64,000 nucleotides of DNA from Ilumatobacteraceae bacterium (lineage in GTDB: Bacteria > Actinomycetota > Acidimicrobiia > Acidimicrobiales > Ilumatobacteraceae): contig JANYKU010000089.1 in NCBI GenBank assembly GCA_025358075.1, forward strand, positions 1-64,000. The letters are read 5' to 3'. Numbering within the stretch: the first letter of the stretch is position 1; each line of letters starts with the position of its first letter. A program made the translations under genes and the position numbers. Positions 1 through 64,000 of this stretch are shown piece by piece. The notes below the pieces were generated by a model. The model was given only the letters and a program-made list of their open reading frames with translations. It did no database searches and was not told where the DNA came from.

Positions 1-2
1 GG

Positions 3-1211
3 GCCGGGATCACCGCCGAGAGGGCGCCGACGATTGCGGGTGCGCTGATCGATGCCGGCGTCGACTACGTCGTGGTCGTGCGCGGCTCGATCTACTCCGC
101 CGAGCAGACCCGACCAGACTTCCACCAGCCAACCGGCTTCAACATCGACATCTGCCGCGCAGTCAAGGCAGCCCTCCCGAACACGCCGGTGTTCCTTCAA
201 GGCTCGGTCGTGCGGTGCGATCAAGCCGAGCAGGCGATTGCCGACGGGGTGTGTGATGCAGTGGAGATGACGCGCGCCCAGATCGCCGACCCTGACCTTG
301 TTGCCAAGCTGCGAGCAGGTACCACTGACACGATCCGGCCGTGCATCCGCTGCAATCAGAAGTGTCAGGTGCGCGATGTACGCAACCCGCTCGTGAGTTG
401 TGTCGGCGAGCCCTCTGCCGGCCGCGAGACCGAGGATCCCGACTGGTACACACCTGCCGACGAACCCCGCCGAATCGTCGTGATCGGCAGCGGCGTGGCC
501 GGGCTCGAGGCTGCCCGCGTCGCTGCAATTCGGGGACATCACGCCATCGTCGTAGAACGGTCCGAACAAGTTGGCGGGATGGCCGCGCTTGCCGGTCCGG
601 GGGCGCCGCTCGCCGCATGGTTGGAGTCGGAATGCCGCCGCCTCGGCGTCGACATCCGCGCCGATACCGCGTCGATGCCCGCGGGTGACGTGACCATCCA
701 ATGCACCGGGTCAATAATGGGTCGGCGCGAGTACGAACTGGTCGATCCGTCGATGGTCATCGACATCGCCGACATTCGCCGAGGCACCGCCCTACCGAGC
801 GGCTACATCGCGCTGTTCGACCCGATCGGCGGCCCGATCGCTGTCGCGCTCGCCGAGGAACTCGGTGACCGGGCGATCCTGATCACCCAGGACCACATCG
901 CCGGAAACGAACTGTCGCCGAGTGGTGATCTTGCGCCGGCCAACGTTCGCCTGGCACAGCGCGGCGTGACCATCGAACGACGCACGTTGCTGCGCGCGGT
1001 GCGACCCGGCGAGATCGAGGTCGAAGACCGCTTCACCGGTCAGCGACGCACGATCGCCTGCGCGGCGCTCGTCGACTGCGGGTTCCGTCTGCCGACTGCG
1101 CCACTTCCCGGGGCCGATCTGCAAGCCGGCGATTGCGTCGCACCCCGAACGATCTACGAGGCCGTGCTCGAAGGCCGCCGCGCCGCCTTGGCCGTCGACC
1201 TCCTGCCTTAG
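3..1211 (+). CDS. FAD/NADH:flavin oxidoreductase (2,4-dienoyl-CoA reductase-like), 5'-truncated
   Basis: The reading frame is open from base 3, so the start lies before the window and only the last 402 codons are present. What remains is the end of an FMN TIM barrel (SVVRCDQAEQAIADGVCDAVEMTR), a 4Fe-4S cysteine cluster (CIRCNQKC followed by a fourth Cys in NPLVSC) and a Rossmann FAD/NAD domain with GSGVAGLEAARVA. This order is that of 2,4-dienoyl-CoA reductase/trimethylamine dehydrogenase-type enzymes of the old yellow enzyme superfamily, which pass electrons from NAD(P)H through FAD and Fe-S to FMN. Mycofactocin-associated oxidoreductases share this layout, but nothing mycofactocin-related is visible here. 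The substrate is unknown. Confidence 0.85.
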   Translation, partial: AGITAERAPTIAGALIDAGVDYVVVVRGSIYSAEQTRPDFHQPTGFNIDICRAVKAALPNTPVFLQGSVVRCDQAEQAIADGVCDAVEMTRAQIADPDLVAKLRAGTTDTIRPCIRCNQKCQVRDVRNPLVSCVGEPSAGRETEDPDWYTPADEPRRIVVIGSGVAGLEAARVAAIRGHHAIVVERSEQVGGMAALAGPGAPLAAWLESECRRLGVDIRADTASMPAGDVTIQCTGSIMGRREYELVDPSMVIDIADIRRGTALPSGYIALFDPIGGPIAVALAEELGDRAILITQDHIAGNELSPSGDLAPANVRLAQRGVTIERRTLLRAVRPGEIEVEDRFTGQRRTIACAALVDCGFRLPTAPLPGADLQAGDCVAPRTIYEAVLEGRRAALAVDLLP

Positions 1212-1222
1212 CCGCAAGTACC

Positions 1223-1456
1223 TCAGCCGGACGAGGCGATCAGGGCGATGCCGGCGGCGACCAACACCAAGCCGATCACGACCTGGACGACGCGAGACCG
1301 GCACGATGGGGTGCCCTCGTAGCCGCGGGTGGACACCCGCTGGTTACCCAGCATGACGTTGCGGGCCGACACCGAACCACTGACGCCACCCCTGGGGACC
1401 ATGAGGGCGAATCCGACGAGCACCGCGAGCATGCCGATGGCGAGCACGTCGCGCAT
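1223..1456 (-). CDS. small two-helix membrane protein of unknown function
   Basis: A 77-residue protein with two predicted membrane helices: an N-terminal one (DVLAIGMLAVLVGFALMV) and a C-terminal one (VVQVVIGLVLVAAGIALIA). The roughly 25-residue loop between them contains one Cys. The start chosen is ATG at 1456; an ATG at 1480 would add eight residues and cannot be excluded, since neither has a clear ribosome binding site. It is convergent with the oxidoreductase and divergent from the HAD-GH18 gene. No family recognised. Confidence 0.5.
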   Translation of the reverse strand: MRDVLAIGMLAVLVGFALMVPRGGVSGSVSARNVMLGNQRVSTRGYEGTPSCRSRVVQVVIGLVLVAAGIALIASSG

Positions 1457-1511
1457 GGTACTGCACCCATGCCGAGTCATGAGCCGACGCGATGAATAGC
1501 CTCGACTGAGC

Positions 1512-3356
1512 ATGACCTCAACCCGGCGGCCCGACCGTGCCCAAGGCCGACCGGCCGCCGTCCTGTGGGACATGGACGGCACGCTCGTCGACACCGAGCC
1601 GTACTGGATGGACTGCGAGTTCGAGCTCGTCGCGGCCCACGGCGGCACGTGGAGCGATGAACATGCCCACGCCATCATCGGCAGCGATCTACGCGAATCC
1701 GGTCGATACATCCGCGATCACGGCGGGGTCGATCTGCCGATCGACGAGATCGTCAATCAACTGCTCGACGGTGTCATCGCCCGCGTGCGCGAGACCATGC
1801 CGTGGCGACCGGGAGCACGCGACCTTCTGGCCGAGCTGCACGACAACGACATCCCCTGCGCGCTGGTCACCATGTCGTGGCGCCGGCTCGTCGACGCAAT
1901 CGTCGGCGGACTTCCGCAAGGTTCGTTCGCGGCGACCATCGTCGGTGACGAGGTTCGCCTGGGCAAGCCGCACCCCGCGCCATACCTGGCCGCAGCGCGA
2001 GCTCTGTCGGTGTCGCCGCGGGATTGCGTGGCGCTCGAAGACTCACCCACGGGGGTACGGTCGGCCACCGCCGCCGGGTGCCAGGTGATCGCCATCCCGC
2101 ACGTCGTCGACGTGCCGGCGCAACGCGGCCTGCGCATGGCTGACTCGCTGACCGAGCTCCACGTCGACAACCTGCTCGCCACCCCTCATCGACGACGAGG
2201 CGTCGCACTGGGCGCCGGCGTGCTGGTGCTGGCTGCGGCCGCGGCCGGGGCGGTGCTGATCCGCAACAACCCGCCGCCACCGCTGCCGCCCCTCATCGAC
2301 ATCCCGATCGACGCGTGGGCGCCGTACTGGACGCTGCCCGACGCACAGAGCACGCTCGCCACCAACGGACGGATGCTGCGCCAGGTGTCGCCCTTCTGGT
2401 ACTCGACTCACGATGCCACCGCGATCACCGTCGACGGCAACCTCACGACCGATGCGACGGCCGCGTTCATATCGGCGGCGCGGGCCGCAGGGACACGTGT
2501 GGTTCCTTCGATCGTCGACGCCATGCCTGCCGGTGGCATGGCCGCGCTGCTGGCCGACCCCACCGCGCGCGCCGCGCACGTCGCCGCCATCGCCGACCTG
2601 GCCGCCACCAACGGCTTCGACGGCATCGACCTCGACTACGAACAGTTCGCGTTCGCCGACAACAGGACCACGTGGTCGACGACGCGTCCATTGTGGATCA
2701 GCTTCGTCACCGAGCTCGGCGACCGCCTGCATGCCGACGGCCGCACGCTGACGGTCAGCGTGCCGTACATCACCGACACCGGGCGCACCGATCTCAGTGG
2801 CTTCTGGGTCTACGACTACGCGGGGATGGAACCACACGTCGATCAGATCCGCATCATGGCCTACGATTACTCGACGGCCAAGGCCGGTCCGATCGCTCCG
2901 CTGTCGTTCGTCGAGCAGGCCATCGGCGCCGCCAAGAAGGCAGTGCACGACGACACCAAGCTGGTGCTCGGCGTTGCGCTGTACGGATACAACTGGCCGA
3001 TCGCTACGGTTGGCACTTGTCCGGCCGACCAAGAAGGTAAGACCAGCGTGACCCAGAAGAACATCGACGAACTGATCGCCAAGCGAACGGCGACGCCCGT
3101 GCACGACCCGCTCACGGGCGAGTCGTCGTTCACCTACCAGCTGGAAGTCAGCGACGGTACGACGACGTGCACGCAGACCCGCGAAGTGCACTACGTCGAC
3201 GCCGAGGGTGCCCGACAGCGAATCGACATTGCCCGACGCGAGCGGTTGGGTGCCGTGGCCTTGTGGGCGCTCGGTTTCGACAGCCCGGCCACCTGGCAGA
3301 GCATCGGCCAGTTGGCCCAGCTACCCGGATCGACGACGTCGGTGTCGGCGCCATGA
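1512..3356 (+). CDS. HAD-family phosphatase fused through a membrane anchor to a GH18 (chitinase/YaaH-like) domain
   Basis: A 614-residue fusion. Residues 15-215 are a complete HAD phosphatase of the beta-phosphoglucomutase type: DMDGT (nucleophile Asp20, acid Asp22), a Thr/Ser motif II near 120, LGKPHP (Lys152) and ALEDSPTG (Asp177). After PHRRRG a single hydrophobic helix (about 231-250) should act as a signal anchor, placing the HAD domain in the cytoplasm and the rest outside. A Pro-rich linker leads to a GH18 TIM barrel with the catalytic signature DGIDLDYE (Glu377), as in cell-wall-acting YaaH-type glycosidases. Both domains keep their catalytic residues, and there is no stop or frame change between them. 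The last base pairs overlap the next gene (ATGA). Confidence 0.85.
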   Translation: MTSTRRPDRAQGRPAAVLWDMDGTLVDTEPYWMDCEFELVAAHGGTWSDEHAHAIIGSDLRESGRYIRDHGGVDLPIDEIVNQLLDGVIARVRETMPWRPGARDLLAELHDNDIPCALVTMSWRRLVDAIVGGLPQGSFAATIVGDEVRLGKPHPAPYLAAARALSVSPRDCVALEDSPTGVRSATAAGCQVIAIPHVVDVPAQRGLRMADSLTELHVDNLLATPHRRRGVALGAGVLVLAAAAAGAVLIRNNPPPPLPPLIDIPIDAWAPYWTLPDAQSTLATNGRMLRQVSPFWYSTHDATAITVDGNLTTDATAAFISAARAAGTRVVPSIVDAMPAGGMAALLADPTARAAHVAAIADLAATNGFDGIDLDYEQFAFADNRTTWSTTRPLWISFVTELGDRLHADGRTLTVSVPYITDTGRTDLSGFWVYDYAGMEPHVDQIRIMAYDYSTAKAGPIAPLSFVEQAIGAAKKAVHDDTKLVLGVALYGYNWPIATVGTCPADQEGKTSVTQKNIDELIAKRTATPVHDPLTGESSFTYQLEVSDGTTTCTQTREVHYVDAEGARQRIDIARRERLGAVALWALGFDSPATWQSIGQLAQLPGSTTSVSAP

Positions 3357-4195
3357 CCACGTTCGGCGTGATGTTCCGCAGGGAGTGGCCTGCCGATCGA
3401 CTGATGACGTACGCCCGCAAGGTCGAAGAGGCCAACCTCGACGAGTTGTGGGTCGTCGAAGACCTCAGCTTCCACGGCGGGTTCACCCAGGCGACCGCGG
3501 CCTTGGCGGCCACCAGGCAGATCGGCGTCGGCATCGGCATCGCCCCGGCCGTGGTTCGCAACGTCGCCTACACGGCGATGGAGATCGCCACGCTCGCCCA
3601 GATGTTTCCTGGCCGGTTCCACATGGGCTTCGGTCATGGGGTCGATTTCTGGATCGAACAGGTCGGCGCCGCCCCAACGTCGTGGATGTCATCGCTGCGC
3701 GAAGTCGTCGTCGCCGTCACCCGGCTGCTGGCCGGCGAGACCGTGACGATGGACGGAGCACACGTTCATCTCGACAAGGTCCAACTCGCCCATGCCGCAA
3801 ACGTCATTCCGCCGATCTCACTGGGTGTCCGTGGTCCCCGGTCGATGGCATTGGCCGACGAGGTCGCCGATGGGATCATCTTCGCCGAATGGTCGGGTCC
3901 GAAGTACCTCCAGCAGGTGCGTGCCCAGATCGGCGACGCGACGAAGTTCACTGCCTTCGTTCAAGCCAGCCGCGACGTCGAGGCACTCGAGGCGATGATG
4001 CACGAGAAGATGGCCTTGCCCCGCTTCGCCAGCCAACTCGCCGCCTACGGGTCTGAACGCCCGCCGCTGGAGGAACTGGTGATCGCCGGCGATCCGGCCA
4101 CCTGGTTCGACCAGGCCCAGAAGTGGATCGACGCCGGTGCCGCCGCTGTTGTTTTCTGTCCGCTACCAACCGACCCCGTGGAGCTGCCGCTATGA
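3353..4195 (+). CDS. LLM-class (luciferase-like) flavin-dependent oxidoreductase
   Basis: A 280-residue bacterial-luciferase-fold protein. Recognisable features are the N-terminal strand TTFGVMFRREWP, the ELWVVEDLSFHGGF segment, MFPGRFHMGFGHG and the GVRGPRSMALADEVADGIIFAE stretch typical of the family, which uses reduced FMN or F420 for hydride transfer or monooxygenation. The family is usually 280-350 residues. The start is the ATG whose last bases overlap the stop of the HAD-GH18 gene (ATGA), and its own stop overlaps the next start in the same way, so it is translationally coupled on both sides. Substrate unknown. Confidence 0.85.
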   Translation: MTTFGVMFRREWPADRLMTYARKVEEANLDELWVVEDLSFHGGFTQATAALAATRQIGVGIGIAPAVVRNVAYTAMEIATLAQMFPGRFHMGFGHGVDFWIEQVGAAPTSWMSSLREVVVAVTRLLAGETVTMDGAHVHLDKVQLAHAANVIPPISLGVRGPRSMALADEVADGIIFAEWSGPKYLQQVRAQIGDATKFTAFVQASRDVEALEAMMHEKMALPRFASQLAAYGSERPPLEELVIAGDPATWFDQAQKWIDAGAAAVVFCPLPTDPVELPL

Positions 4196-4695
4196 CCGTC
4201 GACGCCGATGAACGCACTCGCCTGGCCGCCCGTCGCGCCGAACTCAGTGCTCAGTACCTCGCTCCGCGCGCCGAGCGAGCCGTCAGCACCGCCCGCGGCG
4301 TGCACCACGTCGCCTTGATCAGCAGCGACGTCGAGCGCACGGTGCAGTTCTTCCAGGGCGTCCTCGGGTTTCCGCTGATCGAGATGTTCGAGAACCGCGA
4401 CTACGAAGGTTCGACGCACTTCTTCTTCGACATCGGGCACGGCAACACGCTTGCCTACTTCGACCTGCCCGGTCTCGACCTCGGGCCATACCAGGAAGTG
4501 CTCGGCGGCCATCATCACCTGGCCATCTCCGTCGAACGCTCGAACTGGGAGAACCTCAAGGCCCGTCTCGACGACAACCAGGTCGAGTACGCCCACGTCG
4601 GCGGCTCGTCGCTGTACTTCCGCGGGCCCGATGGTGAACGCCTCGAGCTGATCAGCGACCCGTTGCTGGAGATGTACGGCAAGCCGGTCGGGTGA
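4192..4695 (+). CDS. VOC-family (glyoxalase/extradiol-dioxygenase-like) protein
   Basis: A 167-residue protein. After an N-terminal helical stretch of about 35 residues it has one vicinal-oxygen-chelate domain: GVHHVALISSDVERTVQFFQ, an HH pair in the second half (GGHHHLAISV) and FRGPDGERLELI, which supply the usual His/His/Glu metal ligands. Such domains serve in glyoxalases, epimerases and ring-cleavage dioxygenases. It is coupled by ATGA overlap to the flavin oxidoreductase, suggesting that the two act on one pathway. A specific reaction cannot be assigned. Confidence 0.8.
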   Translation: MTVDADERTRLAARRAELSAQYLAPRAERAVSTARGVHHVALISSDVERTVQFFQGVLGFPLIEMFENRDYEGSTHFFFDIGHGNTLAYFDLPGLDLGPYQEVLGGHHHLAISVERSNWENLKARLDDNQVEYAHVGGSSLYFRGPDGERLELISDPLLEMYGKPVG

Positions 4696-4714
4696 CATGG
4701 CTGTGAGCGGAATA

Positions 4715-4728
4715 GTTGCGACCGCAAC
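4715..4728. repeat. short inverted repeat before the pirin gene
   Basis: GTTGC and GCAAC arms of 5 bp are separated by 4 bp, with another TTGC at 4732. They lie 16 bp before the pirin start and could be a weak operator, but so short a repeat may be chance. Confidence 0.2.
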
Positions 4729-4743
4729 AATGTTGCAGGGACC

Positions 4744-5448
4744 ATGACCATCACTGTCCAACGGGCCGCAGACCGCGCCCACACCGCCATCGACTGGCTC
4801 GACTCCAAGCATTCGTTCAACTTCGGCGAGCACTACCGAGCCAGCGACACTGGCCACGGTCTGCTCCTTGTCAACAACGACGACACCGTCGCCCCGGGTG
4901 CCGGCTTCGGGTTCCACGGCCACCGCGACATGGAGATCGTGACGTGGGTGCTGTCCGGCAAGTTGGAGCATCACGACTCCGAGGGCAACAACGGCGTGCT
5001 CTACCCAGGCCTCGCCCAACGCATGTCTGCAGGCCGCGGCATTCGCCATAGCGAGATGAACGCGAGCGCGACCGAGCCCGTGCACTTCGTGCAGATGTGG
5101 GTGCTCCCGGACTCGCGGGGAATCGATCCCGGCTACGAGCAGCGCGACATCAACGAGGCGCTTGCGGCGGCAACGCTGGTACCGATCGCGTCGGGCAAGG
5201 GCCACGCCGGGGCGGTAACGATCCATCAGAAGGACGCCGTGCTCTGGGGCGGTCGCTTGCCGGCCGGAACCACGGTCGAGCTACCGACCGACGAACATGT
5301 GCACGCCTTCGTCGCACTCGGAGACGGCAGCCTGGACAACGACACGGTTCTCAGCACGGGCGACGGTGTGCGCATCACGGAGCCACAAGCGCTGCGATTC
5401 ACGGCTGGCGACAACGGTGCCGAACTTTTGGTGTGGGCCACCGCGTGA
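4744..5448 (+). CDS. pirin-family bicupin (quercetinase/YhhW-like)
   Basis: A 234-residue protein with the pirin metal-site motif in the N-terminal cupin: His58 and His60 in GFGFHGHRDMEIVTWVLSG, and His102 and Glu104 in GRGIRHSEMNAS. Members bind Fe, Cu or Zn; some are quercetin 2,3-dioxygenases and others have regulatory roles. ATG at 4744 follows a GCAGGGA stretch. The stop overlaps the GTG start of the amidohydrolase, so the two are co-translated. With the VOC, flavin oxidoreductase and amidohydrolase neighbours, a role in oxidative breakdown of an aromatic or flavonoid-like compound is a fair inference. Confidence 0.85.
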   Translation: MTITVQRAADRAHTAIDWLDSKHSFNFGEHYRASDTGHGLLLVNNDDTVAPGAGFGFHGHRDMEIVTWVLSGKLEHHDSEGNNGVLYPGLAQRMSAGRGIRHSEMNASATEPVHFVQMWVLPDSRGIDPGYEQRDINEALAAATLVPIASGKGHAGAVTIHQKDAVLWGGRLPAGTTVELPTDEHVHAFVALGDGSLDNDTVLSTGDGVRITEPQALRFTAGDNGAELLVWATA

Positions 5449-6278
5449 CCGAACGGCACTTTCCGGCCGGCACGTGTGACACACACATGCACATCTACGA
5501 CAGCCACTACGCGGTTGCGCCGACGGCCCTTCTGCAGCCACCTGACGCGACGATCGACGACTATCGGCAGGTGCAAGCCGACCTTGGTCTACAGCGCGTC
5601 GTGGTGGTTCAACCGACGACGTACGGGTTCGACAACTCCTGCACGCTCGACGCCGTCGCCGAACTCGGGGCCGGCGCCCGAGCAATCGTCGTGGTCGACG
5701 ATCTGGTCGCTGACGTCGAACTCGAGCGATTGACACGCCTCGGGGGGCGCGGCGCGCGGTTCCACATGTTGCCCGGTGGCGCCGTGCCGTGGGAGATGAT
5801 GCAGGCCGTCGCCGAACGCATCGCTTCGTTCGGGTGGCACATCCAGCTTCAGATGAACGGCCGAGATCTGATCGATCGATTGGAGGCCCTCATGGCACTG
5901 CCAACGCCAGTGGTCATCGATCACGTCGGCCGCTACATGCCGCCGGTCCAGCCCGCCGACGAACGGTTCCAGGTCTTGCTGCGGTTGCTCGACACGGGGC
6001 GTTGTTGGGTCAAGCTGTCGGCGCCGTACGAGTCGGCGACCGATGCCACCCACCAGTATCTAGCGGTCACGCGGCTCGTCCACACGCTCGTCGAACACGC
6101 ACCTCAGCGAATGCTGTGGGCGACGAACTGGCCACATCCCGGCCAGGCCAGTCCGCCGTCGTTGGCGGATCTCCGCCGAATGGCATTCGACTGGATGCCC
6201 GATGACGCGGTTCGACAACGCGTCCTCGTCGACAACCCCGCGGAGCTGTATCAGTTCGAGTCCATCACAGCGTCGTGA
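5445..6278 (+). CDS. amidohydrolase-family TIM-barrel hydrolase (LigI/lactonase-like)
   Basis: A 277-residue protein starting at a GTG inside the pirin stop (GTGA). It has the N-terminal HxH of the amidohydrolase_2 family (CDTHMHIYD), the VIDHVGRYMPP loop and the late ATNWPHP motif with the conserved Asn/His region. Relatives include 2-pyrone-4,6-dicarboxylate lactonase and galactarolactone isomerase, which often work without a tightly bound metal. The length is normal. It most likely hydrolyses a lactone or similar ring intermediate made by the upstream oxidoreductases, but that is inferred from context. Confidence 0.8.
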   Translation: MTERHFPAGTCDTHMHIYDSHYAVAPTALLQPPDATIDDYRQVQADLGLQRVVVVQPTTYGFDNSCTLDAVAELGAGARAIVVVDDLVADVELERLTRLGGRGARFHMLPGGAVPWEMMQAVAERIASFGWHIQLQMNGRDLIDRLEALMALPTPVVIDHVGRYMPPVQPADERFQVLLRLLDTGRCWVKLSAPYESATDATHQYLAVTRLVHTLVEHAPQRMLWATNWPHPGQASPPSLADLRRMAFDWMPDDAVRQRVLVDNPAELYQFESITAS

Positions 6279-6299
6279 GCGCTTACCCCAGGAGCCCCC

Positions 6300-7073
6300 G
6301 TGCCCAGTAACTACGCCTCGTATCCATCACTCGTCGACCGCACCGTCTTCATCACCGGTGGAGCCGACGGAATCGGCAGCGCGATGGTCGAGCAGTTCGC
6401 CCGCCAAGGGAGCAAAGTCGCATTCGTCGACAAGAACGTCGAGTACGCCCTCGCCACGATCCAACGTTGCGTCGATGCCGGCGTCGCCCACGCGCCGGCG
6501 TTCTACGAGGTCGACCTGCTCGACATCGCCGCACTGCGGGCCGCGTGCGCGGCGGCGATCGCGGCACTCGGTGGCGTGACCGTACTGGTCAACAACGCGG
6601 CCAACGACGATCGCCACGATTGGCGCGACGTGACCCCGGAGTACTTCGACAATCGGATCAACACCAACCTTCGTCACTACTTCTTCGCCATCCAGGCCCT
6701 GGCGCCGCAGATGATCGAGGCTGGTGTCGGGTCGATCATCAACATCGGCTCGAGCAGCTACATGATGAAAGAAGACATCTTCCCCGGGTACGCGATCGCC
6801 AAGTCGGCGGTGGAAGGCATCACCCGCACGATGGCACGCACGTTCGGCCCACACGGCGTGCGGGTCAACACCGTGTTGCCCGGCTGGGTACCGACCGAAC
6901 GACAACTCGCCAAGTGGTGGACGCCCGAAGGCGAGCAATCGACGATGAACAACCAGTCGATCAAGCGGCGGATCACGCCCGACGAGTTCGCTCAGATGGT
7001 GTTGTTTCTCGCCGCCGACGACGGCGCGGCGTGCACCGCCCAGCAATTCCTGGTCGACGGCGGTCGCCGCTAG
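6300..7073 (+). CDS. short-chain dehydrogenase/reductase
   Basis: A 257-residue classical SDR: TGGADGIG cofactor loop at residues 19-26, an acidic residue after the second strand (FVDKN, favouring NAD), NNAAN in place of NNAG, Ser in NIGSSS, and YAIAK for the Tyr/Lys pair, then PGWVPTERQ. GTG at 6300 is the start, preceded by CAGGAG 8 bases upstream. It lies 21 bases after the amidohydrolase and probably ends this operon, as a hairpin follows. NAD-dependent oxidation of an alcohol or sugar-acid substrate is expected. Confidence 0.85.
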   Translation: MPSNYASYPSLVDRTVFITGGADGIGSAMVEQFARQGSKVAFVDKNVEYALATIQRCVDAGVAHAPAFYEVDLLDIAALRAACAAAIAALGGVTVLVNNAANDDRHDWRDVTPEYFDNRINTNLRHYFFAIQALAPQMIEAGVGSIINIGSSSYMMKEDIFPGYAIAKSAVEGITRTMARTFGPHGVRVNTVLPGWVPTERQLAKWWTPEGEQSTMNNQSIKRRITPDEFAQMVLFLAADDGAACTAQQFLVDGGRR

Positions 7074-7087
7074 TAGGGCCGACTTGT

Positions 7088-7102
7088 GCCCCGCTTCGGG
7101 GC
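7088..7102 (+). terminator. hairpin after the SDR gene
   Basis: A 6-bp perfect stem (GCCCCG/CGGGGC) with a 3-base loop stands 14 bases after the SDR stop. No T-run follows, so termination may be inefficient or factor-assisted. Confidence 0.5.
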
Positions 7103-7108
7103 TATGTA

Positions 7109-7136
7109 CTCTTCCACTAACCACTTAGTGGAAGAG
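7109..7136. promoter_or_regulatory. perfect 12+12-bp palindrome, likely GntR/YtrA operator
   Basis: The arms CTCTTCCACTAA and TTAGTGGAAGAG are exact reverse complements separated by CCAC. The palindrome ends 7 bases before the ATG of the GntR regulator, and its right arm includes the probable ribosome binding site (GGAAGAGGGG). YtrA-type regulators bind long symmetrical operators in front of their own operons, so autoregulation of the regulator-ABC cassette is the natural reading. Confidence 0.75.
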
Positions 7137-7143
7137 GGGTTTG

Positions 7144-7536
7144 ATGATCGAATTCCAGCTCGACACCGCATCCGGTGTCGCCACCTATCTGCAACTCGTC
7201 CAGCAGGTGCATCAGGCCCTGCAGCTCGGCCTGCTCGAGCCGGGTGACCAGCTACCGACCGCCCAGCAAGTCGTCGCCAAGCTGGCGATCAACCCCAACA
7301 CGGTGCTCAAGGCCTACCGCGATCTCGAGCGCGAGGGCCTGGCGCGTGCTCGTCCTGGCATGGGAACGTTCATCGTCGCCTCGCCGCCGCGCACCGACCC
7401 TGCCGCTCAGGCAAGGTTTCTCAACTCGATGTCCGAGTGGCTGCGCGCCGCGCGGGCGAACGGCCTTGGTCCGGACGACATCGAGGCGATCTATCGCACG
7501 GCGTTCCGAAGCTGCTTCGCGGAGGGTGTTGCATGA
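7144..7536 (+). CDS. GntR-family (YtrA subfamily) transcriptional regulator
   Basis: A 130-residue protein, the short YtrA type: a GntR winged helix (about residues 10-75, with QLPTAQQVVAKLAINPNTVLKAY and EGLARARPGMGTFIV) followed by a short dimerising helix pair rather than an effector domain. ATG at 7144 is preferred over the adjacent TTG. YtrA members sit first in operons for ABC transporters and repress them. Here the next gene begins within this stop codon (ATGA). The regulator appears intact although both transporter genes downstream carry lesions. Confidence 0.9.
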   Translation: MIEFQLDTASGVATYLQLVQQVHQALQLGLLEPGDQLPTAQQVVAKLAINPNTVLKAYRDLEREGLARARPGMGTFIVASPPRTDPAAQARFLNSMSEWLRAARANGLGPDDIEAIYRTAFRSCFAEGVA

Positions 7537-8435
7537 CCGCCGTTCTCGAGACCAATGCGCTCGGCAAGAAGTACGGACGACGTTGGGCCCTCCACGACTG
7601 CACCCTGGTCATCCCGGATGGCAAGGTCGTCGGGCTCGTCGGACCGAACGGCGCCGGCAAGACCACCCTGCTCCATCTCGCCGTCGGCTTGTTGGCTCCC
7701 ACGTCAGGAACGATCACGGTGCTCGGGGGTCGTCCCGCCGACGGACCGGCCCAACTCGGGCGGGTCGGCTTCGTCGCCCAGGACACGCCCACGTACGCAC
7801 GAATGTCGGTTGCCAACCATCTCGAGATGGGCGCCTGGCTCAACCCGGGCTGGGACGGCGAGCTGGCCGAAGGGCGGATCCAACAGCTCGCCCTCGACCC
7901 GCGCCAGCGCGCCGGGTCGCTCTCGGGCGGCCAGCGGGCCCAGCTTGCGCTGACCATGGCCATCGCCAAACGCCCGGAGCTCCTCGTCCTCGACGAGCCC
8001 GTCGCCAGTCTGGATCCCCTCGCCCGACGCGAGTTCCTTTAGAGCCTGATGGAGGTTGTCGCCGAGCACGGAGTCAGTGTCGTGCTCTCCTCGCATCTCG
8101 TTGCCGACCTCGAACGCGTCTGCGACTACCTCGTCGTGCTCGCCGCCTCCCGCGTGCAGCTGTGTGGAGAGGTCAGCGAGATACTGGCCTCGCACTTCCG
8201 CATCTCCGGATCGCTCCGGAACCCGGCCACCCTTCCGGCGAACCAGGAGGTCATCGAGGAAAGTCACACCGACCGACAGACCACGCTCCTCGTGCGTACC
8301 GACGAGCCGATCCTCGACCCGGCCTGGAACGTCAAACCCGTCACGCTGGAAGATGTCGTGCTCGCCTACATGAGCCGCTCCCGCGACGACCAACTCGTCC
8401 CGGGCCGCCGGCCCGGACTGGCGGTGGTCCGATGA
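7533..8435 (+). pseudogene. ABC transporter ATP-binding protein, interrupted by an in-frame amber codon
   Basis: The frame encodes an ABC ATPase with Walker A (GPNGAGKTT), signature (LSGGQRAQLAL) and Walker B/D-loop (LLVLDEPVASLDP), then meets TAG at 8040-8042 after LARREFL. The same frame continues with SLMEVVAEHGVSVVLSSHL (H-loop His) and a C-terminal domain to 8435. CAG (Gln) is the probable ancestral codon, one transition away. The 169-residue product lacks the H-loop and so could not act as a normal ATPase unless the stop is read through. The cassette resembles YtrB-type or antibiotic-export ATPases. Confidence 0.85.
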
Positions 8436-9480
8436 TCCGCTTCGCATGGCTGCAGTCGCGTACGCAGACCCTCGTCGCGGCCGTCGGGCTCGCCATGGTG
8501 GCAATCATCTACTTCGTCACGGGCCGCGGTTTGGTTTACCTGTACAACACGATCATCGCCCCGTGTACGGCCAGCGGCGACTGCTCGCCAACCACCATCA
8601 CCTCGTTCCTGCAGAACGACAACGGCCTGCGAACGTGGCTCGGGATCCTGGTCGTCGTCCTACCAGGCATCGTCGGAGTCTTCTGGGGGGCGCCGCTGGT
8701 CGCTCGCGAGATCGAGGCCGGCACGCACCGTCTGGCATGGACGCAGAGCGTCACCCGCAGCCGCTGGCTGTCCGTCAAGGTGGGTGTCACCCTGGTGATC
8801 AGCATGGCGGTCGCCGCGATGCTCAGTCTGATGGTCACCCGATGGGCGCACCGTTCGACACGATCACCATGGACGCCTTCGGGAACTTCGAACGGCGCGA
8901 CATCGTCCCGATCGGCTACGCCGCCTTTGGTCTCGCGCTCGGCGTCACTGCAGGTGTCTTCATCCGCCGCACCCTTCCCGCAATGGCAACCACGGCGGTC
9001 GTGTTCACCGCGGCCAGGGTCTCCATGGTCCAATGGATCCGGCCGCACCTCATCGCCCCCGCGCATCTCGTCGTCGCGCTCGACCCGGTGTCGACGGGCT
9101 ATGGCCGAACGAACTCAGGCCCCGACACGTTGCAAGCCAGCGCGCCGCGGCTTCCGAATGCTTGGATCAACTCGACGCAGATTCTCGACAAAGCAGGCCA
9201 CGCGTTGAGCCCCCAGTTCCTGGCCAGTGCCTGCCCTGATCTCGGTACGGTCGGGCCGCCACCGGGAGGACCCGGGGTTCGCACTCAGGTACCGGACAGC
9301 GTGAGGACGGCGCTCGGGAACTGCGTCACCAAGGTCGGCGAGACGTACCACGTTGTGGTGACGTACCAACCCGCCAGCCGCTACTGGGCATTCCAGTGGT
9401 ACGAGACGGCGATCTTCCTCGGCGCGGCCCTCGTACTGGCCGGCGTGTGCATCTGGTCGGTTCGCCGCCGCCGGACCTGA
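8432..9480 (+). pseudogene. ABC transporter permease, frameshifted
   Basis: Begins with an ATG overlapping the ATPase stop. The first frame gives 138 residues with membrane helices near 12-31, 70-92 and 115-136, ending in SLMVTRW at 8845. Homologous-looking sequence (GAPFDTITMDAFGNFERRD) then continues in the frame one base back, with helices at YAAFGLALGVTAGVFI, MATTAVVFTAA and a last one before VRRRRT. This fits a single-base deletion at about 8836-8846. About 350 residues and six helices would be normal for this permease type. Together with the amber codon upstream, the exporter is probably inactive or the sequence carries errors. Confidence 0.8.
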
Positions 9481-9501
9481 TCCACGTTCGACGGCCCGTC
9501 G

Positions 9502-9507
9502 TAGGAT
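9502..9507 (+). promoter_or_regulatory. -10 box TAGGAT for a leaderless transcript
   Basis: TAGGAT stands 6 bases before the ATG at 9514, so a start of transcription at the normal distance would coincide with the ATG. No Shine-Dalgarno sequence is present. Confidence 0.5.
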
Positions 9508-9513
9508 GCGGGG

Positions 9514-10209
9514 ATGTTCGAACTGACCAGTGATCTGATCGCCGTTCTGAAATCCATCGACACGCCGACGGTTTGCAACGCGCTGGAGATCCTGGTCCCC
9601 GAGCGGCGTGGCCATGGGTTCACGACCAAACCGCTCGTCTGCACTCGGCCCGAGATCGGGCCCATCGTCGGCATTGCCCGCACGGCGACGATCCGCGCCG
9701 CGCATCCCAGCGACCCCGACACCGACCAGGCTCACTTGCGCGACGCCTACTACGCGTACATCGATGGCGGGCCGAAGCCGAGCATCGTCGTCATTCAAGA
9801 CCTCGACGAGGAGCAGGGCTACGGCTCGTTCTGGGGCGAGGTCAACAGCAACATCCACAAAGGTCTCGGATGCGATGCGGTGATCACCAACGGCAGCGTG
9901 CGCGACCTGCCCGACATCGCTGACGGGTTTCAGATGTTCGCCGATCGCATCGGCCCGTCTCACGCGTTCGTTCACGTGGTCGACTTCTCCCGACCCGTGA
10001 CGGTCGCGGGGATGCGGGTTTCAGATGGCGACGTGATCCATGCCGACCAGCACGGTGCCGTTGTGATCCCCCACAAGGTTTGCGCCAAGGTCAAACAGGC
10101 GGCCGATCTGATCGGTCGTCGCGAGCGGGTGATCATCTCCGCCGCACAACAGCCTGGTTTCGATGTCGAGGCGTTGCGTAAGGCCCAACGCGAATCGGCT
10201 CAGATCTGA
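9514..10209 (+). CDS. RraA-family protein (4-hydroxy-4-methyl-2-oxoglutarate aldolase-like)
   Basis: A 231-residue RraA/DlpA-fold protein with IDTPTVCNALE near the N-terminus, GSFWGEVNSNIHKGLGCDAVITNGSVRD (the family's G-G..D.NGSVRD active-site region, Arg/Asp around residues 130) and VSDGDVIHADQHGAVVIP. Homologues are metal-dependent HMG/CHA aldolases that end aromatic (gallate, protocatechuate) degradation, or regulators of RNase E. The catabolic surroundings favour an aldolase or decarboxylase role. It is single, convergent with the Liv operon, with a likely leaderless start. Confidence 0.85.
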   Translation: MFELTSDLIAVLKSIDTPTVCNALEILVPERRGHGFTTKPLVCTRPEIGPIVGIARTATIRAAHPSDPDTDQAHLRDAYYAYIDGGPKPSIVVIQDLDEEQGYGSFWGEVNSNIHKGLGCDAVITNGSVRDLPDIADGFQMFADRIGPSHAFVHVVDFSRPVTVAGMRVSDGDVIHADQHGAVVIPHKVCAKVKQAADLIGRRERVIISAAQQPGFDVEALRKAQRESAQI

Positions 10210-10210
10210 C

Positions 10211-10262
10211 AAAAGTTGCGCCAGGTCGTCGCCGACCCCCGGGTTCCCGACGGCTGGCGCAA
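10211..10262 (-). terminator. hairpin terminator between RraA-like gene and Liv operon
   Basis: A 9-bp perfect inverted repeat (TTGCGCCAG at 10216-10224, CTGGCGCAA at 10254-10262) with additional pairing inside. Read on the minus strand it is followed by CTTTTG, a short T-run, so it best serves the leftward Liv operon but could end both convergent transcripts. Confidence 0.55.
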
Positions 10263-10301
10263 TGCGGCAGCGCGATTCCTCTCCCGATAGCAAGCGCCGA
10301 G

Positions 10302-11294
10302 CTACTCGACCAGTCGGCGCCGAACCGGGAACAAGTCGGCGCCGAGCTTGCGCCGGATCGTGCCCCAGATGCCACCCTGCAGCCACAGCGCCACGGCGAT
10401 GGCGAGCATGCCCATCGAGATCAGGTACACGGTCTGGTGATCCTTGAAACGATCACGCAAGAAGTAGTAGAGCACGGCCCCGATGACCGGGCCCTCGATC
10501 GTGCCGATCCCACCGATGACCACGATGAAGATGATCGGTGCCGTCCACTGCACGACACTGAACGCTCCACCGGTGCCGGCCGGCTGCACGCGCAGCAGTT
10601 GCAAGTAGTAGGTCGCGCTGGCGAGGCCGGTCCAGAACGCGGCGAGCACCCACACCAGGAAACGTGTGCGATAGACGTTGGCACCAAGACCGCGGGCGCC
10701 GTCTTCGCTGTCGCGGATGGCCTGCATCTGCAGACCGAGACGTGATCGCAGGACGAGGTAGGTGATCAGCACCGAGCCGACGCCGACGACGAGCGCGAAC
10801 CAATAGCTGTTGTCTTGCCGAGTGGCCAGGGCGTACCCCTTGACCTTCAGTGACACCCCGTTTCCGGCACCGACACTCTTCTGCAGGATGATGATCAGGC
10901 TGACCGCCTCGGCGAGCACCCACGTGCCGATGGCGAAGTAGCTGCCGCGCAGACGGAACGCGATCAGGCCGATCGGGATCGAGGCGACCGCGGTGATCAG
11001 ACCCGAGAGCGGCACGGACGCATAGAGGTTCTGACCGTGCACGTTGACCAGGGCGATCATCGAGTAGGCGCCGAGGCCGACGAAGACCTGCTGACCGACC
11101 GAGACAACACCGGCAAATCCGGCGAGGAGGTTCCACATCACCGCGAGCGCGAGCAGTGTGAACAGCTCGACCATCTTGCGTTGCAATGAGATCGATCCCC
11201 ACGATGGCAGGGCAGCGAGCACAACAACACCGGCGATCGCCACGACGGCGAACACCTTGCTGGCCACCGTGCCACGGACGACTCGCATGGTCAT
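10302..11294 (-). CDS. livM: branched-chain amino acid-type ABC transporter permease LivM
   Basis: A 330-residue LivM-family permease with about nine hydrophobic segments, the GVVSVGQQVFVGLGAYSMI stretch and the EAA-type loop before GIGTIEGPVIGAVLYYFL. Start is the ATG at 11294, overlapping the livH stop (ATGA). It is the last gene of a leftward operon regulator-binding protein-livG-livF-livH-livM. In catabolic regions such Hi-type systems often import aromatic acids rather than Leu/Ile/Val. The divergent extradiol-cleavage genes make that plausible here. Confidence 0.9.
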   Translation of the reverse strand: MTMRVVRGTVASKVFAVVAIAGVVVLAALPSWGSISLQRKMVELFTLLALAVMWNLLAGFAGVVSVGQQVFVGLGAYSMIALVNVHGQNLYASVPLSGLITAVASIPIGLIAFRLRGSYFAIGTWVLAEAVSLIIILQKSVGAGNGVSLKVKGYALATRQDNSYWFALVVGVGSVLITYLVLRSRLGLQMQAIRDSEDGARGLGANVYRTRFLVWVLAAFWTGLASATYYLQLLRVQPAGTGGAFSVVQWTAPIIFIVVIGGIGTIEGPVIGAVLYYFLRDRFKDHQTVYLISMGMLAIAVALWLQGGIWGTIRRKLGADLFPVRRRLVE

Positions 11295-12160
11295 CGCGAC
11301 TGCACCTTCCCGAACAGCCCTGTCGGGCGCAGAACGAGCACTGCGAGGAACACGCAGTGACCGAACAGTTCGCCCCATTGCGGGTTGATCTGGCGGCCGA
11401 TGGTCTGAGCGACGCCGAGGGTGATGCCGCCTGCCAACGTGCCCCACAGCGAGCCGAGTCCGCCGATGATCACTGCCTCGAAGGCGTAGATCAAACGTGC
11501 CGGGCCGACGAACGGGTCGAACGACGACCGGCTTCCGAACAACACGCCGGCGAGGGCGACGGTGGCGATCGCCAACGCCATCGAGACGGCGAAGACCCGC
11601 TTGATGTCGATGCCCATCAGCCGTGCCGCGTCGGCATCATCGGACGTCGCCCGAAACGCTCGGCCGAGCTTGGTGTGCTGCAGGAACAAGGCCAGCGAGC
11701 CGAGCACCGCGACCGCGGTTGCGAACGTGAACAATGGCAACCAGCCGATACCGATCGTGTCGTTGACCTTGATCGTCGACGTCTTCAACTTGCCGACGTT
11801 GAGACCCTGTGTGTCGGCGGTGTACTTCTCCAGCAACGCGTTTTGGATGACGATGCCCAGCCCGAAGGTCGCCACGATCTGGAACGCCGGATCGACACCG
11901 ACGACGCGGTCGAAGATCAGCCGTTGCAGGATGTACCCGACAATGAACGCAGCAGGAACGACGATCACCAGTGCGACGAGTGGGTTGATCTTCAACGTCG
12001 TGGAGATCGACAACGTCATGAACGCGGCAAAGATCGCCAGGTCGCCGTGCGCCAGGTTGACCAGCCGCATGACCCCGAACGAGAGCGACAGGCCGGTGGC
12101 GAACAGCGCGTACAAACCGCCGAGCAGGATGCCTTGGATGACTGCGTTCGTCCAGACCAT
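11291..12160 (-). CDS. livH: branched-chain amino acid-type ABC transporter permease LivH
   Basis: A 289-residue LivH-family permease: MRLVNLAHGDLAIFAAFM after the first helices, the ATSDDADAARLMGIDI cytoplasmic loop and GGLGSLWGTLAGGITLGVAQ near the end, all hallmarks of the family. Its start overlaps the livF stop. Pairs with LivM to form the membrane channel. Confidence 0.92.
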   Translation of the reverse strand: MVWTNAVIQGILLGGLYALFATGLSLSFGVMRLVNLAHGDLAIFAAFMTLSISTTLKINPLVALVIVVPAAFIVGYILQRLIFDRVVGVDPAFQIVATFGLGIVIQNALLEKYTADTQGLNVGKLKTSTIKVNDTIGIGWLPLFTFATAVAVLGSLALFLQHTKLGRAFRATSDDADAARLMGIDIKRVFAVSMALAIATVALAGVLFGSRSSFDPFVGPARLIYAFEAVIIGGLGSLWGTLAGGITLGVAQTIGRQINPQWGELFGHCVFLAVLVLRPTGLFGKVQSR

Positions 12161-12885
12161 CAGGGCCTGCCACCAGATGCGGGCATGCCGAAGTAGGCCT
12201 GCGTGATCTGCTCTTTGGGAATCTCGCCCGGAACTCCGCTGAGTGCGATCCGTCCTTCGAGAAGGCAGTAGAAACGATCGGCCACGGCGAGCGCTTGATT
12301 GACGTCTTGCTCGACGATCAACACCGTGGTGCCCTGGGCCTTGATGACCGGAACGGCCTCGTACACCTGCCGTACAACGATCGGTGCGAGCCCGAGCGAG
12401 ACTTCATCGAGCAGCAGCAGCCGCGGGTTGGACATCAATGCTCGGGCAATGGCCAGGGTCTGCCGTTCGCCGCCCGACAGTCCCTCGCCACTGCGCTTGA
12501 GGAGTCTGGTCAGCAGCGGAAAAGCCTCGAGCACGCGATGCTTCGTCCACGGGCCCGGCCGGCCGACGTCGCCGCCGATGACGATGTTCTCTTCCACCGT
12601 CAGCGAGGGAAAGATGCGCCGTCCTTCCGGCACGAGGGCGATGCCCTGAGCAACTCTCTTGTGCGCGGCGGTGCCGGCAACCGAGGCACCGGCATAGCGG
12701 ATGTCGCCGCGCATCGGTCGCACCAACCCGACGATCGCCTTCAACAGCGTCGACTTGCCTGCGCCGTTGGCGCCGATGATCGACACGGTCTCGGCCTCGG
12801 CAACGTGTAGATCGATGCCGAAGAGCGCTTGAAAATCACCGTAGCCGACGTCGAGCCGGTCGAGTTGGAGCAACGGCTCGCTCAT
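12160..12885 (-). CDS. livF: Liv-type ABC transporter ATP-binding protein LivF
   Basis: A 241-residue ATPase with Walker A GANGAGKST, signature LSGGERQTLAIARAL, Walker B LLLLDEVSLGLAP and H-loop VEQDVNQAL. VPEGRRIFPSLTVEENI is the LivF-specific region after the Q-loop. Full length and intact. Starts 4 bases inside the end of livG and energises the LivHM channel with LivG. Confidence 0.92.
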   Translation of the reverse strand: MSEPLLQLDRLDVGYGDFQALFGIDLHVAEAETVSIIGANGAGKSTLLKAIVGLVRPMRGDIRYAGASVAGTAAHKRVAQGIALVPEGRRIFPSLTVEENIVIGGDVGRPGPWTKHRVLEAFPLLTRLLKRSGEGLSGGERQTLAIARALMSNPRLLLLDEVSLGLAPIVVRQVYEAVPVIKAQGTTVLIVEQDVNQALAVADRFYCLLEGRIALSGVPGEIPKEQITQAYFGMPASGGRP

Positions 12886-13619
12886 GGCCCGGCCTCGATG
12901 TCGTCACCGAGGTACACGCTGCGCACCTCGTCGGAAGCCATCACTTCGAGTGGATCGCCTTCGATCAACTTGCGTCCGGCGTCGACCGCCATCATCCGGT
13001 CGACGACGCGCAGCAGCGCGTGAACGATGTGCTCGATCCACACGATCGAGACTCCGGTTGCTCGGATCCGCTTGATCGTCTCGACCAGTTCGAGGACCTC
13101 GGCCTCGGTGAGGCCACCGGCGATCTCGTCGAGCAGCAGCAACCGCGGCTGGGTGGCCAACGCCCTGGCGAGTTCGAGGCGCTTGCGGTCGAGCAGGGTC
13201 AGCGCGCCGGCTACCACGTTGGCCTTGCCGAGCATGCCGGCCTGTTCGAGGGCGTCGATCGCTGCCGCGTCGCGGTTGCCCTGCAGCCGTCCTGACGTGC
13301 CGAACGTGGAACCGACCAAGGCGTTCTCGAACACCGTGAGCCCCTCGAACGGGCGCGGGATCTGCGCAGTTCTGGCGACCCCCCGATGGCATCGCACGTG
13401 AGCGGGCAGCTTGGTGAGGTCGTCACCCGCCAGGCTGATGCTGCCCCGGTCGGGCCGTAGATCACCAGCGACGAGGTTGAGCAAGGTGGTCTTGCCGGCA
13501 CCATTCGGTCCGACGATGCCGAGGGCCTCGCCCTCGGCAACGACGAACGAAAAGTCCTCCACGACCTGGAGCGCGCCGAAGCGCTTCCAGAGGTCGACGA
13601 CTTCCAGTAGTGCCCCCAC
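12882..13619 (-). CDS. livG: Liv-type ABC transporter ATP-binding protein LivG
   Basis: A 245-residue ATPase with GPNGAGKTT, RTAQIPRPFEGLTVFEN after the Q-loop, and Walker B LLLLDEIAGGLTEAE; the long insertion before the signature is typical for LivG. The signature itself is degenerate (GALTLLDRKRLELARAL rather than LSGGQ), as is common in LivG, where LSYGQQRRLE is usual. It lies 12 bases after the binding-protein gene. Confidence 0.9.
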   Translation of the reverse strand: MGALLEVVDLWKRFGALQVVEDFSFVVAEGEALGIVGPNGAGKTTLLNLVAGDLRPDRGSISLAGDDLTKLPAHVRCHRGVARTAQIPRPFEGLTVFENALVGSTFGTSGRLQGNRDAAAIDALEQAGMLGKANVVAGALTLLDRKRLELARALATQPRLLLLDEIAGGLTEAEVLELVETIKRIRATGVSIVWIEHIVHALLRVVDRMMAVDAGRKLIEGDPLEVMASDEVRSVYLGDDIEAGP

Positions 13620-13631
13620 TGAAACTTGAGA

Positions 13632-15101
13632 TTAGGCCAGTGGCGTGAGCGTGCCGTTGGTCGGGATCTCCGGCGATTGCTTGTTGCTGACGACCAACAA
13701 CTCGAACGGGAACTTGCCACCAGTGGTCTTCTTCCACTGGCCACCGACCAGCGACGTCGGGCTGATGTTCTTCGGAAGGCCGTTCTTGCCGTAGGCGATG
13801 GGACCGACGACGGTGTCGAGCTTCGTTGCCGCAGCGGCATCGGCGATCGCCTTCTTGTCGGTGCTGCCGGCACGTGCCAACACGTCGAAGCAGACCTCGA
13901 ACAGGGCGTGCACGAAGCCGACGAACTGCGTCCATTGCTTGCCAGTCGACGCTTCGTACTTGTCGGAGATGTCCTTCGACTTCTCACCGGTGAGCGAGCT
14001 GGTGAACGGGTGATTCGGTGTCCACCACACCTCGCTGGCCAACCCGTCGCCGGCGTCGCCGAGTGCCTCGACAGCGGACGAGAAGAGGACGGCCTTGGCC
14101 ATGGTGACCAGCTTGGGCTTGAAGCCCTGCTGCTTGGCCTGCGTCCAGAACGTGGCGAAGTCGGGCGGGATCGGGATGCCGCTGACGATCTCGACGCCAC
14201 CGTCTTTCATCTGGCCGATGACCGCCGAGAAGTCGTCACTCAGGTCCTGGAAGCGGCCCGGGTCGACGAGCTTGTAACCGAGAGCCGACACGCCGGCCGG
14301 GAAGCCGGTCTTGGGATCGGCAAGGGCATTGCCATCGGGATCGTTGGGGCACAACAGGCCGACTGTCTTGTCGGTGTCGACCGTCTGCCACATGTCGCCG
14401 AACACCTTGACCAGCTGATCGGCGCCCCAGAAGAAGTGGTACGTCCAGTCGAAGCCCTTCGCCGGATCGCCGCCGCGCCCGAAGAAGTACGGCTGCCACG
14501 GTGCCAGCGTCGAGAGACACGGAACTCCGTTGGCCTCGCACTGATCGGCGACCGGGTTGATCATCTCCGGCGTGGCGATCGCCAACATCAGGTCGACACC
14601 GCTGGTGATCAACTCACCCGCGCGAGATGCGGCCGTGTCGGAGTTGGACTCGACGTCCTTCTGCGTGATCTCGACCTTGTACGACTTGTCGCCGAGCATG
14701 ATGCCGTTGGCGGTCAGCTTGTTGATGGCGTCGAGGATGAACGGGTTGGCTTCGCCGAAGCCGGCCAGGGCACCTGTCAAGGGAGCAGTGAACCCGATCT
14801 TGACCGTGCCGTCGCCACCGCCGCCGCCGAACTTCGCCGCGTTGGTGCCGCCGGCAGCAGCGGCGGGAGCCGTGGTTGCGCTCGCCGTCGTACCACCGGT
14901 CGCCGCTGTCGTCGCGGACGCGGGCGTGGTCGCGGTGGTGGCTGCCGACGGTGTCGTGCCGGCCGGGGCAGCGGTCGTGGAACTGCTCTTCGAGCTACTT
15001 CCACACGCTGCGAGGATCGCCGCCGCGGCGGCTCCGCCACCAAGCGCCAGGATGTGACGACGACTGTAGAACGGCGTCTCCGGCCAGGTCTGGTCTTCCA
15101 T
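13632..15101 (-). CDS. periplasmic/lipoprotein substrate-binding protein of the Liv-type transporter
   Basis: A 489-residue peripla_BP_6 protein. The N-terminus has twin arginines (SRRHIL, Arg14-Arg15), a hydrophobic stretch and a lipobox LAAC (Cys33), so it is a Tat-type lipoprotein. A Ser/Thr/Ala-rich spacer of about 65 residues precedes the binding domain (GTVKIGFTAPLTGALAGFGEAN). A strong AAGGGGG ribosome site lies 6 bases before the ATG. It is longer than E. coli LivK because of that spacer and insertions. The ligand is unknown; an aromatic acid is as likely as a branched-chain amino acid. Confidence 0.88.
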   Translation of the reverse strand: MEDQTWPETPFYSRRHILALGGGAAAAAILAACGSSSKSSSTTAAPAGTTPSAATTATTPASATTAATGGTTASATTAPAAAAGGTNAAKFGGGGGDGTVKIGFTAPLTGALAGFGEANPFILDAINKLTANGIMLGDKSYKVEITQKDVESNSDTAASRAGELITSGVDLMLAIATPEMINPVADQCEANGVPCLSTLAPWQPYFFGRGGDPAKGFDWTYHFFWGADQLVKVFGDMWQTVDTDKTVGLLCPNDPDGNALADPKTGFPAGVSALGYKLVDPGRFQDLSDDFSAVIGQMKDGGVEIVSGIPIPPDFATFWTQAKQQGFKPKLVTMAKAVLFSSAVEALGDAGDGLASEVWWTPNHPFTSSLTGEKSKDISDKYEASTGKQWTQFVGFVHALFEVCFDVLARAGSTDKKAIADAAAATKLDTVVGPIAYGKNGLPKNISPTSLVGGQWKKTTGGKFPFELLVVSNKQSPEIPTNGTLTPLA

Positions 15102-15157
15102 TGTGATTCCCCCTTGTAGGTACTTCTTGATGTCTCTTGGTAGTCAGTTGGCCGGCG

Positions 15158-15889
15158 TCAGCCGGCACTCATGGCACGTTCACGAGCAGTGAGCGTTCTT
15201 GTGGTGCGGCGCAGATGGGCTTCCAGCAATCGCACCGCTTCGGCTGCATCGCTGCGCAATGCAGCCTCGACGAGAGCTCGATGTTCACCCGCCACATCGC
15301 GGTGCTCGTCGTGGCCAACCGGGCGCGACCATCGGCGGTACAACTCGGCCGCATCACGCAGCGACAGGGCCATGGTTCGCAGCCGCAGGTTCGGGCAGGC
15401 GGCCAACAATGCGCCGTGGAAGCGCGAATGCGCAATGGTCCAGTCTTCGCTCATCAGCGCCGGATCGCTGTCACTTTCCATCGGAGTGCGGTCGAGCGCG
15501 TGATGCGCGGCAACGACCTCGCTTTCCCAGGCGATGTCGCCGTGTTCGATCGACATCCGTAAGACCAGGCCCTCCAGCTCGCAGCGCGCCGTCGTGAGAT
15601 CCTCGAGATCATCGTCGGACAGCGAGGTCACATGGAAGCCGTGTTGTGGCTCGGCCTGAACCAGGCCCTGCTCGGCAAGTCGGGTGAGGCCCTCGCGCAC
15701 CACACTGGTGCTGCAGTCGTAGCGCTCGATCAGGTCGGCGAAGCGCAGCTTTGTGCCAGGGAGCAGACGGCCACTGAGGATGTCGGCGCGCAGTCGTGTG
15801 TACACCTCTTCGGTGCGGGTCAGTGCCGCCAGTGGCGACCGGTGGCGCGCCGGCTGCGGCTGTTGAGCTCGTTCGTCGGTCACCGCCAT
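15158..15889 (-). CDS. GntR-family regulator with FCD effector domain
   Basis: A 243-residue regulator: N-terminal winged helix (VYTRLRADILSGRLLPGTKL, CSTSVVREGLTRLAEQGLV) and a C-terminal all-helical FCD domain with the metal-ligand pattern (Asp/His in DWTIAHSRFH, later GEHRALVEA). FCD regulators sense small organic acids and control catabolic operons. ATG at 15889 is chosen; an upstream ATG at 15955 would extend through the AT-rich promoter region. It is first in the leftward Liv operon, 56 bases before the binding-protein gene, and divergent from the ring-cleavage genes. Confidence 0.85.
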   Translation of the reverse strand: MAVTDERAQQPQPARHRSPLAALTRTEEVYTRLRADILSGRLLPGTKLRFADLIERYDCSTSVVREGLTRLAEQGLVQAEPQHGFHVTSLSDDDLEDLTTARCELEGLVLRMSIEHGDIAWESEVVAAHHALDRTPMESDSDPALMSEDWTIAHSRFHGALLAACPNLRLRTMALSLRDAAELYRRWSRPVGHDEHRDVAGEHRALVEAALRSDAAEAVRLLEAHLRRTTRTLTARERAMSAG

Positions 15890-15939
15890 GAAGGCATAGT
15901 CAAGCACTTTCGTGAATCCCGCGCAATATCGAAATTTTC

Positions 15940-15968
15940 TTGACATGTCGAACATCGAGCGGTAGAAC
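15940..15968 (+). promoter_or_regulatory. sigma70-type promoter for the extradiol-cleavage operon
   Basis: TTGACA (15940-15945) and TAGAAC (15963-15968) are separated by 17 bases, about 50 bases before the VOC gene start. An 8-bp palindrome GACATGTC (15942-15949) overlaps the -35 box and is a candidate operator half for the adjacent FCD regulator. Confidence 0.65.
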
Positions 15969-16021
15969 GAACCGGATCGAACACGGCGCTCCGGTTGGGC
16001 GCCTCATGAGGGGGTTGAACG

Positions 16022-16951
16022 ATGACGCTGCACGGCCTTGCCGAGATGACGCTCGGGGTGCCCAACGTCGATGCGACCAAGCAGTTCTACCGCGAGTTCG
16101 GCCTCGCCGAGAGCACCGATGGCGTCTTCGCATCTGCAGACGGAGGCGATCAGTTGCGCGTTGTCGATACGCCCTACCGGCGTCTGGTGCAGTTCGCCGT
16201 CGCCGCCGACGACCACGACGACGTCGACCGCATCCGCCGCGCCGCCTCCGATCGCGACATCGCCGTGATCGACCACGATGACGGCAGCATCTCGATGCTC
16301 GAACCGATCGTCGGCATCAGCGCCAAGGTCACCGTCCGCCCGCGCATCGTCCAGGCCGAGCCGTACTCCTGGCGGGCGATGAACTCACCCGGAAACCCGG
16401 CGCGCTCGGGAACCCGGGCGCCGGCGATCTTCAACGAAGGTCCCGCCCGGCCGCGCAAGCTCGGTCACGTGCTGTACACGACTCCCGACTTCGAGGCCAG
16501 CATGCAGTTCCTCACCGACGTGCTCGGGTTCAAGGTCAGCGACACCAGTGCCGGCATCATCGCCTTCCTTCGCTGCAGCACCGATCATCACAACGTCGGG
16601 CTGATCAATGCCCCGGTGCCGTTCTTCCACCATTCGTCGTGGCAGGTCAACGATGTCGACGAGATCGGCCAGGGCGCGCAGACGTTGCTGGCGGTCGACC
16701 CGAGCCGCGACATCTGGGGTCTCGGCCGGCACTTCCTCGGTAGCAACCTGTTCTGGTACTTCCGCGACCCGGCGGGCAACTTCGCCGAGTACTACGCCGA
16801 CCTCGATCAGATCCCGGAGGACGCCGAGTGGGATGCTCGCGACTGGGCTCCAGACAAGGCGCTGTACGCGTGGGGTCCGCCCGTTCCAAAAGCCTTCGTC
16901 CATCCCGCCGATGTCGAAGAGATCGCCGCCGCACTACAAGGAGTCTCATGA
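16022..16951 (+). CDS. extradiol ring-cleavage dioxygenase, type I (VOC fold, BphC/HsaC-like)
   Basis: A 309-residue two-module VOC protein of the size and pattern of catechol 2,3-dioxygenases. The second module holds the Fe(II) ligands: His149 (KLGHVLYTT), His203 or His204 (PFFHHSSW) and Glu256 (NFAEYYAD). DHHNVGLI and GLGRHFLGSNLFWYFRDP match the family's fingerprint. It should cleave a catechol next to its hydroxyl pair. ATG at 16022 follows GAGGGGGTT. It is first of the operon dioxygenase-hydrolase-monooxygenase and overlaps the hydrolase gene (ATGA). Confidence 0.88.
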   Translation: MTLHGLAEMTLGVPNVDATKQFYREFGLAESTDGVFASADGGDQLRVVDTPYRRLVQFAVAADDHDDVDRIRRAASDRDIAVIDHDDGSISMLEPIVGISAKVTVRPRIVQAEPYSWRAMNSPGNPARSGTRAPAIFNEGPARPRKLGHVLYTTPDFEASMQFLTDVLGFKVSDTSAGIIAFLRCSTDHHNVGLINAPVPFFHHSSWQVNDVDEIGQGAQTLLAVDPSRDIWGLGRHFLGSNLFWYFRDPAGNFAEYYADLDQIPEDAEWDARDWAPDKALYAWGPPVPKAFVHPADVEEIAAALQGVS

Positions 16952-17805
16952 AGATCGCTCGCTTCACCGAAGGCGGTCGCACCCGCCTCGGGATCGTCAC
17001 CACCGACACCGGTGAGATCATCGACGTCGGCACGGCCGACCCGTCGCTGCCGACCGACGTCGGCGAGCTGCTCGCCGCCGGAAAAATCACCGACCTGGCA
17101 CTCACCGCCTCGTCGGCATCACGGCTGCCGTTGTCGTCCGTTCATCTCGAGGCACCGATCGCCCAGCCGCCTACGTTCCTCGCCATCGGTTTGAACTACG
17201 CCGACCACGTCGCCGAGAGCGGCATGCCGAAGCCCGCGGCGCCGGTCGTGTTCAACAAGCAATCCACGTGCGTCGTCGGACCGGGGGCGGGAATCGAAGT
17301 GCCGACGGTGGCGCCCGATTGGGTCGACTACGAGGGTGAGCTCGGAATCGTGATCGGCACTCGCTGCCGAACCGTCTCCGTCGCCGACGCTCCCTCGGTC
17401 GTCGCCGGCTACCTCATCGTCAACGACGTGTCGGTCCGCGACTGGCAGCGGGCCACACCGACGATGACGATGGGCAAGTCGTGGGACACCCACGGCCCCA
17501 TCGGGCCCTGGCTGGTGACTGCCGACGAAGTCGGCGATCCGCACGACCTCGCCATCCGCACGTGGGTCGACGGCGACCTTCGCCAAAACGCGTCGACCGA
17601 GCAGATGATCACCAACTGCTGGGAGTTGATCGCCCACCTGTCCACCGCGTTCACGCTGCTGCCCGGCACCATCATCGCCACCGGCACGCCGGCCGGTGTC
17701 GGCTTCGTCATGGACCCTCCGCGCTGCATGAAGCCGGGCTCGACGGTGCGCATCGAGATCGACAAACTCGGAGTTCTCGAGAACCCCGTGATCGCTCAGC
17801 CCTGA
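16948..17805 (+). CDS. fumarylacetoacetate hydrolase-family protein
   Basis: A 285-residue FAH-family enzyme: AIGLNYADHVAESG, the metal-binding DYEGELGIVIG (Glu-x-Glu pattern), VNDVSVRDWQ, KSWDTHGPIGPW and GTIIATGTPAGVG are all in place. Relatives hydrolyse or decarboxylate the open-chain products of meta-cleavage (HHDD/OPET hydratases and isomerases, acylpyruvases). Its start overlaps the dioxygenase stop and has AAGGAG 5 bases upstream, so it very probably acts on the ring-fission product. Confidence 0.9.
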   Translation: MKIARFTEGGRTRLGIVTTDTGEIIDVGTADPSLPTDVGELLAAGKITDLALTASSASRLPLSSVHLEAPIAQPPTFLAIGLNYADHVAESGMPKPAAPVVFNKQSTCVVGPGAGIEVPTVAPDWVDYEGELGIVIGTRCRTVSVADAPSVVAGYLIVNDVSVRDWQRATPTMTMGKSWDTHGPIGPWLVTADEVGDPHDLAIRTWVDGDLRQNASTEQMITNCWELIAHLSTAFTLLPGTIIATGTPAGVGFVMDPPRCMKPGSTVRIEIDKLGVLENPVIAQP

Positions 17806-17818
17806 AAGGGGAACCGAC

Positions 17819-17851
17819 ATGTTCACCGAAGGCGTCAGTTTTCTCGTCTAA
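17819..17851 (+). CDS. possible 10-codon mini-ORF in the leader of the monooxygenase gene
   Basis: ATG preceded at 7 bases by GAAAGGGGAA, a ribosome site as good as any in this region, then nine codons (MFTEGVSFLV) and TAA. It ends 22 bases before the monooxygenase GTG, which has its own AAAGGAG. It could couple or modulate translation, or be the remnant of a lost gene. No rare-codon run or attenuator hairpin is evident. Confidence 0.3.
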   Translation: MFTEGVSFLV

Positions 17852-17873
17852 TTACCTTGCAAAGGAGCAACCC

Positions 17874-19061
17874 GTGTCGACGACCACGTCCCTGACAGCG
17901 AGCGATGCGGTCGCCCGCGCTCGCGAACTGATCCCCGAGCTGCGCGAGCGCGCCGCCCAAACCGCGGCCGATCGACGTCTGCCGCAGTCCAGCATCGACA
18001 GGCTCCGCGATGCCGGCGCGCTGAAGACCATCCAGGCCACCCGCAACGGGGGCGCGGCCCTCGGGATTCGTAGCCATCTCGACGTGATGAGCGCGCTCGG
18101 TCAGGGCTGCGGCTCGACGGCCTGGGTTGCCGGCGTCGTACAGGCCCACTCGTGGTTGATGTCGCACTTCCCCGAGCAGGGCCAAGACGATGTGTACGCC
18201 GGCCACGCCGACGCTGTGGTCTCCGCCGTCATCGGGCCGCGCGGCAAGGCGGTGCAAACAGCCGACGGCTTCCACCTTCAAGGTGTGTGGCCCTTCGGTT
18301 CCGGATGCGAGCGGGCCGACTGGCTGCTGCTGGGCGCCGTGGTGTTCGACCCTGCCGGCAACGAGGTCGACCAGGGCGACTTCATCGTGCCGACGTCGTC
18401 GGTCACGATCAAGGACGACTGGTTCGTCAGCGGGTTGGCGGGTACCGGCTCCTGCACGATGGTCGTCGAAGGAGTCGACGTGCCGGCTCACCGCTTCTTG
18501 TCACTGCCGGGACTGATCATGGGCAACAGCCCCGGCGCCGCATTGCACGGCGACGATTGGGTCCAGCGCTGTGCGCCCGTACCGGTATTGACCATCGCCT
18601 TGTGCGGCGGAGCCATCGGGATCGCCAAGCAGGCGCTGGCCGACTTCCCGGCGGCGATCAAGGGCAAGGTCATCGCCTACACCGCCGACCCGCAAGAGCC
18701 GCACCCATTCACCCACATCCGCATTGGCGACGCCGCGTCGCGCATCCGCGAGGGCGAGCTGCTGCTGTATGCAGTTGCCGACGAGCTCGACGCCACGGCA
18801 CTGGCCGGCGGCGAGGTGCCGTTCCTGCGGCGTGCCGAGATGCGCAACGACTGCGCGACCGCTGTGCGCCGATTGCTGGAAGGCGTCGAGATCCTCTTCC
18901 GCGAATCCGGTGCAACCGGTGTACGCACATCGAGCCCGATGAACCGGGCACTCGCCGACATCCAGACGATCAACAACCACGGGTTGATGAAGTTGGAGAC
19001 CAACCAAGAGATGTACGGCCGCCTGCTGCTCGGGTTGGAACCCAACACGCCACTGATCTAA
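17874..19061 (+). CDS. HsaA-like flavin-dependent monooxygenase, oxygenase component (acyl-CoA dehydrogenase fold)
   Basis: A 395-residue acyl-CoA dehydrogenase-fold protein: helical N-terminus with GALKTIQATRNGGAALG, GCGSTAWVAGVVQAHSWLM, beta domain with GVWPFGSGCERADWLLLGA and GLAGTGSCTMVVEGVDVP, and the C-terminal four-helix bundle. These segments match HsaA/HpaB-like two-component hydroxylases better than true acyl-CoA dehydrogenases, as no catalytic Glu base is apparent. Such enzymes hydroxylate phenols using FMNH2 from a separate reductase. That reductase (HsaB) is not present nearby. GTG at 17874 follows AAAGGAG. Confidence 0.82.
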   Translation: MSTTTSLTASDAVARARELIPELRERAAQTAADRRLPQSSIDRLRDAGALKTIQATRNGGAALGIRSHLDVMSALGQGCGSTAWVAGVVQAHSWLMSHFPEQGQDDVYAGHADAVVSAVIGPRGKAVQTADGFHLQGVWPFGSGCERADWLLLGAVVFDPAGNEVDQGDFIVPTSSVTIKDDWFVSGLAGTGSCTMVVEGVDVPAHRFLSLPGLIMGNSPGAALHGDDWVQRCAPVPVLTIALCGGAIGIAKQALADFPAAIKGKVIAYTADPQEPHPFTHIRIGDAASRIREGELLLYAVADELDATALAGGEVPFLRRAEMRNDCATAVRRLLEGVEILFRESGATGVRTSSPMNRALADIQTINNHGLMKLETNQEMYGRLLLGLEPNTPLI

Positions 19062-19885
19062 GTCGCGTCAGCCAGTTGATCTGCCAGCTCCAGCGGTGGC
19101 TCATCAACAGTGCGCGTGCGCTGGCGGTTCCACCACGCAGCGGTCGCCATACCGACGAGCAGCACCGCTGTCGCGACGATGCCGTCGAGCAACCAGTGAT
19201 AGCCGGTGAGGGTCACCGCCAACACCGTGGACACGGTATGGGCGGCTCCGATCCAACGCCATCGACTGCGCGAGACCGACACCGTGCCGATGCCGACGAG
19301 CATCGCCCAGGCAACATGCATCGACGGCATTGCCGCCAGTTGCCCGGGGTCTTGGAACCCGCCGCTGTGATACACCGATGGGCCATAACGCGCGGCCGTG
19401 TCGACGAACCCGAAGTTGGGGAAGAACCGCGGCGGCGCCAGCGGGATGAACAAGATGCACTGGCACACGATCGACACGAACGCCAGCTGATTGCGCCAGT
19501 GCGCGAACGAGTCGCGATGGCGCACATACAGCCACACCAGAAAAATACCGAGCGGAGCGACGTGGAACACGATGTAGTACGTGTTCATGAAGCGGATGAA
19601 CCACGTCGCGTGCAATGCCCACCGCTGCAACGTCGCCTCGTTGGGGAGGTGCACCCACCGCTCGACATGCCAGACCCAACGCCCCCGCCCGTATGCGTCG
19701 CCCGTGCCCACGAGCGTGACCGCGCCCAACTTGCGCCATGTCGCATAGATCAGGAAGACGAGCGCCGATTCCTTGCACAGCGGCGCAACCTGGCGCTGCC
19801 AGGCACCTTCGTGGCGACGGGCGAACAACCACACGACGACGAGGAACGCCACGACCCACATCGACACCGTCACGCTGAGCCACAC
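19058..19885 (-). CDS. PAP2-superfamily membrane enzyme (inositolphosphotransferase/phosphatase-like)
   Basis: About 275 residues with six hydrophobic segments. The acid-phosphatase motifs are the membrane-phosphatase form: PSMHVAWAM (motif 2 with catalytic His) and GYHWLLDGIVA (motif 3 His and Asp). The overall length and the late position of the motifs fit the PAP2_3 group that includes Aur1-like and actinobacterial lipid phosphotransferases. GTG at 19885 is the chosen start; ATG at 19861 is the alternative. Its stop overlaps the monooxygenase stop on the other strand by 3 bases. Confidence 0.75.
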   Translation of the reverse strand: MWLSVTVSMWVVAFLVVVWLFARRHEGAWQRQVAPLCKESALVFLIYATWRKLGAVTLVGTGDAYGRGRWVWHVERWVHLPNEATLQRWALHATWFIRFMNTYYIVFHVAPLGIFLVWLYVRHRDSFAHWRNQLAFVSIVCQCILFIPLAPPRFFPNFGFVDTAARYGPSVYHSGGFQDPGQLAAMPSMHVAWAMLVGIGTVSVSRSRWRWIGAAHTVSTVLAVTLTGYHWLLDGIVATAVLLVGMATAAWWNRQRTRTVDEPPLELADQLADAT

Positions 19886-19944
19886 GACCCGACAGGTTAC
19901 GACCGTGGCCCCGTTGTGCCGACCAGCGCAGCAGAATGTTGACC

Positions 19945-21897
19945 ATGTCCCCCACGCCCCTCTGGTCTCCCACACTTGACTCGATCGCCCACAGCAACAT
20001 CGGGCGGTTCATGGCATGGCTGGGCGAGCGCGGCATCGGACCGTTCGACTCCTACGACGCATTGTGGCGCTGGTCGGTCGACGATCTCGCCGGCTTCTGG
20101 GGTGCGGTGTGGGAGTTCTTCGACGTGCGGGCCAGCCGGCCGTACACACAAGTTCTCGACTCGCCGACGATGCCCGGCACGAGATGGTTCGTCGATGCGA
20201 CGCTGAACTACGCCGAGCACATCCTCCGGCACCAGGGTGAACGACCGGCGATCCTCTCCTACTCGCAGTCGCGACCTTTTTCTACACTCACCTGGCATGA
20301 GCTCATCGAACAGGTCGGGAGGGCCCGCGCCGGGTTCCAGCGGCTGGGAGTCGGCCGCGGCGATCGCGTCGCTGCGTATCTCCCGAACATCCCCGAGACC
20401 ATCATCGCCTTCCTCGCCACCGCCAGCCTCGGCGCGGTGTGGACGAGCTGCGCGCCGGAGTTCGGCGTGCAGGCGGCGCTCGACCGTTTCGGACAGATCG
20501 ATCCGAAGGTGCTGTTGGTGGTCGATGGCTACCGCTATGGAAGCCGAGACATCGATCGTCGCGCCGAGGTCCAGGCGATCCGCGACGGCCTGTCGAGCCT
20601 GAAGGCAACCGTGGCGGTGCCGTACCTCGGCAACGACAACATGCCCGGTGCGATCACCTGGAGCGAGCTCGTCGCCGAGTCAAAGCCCCTCGCGTTCGAG
20701 CAAGTCGAGGCCGACCATCCGTTGTACGTGTTGTATTCCTCGGGCACCACCGGCATGCCGAAGCCGATCGTTCACGGGCACGGGGGCATCATGCTCGAGC
20801 ATCTCAAGGTGCTCGGCTTGCACGCCGACCTCGGGCCCGCCGACCGGTTCTTCTGGTTCACCACCACTGGGTGGATGATGTGGAACTACCTCGTCAGCGG
20901 GTTGCTGACCGGCGCGTCGATCGTGACCTTCGACGGCGACCCGGCGTCGCCGACCCTCGACGCACTGTGGAGCCTGGCAGAAGGTGCCGAGATCACCTGG
21001 TTCGGCGCCAGCGCCCCGTACTACATGGCGTGCCGCAAGGCCGGTCTTCGGCCCGCACGCGACTTCGACCTTTCGAAGCTGCGCGCCGTGGGATCCACCG
21101 GGGCACCACTTCCGGCCGACGGATTCGACTGGATCTACGACGAGGTCGGGCGCAGCGTGATGCTGTCGTCGATCAGCGGCGGCACCGATGTGTGCTCGGC
21201 GTTCGTCGGCGGCTGCCCGATGGTGCCGGTGGTCGCTGGCGAGATCTCCTGCCGGTACCTGGGTGCCGCGGTCGAGGCGTTCGACGATGTCGGCAGATCG
21301 GTCGTCGGATCGCAGGGCGAGTTGGTCGTCACCAAGCCGATGCCGTCGATGCCGGTCGGGTTCTGGGGTGACGCCGACGGCTCGCGATTTCGGGCCACCT
21401 ACTTCGACAACTATCCGGGTGTGTGGAGGCATGGCGACTGGATCACCATCGACGACAAGGGCAGCTGTGTCATCACCGGCCGTTCTGACGCCACCTTGAA
21501 TCGCGGGGGCGTGCGCATCGGCACCAGCGAGATCTACCGCGTCGTCGAGACGATCGGCGGCATCAGCGACAGCCTGATCGTGCACCTCGAAGACATGGGT
21601 GGAGGAGGCGGCGTGCTGGTGCTGTTCGTTGTCCTCGACGAGGGTGTGGTTCTCGACGACATCGTCGGGCCGATCAAGCTGGCACTGCGCAACGGCCTGT
21701 CGCCGCGTCACGTGCCCGACGAGATCCACGCCTTGCCGTCGATTCCAACCACACTGTCGGGGAAGAAGTTAGAGCTGCCGGTGAAGAAGATCCTGCGCGG
21801 CGCCGATCCCGATTCGGTCGCCAGCCGGGGCGCGCTGAAGAACCCCGAGTCCCTCGACGCCGTGGTCGAAGTCGCCACCCTCCGCGAACCTCACTGA
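19945..21897 (+). CDS. aacS: acetoacetyl-CoA synthetase (acetoacetate-CoA ligase)
   Basis: A 650-residue ANL-superfamily ligase of full length. YSSGTTGMPKPIVHGHGG is the AMP-binding loop, and TTTGWMMWNYLVSGL, GGTDVCSAFVGG, HGDWITIDD and GRSDATLNRGGVRIGTSEIYR identify the acetyl/acetoacetyl-CoA synthetase branch; PLPSIPTTLSGKKLELPVKKIL-type C-terminus carries the catalytic Lys (SGKKLE). The N-terminal domain (SNIGRFMAWLGERG, SVDDLAGFWGAVWEFFDV) is that of acetoacetyl-CoA synthetases. ATG at 19945 gives the usual SPTPLWSP beginning and sits 7 bases after CAGAAT, a possible -10 box; an ATG at 19936 would add three residues. It activates acetoacetate for acetyl-CoA or polymer metabolism. Confidence 0.9.
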   Translation: MSPTPLWSPTLDSIAHSNIGRFMAWLGERGIGPFDSYDALWRWSVDDLAGFWGAVWEFFDVRASRPYTQVLDSPTMPGTRWFVDATLNYAEHILRHQGERPAILSYSQSRPFSTLTWHELIEQVGRARAGFQRLGVGRGDRVAAYLPNIPETIIAFLATASLGAVWTSCAPEFGVQAALDRFGQIDPKVLLVVDGYRYGSRDIDRRAEVQAIRDGLSSLKATVAVPYLGNDNMPGAITWSELVAESKPLAFEQVEADHPLYVLYSSGTTGMPKPIVHGHGGIMLEHLKVLGLHADLGPADRFFWFTTTGWMMWNYLVSGLLTGASIVTFDGDPASPTLDALWSLAEGAEITWFGASAPYYMACRKAGLRPARDFDLSKLRAVGSTGAPLPADGFDWIYDEVGRSVMLSSISGGTDVCSAFVGGCPMVPVVAGEISCRYLGAAVEAFDDVGRSVVGSQGELVVTKPMPSMPVGFWGDADGSRFRATYFDNYPGVWRHGDWITIDDKGSCVITGRSDATLNRGGVRIGTSEIYRVVETIGGISDSLIVHLEDMGGGGGVLVLFVVLDEGVVLDDIVGPIKLALRNGLSPRHVPDEIHALPSIPTTLSGKKLELPVKKILRGADPDSVASRGALKNPESLDAVVEVATLREPH

Positions 21898-21903
21898 CCC
21901 GGG

Positions 21904-21947
21904 TGTGGAGTGTTTTGCGCCCACCTGGGTGCCCGAACAACTCCACA
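21904..21947. terminator. hairpin between convergent aacS and thiolase genes
   Basis: An 8-bp perfect inverted repeat (TGTGGAGT/ACTCCACA) closes a GC-rich 28-base loop in the 67-base gap between two gene ends. There is no T-run on either strand, so it is at best a weak intrinsic terminator acting in both directions. Confidence 0.4.
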
Positions 21948-21964
21948 GGCGCCGCAGTGAGACG

Positions 21965-23152
21965 TCAGGTGAGGTTTTCGATGACGATGGCGATGCCTTG
22001 GCCGACGCCGATGCACATCGTCGCCAATCCGTACCGGCCGCCGGTGCGACGCAGCAGGTGGGCCAAGGTGGTGACGAGCCGAACACCGGAGCAACCGAGC
22101 GGGTGGCCGATGGCGATGGCGCCACCCTGCTGGTTGACGATCTGCGGGTCGAGCTCGGGCCACTCGCGCAGGCAGGCCAGCGATTGGGCGGCGAACGCCT
22201 CGTTCAACTCCACGGCGGCGAGGTCACCCCACGAGAGCCCGGCTCGGCGAAGCGCGGTGCGCGCCGCTTCGACCGGGCCGATGCCGTAGAGATATGGATC
22301 GACACCGCTGGTGGCCCGGCTGACGATCCGCGCCATCGGCGTGGCCTGCGACATCTCGAGACCACGCGACGACATGACGAGCATCGCCGCAGCACCGTCG
22401 TTCATCGGCGAGGCATTGCCCGCAGTGACCGAACCGCCTTGCCGGAACACCGGCTTCAACTTGGCCAACGACTCCATCGACGAGTCGGGGCGGATGCATT
22501 CGTCGCGCTCCATCGCAGCGTCGGCAACCTGCACGGTCTCGGCAGCGAAGTGACCCGCTGCCCAGGCCGCGGCGGCCTGCTGGTGCGAACGCACCGCAAA
22601 GGCATCCTGCTCGTCGCGCGAGATCGAGTACTTGTCGGCGAGCACCTCGGCGCCCTCGCCGAGCGAGATCGTCCACTCCCCCGGCATCTTCGGGTTGATC
22701 ATCCGCCATCCCAGCGCCGAGTTCCACAGCTGTTCGTGCGAGGTGGGGTAGGCCTTCGACGGCTTGAGCAACACCCACGGGGCGCGGGTCATGCTCTCGA
22801 CCCCGCACGCCACGGTGATGTCGGCATCGCCGACCGCGACGGTGCGAGATGCGCCGAAGATCGCCTCGATCCCGCTACCACACAACCGGTTGACCGTGGC
22901 CGCGGGAATGGTGGTCGGCAGACCGGCCAGCAGCACCGCCATGCGACCTACGTTGCGATTGTCCTCGCCCGCGCCGTTGGCGTCGCCGGCATAGACCTCA
23001 TCGATCGACGCAGGGTCGAGCGACGGGGAACGATCGACGACGGCTCGCACCGCGCCGGCCAGCAAGTCGTCGGCACGGACACCCGCCAATGCGCCGCCGA
23101 TGCGACCGAGCGGCGTGCGCACCGCATCGACGATGAAGGCTTCACTGCTCAT
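21965..23152 (-). CDS. pcaF: 3-oxoadipyl-CoA/acetyl-CoA C-acyltransferase (thiolase)
   Basis: A 395-residue thiolase with nucleophile Cys91 (VNRLCGSG), NEAFAAQSLA, His350 (AIGHPLGCSG) and Cys380 (TMCIGVGQG), so all catalytic residues are kept. GVESMTRAPWVLLKPSKAY and RDEQDAFAVRSHQQA match the PcaF/PaaJ group that splits 3-oxoadipyl-CoA into succinyl-CoA and acetyl-CoA. It is the last gene of the hydroquinone operon, with start overlapping the maleylacetate reductase stop, and takes the product of the CoA transferase two genes upstream. Confidence 0.88.
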   Translation of the reverse strand: MSSEAFIVDAVRTPLGRIGGALAGVRADDLLAGAVRAVVDRSPSLDPASIDEVYAGDANGAGEDNRNVGRMAVLLAGLPTTIPAATVNRLCGSGIEAIFGASRTVAVGDADITVACGVESMTRAPWVLLKPSKAYPTSHEQLWNSALGWRMINPKMPGEWTISLGEGAEVLADKYSISRDEQDAFAVRSHQQAAAAWAAGHFAAETVQVADAAMERDECIRPDSSMESLAKLKPVFRQGGSVTAGNASPMNDGAAAMLVMSSRGLEMSQATPMARIVSRATSGVDPYLYGIGPVEAARTALRRAGLSWGDLAAVELNEAFAAQSLACLREWPELDPQIVNQQGGAIAIGHPLGCSGVRLVTTLAHLLRRTGGRYGLATMCIGVGQGIAIVIENLT

Positions 23153-24225
23153 GGTCGCACTCCTTCGTAGGCACGTTCGAGGATCCCGAGCAGATCGGCC
23201 TCGTTGACTGGGCGAGGGTTGACGGTGATCTCCTCGGCAGCGGCGTGGGCAGCGCCGGGAAGATCCTCACGCTTCAACAATCCATCGTGTCCGGAGAGGT
23301 CGGCGAGCCGGGTCGGCACATGGCTGGCGACGGCGAGATCCCACAGCGCCGCGGCAGGGTCGCCGCCGGGCACGCCGAGTGCGTCGGCGAGCCTGGCCAT
23401 CTCTGCCGGCAGTGCGGGCGCATTGAAGGCGATCGCGTGCGGGAGGATCACGGAGTGGGCGTCGGCGTGCACGAGGTTGAACCGACCGCCCAACACGTGG
23501 CACAACTTGTGGTGTAAACCGGTTGATGTCGTGCCGAGGGCAACACCCGACAGATACGCGCCGTACAGCAGGGTGCCACGTGCATCGACATCGCCGGGCG
23601 ATTCCATCACCATCGGCAACGACTGGTGAATTGCACGCACGCCTTCGAGGGCGAGCGCCGACGTGATCGGATTGTTGCCCGGCGCGTACAGCGCTTCGAC
23701 GGAGTGCGCGAGAGCGTTGAAGGCCGACGGGCCGGTGACTTGAGGAGGCAAGCCAAGCGTGAGCTCGGGGTCGTAGACGACGGTCTTGGGCAGCACGACC
23801 GGGTTCTTGCCGGTCTGCTTGTGCCGACCGCCTGTGAGGCCGTAGATCGCGGTCTGCTCGCTACCGGCGTACGTGGTCGGCACGGCGACGATCGGCAGGT
23901 TGTGACTCAAGGCCATCGCTTTAGCAAGGCCCGTCGACGAACCACCGCCGATGCACACGATGCAGTCGACAGCGGCTTCGGTGGCGGCTGCCCGCGCCCG
24001 TTCGGCAAGCTCGACCGGCACGTGTTGAGCGACCTCGTCCCATGCCAACGCAAGCCGCGACCCGAGCTGCCGCGAGACCGCGGCAGCTGATTGCGCCGTG
24101 GCCCAATCGGAGATCAGCATCACCCGCTGCCCGCCGAGCCGCTCGACTTCGGCTCCGACCTCGGCCAGGCGGCCGGCACCGAACACGATTCGTGCCGGGA
24201 ACTGGTCGTAGGTGAACGGGTTCAT
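23149..24225 (-). CDS. maleylacetate reductase (iron-containing alcohol dehydrogenase family)
   Basis: A 358-residue protein with FTYDQFPARIVFGAGRL at the start, GGGSSTGLAKAMAL (nucleotide loop), PTTYAGSEQT and TGLHHKLCHVLGG, the characteristic segments of maleylacetate reductases; SAFNALAHSVEALYAP holds the family His. It reduces maleylacetate to 3-oxoadipate with NADH. ATG at 24225 overlaps the CoA-transferase beta stop (ATGA). Position between the dehydrogenase making maleylacetate and the CoA transferase using 3-oxoadipate supports the call. Confidence 0.92.
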   Translation of the reverse strand: MNPFTYDQFPARIVFGAGRLAEVGAEVERLGGQRVMLISDWATAQSAAAVSRQLGSRLALAWDEVAQHVPVELAERARAAATEAAVDCIVCIGGGSSTGLAKAMALSHNLPIVAVPTTYAGSEQTAIYGLTGGRHKQTGKNPVVLPKTVVYDPELTLGLPPQVTGPSAFNALAHSVEALYAPGNNPITSALALEGVRAIHQSLPMVMESPGDVDARGTLLYGAYLSGVALGTTSTGLHHKLCHVLGGRFNLVHADAHSVILPHAIAFNAPALPAEMARLADALGVPGGDPAAALWDLAVASHVPTRLADLSGHDGLLKREDLPGAAHAAAEEITVNPRPVNEADLLGILERAYEGVRP

Positions 24226-24983
24226 GCCGGTTGCAATCTGCGCAGCGTGTCGAGCTCGCCCGAGGTCGGCTCGGCCGTGGTTTCCAGGTCGTCTGCGAAA
24301 CGAACCGCCCACCCGGTTGCAGCCACGACCTGGTCACGAGTTATCCCGGGATGCAGCGCCACCACCACCAGCTCGCAGGTGTCGGGATCCGGTTCCATCA
24401 GGGCGAGGTCGGTGATGACCCACTTCGGTCCGCCGCCGCGAAGACCAAAGCGCTCGCGATCGCCCTTGCCGCCGCCGTAGCCAAACGACGTGCGGAAGTC
24501 GCAGCGTTCGACGAAGGCCCGCGCCGACTGGCGCATGATCACCATGACCGCCCCCGCGGACGCAGCGATCTCGGGCGCACCACCTGCGCCAGGCAGGCGG
24601 GTTTTCGGCGACTCGTACGAACCGATCACCGTCGAGTTGATGTTGGCGTAGCGGTCGAGCTGCGCGCCACTGAGGAAGCCGATGTCGACACGTCCGGCCT
24701 GCAACCAATAGGCAAAGATCTCGGGCACGCTGACCACCGCGTCGCTGGTCTCGGCGAGCTCGCCATCACCAATCGACAGCGGCAGTCGAGTCGGCTTCGA
24801 ACCGATGCAACCCGACTCGTAGATCAACACCGGCTCGACCGGATACAGGCGACGCGCCAGGTTGGCCGCGGTCGACGGCAGGCCGATCCCGACGAAGCAG
24901 CGACTCTTCCCGGCCGCCGCAAGCGCACCGAGTTGGCGGGCGGCGTTGACGATCATCAACTCGTCGGTGGTGTACTCGGCCAT
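24222..24983 (-). CDS. CoA-transferase beta subunit (3-oxoadipate/glutaconate type)
   Basis: A 253-residue class I CoA-transferase subunit: NAARQLGALAAAGKSRCFVGIG at the N-terminus, then LIYESGCIGSKP, whose Glu is the position of the CoA-thioester nucleophile in this family. VDIGFLSGAQLDRYANINSTVIG and the GRGGPKWVITDLA-like region (RGGGPKWVITD) follow. Together with the alpha subunit upstream it should move CoA from succinyl-CoA to 3-oxoadipate. The glutaconate/IpdAB branch is similar, so context decides the substrate. Confidence 0.85.
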   Translation of the reverse strand: MAEYTTDELMIVNAARQLGALAAAGKSRCFVGIGLPSTAANLARRLYPVEPVLIYESGCIGSKPTRLPLSIGDGELAETSDAVVSVPEIFAYWLQAGRVDIGFLSGAQLDRYANINSTVIGSYESPKTRLPGAGGAPEIAASAGAVMVIMRQSARAFVERCDFRTSFGYGGGKGDRERFGLRGGGPKWVITDLALMEPDPDTCELVVVALHPGITRDQVVAATGWAVRFADDLETTAEPTSGELDTLRRLQPA

Positions 24984-25819
24984 CAGAACCCCACGCTCTC
25001 GCGGTACTCGGCGAAGTCGGCCGTGCCGACGACGTGCTTGTCGATCCACGTCGTGAACGCGTCGCGGTCTTTGGAGATCGCATCCCACGCTTTGTAGAAC
25101 GCGTTGTCGCGAACGGAGAACCCCATCGCAAAGCTTGGATGGGCGCCACCGGGAACGTGGCAGACCGCACTGACCACCCAAGCCGGCAGCACGATGGCGC
25201 CGGGTACCGCCGGCAACTCATCGACGATCTCCTCGACGGTCACGATCGACCGCGTCGACGCCAGCACGGCTTCCTTCTGCACGCCGAGCAGGCCCCAGAT
25301 CTGCACGTTGCCGCTTCGATCGGCACGCTGGGCATGGATGATGCCGACATCGGGGTTGATCGCCGGCACTGCTGCCAAGACCTCGCCGGTGAACGGACAC
25401 TGGACCGTCTTGATCGTGGTCGTGTGCTTGGGCAGGTCGGTGCCGACGTAGCCGCGAAGCATGCCGAACGGCAGACCTGCCGCGCCGGCCGCGTAGCGAG
25501 TGGCCATGCCGGCGTGGCTGTGCTCTTCGATCTCCAACGGATGCGGCCACTGGTTCTCGACGGCGTCGCGGAACCGCTGCAGTGAGCCGACACCAGGATT
25601 GCCACCCCACGAGAACGTCAACTTGGTGACGCAGCCGGCCCCGATCAGTTGGTCGTAGACCATGTCGGGCGTCATCCGAACGACGTGAAGGTTGCGGCGT
25701 TGTTGGCGGATGATCTCGTGACCGGCGGCATGTGGGATGAGGTGGGTGAACCCCTCCAACGCCAAGGTGTCGCCGTCGTGCACCAGTTCGGCGACGGCAT
25801 CTCGAAGCGAAGTGATCAT
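24983..25819 (-). CDS. CoA-transferase alpha subunit (3-oxoadipate/glutaconate type)
   Basis: A 278-residue alpha subunit with LVHDGDTLALEGFTHLIPHAAGHEI, the family's N-terminal glycine-containing fold, and KHTTTIKTVQCPFTGEVLAAVPAINPDVGIIHAQRAD in the middle. Its stop overlaps the beta subunit start, as expected for equal production of the two chains. The ATG at 25819 lies 65 bases after the aldehyde dehydrogenase stop, the largest gap within the operon, with no visible terminator, and CAAGGAGGG is present on the opposite sense only. Confidence 0.85.
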   Translation of the reverse strand: MITSLRDAVAELVHDGDTLALEGFTHLIPHAAGHEIIRQQRRNLHVVRMTPDMVYDQLIGAGCVTKLTFSWGGNPGVGSLQRFRDAVENQWPHPLEIEEHSHAGMATRYAAGAAGLPFGMLRGYVGTDLPKHTTTIKTVQCPFTGEVLAAVPAINPDVGIIHAQRADRSGNVQIWGLLGVQKEAVLASTRSIVTVEEIVDELPAVPGAIVLPAWVVSAVCHVPGGAHPSFAMGFSVRDNAFYKAWDAISKDRDAFTTWIDKHVVGTADFAEYRESVGF

Positions 25820-25883
25820 CGCGATGACCTTCCCACGACCAAGGAGGGAGCAGCCGAAGCGCAGCGGAGGCCAGTCCCGACCA

Positions 25884-27347
25884 TCAACGGGGGTACCAGG
25901 GGGGGATCTGGGCATCGACGTTGATCCAGATGCTCTTGGCCTCGGTGTACTCGCGCATCGCTTCGAAGCCCATCTCGTGGCCATACCCGCTGAGCCCGGT
26001 GCCGCCGAACGGAGAGCCGGGGTTGACTCGCTTGTACGAGTTGACCCACACCATCCCGCTGCGCATCGCCCCGGCCATGCGGTGGGCTCGCGACAGGTTC
26101 TGGGTCCACAGCCCTCCGCCGAGGCCGTAGTCGGTGCTGTTGGCGATTGCCAACGCTTCGTCGTCGCTGGAGAACGTCGAGACGGTGACGAATGGCCCGA
26201 ACACTTCTTCCTGGCAGACGCGATCGCCCGGCTTGGCGCGCACGATGGTGGGCTCGATGTAGCAACCGTTGGCCAACGCCGGGTCGCTCGGGGCCGAGCC
26301 ACCGGTGATGATCTCGCCGCCCTCGTCGACGGCGACCTTGACGTAGCTGAGGACCCGGTCGCGGTGCATCGGTGAGGTGAGCGGGCCCATCTCGGTGGCC
26401 GGGTCGAGCGGATTGCCGAGCCGGATCGAGCGAGCCAGGGCGACGAAGCGCTCGAGGAACTCGTCGGCGATCCGTTCGTGCAGCAGCAACCGCGACCCGG
26501 CGATGCACGCCTGACCCTGGTTGTGGAAGATTGCGAACGCACTGCCCCCGACGGCCGCAGGGATGATCGCGTCGTCGAAGACGATGTTGGCACCCTTGCC
26601 ACCGAGTTCGAGTTGCACGCGCTTGAGGTTGGACGCCGAGTACTCGACGATTCGCCGGCCGGTTGCCGTCGACCCGGTGAAGGCCACCTTGGCGACACCC
26701 GCATGGGTGGCCAGACGCTCGCCGGCACCGGCCCCGTAGCCCGGCACCATGTTGACGACACCGGCGGGGAACCCGACCTCGTTCATCAGCTCGGCGAGCC
26801 GCAGCGACGACAGCGGCGTCAGCTCGCTGGGCTTCAGCACCACCGTGTTGCCCGCCGCCAGCGCAGGCCCCATCTTCCACGAGCAGAACATCAGTGGGAA
26901 GTTCCACGGCACGATCTGGCCGACGACGCCGAGCGGCTCGCGTTGCACGTAGTTCAAGAACCCGGGCTCGACGGGGATGACGTCGCCCTGCAACTTGTCG
27001 GCCATGCCACCGAAGTAGCGGAAGCAGGCCGCAGTGCGGGGCACGTCGAGCTTGCGCGCATCGCTGATCGGGTGACCGGTGTCGAGGCTTTCGAGTTGGG
27101 CGAGCTCTTCGCCATGGGCTTCGATGGCGTCGGCCAACTTCAGCAGCAGGCGACCCCGTTCGGCGGCGGCCATCGACCGCCACGCGGGAAAGGCTGCCGC
27201 CGCAGCATCGACGGCGCGATCGATGTCGGCCGCCCGGCCTTCGGCGATCTCGGTGATGACCGAGCAGTCGTGCGGGTTGATGACCTCGATGGTGCCGCCG
27301 TCAATGGCGTCGACGAACTCACCGTCGATGAACAGTTGGTTGCGCAT
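25884..27347 (-). CDS. aldehyde dehydrogenase, likely 4-hydroxymuconic semialdehyde dehydrogenase
   Basis: A 487-residue NAD(P)-dependent ALDH with PWNFPLMFCSWKMGPALAAG, FTGSTATGR, Glu247 (QLELGGKGA), catalytic Cys281 (NQGQACIAGS) and EEVFGPFV. Complete and of normal length. It overlaps the dioxygenase large-subunit gene by 3 bases (ATGA) and is followed by maleylacetate-using genes, which points to oxidation of 4-hydroxymuconic semialdehyde to maleylacetate (HapE/PnpE role). Betaine-aldehyde-type sequence similarity alone would not show this. Confidence 0.88.
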   Translation of the reverse strand: MRNQLFIDGEFVDAIDGGTIEVINPHDCSVITEIAEGRAADIDRAVDAAAAAFPAWRSMAAAERGRLLLKLADAIEAHGEELAQLESLDTGHPISDARKLDVPRTAACFRYFGGMADKLQGDVIPVEPGFLNYVQREPLGVVGQIVPWNFPLMFCSWKMGPALAAGNTVVLKPSELTPLSSLRLAELMNEVGFPAGVVNMVPGYGAGAGERLATHAGVAKVAFTGSTATGRRIVEYSASNLKRVQLELGGKGANIVFDDAIIPAAVGGSAFAIFHNQGQACIAGSRLLLHERIADEFLERFVALARSIRLGNPLDPATEMGPLTSPMHRDRVLSYVKVAVDEGGEIITGGSAPSDPALANGCYIEPTIVRAKPGDRVCQEEVFGPFVTVSTFSSDDEALAIANSTDYGLGGGLWTQNLSRAHRMAGAMRSGMVWVNSYKRVNPGSPFGGTGLSGYGHEMGFEAMREYTEAKSIWINVDAQIPPWYPR

Positions 27348-28321
27348 CAAAAATCGACGGGATACACGCTCGCCTTGCCGGTGCGGATCATCTCGGGCAG
27401 CTCCGGCGATGCGTTCTCCCACACCAACAGCATCGAACGCTTCGGGCTGTAGCCCTGGTGGCGGATGTCGCCCGGCATGGCAGCAACGTCGCCGGCCTTC
27501 ATGGTGACCTTCGAACGCGGCGCGCCGGTGTCGCGATCCTGCACGTCCCACACGATCTCGTCGCTGAGTTGGACGAACCATTCGACGCGGTCGTTGCCGT
27601 GGAACACCGGCAGCATGTACTCCTCGCTGGTCGGGCAGTACAGGCTGGCCTTGCACACGCTGACGACGCTGGGGTTCCACGTGACATCGCTGCGACTGAT
27701 GTACTTGTACAAGTTGTACGCGGCCACCTCGTCCTCGAACCCTGGCTCTGGATACACCTCGGGCTCGTCCTGCGGCACGTCGGCGAACATGCGGTTGACC
27801 GGGTGTGTCTCGTCGGTGCGAACCTGCTCGTCGCCGGGCACGCTGACCATGCGGTTGGCGGCAACGCGACGACGGGTGATGGCCTCGGTGTTGCTGCCAT
27901 CTTTGATGCCGAACGGCTTGTCGGTCTCCGCTGGGCTGGCGAACGGATCGAAGGAAGCGTTGGTCCAATCGTCGAGCATCGCCTTGAACGTGTCGCGGAT
28001 CAGTGGCGTCTCGAAGTTCTCCGTGTGGTCGAGCTCGGCCTTGCGATACGCGTCGTTGAACCGACCGGCGAACATGTCGACGGTTCCGTAGTGGTTGACG
28101 GTGCCGAACACGCTGTCGAAGTTGACCGTGCCATAGAAGAAGTCCCAGGCGACATCGCGCTGGAGGGCGCGGAGGAACACGTCGGCGCTCAACACGTGCT
28201 TGCCGGTCGGCCACGTGATGTGCACGAAGTATTCGTCGCGTGAGAAGTGGAACGCACCAAGGCTGAACTCGCAGTAACCCTGGGCATTGGGTTCGGTTGA
28301 TTGAACGTCGGTCACGGTCAT
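27347..28321 (-). CDS. hydroquinone 1,2-dioxygenase, large subunit (HapD/PnpD-like)
   Basis: A 324-residue protein without a standard dioxygenase signature, but with a cupin-like C-terminal half (MLPVFHGNDRVEWFVQLSDE, TMKAGDVAAMPGDIRHQGY, MLLVWEN) as in the large chain of the two-subunit Fe(II) hydroquinone dioxygenases of p-nitrophenol and 4-hydroxyacetophenone degraders. It is preceded by the matching small subunit and followed by the semialdehyde dehydrogenase, as in those clusters. ATG at 28321 with AAGGGA upstream is preferred to a GTG 18 bases earlier. Ring cleavage of hydroquinone to 4-hydroxymuconic semialdehyde is the expected reaction. Confidence 0.82.
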   Translation of the reverse strand: MTVTDVQSTEPNAQGYCEFSLGAFHFSRDEYFVHITWPTGKHVLSADVFLRALQRDVAWDFFYGTVNFDSVFGTVNHYGTVDMFAGRFNDAYRKAELDHTENFETPLIRDTFKAMLDDWTNASFDPFASPAETDKPFGIKDGSNTEAITRRRVAANRMVSVPGDEQVRTDETHPVNRMFADVPQDEPEVYPEPGFEDEVAAYNLYKYISRSDVTWNPSVVSVCKASLYCPTSEEYMLPVFHGNDRVEWFVQLSDEIVWDVQDRDTGAPRSKVTMKAGDVAAMPGDIRHQGYSPKRSMLLVWENASPELPEMIRTGKASVYPVDF

Positions 28322-28367
28322 GTCGGTGATTCCCTTCACGCAGATTTTGGTCTCGGGCAGATCTTGT

Positions 28368-28862
28368 TCAGCTCAGGCAGATGTCGGCCCACCGCTCGAC
28401 GGTGTCGTCGCCGAGGATGGTTTGCAGCAGGATGACGCTAGGCGCAGAGGCGCTCATGCGGTAGGCAGCGTTGGCCGGCAGCAACGCTTGGTGTCCTTTG
28501 CGCAAGACGATGCGGCCCATCTTCTTGCCAACTGGCTCGCCGTCGATGCGCACCGAGCCCTCCTTGTCGGCCGGAACCGCGGGCGTGTCGAGCTTGACGA
28601 GCTCGATCGTGACTTCGCCGTCCATGCACAGCGGGAACTCGTCGTGGGCACACGTGCGCCACTCGCTGGTGCCCTCTGCGCGGATGGCCTCGAGCACGTA
28701 CTGCATGTTCTTGCCGACGGCGACCTTCTCCCAGGGCTTGGAGGAACTGGCCACCTCGAAGATGTTCGAGAACGCGTAGTTCTTGGCCTGGTCGTTGATC
28801 AGGTCGATGCTGCCCTTGTCGTAGTCGGCGAGCGACCCGAACTTGGTGACGTACTCGGTCAC
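28368..28862 (-). CDS. hydroquinone 1,2-dioxygenase, small subunit (HapC/PnpC-like)
   Basis: A 164-residue protein beginning at GTG behind GAGGGGG. NYAFSNIFEVASSS, KNMQYVLEAIRAEGTSEWRTCAHDEF and GEVTIELVK, then GRIVLRKGHQALLPANAAYRM, resemble the small cupin-fold subunit of two-component hydroquinone dioxygenases; it contains the His/Glu-type residues AHDEF of a cupin motif. It is first in the seven-gene leftward operon, 46 bases before the large subunit, and faces the IclR gene across a 110-base intergenic region. Confidence 0.82.
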   Translation of the reverse strand: MTEYVTKFGSLADYDKGSIDLINDQAKNYAFSNIFEVASSSKPWEKVAVGKNMQYVLEAIRAEGTSEWRTCAHDEFPLCMDGEVTIELVKLDTPAVPADKEGSVRIDGEPVGKKMGRIVLRKGHQALLPANAAYRMSASAPSVILLQTILGDDTVERWADICLS

Positions 28863-28912
28863 GCAAACCCCCTCGGTTGTTTTGGCTTTGTGTTCCTTCT
28901 CGGCACACCGCA

Positions 28913-28952
28913 AATGTTCGCATTGCGCACACTCGTGCGATATGTGAACATT
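28913..28952. promoter_or_regulatory. 40-bp imperfect palindrome with twin inverted GTTCR-N5-CGCAC boxes, likely IclR operator
   Basis: GTTCGCATTGCGCAC (28916-28930) and, inverted, GTGCGATATGTGAAC (28935-28949) form two 15-bp boxes separated by ACTC; 15 of 20 pairs across the whole dyad match. The site is between the dioxygenase operon and the divergent IclR gene. The half-sites are the same as those I recall for PcaR of Pseudomonas (GTTCG-N5-CGCAC), an IclR-family activator of 3-oxoadipate genes. Confidence 0.7.
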
Positions 28953-28972
28953 GTCGCCGGAGGTGCGCCGTA

Positions 28973-29746
28973 ATGTCAAGTGTCGGTCTTGAACGAGATT
29001 ACGTCCAATCGTTGAGCCGCGGCCTTACGGTGCTGCAGGCGTTCAACGCCGACCGCCCGGCGATGACCCTGGCCGACATGTCGCGAGCCACGGGGCTCAC
29101 CAGAGCCACAGCCCGGCGGCTGTTGCTGACCCTGGTCGCGCTCGGCTTCGTCTGCACCGACGGGCGCACCTTCGAGCTCACGCCGCGGGTGCTCGACCTC
29201 GGCTTCGCCTACGTCTCGTCGCTGCAGCTGCCCGACATCGCCCAGCCGTTCATGGAAGCCCTCTCCGACCGCGTCCACGAGAGCGTGTCGGCGTCGGTGC
29301 TCGACGGTGCGGAGATCGTGTACGTGGCGCGGGTCAACACGCAACGGATCATGGGCATCTCGTTGGCGATCGGCTCTCGCCTCCCGGCGGCATGGACCTC
29401 GATGGGACGAGTGCTGCTCGCCGGGCTCAACGACGACCAGCTCGACACGTTCCTCGACGGTTTGGTCATGACCGAGCTCACCTCGCAATCGATCACCGAT
29501 GTCGCTGTCCTGCGAACCGAGATCCACGCCGTGCGCAGCCAGGGCTACGCGTTCATCGACCAAGAGCTCGAGGAAGGCATCCGGTCTGTCGCAGCACCGT
29601 TGCACGATCGGCGCGGACGCACGCTGGCCGCGGTCAACGTCGGCACCCATGCGGCGCGGGTCACCCTGAAAGAGTTGCGCGGCACGATCCTTCCCGACCT
29701 CCTGGCCACCGCCCGCAACATCGAGAGCCAGCTGGCCAAGCGGTGA
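28973..29746 (+). CDS. IclR-family transcriptional regulator (PcaR/PobR group)
   Basis: A 257-residue regulator with the N-terminal winged helix (SLSRGLTVLQAFNADRPAMTLADMSRATG, TRATARRLLLTLVALGFV) and a GAF-like effector domain (ESVSASVLDGAEIVYVARV, IGSRLPAAWTSMGRVLLAGL, QELEEGIRSVAAPLHD). The lack of pause and the LSRGL start match the PcaR/PcaU/PobR group that controls 3-oxoadipate routes. ATG at 28973 follows CGGAGG at a good distance; longer upstream frames would run through the operator. It probably activates the divergent hydroquinone operon and represses itself. Confidence 0.92.
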   Translation: MSSVGLERDYVQSLSRGLTVLQAFNADRPAMTLADMSRATGLTRATARRLLLTLVALGFVCTDGRTFELTPRVLDLGFAYVSSLQLPDIAQPFMEALSDRVHESVSASVLDGAEIVYVARVNTQRIMGISLAIGSRLPAAWTSMGRVLLAGLNDDQLDTFLDGLVMTELTSQSITDVAVLRTEIHAVRSQGYAFIDQELEEGIRSVAAPLHDRRGRTLAAVNVGTHAARVTLKELRGTILPDLLATARNIESQLAKR

Positions 29747-31143
29747 TCACCCCACAACCTCCTCTGGCGCATCCATTGATCGATCGTCTCATGGCGTTGG
29801 TCGATCAGCTCCGCCGGCGAAGGATCGACGTGACCACCGGGTCGGTGATCGACGCAGTCGCCGCACTCACCCACCTTCCGCTCGATGAACCCGACGCGGT
29901 CAAGGCCGGGTTGCGGGCGACCCTGGTCAAGAGCTCGGATCCCACGGGAGAGTTCGATCGCGCCTTTCGGGCCGCCTTTGCCAGTCTCGACACCGCCGCT
30001 GTCGAGGTGTTGGCCGGCGACGAAGCATCCACGCAATCGCAGCCGATCGTGCCGACGCCGGGCCAGCTGTCGAGCGCCCTGCTGCAAGCCATGCAACAAG
30101 GCGACGACGCGCAGATCGCGATGCTGGCGCAGCAGGCCGTCGAGGCGTTTGCCGGGTTCGACGGCGACGACGAGCACAGCGAGCGCTACTACTTGCATCG
30201 GGTGATGCGGGCCATCGACCTCTCGCGAATGCTCAGCGCGGCCATGCAGCAACTGCGTCGCGACGGCGAGCTGACCGAGCTCGAACTGATGCTGGCCCGC
30301 AACGAGTTCGCCGAGATGCTCGTGCACTTTCGACGTCGGCTGGCCGCCGAGATCGCCAGGATGATGGCGGGCCGCAGCGATCGCAACGATGTCGAGATCG
30401 GCGCGGCGCTGGCCGACCGCGACATGCTGCAGCTCTCGGCGCTGGAGCTCGGCGAGCTGCGACGCGTGGTCCAGCCGCTCGCTCGACAACTGGCGGCGAG
30501 GATCAGCAGTCACCGCCGGCTGCGCAGCACCGGCCGCCTCGATGCGCGGCGAACGGTGCGACGATCGCTACAGGCCGGCGGTGTGCCGCTCGACGTCGTC
30601 ATGCGGCGCCGGCATCCCCATCGACCCGAGCTCGTGCTGCTGTGTGACGTCAGCGGGTCGGTGGCCGAGTTCGCCCAATTCACCTTCACACTGGTGCACG
30701 CCCTGCACGACGAACTACGACGGGTGCGCAGCTTCGCTTTCGTCGACGGCATCGCCGAGGTGACCGACCTGTTCGAGTCGGCGCAACACGAGATCCACGT
30801 CAACCGATTCGTCGAACGCCGCGGCGTGCTGGGAGAAGACGGGCACAGCGACTACGGCAGAGCGTTCAGCCGATTCGTCGAGCATCACCTCGCCGACGCA
30901 GTGTCGGCGCGGTCCACCGTGATCATCTGCGGCGACGCCCGCACCAACTACCGACCCGACGGCGCCGAGGCCCTGAAAGCAATTGCCTCGCAGGCCCGGC
31001 GGGTGTTTTGGTTGAACCCCGAGCCGGAGCACGAATGGGGGGCCACCGACTCGGCCATGGACGACTACCGGGCCTATTGCCGCGGCGCGTTCGAGGTGCG
31101 ATCGCTTCGCCAACTGGGCGATGTGATCGCCTCGCTCGTGTGA
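29743..31143 (+). CDS. CoxE-like VWA-domain protein
   Basis: A 466-residue protein starting at GTG inside the IclR stop. The C-terminal third is a von Willebrand A domain with MIDAS motif DVSGS near residue 303, GHSDYGRAF (Thr/Asp position) and CGDARTNY. The N-terminal two thirds are helical and charged, as in the CoxE/DUF58-like proteins that pair with MoxR/CoxD AAA+ ATPases to mature metalloenzymes. No MoxR partner is next to it. Coupling to the IclR gene may hint at maturation of the dioxygenase or simply be chance. Confidence 0.82.
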   Translation: MITPQPPLAHPLIDRLMALVDQLRRRRIDVTTGSVIDAVAALTHLPLDEPDAVKAGLRATLVKSSDPTGEFDRAFRAAFASLDTAAVEVLAGDEASTQSQPIVPTPGQLSSALLQAMQQGDDAQIAMLAQQAVEAFAGFDGDDEHSERYYLHRVMRAIDLSRMLSAAMQQLRRDGELTELELMLARNEFAEMLVHFRRRLAAEIARMMAGRSDRNDVEIGAALADRDMLQLSALELGELRRVVQPLARQLAARISSHRRLRSTGRLDARRTVRRSLQAGGVPLDVVMRRRHPHRPELVLLCDVSGSVAEFAQFTFTLVHALHDELRRVRSFAFVDGIAEVTDLFESAQHEIHVNRFVERRGVLGEDGHSDYGRAFSRFVEHHLADAVSARSTVIICGDARTNYRPDGAEALKAIASQARRVFWLNPEPEHEWGATDSAMDDYRAYCRGAFEVRSLRQLGDVIASLV

Positions 31144-31177
31144 CAGGTGCGTCGATGCCGCGGCCGCGGCAACGTCC

Positions 31178-31183
31178 TAGCCT
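31178..31183 (+). promoter_or_regulatory. -10 box TAGCCT for a leaderless transcript
   Basis: TAGCCT lies 7 bases before the ATG at 31191, with no Shine-Dalgarno sequence; transcription and translation probably start together. Confidence 0.4.
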
Positions 31184-31190
31184 TGAACCT

Positions 31191-32195
31191 ATGAACGATC
31201 CTGTGTTGCAGGAAGTGCCGCTGGAATTCCAGTGGCCGACGGTCGATCCGTTCCTGTTCTGTGTCCACCATCTCGACCTGTACCCCAGTGGCAACGGCCG
31301 ATTCGGTCCGCCGGCGGAGTCACTGGCCGGCCGCGAGATCGGGTCCGACTTCGAGCCGCGCGACGGCTGGCGCATGTACCACGGCGACGAGGTGCCGGGC
31401 TTCCCGCAGCACCCTCACCGCGGCTTCGAGACCGTCACCCTGGTCCGTCGGGGGCTGATCGACCATTCCGATTCGTTGGGTGCTGCTGCCCGCTTCGGAG
31501 GTGGCGACACGCAATGGCTGACCGCCGGTGCAGGCATCGTGCACAGCGAGATGTTCCCGCTGATCGAGACGACCGCGCCGAACCCCACCGAGCTGTTCCA
31601 GATCTGGCTCAACCTGCCCGCCGCCGACAAGATGGTCGAGCCGTACTTCACCATGCTGTGGGCGAACGAGATCCCCGTCGTCACCTTCGAAGGCGGCAGC
31701 GTCACCATCGTTGCCGGCGCAGTCGACGACGCCAAGCCTGCTTCGCCACCACCGAACTCGTGGGCTGCACGCGACGACGCCGAGGTCGCTATCTGGGTGC
31801 TGCGCCTCGACGCCGGCGCGTCGTGGACCATGCCGGCCACCCACCATCCCGACGTCGCCCGCACGGTGTACTTCTTCGAGGGCGACACGCTGACGATCGG
31901 CGAACATCGGCTCGGCTCGTCGACGGGTGCGGTGGTGCGCAGCGACAACGATGTCGAGGTCCGCGCCGGCGACACCGCGATCCAGTGCCTCGTGCTGCAG
32001 GGTCGGCCGATCGGCGAGCCGGTCGCCCAGTCCGGACCGTTCGTCATGAACACCCGTGCCGAGATCGAGCAGGCGTTCGCCGACTACCGGCGCACCGGAT
32101 TCGGCGGCTGGCCGTGGGACGTCGACGGGCCTGTCCACGCCGAACCCGGGCGATTCGCCCGCCACCCCGGCGGCCTGGTCGAGCATCCTGGATGA
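31191..32195 (+). CDS. pirin-family bicupin
   Basis: A 334-residue pirin, longer than the one at 4744 (234 residues). It has both cupins: the N-terminal metal motif QHPHRGFETVTLVRRG with GAGIVHSEMF (His, His, His, Glu), and a C-terminal pirin_C domain (TYYFEGD-like VYFFEGDTLTIGEH). DLYPSGNGRFGPPAES is a distinctive early segment. The stop overlaps the deacetylase start. Pirins bind Fe or Cu; function here is unknown. Confidence 0.85.
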   Translation: MNDPVLQEVPLEFQWPTVDPFLFCVHHLDLYPSGNGRFGPPAESLAGREIGSDFEPRDGWRMYHGDEVPGFPQHPHRGFETVTLVRRGLIDHSDSLGAAARFGGGDTQWLTAGAGIVHSEMFPLIETTAPNPTELFQIWLNLPAADKMVEPYFTMLWANEIPVVTFEGGSVTIVAGAVDDAKPASPPPNSWAARDDAEVAIWVLRLDAGASWTMPATHHPDVARTVYFFEGDTLTIGEHRLGSSTGAVVRSDNDVEVRAGDTAIQCLVLQGRPIGEPVAQSGPFVMNTRAEIEQAFADYRRTGFGGWPWDVDGPVHAEPGRFARHPGGLVEHPG

Positions 32196-32848
32196 CGGCA
32201 CCGCGCGTCGCCCTCACGTTCGACAACGGTCCGACTCCGGGCGTCACCGATGCAGTACTCGACGTGCTGGCTGCGCACCACGTGCCGGCGACCTTCTTTG
32301 CGATCGGTCACAAGCTGGCCACGCCCGAGGGCACCGAGCTCGGACGTGAGATCACCCGCCAGGGGCATCGGCTCGGCGGGCATACGTGGAGCCACAGCGT
32401 GCAATTCGGGGTGGCCGACGATGACGTGGTCGTCGACGAGCTCAGTCGCACGCGAGCAGCCGTCGACACCGCCGGGGGCGACGGGCTGCTGTTCCGGCCG
32501 TACGGTGCCGGAGGAGTCATCGACGATCGGTTGATGAGCCCGTTCGGCTCGGCCACCTTGTGCTCGGGCGGATACACGTGCGTGTTGTGGAACGTGCTCC
32601 CCGGCGACTGGCGCGACCAACGCGGTTGGGTCGAGTCGGCGCTCGGCGAGATCGATCAACATCCGTGGTCGGTCGTGGTCTTGCACGATGTCGTCGACGC
32701 AGCGCTCCCCCGGCTCGACGAGTTCCTCACCGAATTGCAAGTGCAACACGGCGAACCAACGTGGTCGCAAGAGTTTCCCGACGAGTGCACCCCGATACGC
32801 GACGGCTCGCCATCGTCGTCGTTCGGCACCCTCGACCAGTCGAGCTGA
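32192..32848 (+). CDS. polysaccharide deacetylase-family protein (NodB domain) with FDNGP variant
   Basis: A 218-residue NodB-fold protein: VALTFDNGPTPGVTDAVL at the very start, HxxxH in GGHTWSHS, FRPYGAGG and VVLHDV near the end. In ordinary members the first motif is TFDDGP, with the second Asp binding the metal; here it is Asn, while the catalytic first Asp and both His are kept. There is no signal peptide, so it acts in the cytoplasm, perhaps on a small N-acyl or formyl compound rather than wall polymer. Coupled to pirin by ATGA overlap. Confidence 0.8.
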   Translation: MTAPRVALTFDNGPTPGVTDAVLDVLAAHHVPATFFAIGHKLATPEGTELGREITRQGHRLGGHTWSHSVQFGVADDDVVVDELSRTRAAVDTAGGDGLLFRPYGAGGVIDDRLMSPFGSATLCSGGYTCVLWNVLPGDWRDQRGWVESALGEIDQHPWSVVVLHDVVDAALPRLDEFLTELQVQHGEPTWSQEFPDECTPIRDGSPSSSFGTLDQSS

Positions 32849-32853
32849 TCACC

Positions 32854-32859
32854 TACGCT
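32854..32859 (+). promoter_or_regulatory. -10 box TACGCT for a leaderless transcript
   Basis: TACGCT lies 7 bases before the ATG at 32867; no ribosome binding site is present. Confidence 0.4.
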
Positions 32860-32866
32860 CCCGGCG

Positions 32867-34498
32867 ATGGAGCTGCATTACGCCACGATCTGGGAATCGA
32901 TCGCCGACACCATTCCGACCGAGACGGCCGTTGTGCACGGCGACACGATCAGGACGTGGTCGCAATACGACGAGCGCGCTGCGCGGATCGCGTCGGCATA
33001 TTCGGCAGCCGGCCTTGGCCCCGACTCCAAGGTCGGTCTGTACCTCTTCAACGGCAACGAATACCTCGAGGCGCAGTACGGGGCGTTCAAGATGCGGGGG
33101 GTGCCGGTCAACGTCAACTACCGCTACCTCGATGACGAGTTGTGGTACCTGCTCGACAATGCCGATGCCGAGGCGTTGGTGTTCCACTCATCGCTCGGCG
33201 ATCGCGTCGCCCGGGTCCTCGGACGGCTCCCGAAGCTGAAGCTGCTCATCGAGGTCGACGACGGCGCCGCCGGTCAGGTCACCGGGGCGCTGCAGTACGA
33301 ATCCGTGCTTGCCGCGCACCAGCCGATGGAGCGAATCGCCCGCAGCGCGGACGACATCTACATGCTCTACACCGGTGGGACGACAGGCATGCCGAAGGGC
33401 GTCATGTACGACATGACGTCACACGTGGGACTGTTCCTCCGCTCCGGGTTCCCGCTGCTCGGCCAGGGGGTGCCGCAGACCGCCGACGAAGTCGCTCCGA
33501 TCGTTCGCCTGATCGCCGAGTCGGGCAACCGGATGATCGCCATCCCCTGCGCGCCATTGATGCACGGCACCGGCCTGTGGCTGGGCTCGTTCGCCTCTCA
33601 CCTCACCGGCGGCGAGGTGATCACCCTCACCAGTCGCACGCTCGACCCGCACGAGGTCATGAAGACTGCGCAGCGTCGGCGGGCCACGTCGCTGGTGATC
33701 GTCGGCGACGCGTTCGCCAAGCCGCTGGTAGCGGCGATCGACGAGGCCGCCGCACGCGGAGAGCCGTACGACCTGTCGAGCGTTCGCGTGATGATCTCGT
33801 CGGGCGTGATGTGGACCACCGAGGTCAAAAAGCAGCTGCTCGAACGCATCCCTCAGGTTCTGCTGTACGACGCGATCGGTTCGACCGAGGGATCGGTGGG
33901 CAATCAGATGAGCACCCGCGGCGGTTCGACGGCGACGGCCAGGTTCACCCAGAACCCGACGACCAAGGTGTTCCTCGAGGATGGCCGCGAAGTCGTGCCC
34001 GGCTCCGACGAGGTCGGCATGGTCGCTGCGGGTGGGTTCGTCCCGCTCGGCTACTTCAAGGATCCGGAGAAGTCGGCACGTACTTTCCGCACGATCGACG
34101 GAGTGCGCTACTCGTTCCCGGGTGACCTCGCCCAAGTCGCTGCCGACGGCACGCTGATCTTGCTCGGCCGAGGCAGCCAGGTGATCAACACCGGCGGCGA
34201 GAAGGTCTTCCCCGAAGAGGTCGAAGAGGCAGTCAAGCGCGTACCGGGGGTGACGGATTGTCTGGTCATCGGGATCGACGACGAACGGTTCGGGCAGGCC
34301 GTCGCCGCGGTGGTTGCCACCGACGGCACTCCGATGGATGAGGCCGGCGTGATCGCCCACGTCAAGACGCAACTCGCCGGGTTCAAGGCGCCGAAGCGCG
34401 TCGTCTTCGTCGACCAGGTGCCGCGCGCTCCGAACGGCAAGGCCGACTACAAACGCGCCAAGCAATACGTCCTCGAAGGGTCCCCGGCCCACCCCTGA
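32867..34498 (+). CDS. acyl-CoA synthetase (FadD-type AMP-binding ligase)
   Basis: A 543-residue ANL ligase with YTGGTTGMPKGVMYDM (AMP loop), GSTEGSVGNQMSTRGG (A5 region), GDLAQVAADGTLILLGRG and the catalytic Lys in PNGKADYKRAKQ near the C-terminus. PLMHGTGLWLGSFA and the FadD3/FadD13-like pattern ISSGVMWTTEVKKQLL put it among mycobacterial-type acyl-CoA synthetases for fatty or steroid side-chain acids. Complete. The stop is followed directly by the first of two inverted-repeat elements. Confidence 0.9.
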   Translation: MELHYATIWESIADTIPTETAVVHGDTIRTWSQYDERAARIASAYSAAGLGPDSKVGLYLFNGNEYLEAQYGAFKMRGVPVNVNYRYLDDELWYLLDNADAEALVFHSSLGDRVARVLGRLPKLKLLIEVDDGAAGQVTGALQYESVLAAHQPMERIARSADDIYMLYTGGTTGMPKGVMYDMTSHVGLFLRSGFPLLGQGVPQTADEVAPIVRLIAESGNRMIAIPCAPLMHGTGLWLGSFASHLTGGEVITLTSRTLDPHEVMKTAQRRRATSLVIVGDAFAKPLVAAIDEAAARGEPYDLSSVRVMISSGVMWTTEVKKQLLERIPQVLLYDAIGSTEGSVGNQMSTRGGSTATARFTQNPTTKVFLEDGREVVPGSDEVGMVAAGGFVPLGYFKDPEKSARTFRTIDGVRYSFPGDLAQVAADGTLILLGRGSQVINTGGEKVFPEEVEEAVKRVPGVTDCLVIGIDDERFGQAVAAVVATDGTPMDEAGVIAHVKTQLAGFKAPKRVVFVDQVPRAPNGKADYKRAKQYVLEGSPAHP

Positions 34499-34504
34499 TC
34501 CGGC

Positions 34505-34551
34505 GAACTTTGGTCGCACGCGGCCGTCGTAGCCGCGTACGACCAAAGTTC
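34505..34551. repeat. 47-bp inverted-repeat element, copy 1
   Basis: Two 20-bp arms (starting GAACTTTGGTCGCACGCGGC) with one mismatch flank the 7-bp loop CGTCGTA. A second copy with the same loop lies at 35532-35578, directly after the next gene. No T-run follows either copy, so they look like REP/MITE-type elements more than terminators. Confidence 0.8.
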
Positions 34552-34582
34552 CGGCCTTGCGACGGATGACGGGGATCGAAGA

Positions 34583-34588
34583 TAGCTT
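34583..34588 (+). promoter_or_regulatory. -10 box TAGCTT for a leaderless transcript
   Basis: TAGCTT lies 8 bases before the ATG at 34597 in the 98-base gap after the acyl-CoA synthetase. Confidence 0.35.
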
Positions 34589-34596
34589 CCCGCGGC

Positions 34597-35526
34597 ATGG
34601 TCGCCTGCGCCCCTTGGGGTGCCGCTGGCGAGTTTGCAGCCTCTCGCCACGGTGCTCTCACCAGAAGCCAGGCCGCCGCCCACGGAATCAGCAGCAGGAT
34701 GATCCAACGACTGCTGCGCGACGGCGTTCTCAGCGAGCCGGTGCCCGGCGTGCTCGTCGTGGTTGGGTCCGTGCCCTCCTGGCATCAAAACGTGTACGTC
34801 GCAACCCTTGCATCGCGCAGGGCTGGTGCAGGCGGGTTCCGCTCCGCCGCTGCGTTGCACCGGCTCGATTCACACGAACCTGGGCCCTTGGACCTGCTCC
34901 TTCCGAACAGGCGCAACATCGACCTGCCGAATCTGGTTCAGCACTACGGTCCGATGGGCGGTGAACATTCCGTCGACTTCACGGAGGTCGACGGAATCCG
35001 ATGTACGGGCGTTGCCCGCACGTTGTGCGATCTCGGATCGGTCGAGTCCCGCGAGCTGGTCAAGATGGCCTTCGAATCAGCATGGCGCAACGGCTACAGC
35101 CTGACCTGGATGCGCCAGACTGCCGAACGCCTGCATCGTCCGGGCCAGCGCGGCACTGGCGTACTGCTGAGGCTGCTCGAAACTGCCGAGACACAGACAA
35201 CACCGACGGAATCGGCGCTGGAGGTTCGCGTCGAGCGCGCCCTCGCCGGCATCCCCGGTGTGGTCCGCCAGTTCAGCATCTTCGATCCGACAGGACGGTT
35301 CGTAGCTCGAACCGACTTCGCCATCCCCGACTTGAAGATCGCCATCGAGGCACACAGTCGGAGATTTCACTTCGGCGACAACCGTGAGGACGACGACGCC
35401 GTGCGCGAGGCCAAGATGCAGGCCCAAGGCTGGATCGTGCGGTACGTCACCAATGCGCAGGCCCGCAACCCTCGGTCCCTTGGCAACTCGGTGCGAGCAC
35501 TGGTGAGCGCCCGGAAGACCGCCTGA
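34597..35526 (+). CDS. AbiEi-like antitoxin-domain protein with DUF559/VSR-like nuclease fold
   Basis: A 309-residue protein. The N-terminal part (GEFAASRHGALTRSQAAAHG, RMIQRLLRDGVLSEPVPGV) is the winged helix of type IV AbiEi-like antitoxins. The C-terminal part (TESALEVRVERALAGIPG, ARTDFAIPDLKIAIEAHS, then DDDAVREAKMQAQGWIVRYVT) has the acidic and Gln/Lys pattern of the DUF559 nuclease fold. This combination is common as a solitary gene in actinobacteria; its activity is not established. Flanking by two inverted-repeat copies, and its position apart from operons, suggest a mobile or defence-island origin. Confidence 0.7.
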   Translation: MVACAPWGAAGEFAASRHGALTRSQAAAHGISSRMIQRLLRDGVLSEPVPGVLVVVGSVPSWHQNVYVATLASRRAGAGGFRSAAALHRLDSHEPGPLDLLLPNRRNIDLPNLVQHYGPMGGEHSVDFTEVDGIRCTGVARTLCDLGSVESRELVKMAFESAWRNGYSLTWMRQTAERLHRPGQRGTGVLLRLLETAETQTTPTESALEVRVERALAGIPGVVRQFSIFDPTGRFVARTDFAIPDLKIAIEAHSRRFHFGDNREDDDAVREAKMQAQGWIVRYVTNAQARNPRSLGNSVRALVSARKTA

Positions 35527-35531
35527 GCAAC

Positions 35532-35578
35532 GAACTTTGGTCGTACGCGGCCGTCGTAGCCGCGTGCGACCAAAGTTC
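35532..35578. repeat. 47-bp inverted-repeat element, copy 2
   Basis: Same element as 34505-34551. The two bases that differ are in the arms: each arm of copy 2 equals the reverse complement of the opposite arm of copy 1, while the loop CGTCGTA keeps its orientation. It starts 6 bases after the AbiEi-like gene stop. Confidence 0.8.
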
Positions 35579-35590
35579 TCCGGTGGGGCG

Positions 35591-36331
35591 CTAGAGCTTG
35601 GCCTGGAGGAACTCGATGACCCGGGCGACGGAGGCTTCATCGCGTTGCTCGGTGAGCACGGAGTGATCGCGCTTCGACGCGCTCGGCAACTCGACGGCGA
35701 TGAAGGCATCGCCGAGCAGGGCCCGCAACGACTCGAACCGACTGCCGACCAACTTGTCCTCGTCGAACCGCAGACCGAGAACCTCGCATCCGCCGGCGGC
35801 ACGTTCGGCGATTCTGATTGCATCGGGCGGCGACAGGTTGAGGTCGGCGCGGCGGGCCTTGGAACCGACAGCGAAGGGCAACGACGGTTGGCTGAGCACC
35901 GGCGCCACCATCACGTCGTCGACCATCATCCCCAATGCGAAGCCTTCACTGAAGCACATGCCGACTGCGCCGACGCCGGGACCACCGGCTGATTGGTGGA
36001 CGTCGACGGCCAGGGCGCGCAACCAGCGGATGATGGGAGAGGACTGCTGCAGTGCCCAAACCGTGAATTCGCGGGCGACGCACAGCTTGGCCATCGACGC
36101 CATGCCATACACGCCCGAAGGAGCTCGACCGGGTGTTCCCACGAGCGAGGGCAGCACCACGGTGAAGCCGGCATCGATCAGGTCGTTGGCAAAATGCGCA
36201 ACCTTCGGAGTGATGCCCGGGATCTCGTGGATGACGATCACGCCTGGGCCGGAACCACGGCGGTACACCACCCGAGTGCGGCCGTCGGCGGTGAACTCTC
36301 GCCGCGCCCAGCCGTCGAGCACGACGTTCAC
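35591..36331 (-). CDS. dienelactone hydrolase-family protein
   Basis: A 246-residue alpha/beta hydrolase with the Cys nucleophile of the family (VGMCFSEGFAL), Asp in LGLRFDEDKLVGSRFE and His in SKRDHSVL, in the right order. PGVIVIHEIPGITPKV gives the oxyanion region. Enzymes of this family open dienelactone to maleylacetate in chlorocatechol and related routes, a reaction that would feed the maleylacetate reductase at 23149-24225, but other lactones or esters are equally possible. GTG at 36331 overlaps the upstream kinase stop. Confidence 0.85.
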   Translation of the reverse strand: MNVVLDGWARREFTADGRTRVVYRRGSGPGVIVIHEIPGITPKVAHFANDLIDAGFTVVLPSLVGTPGRAPSGVYGMASMAKLCVAREFTVWALQQSSPIIRWLRALAVDVHQSAGGPGVGAVGMCFSEGFALGMMVDDVMVAPVLSQPSLPFAVGSKARRADLNLSPPDAIRIAERAAGGCEVLGLRFDEDKLVGSRFESLRALLGDAFIAVELPSASKRDHSVLTEQRDEASVARVIEFLQAKL

Positions 36332-37350
36332 GGTCCGTCGGTCAACGTCGACAGGGCGCGCTCGGCCAACGATTCGGTTGCGTTCTGGAACGCGACCATG
36401 TCGACGCCGACGTCGTCGCCCATCGCGCCGTGCAGGTAGCGGGAGTAGACACCTTCACTGATCACCGCCAGGCGCCAGCACCCGAAGGCGATGTAGTAGG
36501 CGATGCCGTCGACGTCGCGACCGGTGCGACTGGCATAGCGCTCGAGGATGTCGGCGTACGGCGGAAACCCACCGGCCGGAGTCGGGTCATTCGTGCGAAC
36601 GGTCTCGGTTTCGCCGCCGAACCAATAGACACCGAGATAGCCGACGTCGGCGAGCGGATCTCCCAAGGTGCACAGTTCCCAATCGAGCACCGCGTTGATC
36701 CGCCCGGTGCTGACGTCGGCGAGACAGTTGCCGAAGCGAAAGTCACCGTGGACGATCGAGACGCTCTGCTGCACGGGGATGTCGTTGCGCAGCCGCCGGG
36801 CGACCTCGTCGATGGCCGGGAGCTCGCGGGTCTTCGACTGGTCCCACTGCGTCGACCATCGTCTCACCTGGCGCTCGATGTATCCGTCGCGCTTGGCGAG
36901 ATCGCCGAGACCGATCTGGTCAACATCCGCGGCGTGCAGGTCGGCGAGCACGTCGACCAGATGCTCAGCGAGGCGTGGACGCAGGGCGAGCGGCAGCTCG
37001 GCGGCGCGCTCGGGCCCGTCGAGCACGACCCCGTCGACGAGACCCATCACGTAGAACGTCGCACCGATGACGCCGACGTCGGTGCACAGGCCGAACACCG
37101 GCGGGACCGGAACGTTGGTGCGGCCGACGGCCGAGACGATCCGGTGTTCGCGGGCCATGTCGTGAGCGGTTGCCAACACATGGCCGAGCGGCGGGCGACG
37201 CAGGACGAATCGTGAGCCGGCGGCGTCAGTGACCGCATACGTGAGGTTCGAGCGACCTCCGGCAATAAGGGAGAACTGGAACGGCGCCGCGGCACCCTCG
37301 ATGTTCGTCTCGAGCCACGAACTGACTCGACCGGTGTCGATGCCTCGCAC
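36328..37350 (-). CDS. APH-fold phosphotransferase family protein (ACAD10/FadE36-like)
   Basis: A 340-residue protein with the aminoglycoside/choline-kinase fold: FSLIAGGRSNLTYAV and RFVLRRPP (nucleotide Lys/Arg region), catalytic IVHGDFRFGNCL and metal-binding LDWELCTLGDPLADVGYL. The length and motifs match the ACAD10-type group found near acyl-CoA metabolism genes in actinobacteria, which phosphorylate 4-hydroxyacyl-CoAs or unknown alcohols, rather than antibiotic-modifying enzymes. Start is GTG at 37350. Two-gene operon with the dienelactone hydrolase. Confidence 0.8.
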   Translation of the reverse strand: MRGIDTGRVSSWLETNIEGAAAPFQFSLIAGGRSNLTYAVTDAAGSRFVLRRPPLGHVLATAHDMAREHRIVSAVGRTNVPVPPVFGLCTDVGVIGATFYVMGLVDGVVLDGPERAAELPLALRPRLAEHLVDVLADLHAADVDQIGLGDLAKRDGYIERQVRRWSTQWDQSKTRELPAIDEVARRLRNDIPVQQSVSIVHGDFRFGNCLADVSTGRINAVLDWELCTLGDPLADVGYLGVYWFGGETETVRTNDPTPAGGFPPYADILERYASRTGRDVDGIAYYIAFGCWRLAVISEGVYSRYLHGAMGDDVGVDMVAFQNATESLAERALSTLTDGP

Positions 37351-37370
37351 GAGCTGACACCGTATCGGGG

Positions 37371-38579
37371 CTAGCCCGGTCGGCCGATTCCGACGACCGT
37401 GGCCCAGTTGATGCCGACCATCCTGACGAACTCACCGGGGCGTGGGGCGTCGATCATCGACCCGCCGCCGATGTAGATGCCGACGTGGCCGATCGGCACC
37501 CCGAAGAAAACGAGGTCGCCGGGCTGGATCTCACCCTGCGAGATGTGCGGGATCGACGCATATTGGACCCGGGACTGATGAGGCAGGGCCACGCCGGCTT
37601 GGCCCCACGCGTACTTGGTGAGACCTGAGCAGTCGAAGGCGACGCCCGGCGACTCGGCGGCGAACCGGTAGGGAACGCCGAGTTGACTCCGAGCCGCAGC
37701 GACCGCGGTGCCGGCCTGCGACGAGACCGGCGGGGCAGGACTGCTACCGCCCGGGTCAACGCCGCCGGAGGCGGGCGGTGGCGAGGGGTTGGCGCCCGTG
37801 GAGGTTGCGCCACCCGACGACGAGGCCGTGCCGCCGCCACGAGGCGTCGCGGCCAGCGCCGCTGCCGCATTCTTCTGGGTCGCCGCGGCAGCCGCGGCTG
37901 CATCGGCGGCCTGCTGCTGGCGGGCTCGCTCGGCGGCGGCCGCAACTTCGGCACGACGCTCGCGCTCAAGGTCGATCGCTGCGCCGAGCTCGGTCTTGGC
38001 GGATGCCAGCTTCTGCTGGAACTCGGTCTGCAAGGTCTGGCCCTCGGCAAGCTTGGCGTTGAGCGAGGTGACGAGGTCAGCGACCTGCTTCTGCTTCTGG
38101 CTCAACGCGGCGTGCTCTTTGGCGAGATCTTCGGCGAGCGCGAGCATCTCGTCGGTGCTGCCGGCGCCACTGTCGAGCGCCAACCGGCTGAAGGAGTTCT
38201 TCTGCTCGGCCGCGGTGTAGGCGGCGGCGTTGGAGAACAACGGGCTCAGCTCGAGGGCGCTGCCGGTGACGTACTTGTCGACGGCGATGTTGCCGAGCAC
38301 CCCGGAGATCTCGTCGAGCCTGGCCTGTTGCTGGGCGATCTGAGCCTGCGATTGGGCGATCTCCTGGTCGAGTGCGGCCTTGCGATCTTGTGCAGCGCCG
38401 TAGTCCTCGTCGAGTTGGGTCAGTCGGCTGTCGAGGCTGTCGAGCTGATCGGCGATCTGGTTGACCTTGGCTTGCTGGTCACCGACGCTGCCGGCGTTGA
38501 CGGTGTTGGTCGCCAGCAGCAGGCTGCCGACGGCGATTGCGGCCGCGACGGATCGATGAAGAGAGCCCCTAGACCGCAT
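37371..38579 (-). CDS. secreted NlpC/P60 peptidoglycan endopeptidase with coiled-coil domain
   Basis: A 402-residue RipA-like protein. A signal peptide (SVAAAIAVGSLLLATNTVNA) precedes a coiled coil of about residues 35-230 (repeated Gln/Ala/Leu-rich helices), a Gly/Ser/Pro-rich linker and a C-terminal NlpC/P60 domain with catalytic Cys in AFDCSGLTKYAWGQAG, His in GHVGIYIGGG and a third polar residue in MIDAPRPGEFV. It should cut D-Glu-mDAP bonds in wall peptides, held in check by the coiled coil. ATG at 38579 follows an AT-rich 63-base gap after guaA. Confidence 0.9.
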   Translation of the reverse strand: MRSRGSLHRSVAAAIAVGSLLLATNTVNAGSVGDQQAKVNQIADQLDSLDSRLTQLDEDYGAAQDRKAALDQEIAQSQAQIAQQQARLDEISGVLGNIAVDKYVTGSALELSPLFSNAAAYTAAEQKNSFSRLALDSGAGSTDEMLALAEDLAKEHAALSQKQKQVADLVTSLNAKLAEGQTLQTEFQQKLASAKTELGAAIDLERERRAEVAAAAERARQQQAADAAAAAAATQKNAAAALAATPRGGGTASSSGGATSTGANPSPPPASGGVDPGGSSPAPPVSSQAGTAVAAARSQLGVPYRFAAESPGVAFDCSGLTKYAWGQAGVALPHQSRVQYASIPHISQGEIQPGDLVFFGVPIGHVGIYIGGGSMIDAPRPGEFVRMVGINWATVVGIGRPG

Positions 38580-38642
38580 GCGTCGAGCAGCATATCAATT
38601 GTTACGAACTTATGTCGAACCGACGATGTTCCGCGGCTGCGC

Positions 38643-40193
38643 CTATTCCCACTCGATGGTTCCGGGCGGCTTCGACGTGATGTCGTAGACGACCCGGTTC
38701 ACACCGCGAACCTCGTTGATGATTCGGCTCGACATCGTCTCCAACAAGTCGTAAGGAAGTCGCGCCCAGTCCGCCGTCATCGCGTCGTCGCTGGTCACGG
38801 CCCTGATGATGATCGGATGGCCGTAGGTGCGCTCGTCGCCCATAACTCCGACGGAGCGGATGTCGGCAAGCACGGCGAAGGCCTGCCACAGCTCGCGATC
38901 GAGTCCTGCGCGATGGATCTCGTCGCGCACGATGGCGTCGGCATGTTGCAGGATCGCCACGCGTTCGGGGGTGACCTCGCCGATGATCCGAACGGCAAGA
39001 CCAGGGCCGGGGAACGGCTGGCGCCAGACGATCTCGTCGGGCAAGCCCAGTTCGTGACCGAGGCGACGCACTTCGTCCTTGAACAGGGTGCGCAATGGCT
39101 CGACAAGTTTGAGCGTCATGTCGTCGGGCAGGCCGCCGACGTTGTGGTGACTCTTGATGACCGCGGCAGTGCCATCACTGCCACCGCTCTCCACGACGTC
39201 GGGGTACAAGGTTCCCTGAACGAGGAACTGGGCGTCGGTCAGCCCGCCGGTGTTCTCCTCGAAGACCCGCACGAACAGCTCGCCGATCGCCTTGCGCTTG
39301 GCCTCGGGATCGGTGACTCCGGCAAGTCGTTCGAAGAACCGCAGCCCGGCGTCGACGTGGATCAGCTCGATGCCCTGGTTGCGCCGGAACGTCTCGACGA
39401 TCTGGTCGCTCTCACCGCTGCGCATCAGCCCGGTGTCGACGTACACGCAGGTCAGTTGATGGCCGATGGCCTTGTGAACGAGCGCCGCGGCGACGGCCGA
39501 ATCGACGCCACCACTGAGACCGCAGATCGCCCTGGCATCGCCGACCTGGGCGCGAACCGCGTCGACCTGGGAATCGATGATCGAGTCCATGGTCCATGTC
39601 GGTTCGCAACCGGCGAGATCGTGGAGGAACCGCTGCAAGACGACCATTCCATGCGGCGAGTGGACGACCTCGGGATGGAACTGCACGCCCCAGATCCGGC
39701 GAGAATCGCTCTCCATAGCCGCAACCGGCGCGTCGGCCGTGGAGGCCGTGGCGACGAATCCCTGGGGTGCCCGAGTGACCGCATCGAAGTGGCTCATCCA
39801 CACGTCGTGCGTCGACGGCAGGTCGTGGAACAGGGCCGACGGGCCGTCGGCGACCTCCAACTTGGCGCGGCCGTACTCGCCACGCATGCCCCGGCCGACC
39901 TCACCGCCGAGCTGCTGGGCGATCAGCTGGATCCCGTAACAGATGCCGAGGATCGGGATGCCGAGCTCGTAGATGGCGGGGTCGAGCGAAGGGGCGCCTT
40001 CGACGTGCACGCTCTTCGGTCCGCCGGACAGGATCAGCGCGGCAGGCGGGTCGGCAGCGAGCTCTGCCGCGGTGATGCGATGCGGCACGATCTCGCTGTA
40101 CACGTTGAGATCTCGCACCCGCCGGGCGATCAGCTGGGCGTACTGCGCCCCGAAATCGACCACCAACACCGTTTCGCTGCGTTGCACCATCAT
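38643..40193 (-). CDS. guaA: GMP synthase (glutamine-hydrolysing)
   Basis: A 516-residue bifunctional enzyme, complete. The class I amidotransferase domain has Cys in GICYGIQL and His-Glu in GVQFHPEV; the ATP-pyrophosphatase domain has [12 protein letters not shown], and the C-terminal dimerisation domain ends in the invariant KPPGTIEWE. It converts XMP to GMP. The start MMVQRS at 40193 lies 5 bases after TACCAT on the minus strand and lacks a ribosome site, pointing to a leaderless transcript. Confidence 0.97.
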
Positions 40194-40198
40194 CGTCG

Positions 40199-40204
40199 AT
40201 GGTA
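40199..40204 (-). promoter_or_regulatory. -10 box TACCAT of guaA
   Basis: TACCAT on the minus strand, 5 bases before the guaA ATG, fits a leaderless start. Confidence 0.4.
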
Positions 40205-40279
40205 CGTGATGGAGCGGTCAGAGGTCACGTATCGCCAGGCGATGTGTGGAGATGGCACATTGCGTGCGACGATGGCCGG

Positions 40280-40642
40280 GTGACGAGATGTTGCCGGGTG
40301 ACGAGGTGGTTGGAGCGGTGCGTAGCCATCGCCGCAGTGGCGCTGGCCGCCGTGGTCATCGCGTCGGCAGCAGCGCCCTCGGCGAGCGCCGCGGCAACTG
40401 CGCCTCCAACGACGATCGTTTCGAACCCGGCGCCGATCGCGACGAACGATCTACTGCCGGAGAACAACAACCTGGGCAACTGCGTCGGATTGGCCGAGTC
40501 GGCCAACTGCGGTAGCAAGGCTCGCTCCGACGGCCACACGTATCTCGTGTTCCTCGCCCTCGCCGCGGGCCTCACGTTCATCGGCTGGCGAGTCGGCCGC
40601 GGCGTGCGCGCTCGCGACAGGGCGCTCGAGCCGACGCCGTAA
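40280..40642 (+). CDS. small secreted or membrane-anchored protein of unknown function
   Basis: A 120-residue protein from GTG at 40280. A signal-type helix (CVAIAAVALAAVVIASAA) with Ala-rich cleavage region is followed by a short Thr/Pro/Asn-rich domain carrying two Cys (LGNCVGLAESANCGS) and a C-terminal membrane helix (TYLVFLALAAGLTFIGW) with a basic tail. The likely topology is an outside loop held by a C-terminal anchor. It lies 24 bases before the decarboxylase gene on the same strand. No family recognised. Confidence 0.55.
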   Translation: MTRCCRVTRWLERCVAIAAVALAAVVIASAAAPSASAAATAPPTTIVSNPAPIATNDLLPENNNLGNCVGLAESANCGSKARSDGHTYLVFLALAAGLTFIGWRVGRGVRARDRALEPTP

Positions 40643-40653
40643 TCGGCGAGCAG

Positions 40654-40659
40654 TACGGT
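40654..40659 (+). promoter_or_regulatory. -10 box TACGGT for a leaderless transcript
   Basis: TACGGT lies 6 bases before the GTG at 40666, with no ribosome binding site. Confidence 0.4.
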
Positions 40660-40665
40660 GGCCGG

Positions 40666-42069
40666 GTGACTCCCGAGGACTTCAAGCGAAGCGGCCATCA
40701 GCTGATCGATTGGATCGCCGACTACGTCGAGAACATCGAGCGACAGCGGGTGACGTCGGAGGTTCAACCTGGCGAGGTCCGCGCTCAGCTCGACGAACAC
40801 CCACCTGCCTCGCCCGACGGTTTCGATGCGGTGATGGCCGACACCGATCGGGTGATCGTGCCGGGCCTGACCCACTGGCAGCACCCCGGGTTCTTCGCCT
40901 ACTTCCCGGCCAACTCGTCGTACCCGGCGATCCTCGGCGATCTGTTGACCGCAGGGCTGGGAGTTCAGGGCATGAGTTGGGTCACGGGCCCGGCGTGCAC
41001 CGAAGTCGAGACATTGATGATGGACTGGATGCACGAGCTGCTCGGGTTGCCCGAGCGTTTTCGATCGACCAGCACGACCGGCAGCGGAGTGATCCACGGC
41101 TCGGCCAGCGAGGCTACGTTGGCCTCGATCCTTGCTGCTCGATGGCGGATCACCAACGGCTCGGTCAATCGCGATGGCGACACGTCACGGCTCGTTGCGT
41201 ACGCCACGTCGCAGGCGCATTCGAGCATCGAGAAGGGCTTGCGAATCGCCGGCATCGGCACCGATCGTCTTCGCGTCGTGCCCCACGACGAATCGTTCGC
41301 CATGCAACCGGCAGCACTTGCCGAGATGACCGCCACCGACCGCGCCGCAGGGCTCACGCCATTCTGGGTCTGCTCGGCACATGGCACGACCAGCTCGATG
41401 GCGTTCGACCCCACCACCGAGATCGCCGCCATCGCCCAGCGCGAGGGCTTGTGGCTGCACGTCGACGGGGCGATGTGCGGCATCGCGGCACTTGCGCCCG
41501 AGTACCGATGGGTCAACGCCGGTCTCGAGCACGCCGACAGCTACTGCACCAATCCGCACAAGTGGATGGGCATCAACTTCGACTGCGACCTGTTCTGGAC
41601 CGCAGATCGCCAGGCACTGCTCGGAGCACTCAGCATCCTGCCCGAGTACCTTCGATCGCAAGCCGCCGAGAGCGGTGCAGCGATCGACTACCGCGATTGG
41701 CAGGTCCCGTTGGGGCGCCGCTTTCGTTCGTTGAAGTTGTGGTTCCACCTGCGCATCGACGGCGCCGACAGCGTGCGCGAGATGATCCGCGAGCACGTCG
41801 GGCTCACCCAGTTGCTGGCGGAATGGGTGGCCGCCGACGAGCGGTTCGAGATCGTCGCCGCACATCCACTGAACCTCTTGTGCATCGCCGTGCGCGACGG
41901 CGACGCGGCGACCGATGCGCTGATCGAACGAGCCAACGCCACCGGCACGGTGCTGTTCACCCGCACGGTGCTCGATGGCCGCTCGGTCCTGCGCTTTTCG
42001 ATCGGGGCCCGTGCCACACAGGAACGCCACGTGCGCTCGGCATGGAACCTGCTGCAGCACTTGGTGTAG
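40666..42069 (+). CDS. PLP-dependent aromatic-L-amino-acid/group II decarboxylase
   Basis: A 467-residue DDC-family enzyme: LTHWQHPGFFAYFPANSSYPAI, the TTGSGVIHGSASEATLASIL cofactor segment, AHSSIEKG (stacking His), HVDGAMCG (Asp for PLP nitrogen) and the Schiff-base Lys in CTNPHKWMG. Tryptophan, DOPA, tyrosine or phenylalanine are usual substrates; the active-site residues seen do not choose among them. GTG at 40666 without a ribosome site. Complete. Confidence 0.92.
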   Translation: MTPEDFKRSGHQLIDWIADYVENIERQRVTSEVQPGEVRAQLDEHPPASPDGFDAVMADTDRVIVPGLTHWQHPGFFAYFPANSSYPAILGDLLTAGLGVQGMSWVTGPACTEVETLMMDWMHELLGLPERFRSTSTTGSGVIHGSASEATLASILAARWRITNGSVNRDGDTSRLVAYATSQAHSSIEKGLRIAGIGTDRLRVVPHDESFAMQPAALAEMTATDRAAGLTPFWVCSAHGTTSSMAFDPTTEIAAIAQREGLWLHVDGAMCGIAALAPEYRWVNAGLEHADSYCTNPHKWMGINFDCDLFWTADRQALLGALSILPEYLRSQAAESGAAIDYRDWQVPLGRRFRSLKLWFHLRIDGADSVREMIREHVGLTQLLAEWVAADERFEIVAAHPLNLLCIAVRDGDAATDALIERANATGTVLFTRTVLDGRSVLRFSIGARATQERHVRSAWNLLQHLV

Positions 42070-42171
42070 ATCTGAAAAATCGGCGATGAATTGCCCTGAC
42101 GAGTTGCTCGCGCTGCACGCTGCCGATTGACTGCGCCGCGCCCCACACGGGCACGACAACCGAGGAGCACA

Positions 42172-42633
42172 ATGAGATACACCCTCAGAGTGCTCGTCGC
42201 GGTCACGAGTGTGCTGACCGTCGCATCGCCGGCTTCCGCCGGCTCCGTCCATTCCGCCGCCGCCGATCGGGCGTACGTCGAACACATGCTGTACGCCACA
42301 CCGATCAGCGGATTCATCGCCGCCGTCGGCAGCGACCAGTGGTTCAACTGGAGCACCGACTTCTGCTCGGCACCGCTGGTCGGCAACACCGGCCGGTCGT
42401 TCAACTTCACCAATGCCTGCCGTCGTCACGACTTCGGGTATCGCAACTTGCACCTGCTCGACCGACGCTATGGGTCCGGCAACTGGAACAGCATCAGTCG
42501 CCGACGCGTCGACCGCCAATTCTTGGTCGACATGATGGCCCATTGCCGGTCACGAGCCTGGTACGACGAGCCGACATGCTTCGCCTGGGCCGAGACCTTC
42601 TACGCGGCGGTGCGCATCGCCGGCGGGGTCTGA
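42172..42633 (+). CDS. secreted prokaryotic phospholipase A2
   Basis: A 153-residue protein with a signal peptide (LRVLVAVTSVLTVASPASAG) and the prokaryotic PLA2 core: the catalytic His-Asp dyad in NACRRHDFGYRNL, four Cys that can form two disulfides (DFCSAP, NACRRH, AHCRSR, PTCFAW) and a Gly/Ser-rich N-terminal substrate loop. It matches the Streptomyces violaceoruber enzyme type in size. ATG at 42172 has CGAGGAG 7 bases upstream. It should release fatty acids from phospholipids outside the cell. Confidence 0.9.
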   Translation: MRYTLRVLVAVTSVLTVASPASAGSVHSAAADRAYVEHMLYATPISGFIAAVGSDQWFNWSTDFCSAPLVGNTGRSFNFTNACRRHDFGYRNLHLLDRRYGSGNWNSISRRRVDRQFLVDMMAHCRSRAWYDEPTCFAWAETFYAAVRIAGGV

Positions 42634-42644
42634 GCAGCGCGCAG

Positions 42645-43220
42645 TCAGAGTGCGGGTGGCTGCGGACCTTCGATGCCGTGAGCCACCCGCAGCAACTGGT
42701 GCAACATCCGCGCTGTGGCACCCCAGATGGTCTCGTCGTCGAGCTCGAAGAAGAACATCGGTCGGTGGTGCTGCTCGGGCACGGGCCAGATCTCCTCACG
42801 AAAGGTGTCGGCGCGGGTCAGCTCGACGAGCGGTACCCAGATGATCCGGTCGACCTCGTGCTCGGCCGGCGACAGGCTGGGCGGCGACTCGACGCTGCCG
42901 ACCACGGGGACGATGAAGCTTCGGCTTCCCATCGTCGAGATCGGATCCAGGCGGCCACCGAGTTGCACCACCGCAGGCTCGAGCGCGACCTCCTCGTGCG
43001 CCTCGCGGAGGGCCGTCGCCTCGTACGTCTCGCCGCCATCGACCTGCCCACCGGGGAAGCTGATCTCACCACGGTGACTCGTCAGCGACTCCGACCGTCG
43101 CGTCAGCAGCACCTCGGCGCCATCGGGACCATCGGCGAGCACCACCAACACCGCCGAGATGCGCAGTGCATCAACTGGAGCAGCGTCGTCGGCCGACGGC
43201 CGCGCCGCAACAGCGGCCAT
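42645..43220 (-). CDS. NUDIX hydrolase, CoA-pyrophosphatase type
   Basis: A 191-residue NUDIX protein. LTRRSESLTSHRGEISFPGG is the UPF0035 motif of CoA diphosphatases, and it runs straight into the NUDIX box GETYEATALREAHEEVAL, where the last conserved Gly is Ala. It should split CoA or acyl-CoA to phosphopantetheine and 3',5'-ADP. ATG at 43220 is preceded by an in-frame GTG. Convergent with the PLA2 gene. Confidence 0.88.
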   Translation of the reverse strand: MAAVAARPSADDAAPVDALRISAVLVVLADGPDGAEVLLTRRSESLTSHRGEISFPGGQVDGGETYEATALREAHEEVALEPAVVQLGGRLDPISTMGSRSFIVPVVGSVESPPSLSPAEHEVDRIIWVPLVELTRADTFREEIWPVPEQHHRPMFFFELDDETIWGATARMLHQLLRVAHGIEGPQPPAL

Positions 43221-43257
43221 CACTTCTGCCGACGTCAGTCGGCGAGCGCGGTCAACC

Positions 43258-43327
43258 CATGGCGCAGCACCACCTTGGCTCCAGCCTTGCGGACGCGGGA
43301 TCCGCTGGTTGCCACCGCTGCGCCATG
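43258..43327. repeat. 11-bp perfect inverted repeat with a 48-bp spacer
   Basis: CATGGCGCAGC (43258-43268) and GCTGCGCCATG (43317-43327) are exact inverted copies in the 112-base gap between the NUDIX start and the stop of the 55-residue gene. Nothing else is seen in this gap. The loop is long for a terminator. Confidence 0.6.
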
Positions 43328-43332
43328 ACGAA

Positions 43333-43500
43333 CTACGCAGTGGGGCTCCAGCCGCTTTCGACCAGTTCGGCGAGCACGAAGCCGAGGCCCGCGGTCTTCA
43401 AGTTGGCGAGCACCTTGCCGGGCGGCTGCTCGCCACGCTCCCACTCCTCCCACGCGGTCTGCAGCTTGTGGAGATCCGGTGGGGGCGGGACGAACGACAT
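43333..43500 (-). CDS. 55-residue conserved-looking protein of unknown function
   Basis: ATG at 43500 to TAG at 43333 encodes a 55-residue protein rich in Trp, Glu and Pro, with an amphipathic core (LQTAWEEWERGEQPPGKVL, then NLKTAGLGFVLAELV). Its even composition and strong codon pattern, unlike the overlapping frames, mark it as real. It starts 10 bases after the membrane protein at 43511-43972 and is probably co-transcribed with it. No signal or membrane helix. I recall similar short proteins in other actinobacteria but cannot name a family. Confidence 0.65.
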   Translation of the reverse strand: MSFVPPPPDLHKLQTAWEEWERGEQPPGKVLANLKTAGLGFVLAELVESGWSPTA

Positions 43501-43510
43501 GTCGGTCAGG

Positions 43511-43972
43511 CTACCGACCGGCTCCTCGCTGTCGACGGACGGCGTTGACCCCGTTGCCGACCACTCGCCCCGCCAACCTCCCGACTTCGTTGCTACGTCC
43601 GCCTTCGGCGGACACCTTCGCCGACTTCACTCGCTCCGTGTAGCTCGTCTGCCAACACACGAAGAGGTGGACGAAGGCGATGCCGATGATGATGATCCGC
43701 GCCCCCGACTGGAGGTTGATCCACGGCTGCACGCCTGCGGCGAACTCGGCCGCGAGCACAACAGGATCGATCACCCGATGCAGCCGGCGCCTGATCACCC
43801 TGAACGCGCCGAGTGGGCCGATCGTGATGGCCGAATGGACCATGACGATCCCGCCGAGCACGGCCGGTACCAGTGGGGTCGTACTCTGCAACCCGGAGGC
43901 GACCAGTGCGCCACCCAGGATGTACTCCACCAGTTGGTGCATCCAGAACGGGCGCTTGGCGGGCAGGGACAC
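43511..43972 (-). CDS. multi-pass membrane protein of unknown function
   Basis: A 153-residue protein with three hydrophobic segments (YILGGALVASGLQ, LVPAVLGGIVMVHSAITIG and GARIIIIGIAFVHLFVCW). The basic start MSLPAKRPFW suggests an N-in orientation. The last 40 or so residues after TSYTERVKS are encoded by a REP-like palindromic repeat, so the gene's original end may have been earlier. It lies directly after the groEL terminator and reads in the same direction. No family recognised. Confidence 0.6.
   Translation of the reverse strand: MSLPAKRPFWMHQLVEYILGGALVASGLQSTTPLVPAVLGGIVMVHSAITIGPLGAFRVIRRRLHRVIDPVVLAAEFAAGVQPWINLQSGARIIIIGIAFVHLFVCWQTSYTERVKSAKVSAEGGRSNEVGRLAGRVVGNGVNAVRRQRGAGR
43581..43628. 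repeat. REP-like palindrome inside the membrane protein's C-terminal codons
   Basis: A perfect 7-bp stem with 3-base loop (GTCCGCC TTC GGCGGAC, 43597-43613) is bracketed by direct copies of CCGACTTC (43581-43588 and 43621-43628). Confidence 0.55.
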
Positions 43973-43994
43973 TGCCCGGGAGCTTATCGGGGAT

Positions 43995-44042
43995 GAAAAA
44001 ACGAAACGGCCCCGGCGGCGATTGCTCGCTGCACCGAGGCCG
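43995..44042 (-). terminator. intrinsic terminator of groES-groEL
   Basis: On the minus strand, 38 bases after the groEL stop, CGGCCTCGG pairs with CCGGGGCCG (one mismatch) and is followed by TTTCGTTTTTTC. This is the best factor-independent terminator in the window. Confidence 0.85.
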
Positions 44043-44080
44043 ATTCGTTGGGGGGTATCGGGATGTAACGCCGTGCGGCC

Positions 44081-46034
<1,954 letters not shown>

Positions 46035-46093
46035 GGGTGCGGGCCTCCGTTGGCATTGGCACTCGGGTACGGGGTGAGGGTTACGTGTCTGCG

Positions 46094-46120
46094 TTAGCAC
46101 TCGGCTACCGCGAGTGCCAA
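46094..46120 (-). promoter_or_regulatory. CIRCE element (HrcA operator) of groES-groEL
   Basis: TTAGCACTC-N9-GAGTGCCAA differs from the CIRCE consensus (TTAGCACTC-N9-GAGTGCTAA) at one base. On the minus strand TTGGCA at its far end can serve as the -35 box of groES, with the near arm at the -10 position. Confidence 0.92.
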
Positions 46121-46142
46121 TCCTAGGCGCTGGCCATGGCCG

Positions 46143-46169
46143 TTAGCAACCGGGAGGTGAGAGTGCTAA
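46143..46169 (+). promoter_or_regulatory. second CIRCE-like element, at the promoter of the paralog operon
   Basis: TTAGCAACC-N9-GAGTGCTAA keeps the exact N9 spacing and a perfect right arm, with two mismatches in the left arm. It begins 49 bases after the first CIRCE and lies 26 bases before the ATG at 46195, where a -35 region would be; CAGGAT (46181-46186) may be the -10 box. Confidence 0.7.
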
Positions 46170-46194
46170 TCACCGCCGGGCAGGATTGGCGCCG

Positions 46195-47757
46195 ATGCGC
46201 GATACTCGCGAGGTGAAGGCCTCTGGCCTGCAGGGCGATTCGCCGTCGGAGATCATCGAGATTTTCGACGGCGATCCGGATGGCTTCGATAACCGCGCCC
46301 AGAGTCACACGACCGACGACCACGGAGGCCCACGATGGATCGGGCCGGTCGCCGTGCTCGCCCTCGTCGCCGTGATCGGCTATGGGGTGGTGACCTCGAC
46401 CTCGGCGAGTAGGTCACCGAAGGTGGCCAGCGCTCCGAGCACCTCCCAAGTCCCACGAACGACGCTGCCGGCGCCGTCGACGACCTTGCCGCCACAGCCC
46501 ACCGTTCCCTTCTACGCGGCAGACCCGCCGCGCCAGTTCAAGATCCAGTACGCCGATGCTGCAATCGCCGACAGGGGCATCGGAGGCGACAGCAGGTTCC
46601 AGCTGTGGGCAACGCGGGCTTCGATTTCCACGCCGCGATCATGGTTCTCGATCACCAGCTCCCCTGGCAGTAGTGGCCTCACGGTTCAGAGCGCCTACCG
46701 ATTGAAGACCGACCGCGGCGTGTTCGCGATCTCGCATCTGCCGTCGGGACAATCGAGCGCACAGTTCTGGTCGAACTCGGACTGGCTACTTCTCACGGCG
46801 TTCGGTTTCAGTGACGACGACCTGGTGCGGCTCGCCGAGTCGGTCACCGTTGGCAGCAGCAACAACAACAGCACCAGCGGCACGTTCTTCTTCGCCGAAC
46901 CGGCCCTCGTCGCCGGCTACGAAATGATCAGCACCGTGGATCCATGGGCCGCGGTTCAAGGCCAACCCCCGGAACAGGTCTTCTACTCGGCTGCCGGTGA
47001 TCCGTTCGGTGGCTTCGGCATCAGCGTCGCGCCGCTGCGGCTCGGGGGCAACGGCGACTTCACGCTCGATCGACAGAGCGCGCTCCAGTTCCTGATCGAC
47101 AACGTGTCGCCGTTCACCGTCGACGGGCACGATGCCGTTGCCGGTGACCTCATCACCCAGCCCGGCTTCGCCCTCGCCAGTTGGTCGGCCGGCGATCACA
47201 TGGTCACGGTGTCGGGAAAGATGTCGGTGCCGCAACTGATCGCCATCGCCCAAACCGTGCACCAAGTCAGCGCCGAAGAGTGGGCGGGCATGAAGTTCCA
47301 AGCCATCCACAACACCGCAGAGACCAACAACAGCAACAACAACTCGGCGGTCAACACACCGACACCCGTGCCCGTGTCGTTGGGTACCGACGGCCTTGCC
47401 AGATCATGGACGATCCGAGCGGCCCTGGCCACGTACGGCAACATCCGCCAGATCAATTGGGAATGGAACTGGAACGACGGCAACATCTCGACGACACCAC
47501 AAGACGGCGCGCAGATCAACACCGTCGTCGATAACGACCGCACGTACGTGCTCGCCGACCTGCCCCGGGCAATCGCTGCCACGGCCGAGTTGCACGTCAC
47601 CCCGGCTGGGCTCGACCCTGTGGTGATCCCGTTCAACGACATCGATCCGTCGTCGGACCGCACCCTCGCCGCCTACGCGTTCAGCGAGCCCGGGCCGTAC
47701 ACCGCCCAGGTCGTCGGTGCCGATGGCACCGTGCTCGCCACCTGGCCGTCGTCGTGA
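46195..47757 (+). CDS. paralog A: Cys-free single-pass membrane protein of an undescribed four-member family
   Basis: About 520 residues. A short acidic cytoplasmic start (SEIIEIFDGDPDG) is followed by GGPRWIGPV and one membrane helix (AVLALVAVIGYGVVTS), a Thr/Pro/Ser linker and a large outside part. In the outside part two related-looking modules end in DDDLVRLAESV and VPQLIAIAQTVHQVS, similar in style to DUF4367-type repeats, and the last domain ends in a DGTVLATWP motif. Asn-rich stretches (SSNNNST, ETNNSNNNS) occur only in this copy. No Cys. ATG at 46195 is chosen, 8 bases after CAGGAT; a GTG at 46213 would match the paralogs' starts. Function unknown. Confidence 0.75.
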   Translation: MRDTREVKASGLQGDSPSEIIEIFDGDPDGFDNRAQSHTTDDHGGPRWIGPVAVLALVAVIGYGVVTSTSASRSPKVASAPSTSQVPRTTLPAPSTTLPPQPTVPFYAADPPRQFKIQYADAAIADRGIGGDSRFQLWATRASISTPRSWFSITSSPGSSGLTVQSAYRLKTDRGVFAISHLPSGQSSAQFWSNSDWLLLTAFGFSDDDLVRLAESVTVGSSNNNSTSGTFFFAEPALVAGYEMISTVDPWAAVQGQPPEQVFYSAAGDPFGGFGISVAPLRLGGNGDFTLDRQSALQFLIDNVSPFTVDGHDAVAGDLITQPGFALASWSAGDHMVTVSGKMSVPQLIAIAQTVHQVSAEEWAGMKFQAIHNTAETNNSNNNSAVNTPTPVPVSLGTDGLARSWTIRAALATYGNIRQINWEWNWNDGNISTTPQDGAQINTVVDNDRTYVLADLPRAIAATAELHVTPAGLDPVVIPFNDIDPSSDRTLAAYAFSEPGPYTAQVVGADGTVLATWPSS

Positions 47758-49241
47758 AGACCGAGCGCCTGCCCGAGATCATCCAGGTCATCGAGCTCAT
47801 CGACGACGACAGCGACGCGTTCGGCGACCGGCAACGCACCGGCACGAGCAACGACACCGGTGGCCCGCGGTGGATCGGGCCGGTTGCTGCGGCGGCGCTG
47901 GCCAGCCTGATCGGCTACGGCGTGATCACCTCGGCGTCGACCAACGGGGCACCGAAGACCGCATCGATCACCACGACAACCGTCGCCTCGACTCCAACGA
48001 CGCGGCCGGATCCGGCCAGCAGCGTCGTGCCGGCCGTGGCAGATGCGTACTACGCGGCCGACCCGCCGCCCGGGTTCACGGTTCAATACGCCAACGTCCA
48101 ACCGCTCGACCACCCCCCCTTCCAGGGATACGGCTACGAGCTGTGGGCCACCCCCGACGCCTCAGCGTCCTCGGGTAGGTGGTTCTCGGTGGTGACCTAC
48201 AGCGGCGCCTCCACGCTCACCGCGCCCGACGCCTATCTGCTGGTGGCCGGCCCGCTGTCGTTGGCGATCTCGCACACGGCAAGCGGACACACCATCACCC
48301 AGTTCTCCGAGAACGGGCGCATCGGCGTCACGATCACGTCGTTCGGGTGGACCGACGACGACCTGGTGCGGCTGGCAACCTCGATCCAGGCCGACGAGCA
48401 CAGCGTGGGCTTCACCGACGCATGGTTCCAATCCGACCTCGCTCTTGTCAGCAACGTGCAACCGTGGCTGGCGGTGCAGAGCATTCCCGCCGAGCAGATC
48501 AGCTACATGGCAACCAGCGACCCGGCCAACAACGTCGTCATCACCGTCGGTCACCGTTTGCAACTGGACGAAGTCGGATCGGCCGACCAACGCCAGATCG
48601 CCATGCGGTTCCTGCTCGACCCGAACGTTCCCTTCAACGTCGACGGCCAGCAGGCAGTCGCCGGCACCATCGTCGGCCAGGGCGACCGCGCCCTGGCCAC
48701 GTGGATCAGTGGCGACCACGTCATCACTGTCAGCGCAAACATGCCCGCCTCGCAACTGATCAATGTCGCCCGCACCGTGCACCAGGTCTCGGCGCGAGAG
48801 TGGGACGGCATGCGCTTCCAGGCCGAACACAACCAGGTCAGCACCTCGCGCTACGAACACGGTTCTGCACACACGCTGGCCAGCGGGTCCGACACCAACT
48901 CCGAAGTCACGATGGCGACTGCCGTCGTCGGCGGGCAGCGACAGATCAGTTGGTCGTGGGGCAGCAACGGCTTGGCCACCACGCCAACCGACGTGGCACA
49001 GATCCACACGATGGTCGACACCGATCACACCTACGTGCTGGCCGATCTGCCGCGCAACGTCTCCTCGTCAGGTTTCTTGAACGTCGTCCAGAACGGGCAT
49101 CAGTTCGTCATGCCGTTCATCGACGTCGATCCATCCGTCGACCGCACTTTTGCCGCGTTCACCGTCGCCCTACCAGGACCCTTCACCGTCGAGATCCTCG
49201 GCGCGGACGGCGCAGTCCAAGCCGTCTGGCCCAAGCCGTGA
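47754..49241 (+). CDS. paralog B of the Cys-free membrane protein family
   Basis: A 495-residue paralog starting at GTG inside the stop of paralog A (GTGA). Shared landmarks are PEIIQVIELIDDDSDAFGD, TGGPRWIGPVAAAALASLIGYGV, YYAADPPPGFTVQYA, WATPDASASSGRWFSV, FGWTDDDLVRLATS, PFNVDGQQAVAGTIVGQ, ASQLINVARTVHQVS, HTYVLADLPR and PGPFTVEILGADGAV. The cytoplasmic part is only about 40 residues, so any signalling would have to run through that acidic helix. No Cys. Confidence 0.75.
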   Translation: MKTERLPEIIQVIELIDDDSDAFGDRQRTGTSNDTGGPRWIGPVAAAALASLIGYGVITSASTNGAPKTASITTTTVASTPTTRPDPASSVVPAVADAYYAADPPPGFTVQYANVQPLDHPPFQGYGYELWATPDASASSGRWFSVVTYSGASTLTAPDAYLLVAGPLSLAISHTASGHTITQFSENGRIGVTITSFGWTDDDLVRLATSIQADEHSVGFTDAWFQSDLALVSNVQPWLAVQSIPAEQISYMATSDPANNVVITVGHRLQLDEVGSADQRQIAMRFLLDPNVPFNVDGQQAVAGTIVGQGDRALATWISGDHVITVSANMPASQLINVARTVHQVSAREWDGMRFQAEHNQVSTSRYEHGSAHTLASGSDTNSEVTMATAVVGGQRQISWSWGSNGLATTPTDVAQIHTMVDTDHTYVLADLPRNVSSSGFLNVVQNGHQFVMPFIDVDPSVDRTFAAFTVALPGPFTVEILGADGAVQAVWPKP

Positions 49242-50716
49242 GCACTGACGAATCCCTCGAGATCATCGAGATCATCGACGACGAGACCGATCCGTTCGGC
49301 GATCGTTCGCCTACGGTCGCGATCGACGACGCGGGCGGGCCCCGATGGATCGCACCGCTCGCCGTCGCCGCGCTGGTCGGCCTGATCGGTTACGGCGTGG
49401 TGACCTCGGGCGGCGGTTCGCCAAAGGCCGCACCGGTCACCAGCACCCGCACGGCGCCACCGACCACACCGGCGCCGACGACGACCAACGTCGTCGCGCC
49501 ACCGGCCTTGGCGTACTACGCAGCGCAGCCGCCGCAGGGGTACTCGGTGCGCTTCGCCCAGAGCCAGCAGTTCGCCAACGATTTCGGATTGATCGACTAT
49601 CAGTTGTGGGCCACGCCCGATGCCTCGGCGGCAATCGGATCGTGGTTCTCGGTCACCACATCACCGGGTGCCCCTGCGATGTACGCGACGGACTCGTACC
49701 GGCTGCAGGGCGGCGACCTGTCGATCGCCATGTCGCGCACGACCGACGGGCACGCGGTGGCCCAGTTCACCATTCCCGGCCACACCGGGGTGACCGTCGC
49801 CTCCTTCGGCTGGAGCGACGACAACCTGGTGCGGTTGGCGTCGTCGATGCAAGCAAATCAGTACGGATTCGCGTTCACCGACAACTGGTTCACCTCTGAC
49901 CATCAACTGATCAGCACGGCGCAACCATGGCTCGCTGTGCGCGGACTGCCGGTCGAGCAGATCGTCTACACGCCGTCCACGGATCTCAGCGACGCCGTCG
50001 TAGTCACCGTCGGTCAGTTGCCTCCTGTCGCTGCGGGACCAGCGACCGACGACCGTCAGGTCGCGCTGCGCTTCCTGCTCGACCGCAACACACCGTTCTC
50101 CGTCGACGGACATTCTGCGATCGCCGGCACCGTGATCGGGCAAAGCAACTACAGCATCGCCACCTGGCTCGACGGCGACAACATCGTCACGGTCGGCGCA
50201 ACGGTGCCGGTGTCGCAGCTGATCACGATCGCCCGATCGGTGCACCAGGTCCCCACCTCGGTGTGGGCCGGCATGCAGTACCAGGCCGATCAAGACCAAG
50301 CCGTCCAAGCGACGACCGACGAGACACCATCGCTCCCGGTCTCGTTCGGCACCGACGCCAACTCCGAGCCCTGGACGATCCAGGCGTCGGTAGCCCACCT
50401 CGGCGACCAGCAGAAGATCACATGGTCGTGGAGTGCGCAGAGCGGCGCGACGACGGCGCTCGAGATCGCCCAGATCAACACCGTGGTCGACGACAAGCGC
50501 ACGTACGTGCTCGCCGACCTTCCTCGCGCCGTCGCCGCGGCCGCCGAGCTCCATCTGCTCCGTGACGGGCTCGACCCGGTGGTCATCCCGTTCCTCGACA
50601 TCAACCCGACCCTCGACCGAACGTTCGCTGCCTTCGCCTTCACCGAATCGGGGTCATTCACCGCTCAAGTCGTTGCACCCGACGGAACGGTCCTCGCCAG
50701 CTGGCCCTCGCTGTGA
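49238..50716 (+). CDS. paralog C of the Cys-free membrane protein family
   Basis: A 492-residue paralog, GTG start in the stop of paralog B. It is closest to B: ESLEIIEIIDDETDPFGD, GGPRWIAPLAVAALVGLIGYGV, YYAAQPPQGYSVRFA, LWATPDASAAIGSWFSV, FGWSDDNLVRLASS, PFSVDGHSAIAGTVIGQ, VSQLITIARSVHQVP, RTYVLADLPRAVAA and DGTVLASWPSL. The linker is Ala/Pro/Thr-rich. No Cys. Confidence 0.75.
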   Translation: MSTDESLEIIEIIDDETDPFGDRSPTVAIDDAGGPRWIAPLAVAALVGLIGYGVVTSGGGSPKAAPVTSTRTAPPTTPAPTTTNVVAPPALAYYAAQPPQGYSVRFAQSQQFANDFGLIDYQLWATPDASAAIGSWFSVTTSPGAPAMYATDSYRLQGGDLSIAMSRTTDGHAVAQFTIPGHTGVTVASFGWSDDNLVRLASSMQANQYGFAFTDNWFTSDHQLISTAQPWLAVRGLPVEQIVYTPSTDLSDAVVVTVGQLPPVAAGPATDDRQVALRFLLDRNTPFSVDGHSAIAGTVIGQSNYSIATWLDGDNIVTVGATVPVSQLITIARSVHQVPTSVWAGMQYQADQDQAVQATTDETPSLPVSFGTDANSEPWTIQASVAHLGDQQKITWSWSAQSGATTALEIAQINTVVDDKRTYVLADLPRAVAAAAELHLLRDGLDPVVIPFLDINPTLDRTFAAFAFTESGSFTAQVVAPDGTVLASWPSL

Positions 50717-52212
50717 AGTCGGGAGCCGCACCGGAGACCCTCGAGATCATCGAGATCATCGACGACGAGGTCGAGTTCCGCAATGGTCGCTACACGACCC
50801 ACGATGCGGTCCCCGATGTCGGTCGACGCTGGGTCGGTCCCGTTGCTGCTCTCGCCCTCGTCGCTCTGATCGGCTTCGGCGTGATCACCCCGGCCAACTC
50901 GTCCGGCGCGACGGCACGACCAGTTCCGACCACACCTCCACCGTCCACCACAGTCAACTCATCGGTGGTCGACACCGTGCCCGCCGTCAACCTCATCAGC
51001 CCGCAGTTCTACGTCGCCGATCCGCCGCCGGCCGGCTTCACGATGCACTTCGCCGAAACGCTCGGCATGGGCGGCAACACCGCCGACTTCACCGACACCA
51101 CCACAGCCCAGTTGTGGGCCAGCGACGGAGCAACGGCAAACAGCGGCACGTGGTTCGTCGTCTCGCGTGGCACCCACCACGCCACCGGCCGCAACTCGTA
51201 CCGCACCCTTGCCGGTGATGTGATCGTGGTCGTCGAACACGATCCCGCCTCGGGTCAATCGCGCCTGTCGTTCACCAAGGACGGCGACAGCTTCGAGATC
51301 ACCGCGTTCGGGTGGGCCGATCGGCAACTCCTGCGTCTCGTCGATTCGATCTGGCTCGCAGATTCGAAGATCGAGTTCCAAGACCCGTTCTTCCTCAGCG
51401 ACCACAAGTTGCTGCTCGACGCCGATCCACCGACTGCGCTCTACGGACTGCCGGTCGCGTGGGTGGGCTACACCGTGGCCCTCCCGGCGTCGCTGGCCCA
51501 AAGCTTCACCGTCACCGTCTCCGGCTACCCAACTGCAAACCGCGACGTCGCCATCCGCTTCGCACTCACCGACAGTTCGCCGATCACCGTCAACGGCCTC
51601 CCCGGGATCGTCGGCCGCTCGGCTGCCGACCCCGGATTGGTGATCGTGCAATGGCGTGATGGCAACCGGCTGATCTCGCTTCGCGGCAATCTTCCCCTCG
51701 TTCCTCTCGTGGCCATTGCCCAAACCGTTCAAGCCGCACCCGACGACGCCGTGACGGAAATGGTCGATGCCGGCGCGCAGTCGATCCCGCCCGCACTCGA
51801 TGCACAACCGCACACGGTCGGCTCCGGCTGGCTCGGAGGCCCATGGATCGTGCAGGTCTCGACCGCAAGCTCCGTGGTGACGCCGGAATGGTTCGTGTGG
51901 TGGATCGGGCAGCCGGGCGGGAACTCAACGCCGTCGGAGACGCGGTTCAGCATCGCCGAACCTGGACCCAGCATCGAGACGCTCGTCGAGCAAGGAAGGA
52001 CGTATGTGCTGGCCAAGGTGCCGCGTTCGATGACCGGGGCGACGCTGCACGTCCATCGCAACGGTCAGCCATCGGTGGAGCTTTCACTGCTCGACGTCGA
52101 TCCCGGCCTCAACGATGAGTTCGCCGCGTACGCGTTCGCCGAACCCGTTCCGTTCACCGCCCAGATCGTCGACGCCACCGGACAGACCATCGCGAACTGG
52201 CCGTTGACCTGA
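50713..52212 (+). CDS. paralog D, most diverged of the Cys-free membrane protein family
   Basis: A 499-residue paralog, GTG start in the stop of paralog C. It keeps TLEIIEIIDDEVEF, RRWVGPVAALALVALIGFGV, FYVADPPPAGFTMHFA, FGWADRQLLRLVDS, PITVNGLPGIVGR, LVPLVAIAQTVQ, RTYVLAKVPRSM and PFTAQIVDATGQ, but has lost several charged positions (DDDLVRLA became DRQLLRLV) and has its own C-terminal insertions. It ends the operon; no clear terminator lies in the 8-base gap before the convergent maf gene. Confidence 0.72.
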   Translation: MKSGAAPETLEIIEIIDDEVEFRNGRYTTHDAVPDVGRRWVGPVAALALVALIGFGVITPANSSGATARPVPTTPPPSTTVNSSVVDTVPAVNLISPQFYVADPPPAGFTMHFAETLGMGGNTADFTDTTTAQLWASDGATANSGTWFVVSRGTHHATGRNSYRTLAGDVIVVVEHDPASGQSRLSFTKDGDSFEITAFGWADRQLLRLVDSIWLADSKIEFQDPFFLSDHKLLLDADPPTALYGLPVAWVGYTVALPASLAQSFTVTVSGYPTANRDVAIRFALTDSSPITVNGLPGIVGRSAADPGLVIVQWRDGNRLISLRGNLPLVPLVAIAQTVQAAPDDAVTEMVDAGAQSIPPALDAQPHTVGSGWLGGPWIVQVSTASSVVTPEWFVWWIGQPGGNSTPSETRFSIAEPGPSIETLVEQGRTYVLAKVPRSMTGATLHVHRNGQPSVELSLLDVDPGLNDEFAAYAFAEPVPFTAQIVDATGQTIANWPLT

Positions 52213-52220
52213 CGTCGACG

Positions 52221-52799
52221 TCAGCCGGCCAATCGCAAGAAGTCGATCCCACAGCGTTGGGCGAGCTCGATCACGACGTGCAACGGCAATCCGATCACGT
52301 TGCTGACGCTGCCGCGAACGAGTTGTACCAGTGCTCCGCCGGCACCTTGCAGCGCGTACGAACCTGCCTTGCCCATCGGCTCGCCCGTAGCGACGTACCA
52401 ATCGAGCGTGACGTCGTCGAGATCGACGAACGTCACCAAGGTCGTGCAGACCTCGGCGACCTCGAGATCACCGAGCCGCACGGCGACGCCGGTGTGCACC
52501 TTGTGCGTGCGCGCCGACAGACGACGCAACATCGACGCCGCATCACGCGCATCCAGGGGCTTGCCGAGGATCTCGCCGCCGAGCTCGACCGTCGTGTCCG
52601 CGGCGATGACCAGTTCGTCCGCGGTTGCAATCACCGCGGCAGCCTTGGCAAATGCCAGCCGCCGCACGTACTCCGTTGGGGTTTCGTCACCGGTCGGCGT
52701 CTCGTCGATGTCGGGCACGCGCACCGAGAAGGGCACGCCGATCTGCGTCAGCAGCTCGTGACGGCGCGGCGAGCCAGAAGCAAGGACGACCGCGGTCAT
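52221..52799 (-). CDS. maf: Maf-family nucleotide pyrophosphatase
   Basis: A 192-residue Maf protein with VVLASGSPRRHELL, AADTTVELGGEILGKP (catalytic Asp) and GKAGSYALQGAGGALV. Such enzymes hydrolyse dTTP, UTP or modified nucleotides and are linked to septum formation. ATG at 52799 overlaps the dusB stop. Confidence 0.93.
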   Translation of the reverse strand: MTAVVLASGSPRRHELLTQIGVPFSVRVPDIDETPTGDETPTEYVRRLAFAKAAAVIATADELVIAADTTVELGGEILGKPLDARDAASMLRRLSARTHKVHTGVAVRLGDLEVAEVCTTLVTFVDLDDVTLDWYVATGEPMGKAGSYALQGAGGALVQLVRGSVSNVIGLPLHVVIELAQRCGIDFLRLAG

Positions 52800-53917
52800 C
52801 CGCCGCTGAGCGCCATCACGTGGCCATCGTCCGGCACGGTGAGATCGTCGAGATGATCGAGGTAGCCCTCGGGGAGGGCAACACGAATCGGACCGTTCGT
52901 GTGACCGCGTCGGATCCGCTCGCCACCCTCGACCAGGGCAACGGCCGGGTCCAGCGCGGCGATCAAGTCGTCGAGCTCGGCGAGCGTGCAGATGTTGGCG
53001 AAGCGCCGGCGGACCTCGCCACCCACTGGATACCCGGTGAGGTACCACGAGGTGTGCTTGCGGAAGTCGCGCATCGCCAACTCCTCGCCGAGATGGCCTG
53101 CCAGTAGGTGAGCATGACGAGCCATCACCGCGCAGGCCTCGCCGAGCAACGGTGAAGCAGGCACCGGCCGACCGTTCATCGCTTCGACCAGATCTCGGAA
53201 CAACCATGGCCGACCGAGGCAGCCACGACCGATGACAACCCCGTCGCACCCGGTGGCGCGCATCATCGCCACAGCATCGGAGGCCTCCCAGATGTCGCCG
53301 TTTCCGAGAACGGGGATCTCTGGCACGGCCGACTTCAACTCGCCGATCGCGTTCCAGTCGGCGGTGCCGGCGTAGTGCTGCTCGGCAGTGCGGGCGTGAA
53401 GTGCGATCGCGGCGATGCCCTCGTCGACCGCGATGCGACCGGTGTCGATGTAGGTCAGCAACGATTCGAACAACCCTTTGCGGAACTTGATCGTGACCGG
53501 CACACCGAAAGGCGACGCGGCATCCACCGCGCCACGCAGGATCGCCCGCAGCAAGTTGGGCTTGGCGGGCACCGCCGCGCCGCCACCCTTGCGGGTGACC
53601 TTCGCCGCCGGGCAGCCGAAGTTGATGTCGATGTGATCGATCCGGTCCGCATCGCAGAGCCTGCGGATCGCTTCGCTGAGCATGACCGGATCGCTGCCGT
53701 AGATCTGCAGGCTGCGCGGTTGCTCGTCGGCACCGAAGGTCATCATTCGCTCGGTCTTGGCGTTACCGTGCACGACGGCCGTGGCCATGACCATCTCGTT
53801 GACGTAGATCAGCCCCGGGGCGAACTCGCGGCACATCGAACGGAATGGCGCGTTGGTGACACCGGCCATCGGCGCCAACACAACGGGCGCCACAGGGGTG
53901 AATGATCCGATCCTCAC
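52796..53917 (-). CDS. dusB: tRNA-dihydrouridine synthase (DusB type)
   Basis: A 373-residue FMN enzyme: PVVLAPMAGVTNAPFR, YVNEMVMATA, HIDINFGCPAAKVTRKGGG (catalytic Cys), ALHARTAEQHYAG and VIGRGCLGRPWLF. It reduces uridines in the tRNA D-loop. GTG at 53917 gives the RIGSFTPVAPVVLAPMAG beginning expected for the family; longer frames have no supporting similarity. It follows tsaD by 61 bases on the same strand. Confidence 0.93.
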   Translation of the reverse strand: MRIGSFTPVAPVVLAPMAGVTNAPFRSMCREFAPGLIYVNEMVMATAVVHGNAKTERMMTFGADEQPRSLQIYGSDPVMLSEAIRRLCDADRIDHIDINFGCPAAKVTRKGGGAAVPAKPNLLRAILRGAVDAASPFGVPVTIKFRKGLFESLLTYIDTGRIAVDEGIAAIALHARTAEQHYAGTADWNAIGELKSAVPEIPVLGNGDIWEASDAVAMMRATGCDGVVIGRGCLGRPWLFRDLVEAMNGRPVPASPLLGEACAVMARHAHLLAGHLGEELAMRDFRKHTSWYLTGYPVGGEVRRRFANICTLAELDDLIAALDPAVALVEGGERIRRGHTNGPIRVALPEGYLDHLDDLTVPDDGHVMALSGG

Positions 53918-53978
53918 GCGGGCAAGGCTACGAGCGTTTGCGAGCTCCGGCCCCGACGCCCCGCGTTCCCTGATCGTC

Positions 53979-54995
53979 TCAGTCGTCAAACGCAAGGCGC
54001 AGGTTGGGGAGCGCGCCGACGTCGAGCGGGGTCGGGCCGTCGCTACCGAGGCGATGCCAACCAACGGCGGCGATCATCGCCGCGTTGTCGGTGCACATCG
54101 CCCGGCTCGGTATGAACACAGGAATCGAGTCGGCCTCGCCGGCTGCGACGAACCGTTCGCGCAACAGCGAATTGGCGGCGACGCCTCCACCCAGTACCAG
54201 GCCACGCGCCCCGACCGCGACCGCGGCGCGACGAGCCTTGGTCACGAGCACATCGACGACCGCCGCCTGAAACGATGCGGCCACGTCGGCGGCCGACACG
54301 TCGGGGTTCTTGCGGACGTAGTTGACGACCGACGTCTTCAGACCGCTGAAGCTGAAATCAAGGCCGTCGTTGAGCATCGCCCTCGGGAAGGCGATGGCCG
54401 TCGGGTCACCGCGTGTGGCTTCTTGGTCGATGGCCGGACCACCCGGATACCCGAGACCGAGGAAGCGGGCGACCTTGTCGAACGCCTCACCCGCGGCATC
54501 GTCGATCGTTTGGCCCAGCAGGCGATAACTGCCGTGCCCGCGCATCTCGATCAGCATCGTGTGGCCGCCCGAGACCAGCAGCACCACCAGCGGCATCTCC
54601 AGCGATCGATCCTCGAGAAACGCCGCATAGAGGTGGGCCTCCATGTGATTGACGCCGACGAACGGCACGTGCCACGTGAGGGCCAACGCCTTCGCCGCAG
54701 AAACTCCCACCAGCAGCGCGCCGACGAGACCCGGCCCGATCGTGCACGCCACGGCGTCGATCCGCTCCGGCTCGACGCCCGCTTCGACGATCGCCCTGGC
54801 AACGACCGGATTGAGCAGATCGAGATGGGCGCGGCTGGCGATCTCCGGCACCACGCCGCCGTACTGAGCGTGCAGGTCGACCTGGGTCGACACCACGCTG
54901 GAGAGAACGTCATGGCCGCCCATCACCAGAGCCGCTGCGGTCTCGTCACAACTCGTCTCGATGCCGAGTACGACCGTGGACTCGGAGACGTTCAT
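53979..54995 (-). CDS. tsaD: tRNA threonylcarbamoyladenosine transferase TsaD
   Basis: A 338-residue Kae1/TsaD protein with VLGIETSCDETAAALV, the metal His pair in VNHMEAHLYAAFLE, LLVSGGHTMLIEM, GEAFDKVARFLGLGYPGGP and GGGVAANSLLRE. It completes t6A formation with TsaB and TsaE, encoded in the same operon. ATG at 54995 overlaps the rimI stop. Confidence 0.97.
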   Translation of the reverse strand: MNVSESTVVLGIETSCDETAAALVMGGHDVLSSVVSTQVDLHAQYGGVVPEIASRAHLDLLNPVVARAIVEAGVEPERIDAVACTIGPGLVGALLVGVSAAKALALTWHVPFVGVNHMEAHLYAAFLEDRSLEMPLVVLLVSGGHTMLIEMRGHGSYRLLGQTIDDAAGEAFDKVARFLGLGYPGGPAIDQEATRGDPTAIAFPRAMLNDGLDFSFSGLKTSVVNYVRKNPDVSAADVAASFQAAVVDVLVTKARRAAVAVGARGLVLGGGVAANSLLRERFVAAGEADSIPVFIPSRAMCTDNAAMIAAVGWHRLGSDGPTPLDVGALPNLRLAFDD

Positions 54996-55549
54996 CTTTG
55001 CCGGCCTTCGGGGACCCGGTCGGGGCACAGCGACACGAGGCGTTCCGCAAATTCTGTTGCGGCGATGTCGTGACACCACATGACGATCGCATCCTCGGTG
55101 TTCTCGTAGTACCGCTGGCGCACCCCGGCGGGCACGAATCCGAAGCGGCGATACAGGGCCTGGGCTCCGGTGTTGCTGACCCGCACTTCCAACGTCATCG
55201 CTTCGCAACCACGTCGGACGGCCTCCCACGCCAGGGTCGCCAGCAGATGGGTTCCGATGCCGGACCGTTGCTGTTCGGCGGCGACGGCGATGTTGGTGAC
55301 GTGTGCATCGCCGACCACGAACATCAGCCCCGCGTAGCCGACGACGGTGCCACCGGCGCGGGCGACGACGTAATGACGTTCTCCACCGCGCGCGAGATCC
55401 AACTCGCTCTGGAACACGTTTCGCGACCAGGGCTTGGGATACGAGCCCTGCTCGATGCGCAGCACGTCGTCGAGGTGACGGCGACGCATCGGCTCGATCA
55501 CCAGATGCTCGTCGGCATCGCGCCACAAGAACCGCGACAGCACGCTCAT
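54992..55549 (-). CDS. rimI: ribosomal-protein-alanine N-acetyltransferase RimI
   Basis: A 185-residue GNAT acetyltransferase with EQGSYPKPWSRNVFQSEL, the acetyl-CoA loop QQRSGIGTHLLATL, NTGAQALYRRFGF and RYYENTEDAIVMW, diagnostic of RimI. It has about 25 extra N-terminal residues compared with E. coli RimI. Lies between tsaB and tsaD, both overlapped by 4 bases. Confidence 0.92.
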   Translation of the reverse strand: MSVLSRFLWRDADEHLVIEPMRRRHLDDVLRIEQGSYPKPWSRNVFQSELDLARGGERHYVVARAGGTVVGYAGLMFVVGDAHVTNIAVAAEQQRSGIGTHLLATLAWEAVRRGCEAMTLEVRVSNTGAQALYRRFGFVPAGVRQRYYENTEDAIVMWCHDIAATEFAERLVSLCPDRVPEGRQR

Positions 55550-56259
55550 ACTCCACCCTTTGTCGCCGACTGACGGGTCGACCAGTTGATCTGAGCGTCG
55601 GGGGCGCGCAGGTACAACGGTTGGATCTCCCACGGATTGACCCACTCTTCGCGCAGGGCCCGAGCGTGCGCCAGTTGCACCAACGGTGCCGCCGACGGGT
55701 GCGCCAGGTACTGCTCGGCAAAGTCGCAGTTGACCGCGGCGGCGATCTGATCGCGATATCGAAGTGCACCATCGCCGACGCAGACGCGGTCGTGGCCGCG
55801 CGCCATCAACTCACCGATCAGATCGTCGACCGAACCGCACCGTGGTTCGCCGAGGCGCTGTACGCCACCGGGCACCGGCCGATAGAACGCGAAGAACAAC
55901 TCACCCTTGCGGGCGTCGATCACCGCGGCGACCTCGCGCCCGCTCTGCCGCAGTGGAAAGGCGAGCAGGTCGAGCGAACTGATCCCCATCATCGGCACCC
56001 GCAACGCTTGGGCGATCGCCTTGGCCGCAGCCAGGCCCACCCGCATGCCGGTGAACAATCCGAGACCGATGTCGACGGCAACCGCACCGAACTCCGACAT
56101 CTCGATGTCGGCCTGCTTGCACACGAACTCGATCGCCGGGATCAGCGTTTCGGCGTGGCGACGACCGCGGCAGACCTGGAACATCGCCAGCACGCCTTCG
56201 TGGCCGCCGATGGCCACGCTGACCTGCTCGGTTGCTGTTTCGATGCCGAGGATCAGCAT
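55546..56259 (-). CDS. tsaB: tRNA threonylcarbamoyladenosine biosynthesis protein TsaB
   Basis: A 237-residue TsaB: MLILGIETATEQVSVAI, HAETLIPAIEFV, VDIGLGLFTGMRVGLAAAKA (VGPGSFTGLRIG-type motif with changes) and VIDARKGELFFAFYR. It is the scaffold partner of TsaD. ATG at 56259 overlaps the tsaE end by 7 bases. Confidence 0.93.
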   Translation of the reverse strand: MLILGIETATEQVSVAIGGHEGVLAMFQVCRGRRHAETLIPAIEFVCKQADIEMSEFGAVAVDIGLGLFTGMRVGLAAAKAIAQALRVPMMGISSLDLLAFPLRQSGREVAAVIDARKGELFFAFYRPVPGGVQRLGEPRCGSVDDLIGELMARGHDRVCVGDGALRYRDQIAAAVNCDFAEQYLAHPSAAPLVQLAHARALREEWVNPWEIQPLYLRAPDAQINWSTRQSATKGGV

Positions 56260-56735
56260 GCGAACGCCGCCAGTCGGCGTTCGATCTCGTCCCAGCGCAC
56301 TGCCCACGATCTTCCGGTTGCCGTGACGACGATGCCGCGGGCATCCTCATCCGCTTCCTCGAACTCGATCCGCACCAGAAGGTGCTCGCCGAGCGTGCCG
56401 GCGACCACATCGCCCCATTCGACGATCACGATGCCATCGGACTCGAGCAGCTCGGCGAATGCCAGGTCGGCAACCTCGTGATGTGTGGACAATCGGTAGA
56501 TGTCGGCGTGATGCAACGTGACCCGACCCGCCGGGTAACTGTGCACGAGGGTGTACGTCGGCGATGTGATCGGCTCGTTGACACCGATCGCCCGACCGAA
56601 GCCTTGGGCAAACGCCGTCTTGCCGACGCCCATCTCACCAGCGAGCACGATCAGGTCGCCACGGCGCGCCAGCCCCGCCAGCGACGCGGCGATTGCAGAG
56701 GTAGACGCCGGCGAGTCGGAACGGAGATGCAACAT
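56253..56735 (-). CDS. tsaE: tRNA threonylcarbamoyladenosine biosynthesis ATPase TsaE
   Basis: A 160-residue P-loop ATPase with GEMGVGKTAFAQGFGRAIG (Walker A), ITSPTYTLVHSY, HHADIYRLS and VIVEWGD, the standard TsaE set. Start is ATG at 56735; upstream codons are probably not translated. It lies 22 bases after alr. Confidence 0.94.
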   Translation of the reverse strand: MLHLRSDSPASTSAIAASLAGLARRGDLIVLAGEMGVGKTAFAQGFGRAIGVNEPITSPTYTLVHSYPAGRVTLHHADIYRLSTHHEVADLAFAELLESDGIVIVEWGDVVAGTLGEHLLVRIEFEEADEDARGIVVTATGRSWAVRWDEIERRLAAFAC

Positions 56736-56757
56736 GGCCGCGAATGATGCTAGAGGG

Positions 56758-57867
56758 TCACGCCGCCGAGTATCGCCGGTCGACCCGCGCCGAGATCCCG
56801 CACAGCACCTCGTAGCTGATCGTGCCGAGGCGATCGCCCCACTCGGCCGCCGAGATCGACTCACCGCCCTGCGATCCGATCAGCACGGCTTCGTCACCGA
56901 TGGCTACTGCGTCGGTGCCACAGTCGACCATCAGCTGATCCATGGTGACAACGCCGACGATCGGCCGCCGGCGCCCGCCGATCAGCACCTCGCCTCCGGT
57001 CTGGAAGAGCCGACGTGGCACCCCGTCCGCGTAGCCAATCGGCAAGGTGGCCACGTTGGTGCTGCCCTCGAAACGGTGGCGCAAGCCGTAGGAGATCCGG
57101 TCGCCGGCGCGCACCTGCTTGACGTGCGAGACACGCGCCCGCAACGACAGCGCCGGCCGCAGCGGACCGGCCAAGTGATCGAGCGCAGCGCTGGGCGACA
57201 CCCCGTAGACGGCAATGCCGGCGCGCACCATACCGAACCGCGAATCCGGAAAGGCAAGGGTCGCCGCAGAGTTGGCAGCGTGGACGAGCGGTGGGTGATG
57301 GCAGGCCACGGCGAGCGCACTGAGCAGATCGTCGAACAATTCGATCTGCGCCGCCGTGTACGGGTCGGCGGGCTCGTCGGCGATCGCCAGATGCGTGCAC
57401 ACGCCAGCGAGTCGGACAGCGGTCGACTCAGCGATGGCATCCGCCAGAGCAAGTGCTTCATCGGCCGCGGCTCCGACCCGACGCATGCCCGTGTCGATCT
57501 TCAGATGCACGGGATGGTCGCGGCCGCCGGCCACGGCGATGGCTTCGAGCTGCGAATACGAGTACACGGTGAGTTCGAGACCGGCGCGCACCGCGCTGGT
57601 CAGTTCGGTCGTCGGTTGCTCGCTGAGCACCAGGATCGGGCAATCGAACCCGGCCTCGCGCAAGGCCACGCCTTCTTGCACCAGAGCGACACACAGCCCC
57701 GCAGCGCCTGCGCCGAGTGCAGCTCGGGCAACCTGTTCGGCACCGTGCCCGTACCCGTCGGCTTTGACGACGGCCCACACCGCAGCTGGCGCGGCTATCG
57801 AGCACAGCGTCTCGACGTTGTGTCGGATGGCGCCGAGGTCGATGTCGGCCCAGACCCATCGGCTCAC
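56758..57867 (-). CDS. alr: alanine racemase
   Basis: A 369-residue PLP enzyme with the Schiff-base Lys in AVVKADGYGHGA, KIDTGMRRVG, GMVRAGIAVYGVSP and the second catalytic Tyr in RISYGLRHR. It makes D-alanine for peptidoglycan. GTG at 57867 overlaps the nnr gene stop. Normal length. Confidence 0.95.
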   Translation of the reverse strand: MSRWVWADIDLGAIRHNVETLCSIAAPAAVWAVVKADGYGHGAEQVARAALGAGAAGLCVALVQEGVALREAGFDCPILVLSEQPTTELTSAVRAGLELTVYSYSQLEAIAVAGGRDHPVHLKIDTGMRRVGAAADEALALADAIAESTAVRLAGVCTHLAIADEPADPYTAAQIELFDDLLSALAVACHHPPLVHAANSAATLAFPDSRFGMVRAGIAVYGVSPSAALDHLAGPLRPALSLRARVSHVKQVRAGDRISYGLRHRFEGSTNVATLPIGYADGVPRRLFQTGGEVLIGGRRRPIVGVVTMDQLMVDCGTDAVAIGDEAVLIGSQGGESISAAEWGDRLGTISYEVLCGISARVDRRYSAA

Positions 57868-59219
57868 AGGAGCTCTTCCAGCACCGCCGAAAGCAGATCG
57901 GGTAGGTCACTGGCGACCAGGCCGTGGCGCACGCCGCGCCGGCCGGCCTGCCCGTGTACCCAGGCGCCGGCTGCGGCGGCGTGCAACGGGCTCATGCCGG
58001 TGGCCAACAGCGCGCCGATGATGCCGCTGAGCACATCGCCGGTTCCTGCCGTAGCCAGTCGGGCGTCACCGGCGGTGACGACGAGCGCCTCACCACCCGG
58101 GTCGGCGACAATGGTTGCCGCGCCTTTCAGCAGCACCGTGCAGCCGCTGTCGGCAGCCAGGCGGCGGGCGGCGACCATCCGGTCAAGACCCGGAGGTCCA
58201 CCCGTGAGGAGCGTGTACTCGCCGTCGTGCGGCGTCAGCACGGTCGGGCTCGCGCGGCGCCGCAACAGCGTCGTTGCGCCCTCCGAGCTCCAGCCCAGCG
58301 CGAACAACCCGTCGCCATCGAGCACCATCGGCAGTGGTGCCTCGAGGACCAGCCTGCGTACGTTGGCCCCGGTGTCGTCGGTTCTGCCGAGTCCCGGACC
58401 AACCACGATCGAGTGGAACCTTTCCAACGAGGCGAGCGCGGCATCGGCCCAATTGGTGCTCGGGAGTGGACGCTGCACGATCTCGATCGGCCCGTCGCCA
58501 AGGGTCATCCCGGGGATCGACAAGTGGACCATGCCCGCGCCGGCGCGCATCGCCGCGTGCGACACGAGGCGAGGTGCGCCGGTCATGGTCGAACTGCCGG
58601 CGATGACGCGCACCGCGCTCTGCCACTTGTGCGCGTACTCATCACGCTCTGGCCACCACCCGGCCACATCTGCGGCGAGCACCAAGTTGGCCCTGGCCCA
58701 CCCGACATCGAGACCGATGTCGGCGAGCTCGAGCTCGCCGGACAGGACGCTGCCGGGCGGCATCAACAAGCCGGGCTTCAACGCGCCGAACGTGACGGTG
58801 TGAGCCGCGGCCAACACCTCGCCGCCGATGTCGCCAGTGAGTGCGTCGACGCCGCTGGGCAGGTCGACAGCGAGAACGGGTGTTGCTCCCACGTCGGGCG
58901 GCGACCACGTGCCATGGAAACCCGTGCCATACGCGGCGTCGATGACCAGGTCCGACGGAGGTAGCACTGCCGGGCAGGGGACGTCGAACACGCGAACCCT
59001 CACGCCCTTGGCCGCCAGGTGCTTGGCGGCAACCAATCCGTCGGCACCGTTGTTTCCCTTGCCGCAGATCACGTTGACCGTGCGGCCATAAGCGCCGCCG
59101 AGCATCCGCAGCGCCGCCCACGCGACGGCGGCACCCGCTCGCTCGATCAACACCTCGGTGCCTTCCGGCGCCGCTGCATCGATCGCAGCCATTTCCTCCG
59201 GGGTGACGATCGGCAGCAT
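57864..59219 (-). CDS. nnrD: bifunctional NAD(P)HX epimerase/ADP-dependent dehydratase
   Basis: A 451-residue fusion. Residues 1-195 are the YjeF_N epimerase domain (CGKGNNGADGLVAAKHL, VDLPSGVDALTGD); about 225-451 are the dehydratase (VGPGLGRTDDTG, PTVLTPHDGEYTLL, LLKGAATIVADPGG, TAGTGDVLSGIIGALL). It repairs hydrated NADH/NADPH. ATG at 59219. The fused form is usual in bacteria. Confidence 0.94.
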   Translation of the reverse strand: MLPIVTPEEMAAIDAAAPEGTEVLIERAGAAVAWAALRMLGGAYGRTVNVICGKGNNGADGLVAAKHLAAKGVRVRVFDVPCPAVLPPSDLVIDAAYGTGFHGTWSPPDVGATPVLAVDLPSGVDALTGDIGGEVLAAAHTVTFGALKPGLLMPPGSVLSGELELADIGLDVGWARANLVLAADVAGWWPERDEYAHKWQSAVRVIAGSSTMTGAPRLVSHAAMRAGAGMVHLSIPGMTLGDGPIEIVQRPLPSTNWADAALASLERFHSIVVGPGLGRTDDTGANVRRLVLEAPLPMVLDGDGLFALGWSSEGATTLLRRRASPTVLTPHDGEYTLLTGGPPGLDRMVAARRLAADSGCTVLLKGAATIVADPGGEALVVTAGDARLATAGTGDVLSGIIGALLATGMSPLHAAAAGAWVHGQAGRRGVRHGLVASDLPDLLSAVLEELL

Positions 59220-59234
59220 GCGAGCGAGGTTACG

Positions 59235-59612
59235 TCACGAGGCGACGACGTATGCGATGGCGACCTGATCGGTGTGGGTGATCGACAAGTGCCACGTGGC
59301 GATGCCCCGCTCGCTGGCCAGCTCCGCGGCGCGGCCGGTGACGTTCAGCTGCGGTTCACCGCTCTCGCGATGATCCACCCATACATCGTGAAACCCGAAG
59401 GCGCCGAGGCCGAGCCCCATCGCCTTCATCACGGCCTCGCGTGATGCGAACCTGGCCGCCAGAGATGGCACAGGGTCGGCCTTCGGCGCTACGTACGCCA
59501 GTTCACTTTCGGTGAACAGTCGCCGATGCATCGAGGGCGTGCGTTCGAGCGACTTGCGGAACCTTTCGATGTCGACGGCGTCGATTCCGATCCCCAGGAT
59601 CAGGCCCGCCAT
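59235..59612 (-). CDS. acpS: holo-[acyl-carrier-protein] synthase
   Basis: A 125-residue phosphopantetheinyl transferase with LGIGIDAVDIERF (metal Asp), RFASREAVMKAMG (Glu/Lys) and WHLSITHTDQVAIAYVV. It activates fatty-acid ACP. ATG at 59612 lies inside the end of the glmS-type gene (13-base overlap). Confidence 0.95.
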   Translation of the reverse strand: MAGLILGIGIDAVDIERFRKSLERTPSMHRRLFTESELAYVAPKADPVPSLAARFASREAVMKAMGLGLGAFGFHDVWVDHRESGEPQLNVTGRAAELASERGIATWHLSITHTDQVAIAYVVAS

Positions 59613-62600
59613 TGGTCTGCGGCCTCGGAGATCGGTGCAATCAGCAGATCGGCGACGGCGAACTCGCCGAGCAGATCGTCGCGGAACACTCCTTCGGTCT
59701 CCGTCACCCAGTCGACGAGGCGGTCGTAGCGATGGTCGTAGCCCTGCAGCACGCCGCGCATGACCGCAGCGGGCAGCCGATCGTGGAACACCACGTGCAA
59801 CAAGGTGATCCCGGTGCACACGCCGGACTTGACCTCCGGCACCATGATCACCGTGCGACCGTCGCTGCGCCCGCGGGCGACGAGGACTTGCCGCTCGGCG
59901 GCGACGCGCCGCTTTGTACCGACGAGTTGCGGGTTGCGTTCGACGCGACTCGACACCTCGAGGGAGAGCCCACCGCGCTCGACGATCGACACCTGGGCAT
60001 CGACCGCCGGGTCACCGTCGATGCGGTAACGGGTGAACCCGATCACGGACTGCACGGCAGGATCGAGGTCGGCAAGAACCTTCAACGTCTGATAGCTCAG
60101 CGTGTCGCGGCCCGCACCTGCCGCGAGCGCGGCCTGCACGAGCATTCGATCGAGCACTCCTTCGTCGTTGCGGCTGATCCCCACGGTGACAGTCTTGGCC
60201 TGATGCTTGATGGCGTCCACTGGTCGAGTGAGCTCTTCGATGGCTCGGGTCAGCGAAGCAGTGAGATCGTCGATCATCACGCCAGGTGTCGCCACCTTCC
60301 CGGTGCCTCGGTGGTACGCCTCGAGCGGGAGCTCGTCGCGCAGGTCGGCGAGCAACGCCGACAGTCGCACGGCCGTCGAGGCTTCGAGATGACCGTCGTA
60401 CAGCCCGGAGCGCAAGCCTTCGCCGAAGCGTTCGGCGTGATGGCCGATCCCCTGGCGAACGTTCTTGAGCACCTCGTCGCCGATGTCGGAATCGACCAGC
60501 GCATGCTCGATCACCTCTCTCGCTTCGCGAAGCGGCCGGGCGGAGGCATCGATCGCCAATGCGGCTTCGTAACCGAAGAGATGGCCGACCATCGCGGTCA
60601 GCAAGAAGGCCAGCGCCGAATCCACGGCCGGCACCGACAGCACCGCCGCCGCGGCCGCGAAGCGCTCGTCGCCTTCGGTGGCAATGACGATCGGTGTGGC
60701 CTTGTGGGCCTTGTAGATCGCGACTTCCTTGGCGACGTCGTCGGCAGTGCCGCCGACCAATCCCGCCGCGCACACCAGGATCAACGGCTCGCTCGACAGA
60801 TCGATGTGCTTCTTGTCTTCGGTGACGTCGCAGGCGATCGACTTGTAGCACAGCTCGCTGAGCTTGATTCGCACCTCTTCGGCAGCAACCGTGTTGGGGC
60901 CGCTTCCGACGATGGCCCAATACCGCTTCGACGGCGCGAAGTGGCGAGCCGCGTCGCCGATGACCTCGCGGCGCGACAACACTTCGACGAGCGCGTCGGG
61001 CAGTTGCCGCAGTGATGTGAGCAGGACGTGACGACGTTGGGCGGAGCCGACGTTGGCGGCCTCGGTGATGGCGCAGGCCAGCAACACCCCGGCCGCGACC
61101 TGTGCGTAGAACGCCTTGGTCGATGCGACGCTCATCTCGACGTCGCGCCCATCACTGGTGTACATCACGCCGTCGGCTTTGTCGGTGAGATCACTGTTTC
61201 GCCGATTGACGATTCCGATGACGGCCGCACCGCGACCACGAACGAGATCGACCGTGCGATTGGTATCGGTGGTCGTTCCACTCTGGCTGACGGCGACGAC
61301 CAAGGTGTCGCGCATGTCGAGACGCATGCCGAAGCCGCTCAGTTCGGTGGCCGTGATCGGGTCGACATCGAGCCGCCCGTCGGCCAACGCGTCGAGCATC
61401 GCCGCCATGCTGCGGCCGGCCACCGCTGCCGTGCCCTGGCCGATCACCTTGATCTTGGTGATGCTGCCGTCGGCGAGCCGGGCGCGGATGTCGAGCGGGA
61501 GTGCTCGGGATCCGACCGTGGCGCGCAGCAAACCGTCGACCTCCACGATCTTGCCGCGGATGGTCTTGCGGAAGCTGACCGGTGCCTCAGTGATCTCCTT
61601 CAGGAGGTAATGAGGTGAGTCACCGCGATCGATGTCGCGGGTGGTGACCTGGGCGATCGCGATATCTTTCTCCGCGAGCGGCAGCTCGCCGCCGTCGTAC
61701 GCCAAACGCCGCAAGCCGTCGAGTTGACCGGCCTTGGTCCCGTCGAGCACGAAGACCTGCCCGCGACTGCCGGAGGGAGACAACGACTCGCCGTCCATAC
61801 GTACGAAGCGGGTCGTTTCCTCGACGACACCGTACGGTTCGCTGGCGACGATGAAGTGGTCGTCGTTCATGCCGACGTACAGGGCCTGACCGCTGCCGCG
61901 TAGTGCAAGGAACAACTGGTCGGGCCGGTCGGCCGCCGCGGCGGCGATCGCCACGCTGCCTTCGAACTCGGCCACGGTGCGACGGAACGCCTCACCAAAA
62001 TCAGCAACGCCGCCGGCCACGTGACGAGCCATCACTGCCGGGATCACCTTGGCGTCGGTCGTGATCGGCCCGGCGATCCGCAGCCCGTGGTGGATCTTGA
62101 TGTCGGCATGGTTGTCGACGTCGCCATTGAGCACGGCGACCATGTAGGGCGCGCCGCCGGTCTGCTCGAGCTCTTCGCTGTTGAGCGGATGGCAGTTCGC
62201 CTCGCTGATGATGCCGACACTGGCCCACCGCGTGTGGCCGAGAACCGAGAGCCGCGCTTCGGGCTGCGACAGTGCCAGGCGGAGAAGCGAATCGTCGGCG
62301 ATCGCAGCGCGCAGGGCGCTGGTGTTGTCGCCGAGCTCGCCGATCTCGGCGGCGGCCTTGTAGACGAAGCCCAAGCACCCGCCGGCGACGCGCACCGAGC
62401 CGTTCTGGAACAGCGGATCGCTGTTGCGCTCGAAGACCGCCCGCTGCACCACCGCATCGGACGCCGACAACCCGTGATTCCACACGAAGAGGTGCAAACC
62501 GGCCGAGTCGCGGCCTCGCACCTCGAGCCGGTCGAGCGCCGACAATGCCTGCTGGATGGCCAGGTATCCGGCGATTGCCGCAATCGTGCTGTCTCGGCCG

Positions 62601-62985
62601 GCAGCGCCTCGACTTCGCGAGCCGTGCGGAGCCGGTCGTGCCGAATGGCCCATGTCGCATCGCGGAGGTCGATCAGCTGGGCGGCGATGCGCTCGTGCTC
62701 GTCGGGATCGAGTGAAACGTCGGACTCGATGCGGTTCTCCTCGGCGGCCGCCCGGGCCTCGAGCTGATCCAGCCTGGCGACGATGCCGACGGCCAGCTCG
62801 TAGCGGCCGATGAGTGCGCACACACCGGGCACACCCTTCAGGAGGTCGTCGCAGAGGCGAGCGGCGGCGGCCGCCTGATCGAGGCTGCCGGCCGCAACTG
62901 CCTGATCGAGCGGAGCCAGCACCTCCTCAGGCTCGGGGGCCCGCCGCTGGGAGGGCCTACTGAGGATGCCGATGATGCCGCACAT
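59600..62985 (-). pseudogene. glmS: large GlmS-type protein (class II glutamine amidotransferase plus SIS domains), frameshifted
   Basis: Begins MCGIIGI at 62985, so Cys2 is the glutaminase nucleophile. The first frame runs about 130 codons, then homology (DSTIAAIAGYLAIQQALSALDRLEVRGRDSAG) continues one frame away from 62593 to the stop at 59600, giving about 1130 residues in all. A single-base loss in GAG/GAC at 62591-62595 explains it. The glutaminase domain has an extra 110-residue helical insert after MCGIIGI, and the SIS part (VAVSQSGTTTDTNRTVDL, SVASTKAFYAQVAAGVLLA) is followed by about 350 further residues. GlcN-6-P synthesis is expected if the lesion is a sequencing error. Confidence 0.8.
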
Positions 62986-63054
62986 ACGTTCAATCTACTG
63001 ACCGGGAAGAACCCCGATCGGTCGCCCCCCCACCCCGAAAGTAGCGAATCAGGG

Positions 63055-63999
63055 TCAGCCGAAGCGGGCGAGCACCAGGGCAGCGAGGCCATCAGCGGTG
63101 GCCTGAGCCAGTGAGTGCGTGGCCGCCTCGACCATCACCCGGATCAGCGGCTCGGTGCCGCTGGGGCGCACGAGGATCCGGCCTTCACCATCGAGCGTCT
63201 GCTGAGCGGCGGCGATGTCGTCGGCCAGTTCGGTGGCGACGAGCGGGTGCCGGTCGGCGACCTTGACGTTGACCAAGACCTGCGGATACGACGTCATCAC
63301 CTTGCCGGCCAGGTCGGCCAGCGGCTGCCCGGTCTGGTGGACGTACGCGGCCAGGCGCAGCCCGGCCAGCAAGCCGTCGCCGGTCGTCGCCAGATGCCGG
63401 TAGATGATGTGCCCGCTCTGCTCGCCGCCGACCGAGTAGTCGCCGGCCTCGAGGGCCTCGAGCACCGACCGATCGCCGACCGCGGTCGTGACCACGTTGA
63501 TGCCTGCAGCAGTCATCGCCTTGTGGAAGCCGAGGTTGCTCATGACGGTGACGACCACCGTGTCGTGGGTGAGGCGACCCTCGTCGCGGAGCTGCAACGC
63601 TGCCAAGGCGATCATCCGGTCACCGTCGACGATGTTGCCGAGGTGGTCGACAGCGATCACACGGTCGCCATCGCCGTCGAAGGCCAACCCGAGGTCGGCA
63701 GCGTGTTCAACCACGGCGAGCCGCAAGTCGACCGGATGCGTCGCACCGCAGTGATCGTTGATGTTGCGACCGTTCGGTTCGGCGTGGATCACGATCACGT
63801 CGGCACCCAGGCTGCGGGCGACTTGCGGTGCTGCTTCGAACATTGCGCCGTTGGCGCAGTCGAGCACGATCCGCAGTCCCGCCAGCATGTCGCGTCCGAT
63901 CGTCTCAACGAGATGATCGCAATACGCCGTGACCGCAGAGCTGGGGACCACGTCGAATTGATCCGAGCGATCCACCGCCGTACTGATCGCGGCCTCGAT
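63055..63999 (-). CDS. glmM: phosphoglucosamine mutase GlmM, truncated at the window edge
   Basis: The last 314 codons of GlmM; the start and the active-site Ser are beyond the window. Visible are the metal loop DGDGDRVIAVD, GEQSGHIIYR and the phosphate-binding RPSGTEPLIRVMVEA. It converts GlcN-6-P to GlcN-1-P, the step after GlmS, and is followed by the glmS-type gene 69 bases on. Confidence 0.96.
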   Translation of the reverse strand: MEAAISTAVDRSDQFDVVPSSAVTAYCDHLVETIGRDMLAGLRIVLDCANGAMFEAAPQVARSLGADVIVIHAEPNGRNINDHCGATHPVDLRLAVVEHAADLGLAFDGDGDRVIAVDHLGNIVDGDRMIALAALQLRDEGRLTHDTVVVTVMSNLGFHKAMTAAGINVVTTAVGDRSVLEALEAGDYSVGGEQSGHIIYRHLATTGDGLLAGLRLAAYVHQTGQPLADLAGKVMTSYPQVLVNVKVADRHPLVATELADDIAAAQQTLDGEGRILVRPSGTEPLIRVMVEAATHSLAQATADGLAALVLARFG

Positions 64000-64000
64000 G

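Follow-up and report, generated by a model that had tools for sequence, protein, structure and literature searches.

The groES gene of this Ilumatobacteraceae genome is preceded by two CIRCE-type inverted repeats, beyond which an operon of four paralogs is read in the opposite direction. This arrangement raises the question of which operon each of the two sites serves. An earlier note on this DNA assigned one site to groESL and the other to the paralog operon, and suggested that HrcA may repress both, which would make the paralogs members of a heat-shock or envelope-stress regulon. The analyses described here lead to a different assignment: the two CIRCE sites very probably constitute one double HrcA operator for groESL, overlapping its promoter. 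We refer to the whole stretch of DNA analysed, which is 64,000 nucleotides long, as the window. Its relevant features are listed in Table 1.

Table 1. Coordinates of genes, CIRCE sites and predicted promoter elements in the window
Feature	Position	Strand	Remarks
groEL (Cpn60), second gene of operon	44081..45727	-	Pfam PF00118, E 4.5e-76
groES (Cpn10)	45741..46034	-	Pfam PF00166, E 6.5e-32
CIRCE site 1	46094..46120	.	1 mismatch; overlaps predicted groES transcription start
Predicted groES -10, TAGGAT, 18 bp from -35	46120..46125	-	TANNNT in 105/105 relatives
CIRCE site 2	46143..46169	.	2 mismatches, both in groES-proximal arm; overlaps groES -35
Predicted groES -35, TTGCTA, inside site 2	46144..46149	-	TTG here in 64/64 dual-site and 40/41 single-site relatives
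Candidate -10, GATACT, of leaderless divergent promoter, 6 bp before GTG start	46201..46206	+	NANA[AC]T in homologues
Paralog 1 (most likely GTG start)	46213..47757	+	Start by homology; alignment; no Pfam or NCBIfam family
Paralog 2	47754..49241	+	4-bp overlap with paralog 1
Paralog 3	49238..50716	+	GTG start inferred from 4-bp overlap
Paralog 4	50713..52212	+	Alignment with other paralogs

CIRCE sites in the window and in the genome

The window was searched for the inverted repeat TTAGCACTC-N9-GAGTGCTAA, allowing up to three mismatches. Two matches were found, compared to none in 100 shuffles of the window, and the idea that site 2 is a chance match was rejected. Both sites have 9-bp spacers, and they are 49 bp apart from start to start. 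The left arm of site 2 is TTAGCAACC, which contains both of its mismatches, and the right arm is a perfect GAGTGCTAA. The earlier note's account of the 49-bp distance, the N9 spacing and the perfect arm is accurate.

In the genome as a whole (4.44 Mb) there are only five CIRCE sites at this threshold, each with one or two mismatches: the pair in the window, an overlapping pair upstream of a second groEL, and a single site between an FmdB-like gene and galU, the latter name being our own reading of a nucleotidyl transferase match. The genome has a single copy of hrcA (TIGR00331, 274.6 bits against a cut-off of 197.2), and hrcA is present in 108 of 121 genomes of the same family. The repeats in the window, which occur above chance, in a genome that has hrcA, and are conserved at a class I heat-shock promoter, look like real CIRCE-type sites and are predicted HrcA operators.

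We note some further features of these and nearby sequences. The groES 5' leader contains a lone CIRCE half-site, TTGGCACTC, at 46056-46064, with no matching partner arm. The two CIRCE before the second groEL (L003 1501-1550; G000:C143:2466-2515) overlap by four bases (CTAG), giving four arms within 50 bp. The remaining CIRCE (L002 1501-1527; G000:C44:52515-52541) lies just ahead of the FmdB-like (Ruc-like) gene, which is divergent from galU and whose protein apparently lacks the zinc-ribbon cysteines. Elsewhere in the window, 42127-42633 encodes a small, apparently secreted protein, which we take to resemble bacterial phospholipase A2 on account of a CRRHDFGYRN motif.

Site 2 and the groES promoter

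A generic sigma-70 promoter scan found no promoter on either strand; the groES promoter boxes given in Table 1 are predicted from conservation. In the minus-strand reading, the last base of the -10 box is also the base at which site 1 begins, and the -35 box lies within site 2. Site 2 therefore overlaps the predicted -35 box of groES, and not that of the divergent operon, where the earlier note had placed it.

Conservation was analysed across 121 genomes of the same taxonomic family. A groES match was found in 117 of them, and 105 upstream regions were used, with 12 partial, contig-edge or distant matches omitted. The genomes are related, and so the counts do not represent independent events. 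Site 1 is present in all 105 regions and site 2 in 64, the dual-site layout being seen in 18 of 23 genera. The second site lies 49 bp upstream of the first in 41 regions, 48 bp in 22 and 47 bp in one. Its mismatches number two in 47 of the 64 regions, three in nine, four in five and five in three. At 287,135 other positions in the same upstream sequences there are no CIRCE-like matches with up to three mismatches. Against the double operator, it must be said that 41 of the 105 regions lack site 2, among them every member sampled from five genera, and the site is therefore not essential.

Read on the groES strand, site 2 has the form TTAGCACTC-N9-GGTTGCTAA. In 55 of the 64 dual-site regions its inner (groES-proximal) arm reads GGTTGCTAA; the two departures from GAGTGCTAA create a TTG within the arm, and this TTG is found in all 64. 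In every one of these regions a TANNNT comes 17 or 18 bp after the TTGnnn hexamer and reaches the first one or two bases of site 1. The outer arm, separated from the inner by an N9 spacer of freely varying sequence, is exactly TTAGCACTC in 48 regions, of which 25 have a co-directional neighbour and 23 do not. In the single-site regions the TTG and the -10 box are kept (40/41) and the outer arm is mostly lost or decayed. The TTG can thus occur without the outer arm, and promoter and operator are distinguishable: the promoter accounts for the retention of the inner arm, and something else must maintain the outer one. The natural reading is that the outer arm is conserved through HrcA binding.

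It could be argued that site 2 is a -35 region that resembles a CIRCE arm by chance, accompanied by a decaying outer arm, and that HrcA no longer uses it. Its loss from the 41 single-site regions, and its degradation to three to five mismatches in 17 of the 64 others, are consistent with this. However, the outer arm has no evident promoter role and is nevertheless exact in three quarters of the dual-site regions (48/64), beyond a spacer that varies freely, and we consider disuse of site 2 to be very unlikely.

In the double operator that we propose for groESL, the promoter is embedded in the two sites: site 2 contains the -35 TTGCTA in its inner arm and, after an 18-bp spacer, the -10 TAGGAT runs into site 1, the body of which would cover the transcription start of groES. 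HrcA dimers would grip this promoter at both ends, one on the -35 box and the other on the end of the -10 box and the start, and HrcA at either site would be expected to block RNA polymerase. Heat or misfolded protein would withdraw HrcA activity, both sites would clear, and transcription of groESL would follow. The two mismatches in site 2, which change GAGTGCTAA to GGTTGCTAA, may be regarded as the cost of a usable -35 box. The arm that appears imperfect is the groES -35 box, and this too undercuts the division of the sites between the two operons. More generally, a natural CIRCE may look imperfect where a promoter box occupies an arm.

The divergent paralog operon

The divergent operon contains four consecutive paralogs (46213-52212) of approximately 490-514 residues, paralogs 2-4 being 33-46% identical to the first. 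Paralog 1 consists of an N-terminal motif, an apparent membrane helix and a long further part; in the four tandem proteins the N-terminal motif is short and acidic (IEIIDDDxxxFG), and it is accompanied by an apparent membrane helix and an α/β region that is repeated. Searches of Pfam and NCBIfam assigned no family to the paralogs, the best Pfam match being to DUF4367 (E 0.18, below the cut-off). The structural model of paralog 1 is poor (pLDDT 53), and a Foldseek search with it gave no match at E ≤0.001, RseB being matched at E 0.01. The paralog region thus gives weak DUF4367 and RseB/PsbP-like hints and no significant sequence or fold match, so that a role in envelope stress, as proposed in the earlier note, is left with very weak fold hints only.

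A scan of genome contigs for the paralog family confirmed no relative. Relatives were found in 15 of the 121 family genomes (E 0.001). On the minus strand of the window, 52221-54064 contains Maf-like and Dus-like frames (named by eye). In the related locus L050, dus and maf are upstream of groES, and dus-maf-groES is the common order. The paralog operon appears to have been inserted between maf and groES.

Leaderless genes in actinobacteria are expected to have a -10 box just ahead of the start. The candidate GATACT upstream of paralog 1 fits this expectation, and a NANA[AC]T is present 6-8 bp ahead of the start in nine of nine homologous divergent genes, although the pattern was chosen post hoc and there are two near-identical pairs among the nine, so that the shuffle count overstates its weight. 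We also considered a leader peptide with a GTG start at 46163, following an SD-like GGGAGG noticed by eye in the spacer of site 2; it was rejected because it is not kept in a relative (L032).

Position of site 2 relative to the divergent operon

If one of the two sites belonged to the paralog operon, it should depend on the presence of that operon. Paralog relatives are divergent from groES in only ten of the 64 dual-site genomes (genera g1, g11 and g18), and all ten keep site 2. The other 54, in which we saw no relative of the paralogs next to groES, also keep it. A maf gene, identified by similarity (Pfam PF02545 for the representative), is the upstream neighbour in 35 of the 64 and is co-directional with groES, which means that there is no divergent promoter for site 2 to serve. 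Clustering gave 33 co-directional neighbours, as against 35 by similarity to maf; 22 of the 64 show no maf in range, and some of the contigs end too soon. Both situations occur in genus g11: L011 combines site 2 with a same-direction neighbour, and in L014, L018, L023, L029, L030 and L037 site 2 is accompanied by divergent relatives of the paralogs. The two profiles used here were both built from the four window paralogs only, and L014, L018 and L030 were assigned to the paralogs from blastp matches to L023, L029 and L037 together with the N-terminal motif.

The distance from site 2 to the divergent start, chosen by homology, is 25, 25, 27, 27, 35, 43 (the window), 48, 48 and 57 bp in nine genomes; the tenth adjacent case, L033, has no clear start and was omitted. 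There is thus no fixed distance between the CIRCE and the divergent promoter. The distance from site 2 to the groES promoter is constant to within 1-2 bp, compared to a variation of 32 bp on the divergent side, and we conclude that the site belongs to groES. That site 2 might be the paralog operon's own operator, separate from that of groESL, is suggested by its location on the paralog side with its perfect arm facing the paralogs, and by its retention in all ten genomes with adjacent paralogs. This explanation is contradicted by its conservation in the 54 genomes where no paralog relative is seen beside groES and in the 35 with co-directional maf, as well as by its position, and we rejected it as very unlikely. 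The allocation of one site to each operon is accordingly not supported.

In genus g21 the paralog relatives are found elsewhere, and all eight sampled groES regions are single-site. This pattern would also be predicted if site 2 were an operator of the paralogs, but the cases with a co-directional neighbour carry more weight. The paralog profile was used to retrieve 30 loci, with approximately 1.5 kb to each side of the match where the contig allows; some of these loci are downstream genes of groES-adjacent operons. No CIRCE at up to four mismatches is present in 24 of them, and in the other six the CIRCE is the groES pair each time. CIRCE sites therefore do not follow the paralog operon to other places, which is moderate evidence against its membership of the HrcA regulon. 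The earlier note had expected its proposal to fail if the second site were lost where the paralog operon is kept. The outcome is mixed: no such loss is seen beside groES, where all ten genomes retain site 2; the loci elsewhere do have paralogs and no CIRCE within the stretches fetched.

A further explanation is that site 2 serves groESL as an operator and represses the back-to-back paralog operon as well, so that the paralogs are induced with groESL. The retention of site 2 in all ten genomes with groES-divergent paralog relatives is in keeping with this, as is the short distance in four of the nine measured cases: with starts only 25-27 bp past site 2, bound HrcA would cover the -35 region of a leaderless divergent promoter, if that promoter assignment is right. 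In the window, however, the start is 43 bp past site 2, which would then span about -70 to -44 relative to the paralog start, outside the core promoter, if the start is right; the GATACT -10 box places the -35 of the divergent operon approximately 8 bp or more beyond site 2. The variation in distance from 25 to 57 bp and the paralog loci elsewhere without CIRCE also count against it, and on balance we think such a shared operator unlikely. HrcA on site 2 might hinder the divergent operon too, but nothing here requires such hindrance. The suggestion that HrcA acts at both sites thus stands insofar as both are operators of the HrcA type and the genome has hrcA, and its extension to repression of the divergent operon has no independent support.

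It is also conceivable, though we doubt it, that the paralog operon was inserted beside a pre-existing double operator and has been kept in three genera because the outer site provides HrcA heat-shock control for free. If true, the operon would have joined a regulon through its position, with no new operator having to arise. Returning to the double operator for groESL, we note that sites between divergent genes need not be shared out singly, and that an easy mis-assignment is corrected here.

Comparison with known systems and other actinobacteria

Paired CIRCE sites have been described elsewhere. For Bifidobacterium (B. breve, B. longum and B. adolescentis), Table 2 of PMC9004370 gives 'GroES, x2' CIRCE; as here, two CIRCE precede groES in a genome with hrcA. 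The relevant passages of that paper do not give the geometry, and the distinguishing feature of the present locus is that one arm of the second site is a -35 box. Two CIRCE over the dnaK promoter of L. lactis are mentioned in PMC1676014. This is likewise a pair over one promoter, but it concerns dnaK rather than groESL, in the Firmicutes, and the likeness noted here is that of the site pair. We found no title or abstract opening on a -35 box within a CIRCE arm, in a search that was mostly outside subscription journals, and do not claim that none exists.

In M. tuberculosis, according to the relevant passages of PMC7448276, the HrcA regulon comprises three chaperonin genes and ruc (ruc/Rv0991c), and at ruc a SigH site overlaps the HrcA site. 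The CIRCE sites in the present genome, at groESL, the second groEL and the FmdB-like gene, mark nearly the same regulon; the difference is that the FmdB-like protein here does not reach the family cut-off, with a score of 17.8 bits compared to the required 31.3.

Across the phylum, groES was matched in 124 of 128 sampled genomes, and 103 regions outside the family were read; two of the genomes contributed a pair of regions each, and groES matches that were weak or partial were omitted. At up to four mismatches within 400 bp, at least two CIRCE are present in 34 of these regions, one in 61 and none in 8. In seven regions, from families f22, f32, f41 and f44, the CIRCE are spaced by 46-47 bp, the upstream site carries TTGACC or TTGCGC at its base 13, and there is a -10 box (TAGATT, TAGTCT or TAGAGT). 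They resemble the window in having a -35 within the upstream CIRCE and a second CIRCE a similar distance on, but differ in that the -35 sits 12 bases into the site and the -10 is between the two sites. There are thus two registers in actinobacteria, with an inner-arm TTGCTA here and a spacer TTGACC or TTGCGC elsewhere, an indication that selection has repeatedly favoured HrcA sites extending over both the -35 box and the groES start site. The layout with the -35 box in an arm is a lineage variant of the known double-CIRCE arrangement. The motif TTRGCACTC-N9-GGTTGCTAA is rare outside the family of the window, since only nine of 396 phylum genomes match it, two of those in another family, f33. 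Other spacings also occur, of 32-35 bp in f23 and of 23 or 46 bp in f29, f33 and f35. In two regions from f29 and f35 (L158 and L213), groES is preceded by three CIRCE at 23-bp steps, with arms shared between them.

Follow-up and report, generated by a model that had tools for sequence, protein, structure and literature searches.

By the evidence of their sequences, four tandem genes (A–D) in the 64-kb stretch of DNA analysed here (the window) descend from a family of envelope sensors associated with ECF sigma factors, and they lie beside groESL. We think the chances about even that their products are orphan, duplicated sensors of the ECF-partner type which have become placed beside a heat-shock promoter; elsewhere in the bacterial family, homologues are putative membrane partners (anti-sigma factors or sensors) of ECF sigma factors. 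If this is true, the sensor portion of an ECF sigma system can become detached, be moved beside the promoter of a cytosolic chaperonin and be expanded, and cytoplasmic heat shock would be linked to envelope sensing in the little-studied actinobacterial class Acidimicrobiia. There would also be a handle on the combination of two DUF4367-like domains with a C-terminal beta domain, which occurs in many unannotated ECF-partner proteins, and the short cytoplasmic tail motif would be a directly testable docking site.

The array and its promoter region

A preliminary description of this DNA had recognised four paralogous genes of 492–520 codons with GTGA overlaps, sharing a series of motifs; the open reading frames and their alignment agree with this (Table 1), and the motifs listed are found in A–D. 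Identities to A are 43% for B, 46% for C and 33% for D (33–48% among the four), and D is indeed the most drifted copy. A single strong hydrophobic helix is present in each protein; it begins at residue 38–49, lies within residues 38–67 and is preceded by an acidic N-tail (net charge −4 to −9). The single-pass topology and lack of cysteine reported earlier also hold good: the four proteins, 2006 residues in all, contain no Cys, whereas the other proteins of the window would lead one to expect 19.5. This is not a family-wide trait, as homologues in the sister genus g11 have 0–4 Cys. We likewise agree that no enzyme motif is apparent. The 25 bases upstream of B, C and D contain no Shine–Dalgarno-like sequence, which fits translational coupling; the earlier suggestion that the genes are co-translated is upheld, and re-initiation at GTGA is the likely way in which B–D are translated.

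Table 1. Features of the array and its surroundings (positions in the window; gene names of neighbours were read from their sequences)
Feature	Position	Strand	Remarks
groEL	44081..45727	-	
groES	45741..46034	-	divergent neighbour of the array
CIRCE element 1	46094..46120	.	TTAGCACTC-N9-GAGTGCCAA, 1 mismatch; proximal to groES
CIRCE element 2	46143..46169	.	TTAGCAACC-N9-GAGTGCTAA, 2 mismatches; its end lies 25 bp ahead of the start codon (ATG) of gene A
gene A	46195..47757	+	520 aa, ATG start; in-frame TTG at 46186
gene A, parts			acidic N-tail 1-48, TM 49-67, Thr/Pro linker, D1-D2 residues 105-370, C-terminal beta domain
gene B	47754..49241	+	495 aa, GTG start overlapping the stop of A (GTGA)
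gene C	49238..50716	+	492 aa, GTG start overlapping the stop of B (GTGA); structure modelled
gene C, D1-D2 tandem of DUF4367-like domains	49511..50287	+	residues 92-350; model pLDDT 79.6, pTM 0.75
gene C, C-terminal beta domain	50333..50713	+	residues 366-492; missing in L025, L029
gene D	50713..52212	+	499 aa, GTG start overlapping the stop of C (GTGA); most diverged copy
maf	52221..52799	-	convergent neighbour closing the slot; then dus, tsaD, rimI, tsaB, tsaE, alr

Within the 160 bp that separate groES from gene A lie two CIRCE (HrcA) sites, the only ones in 64 kb with four or fewer mismatches, and HrcA is encoded in the window genome (E 5e-45). Neither this CIRCE pair nor the slot between groESL and maf is mentioned in the preliminary description. 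As there is no promoter space for the array other than these 160 bp, its control by HrcA is likely, to judge from position. A double CIRCE with a spacing of about 48 bp and a variant half-site (GGTTGCTAA) recurs in the groES promoters of this bacterial family. It is present upstream of groES in relatives that have no array (L027, L028, L030, L033, L039 and L040), from which it follows that the pair predates insertion of the array; this rules out the second CIRCE having arisen to serve the array. A full-text literature search (HrcA, CIRCE, Actinobacteria) found no membrane sensor-type genes sharing a groESL CIRCE region, and one on DUF4367 found nothing describing such arrays, an absence from one library that is no proof of novelty.

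Two other genes of the window may be mentioned here. A small secreted protein encoded at 42172–42633 has a CRRHDFGYRN motif, in which we presume a resemblance to prokaryotic phospholipase A2, and a similar gene is found near groEL in three relatives (L135, L137 and L139). At 59600–62653, on the minus strand, there is an open reading frame of 1017 residues with what we take, as an impression from the sequence, to be a glutamine-amidotransferase-like start; it appears unusually long for GlmS.

Outer domains, cytoplasmic tail and the link to ECF sigma factors

No Pfam, NCBIfam or PADLOC model scored above its cut-off with A–D, Rfam gave nothing usable, and a search of the PDB by sequence gave nothing meaningful. 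The best recurring sub-threshold match was to DUF4367 (PF14285), on the end of D2 (E 0.19 and 0.27), with 12.2–12.7 bits for A and B against a gathering cut-off of 22.1 bits and no match for C and D. The earlier view that the proteins belong to no recognisable family thus stands for curated models, but is limited to these, since profile–profile comparison finds homology to membrane proteins associated with ECF sigma factors. The outer part of A–D consists of two DUF4367-like domains, D1 and D2, which appear to be two copies of a single repeat unit (hhalign 85%, E 6e-6), and the C-terminal beta domain. A profile of slot proteins (A4; the slot is the interval between maf and groES) was aligned by hhalign with a profile (A6) built from six ECF-partner proteins at a probability of 98.8% (E 8.7e-17, 316 columns); the alignment spans D1 through D2 into the C-terminal domain, the transmembrane helix and low-complexity linker lying outside it. 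The reverse genome search with A6 recovered the window array (E 1.3e-9, 1.6e-7, 2.3e-6 and 7.9e-6).

Weaker relatives elsewhere in the family's genomes were found with a profile of 15 slot proteins. Directly ahead of nine of the 13 non-slot relatives that were matched through their outer domains there is a sigma gene: seven of these sigma–partner junctions overlap by 4 bp and one by 8 bp, and one has a gap of 3 bp. Five sigma genes neighbouring relatives were confirmed with Pfam. The remaining four relatives have no adjacent sigma gene, and none was found in the 64-kb window with a profile built from the relatives' sigma factors. In one genome, three sigma–partner pairs of this type lie side by side (L185:3-4680), which suggests that duplication, with the sigma gene carried along, may be another way in which such modules multiply. 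A search for DUF4367 among relatives gave one match, in the window's own genome, where contig C173 contains an apparent remnant of a sigma/DUF4367-partner pair (L156:4841-6172): here sigma region 2 continues into a tail of the anti-sigma type and a transmembrane helix, followed by a stop and an open reading frame for DUF4367 above the Pfam cut-off.

In genus g21 (G020, G078, G114, G136 and G147), most full-length homologues (588–769 aa) have an extra N-terminal region resembling an ECF sigma factor, which passes the Pfam cut-off for Sigma70_r4_2 in G078 (E 7e-8), is weak in G147, and is degenerate and below threshold in the other fusions. A sigma-like domain must be cytoplasmic, and homology to these proteins therefore predicts an N-in topology for A–D. 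In the fusions of sigma-like domain, transmembrane helix and D1–D2–C-terminal domain, which come from this one genus (L149:5837-7600, L152:341-2476, L154:6185-8299, L150:3853-6132, L151:6069-8066 and L020:4121-6091), the rate of evolution is higher in the sigma part than in the outer part, and L149 is the only one whose sigma part passes Pfam; some of them may thus no longer direct transcription.

The cytoplasmic tail of A–D is acidic and 37–48 residues long, with a consensus (xxIExIDxDxxAFG) that is recognisable in three genera among the slot proteins, and also in g11 paralogues located outside the slot; within the window genome the motif is significant only in A–D, the next match being marginal (E 0.067). 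Neither an anti-sigma domain nor an HxxxCxxC zinc motif was found in this tail, which is free of Cys, has a pLDDT of about 30 and matches no domain in Pfam. A–D resemble class I ECF anti-sigma factors in having a single transmembrane helix with an extracytoplasmic domain of the ECF-partner type, but not in lying beside, or being fused to, a cognate sigma factor, as nine of the 13 outer-domain relatives and the g21 fusions do. As a sigma partner and an anti-sigma domain were both looked for without success, we do not claim membership of the anti-sigma family. It might still be supposed that A–D are anti-sigma-like regulators acting in trans, with their acidic tails binding at least one ECF sigma factor whose gene lies elsewhere, and their diverged outer domains allowing one sigma factor to answer several envelope signals. 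Homology to sigma-adjacent and sigma-fused proteins would be explained by this, as would a tail motif recognisable across slot proteins that are otherwise very diverged; but tails so short and acidic, predicted to be disordered and with neither a zinc finger nor a recognised anti-sigma domain, and 64 kb devoid of a sigma gene, make us regard it as rather unlikely.

Structural modelling was most informative for D1–D2 alone, which models well (six sequences; Table 1). The full-length model of C was modest (pLDDT 63.6, with a disordered tail), and the Foldseek matches to full-length models were rejected as noisy (mostly with rmsd above 15 Å, and spurious multi-domain matches), leaving the D1–D2 construct as the only usable one. 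When this was compared with the PDB, RseB or MucB provided 13 of the first 15 matches (best E 8e-4), with TM-scores of only about 0.2, which make them a pointer rather than a fold assignment; the PsbP fold was also in the list (probability 1.00, rmsd 5.0 Å over 131 columns). RseB and MucB, which combine a LolA-like N-domain with a smaller C-domain, regulate an ECF sigma factor, so these matches point in the same direction as the genomic evidence.

With RseB, MucB and PsbP as the top structural neighbours of the D1–D2 model, and a promoter space of 160 bp with its double CIRCE common to groES and the array, one could also envisage heat-shock-linked envelope chaperones or lipid-binding proteins, co-induced with GroESL, whose PsbP/RseB-like domains would play no part in signalling but would themselves bind lipids or secreted proteins that have misfolded. 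This would leave the conservation of the cytoplasmic tail unexplained, and ligand binding is itself conjectural; we consider it very improbable.

Copy number and duplication in the groESL–maf slot

The array occupies a conserved slot between maf and groES, divergent from groESL, as emerged when relatives were retrieved through GroES and by whole-genome search (genomes in or near Ilumatobacteraceae, Acidimicrobiia). The slot is empty (about 95–180 bp from maf to groES) in L026–L028, L030, L031, L033, L034, L036, L037, L039, L040 and L058. Where it is filled, the homologues are divergently oriented, as in the window, and they number one in G010, G086, G098 and G110 (L135, L138, L139/L029 and L140/L025), at least one in G154 and G101, two in G032, G132 and G173, at least two in G164, three in G036, and four in G017, in G076 (over two contigs) and in the window. 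Some single-copy homologues (360–375 aa), including those of L025 and L029, are without the C-terminal domain. There are further irregularities among the relatives: the first slot gene of L166 (1452-3833) has at least 794 codons and is open at the contig end, possibly representing two fused copies; the second slot gene of L141 (8232-9828) is split into two open reading frames, likely through a frameshift or because the copy is decaying; and g11 genomes have an extra gene of 364–366 residues between tsaD and dus (L025:5803-6903 and L029:3423-4517), which is absent from the window.

A maximum-likelihood tree with 41 family members places the window's A–D in a clade of their own (support 100/99), the twelve slot proteins of genus g18 in a second (98/97) and the twelve of g11 in a third (100/100). 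Tandem multiplication therefore took place independently in at least three genera, and the same tree rules out that the four copies are orthologous subunits common to several genera. Whether the slot was filled once or several times was addressed in a tree with ECF-partner outgroups, which did not recover the slot proteins as monophyletic but did not reject their monophyly either (p-AU 0.093). Between orthologues of G017 and G076 (g18), omega is 0.22–0.32 for all four copies, indicating purifying selection on each of them.

These results bear on the equally dosed heteromeric assembly that the preliminary description had proposed. The synteny that it suggested surveying proved to be conserved as regards the slot but not the copy number, which ranges from one to four, with single copies among them; together with the clade-specific origin of A–D, this indicates independent duplications and not four conserved subunits, and the assembly is not borne out as a general rule, a fixed four-subunit complex not being required. 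That A–D nevertheless make up a structural or adhesive extracellular complex in the envelope, dosed equally by translational coupling and with sensor ancestry only as history, would be in keeping with GTGA coupling in the absence of ribosome-binding sites, with the occurrence of four-copy arrays in two genera, and with Thr/Pro-rich linkers that hold the domains away from the membrane. In view of the lineage-specific paralogues, the single copies in the same slot and the loss of the C-terminal domain from some of these, we judge such a complex quite improbable, while hetero-oligomerisation of A–D within this genome is possible.

A possible stress relay and its relation to known systems

If A–D are orphan sensors, an ancestor having no sigma partner, and with a short acidic tail in place of the longer cytoplasmic segment, would have landed divergently beside groESL and then, in this genus, have been duplicated in tandem to give four translationally coupled copies. 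Under heat or folding stress, HrcA would be titrated away from both CIRCE sites, and groESL would be induced jointly with the array. The proteins would insert N-in, as in their sigma-fused relatives, with D1–D2 and the C-terminal domain outside, where the PsbP/RseB-like domains may bind a ligand signalling envelope stress, for instance a lipid, a cell-wall fragment or unfolded protein. Occupancy might then be relayed through the transmembrane helix to the tail, which would bind a partner in the cytoplasm; this could be a sigma factor from another locus. Several points count against this reading. The CIRCE pair was there before the array and has groES to serve, so that HrcA control of the array is deduced from its position; no known anti-sigma domain would fit in so short a tail; no sigma partner has been found for A–D, and the sigma link is through homology and not through association at this locus; and four of the 13 outer-domain relatives are themselves without an adjacent sigma gene. 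A more radical form of the same idea, to which we give little credence, is that the array is a sigma-independent transmembrane stress relay, in which ECF-type ectodomains detached from sigma and controlled by HrcA signal via IExIDxDxxAFG to a cytoplasmic partner, with the number of paralogues tuned in each genus.

Among known systems, the array has in common with the HrcA/CIRCE regulon that two CIRCE sites lie in its only promoter region and that HrcA is encoded in the genome. The likeness to DUF4367 is a weak match of A–D at the end of D2, in every case below the curated cut-off, whereas one ECF-partner relative reaches E 6e-4. RseB and MucB, the periplasmic regulators of sigma-E that lead the Foldseek list for D1–D2, are likewise two-domain, mostly-beta extracytoplasmic stress sensors, but they are soluble and bind RseA or MucA, whereas A–D are membrane-anchored and the TM-scores are as low as about 0.2; no operon of the RseA/MucA type is present among the called genes of the window. 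The N-terminal domain of RseB/MucB has been predicted to bind a lipid signal (PMC7400510).

Closest are the putative anti-sigma partners of the same bacterial family (among them L171, L172, L183, L184 and L185), whose genes follow ECF sigma genes directly and mostly overlap them by 4 bp, and which have the same N-in arrangement of one transmembrane helix, linker, two DUF4367-like domains and C-terminal domain. Most of these have a longer cytoplasmic segment, whereas A–D have a short acidic tail, no sigma gene and tandem paralogues. Membrane-anchored extensions fused to sigma factors are known in Actinobacteria from ECF48, ECF52 and ECF53, and from SCO4117 (PMC8999054), and the g21 homologues share their layout of sigma domain, transmembrane anchor and extracytoplasmic sensor; no zinc finger was seen in the g21 fusions, and their tie to ECF48/52/53 is one of layout. 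A–D themselves differ in having no sigma domain, and it is through the outer domains that the g21 fusions are tied to them. The g21 fusions are thus a variant of a known theme, and the less familiar part is the occurrence of sigma-less tandem arrays beside groESL.
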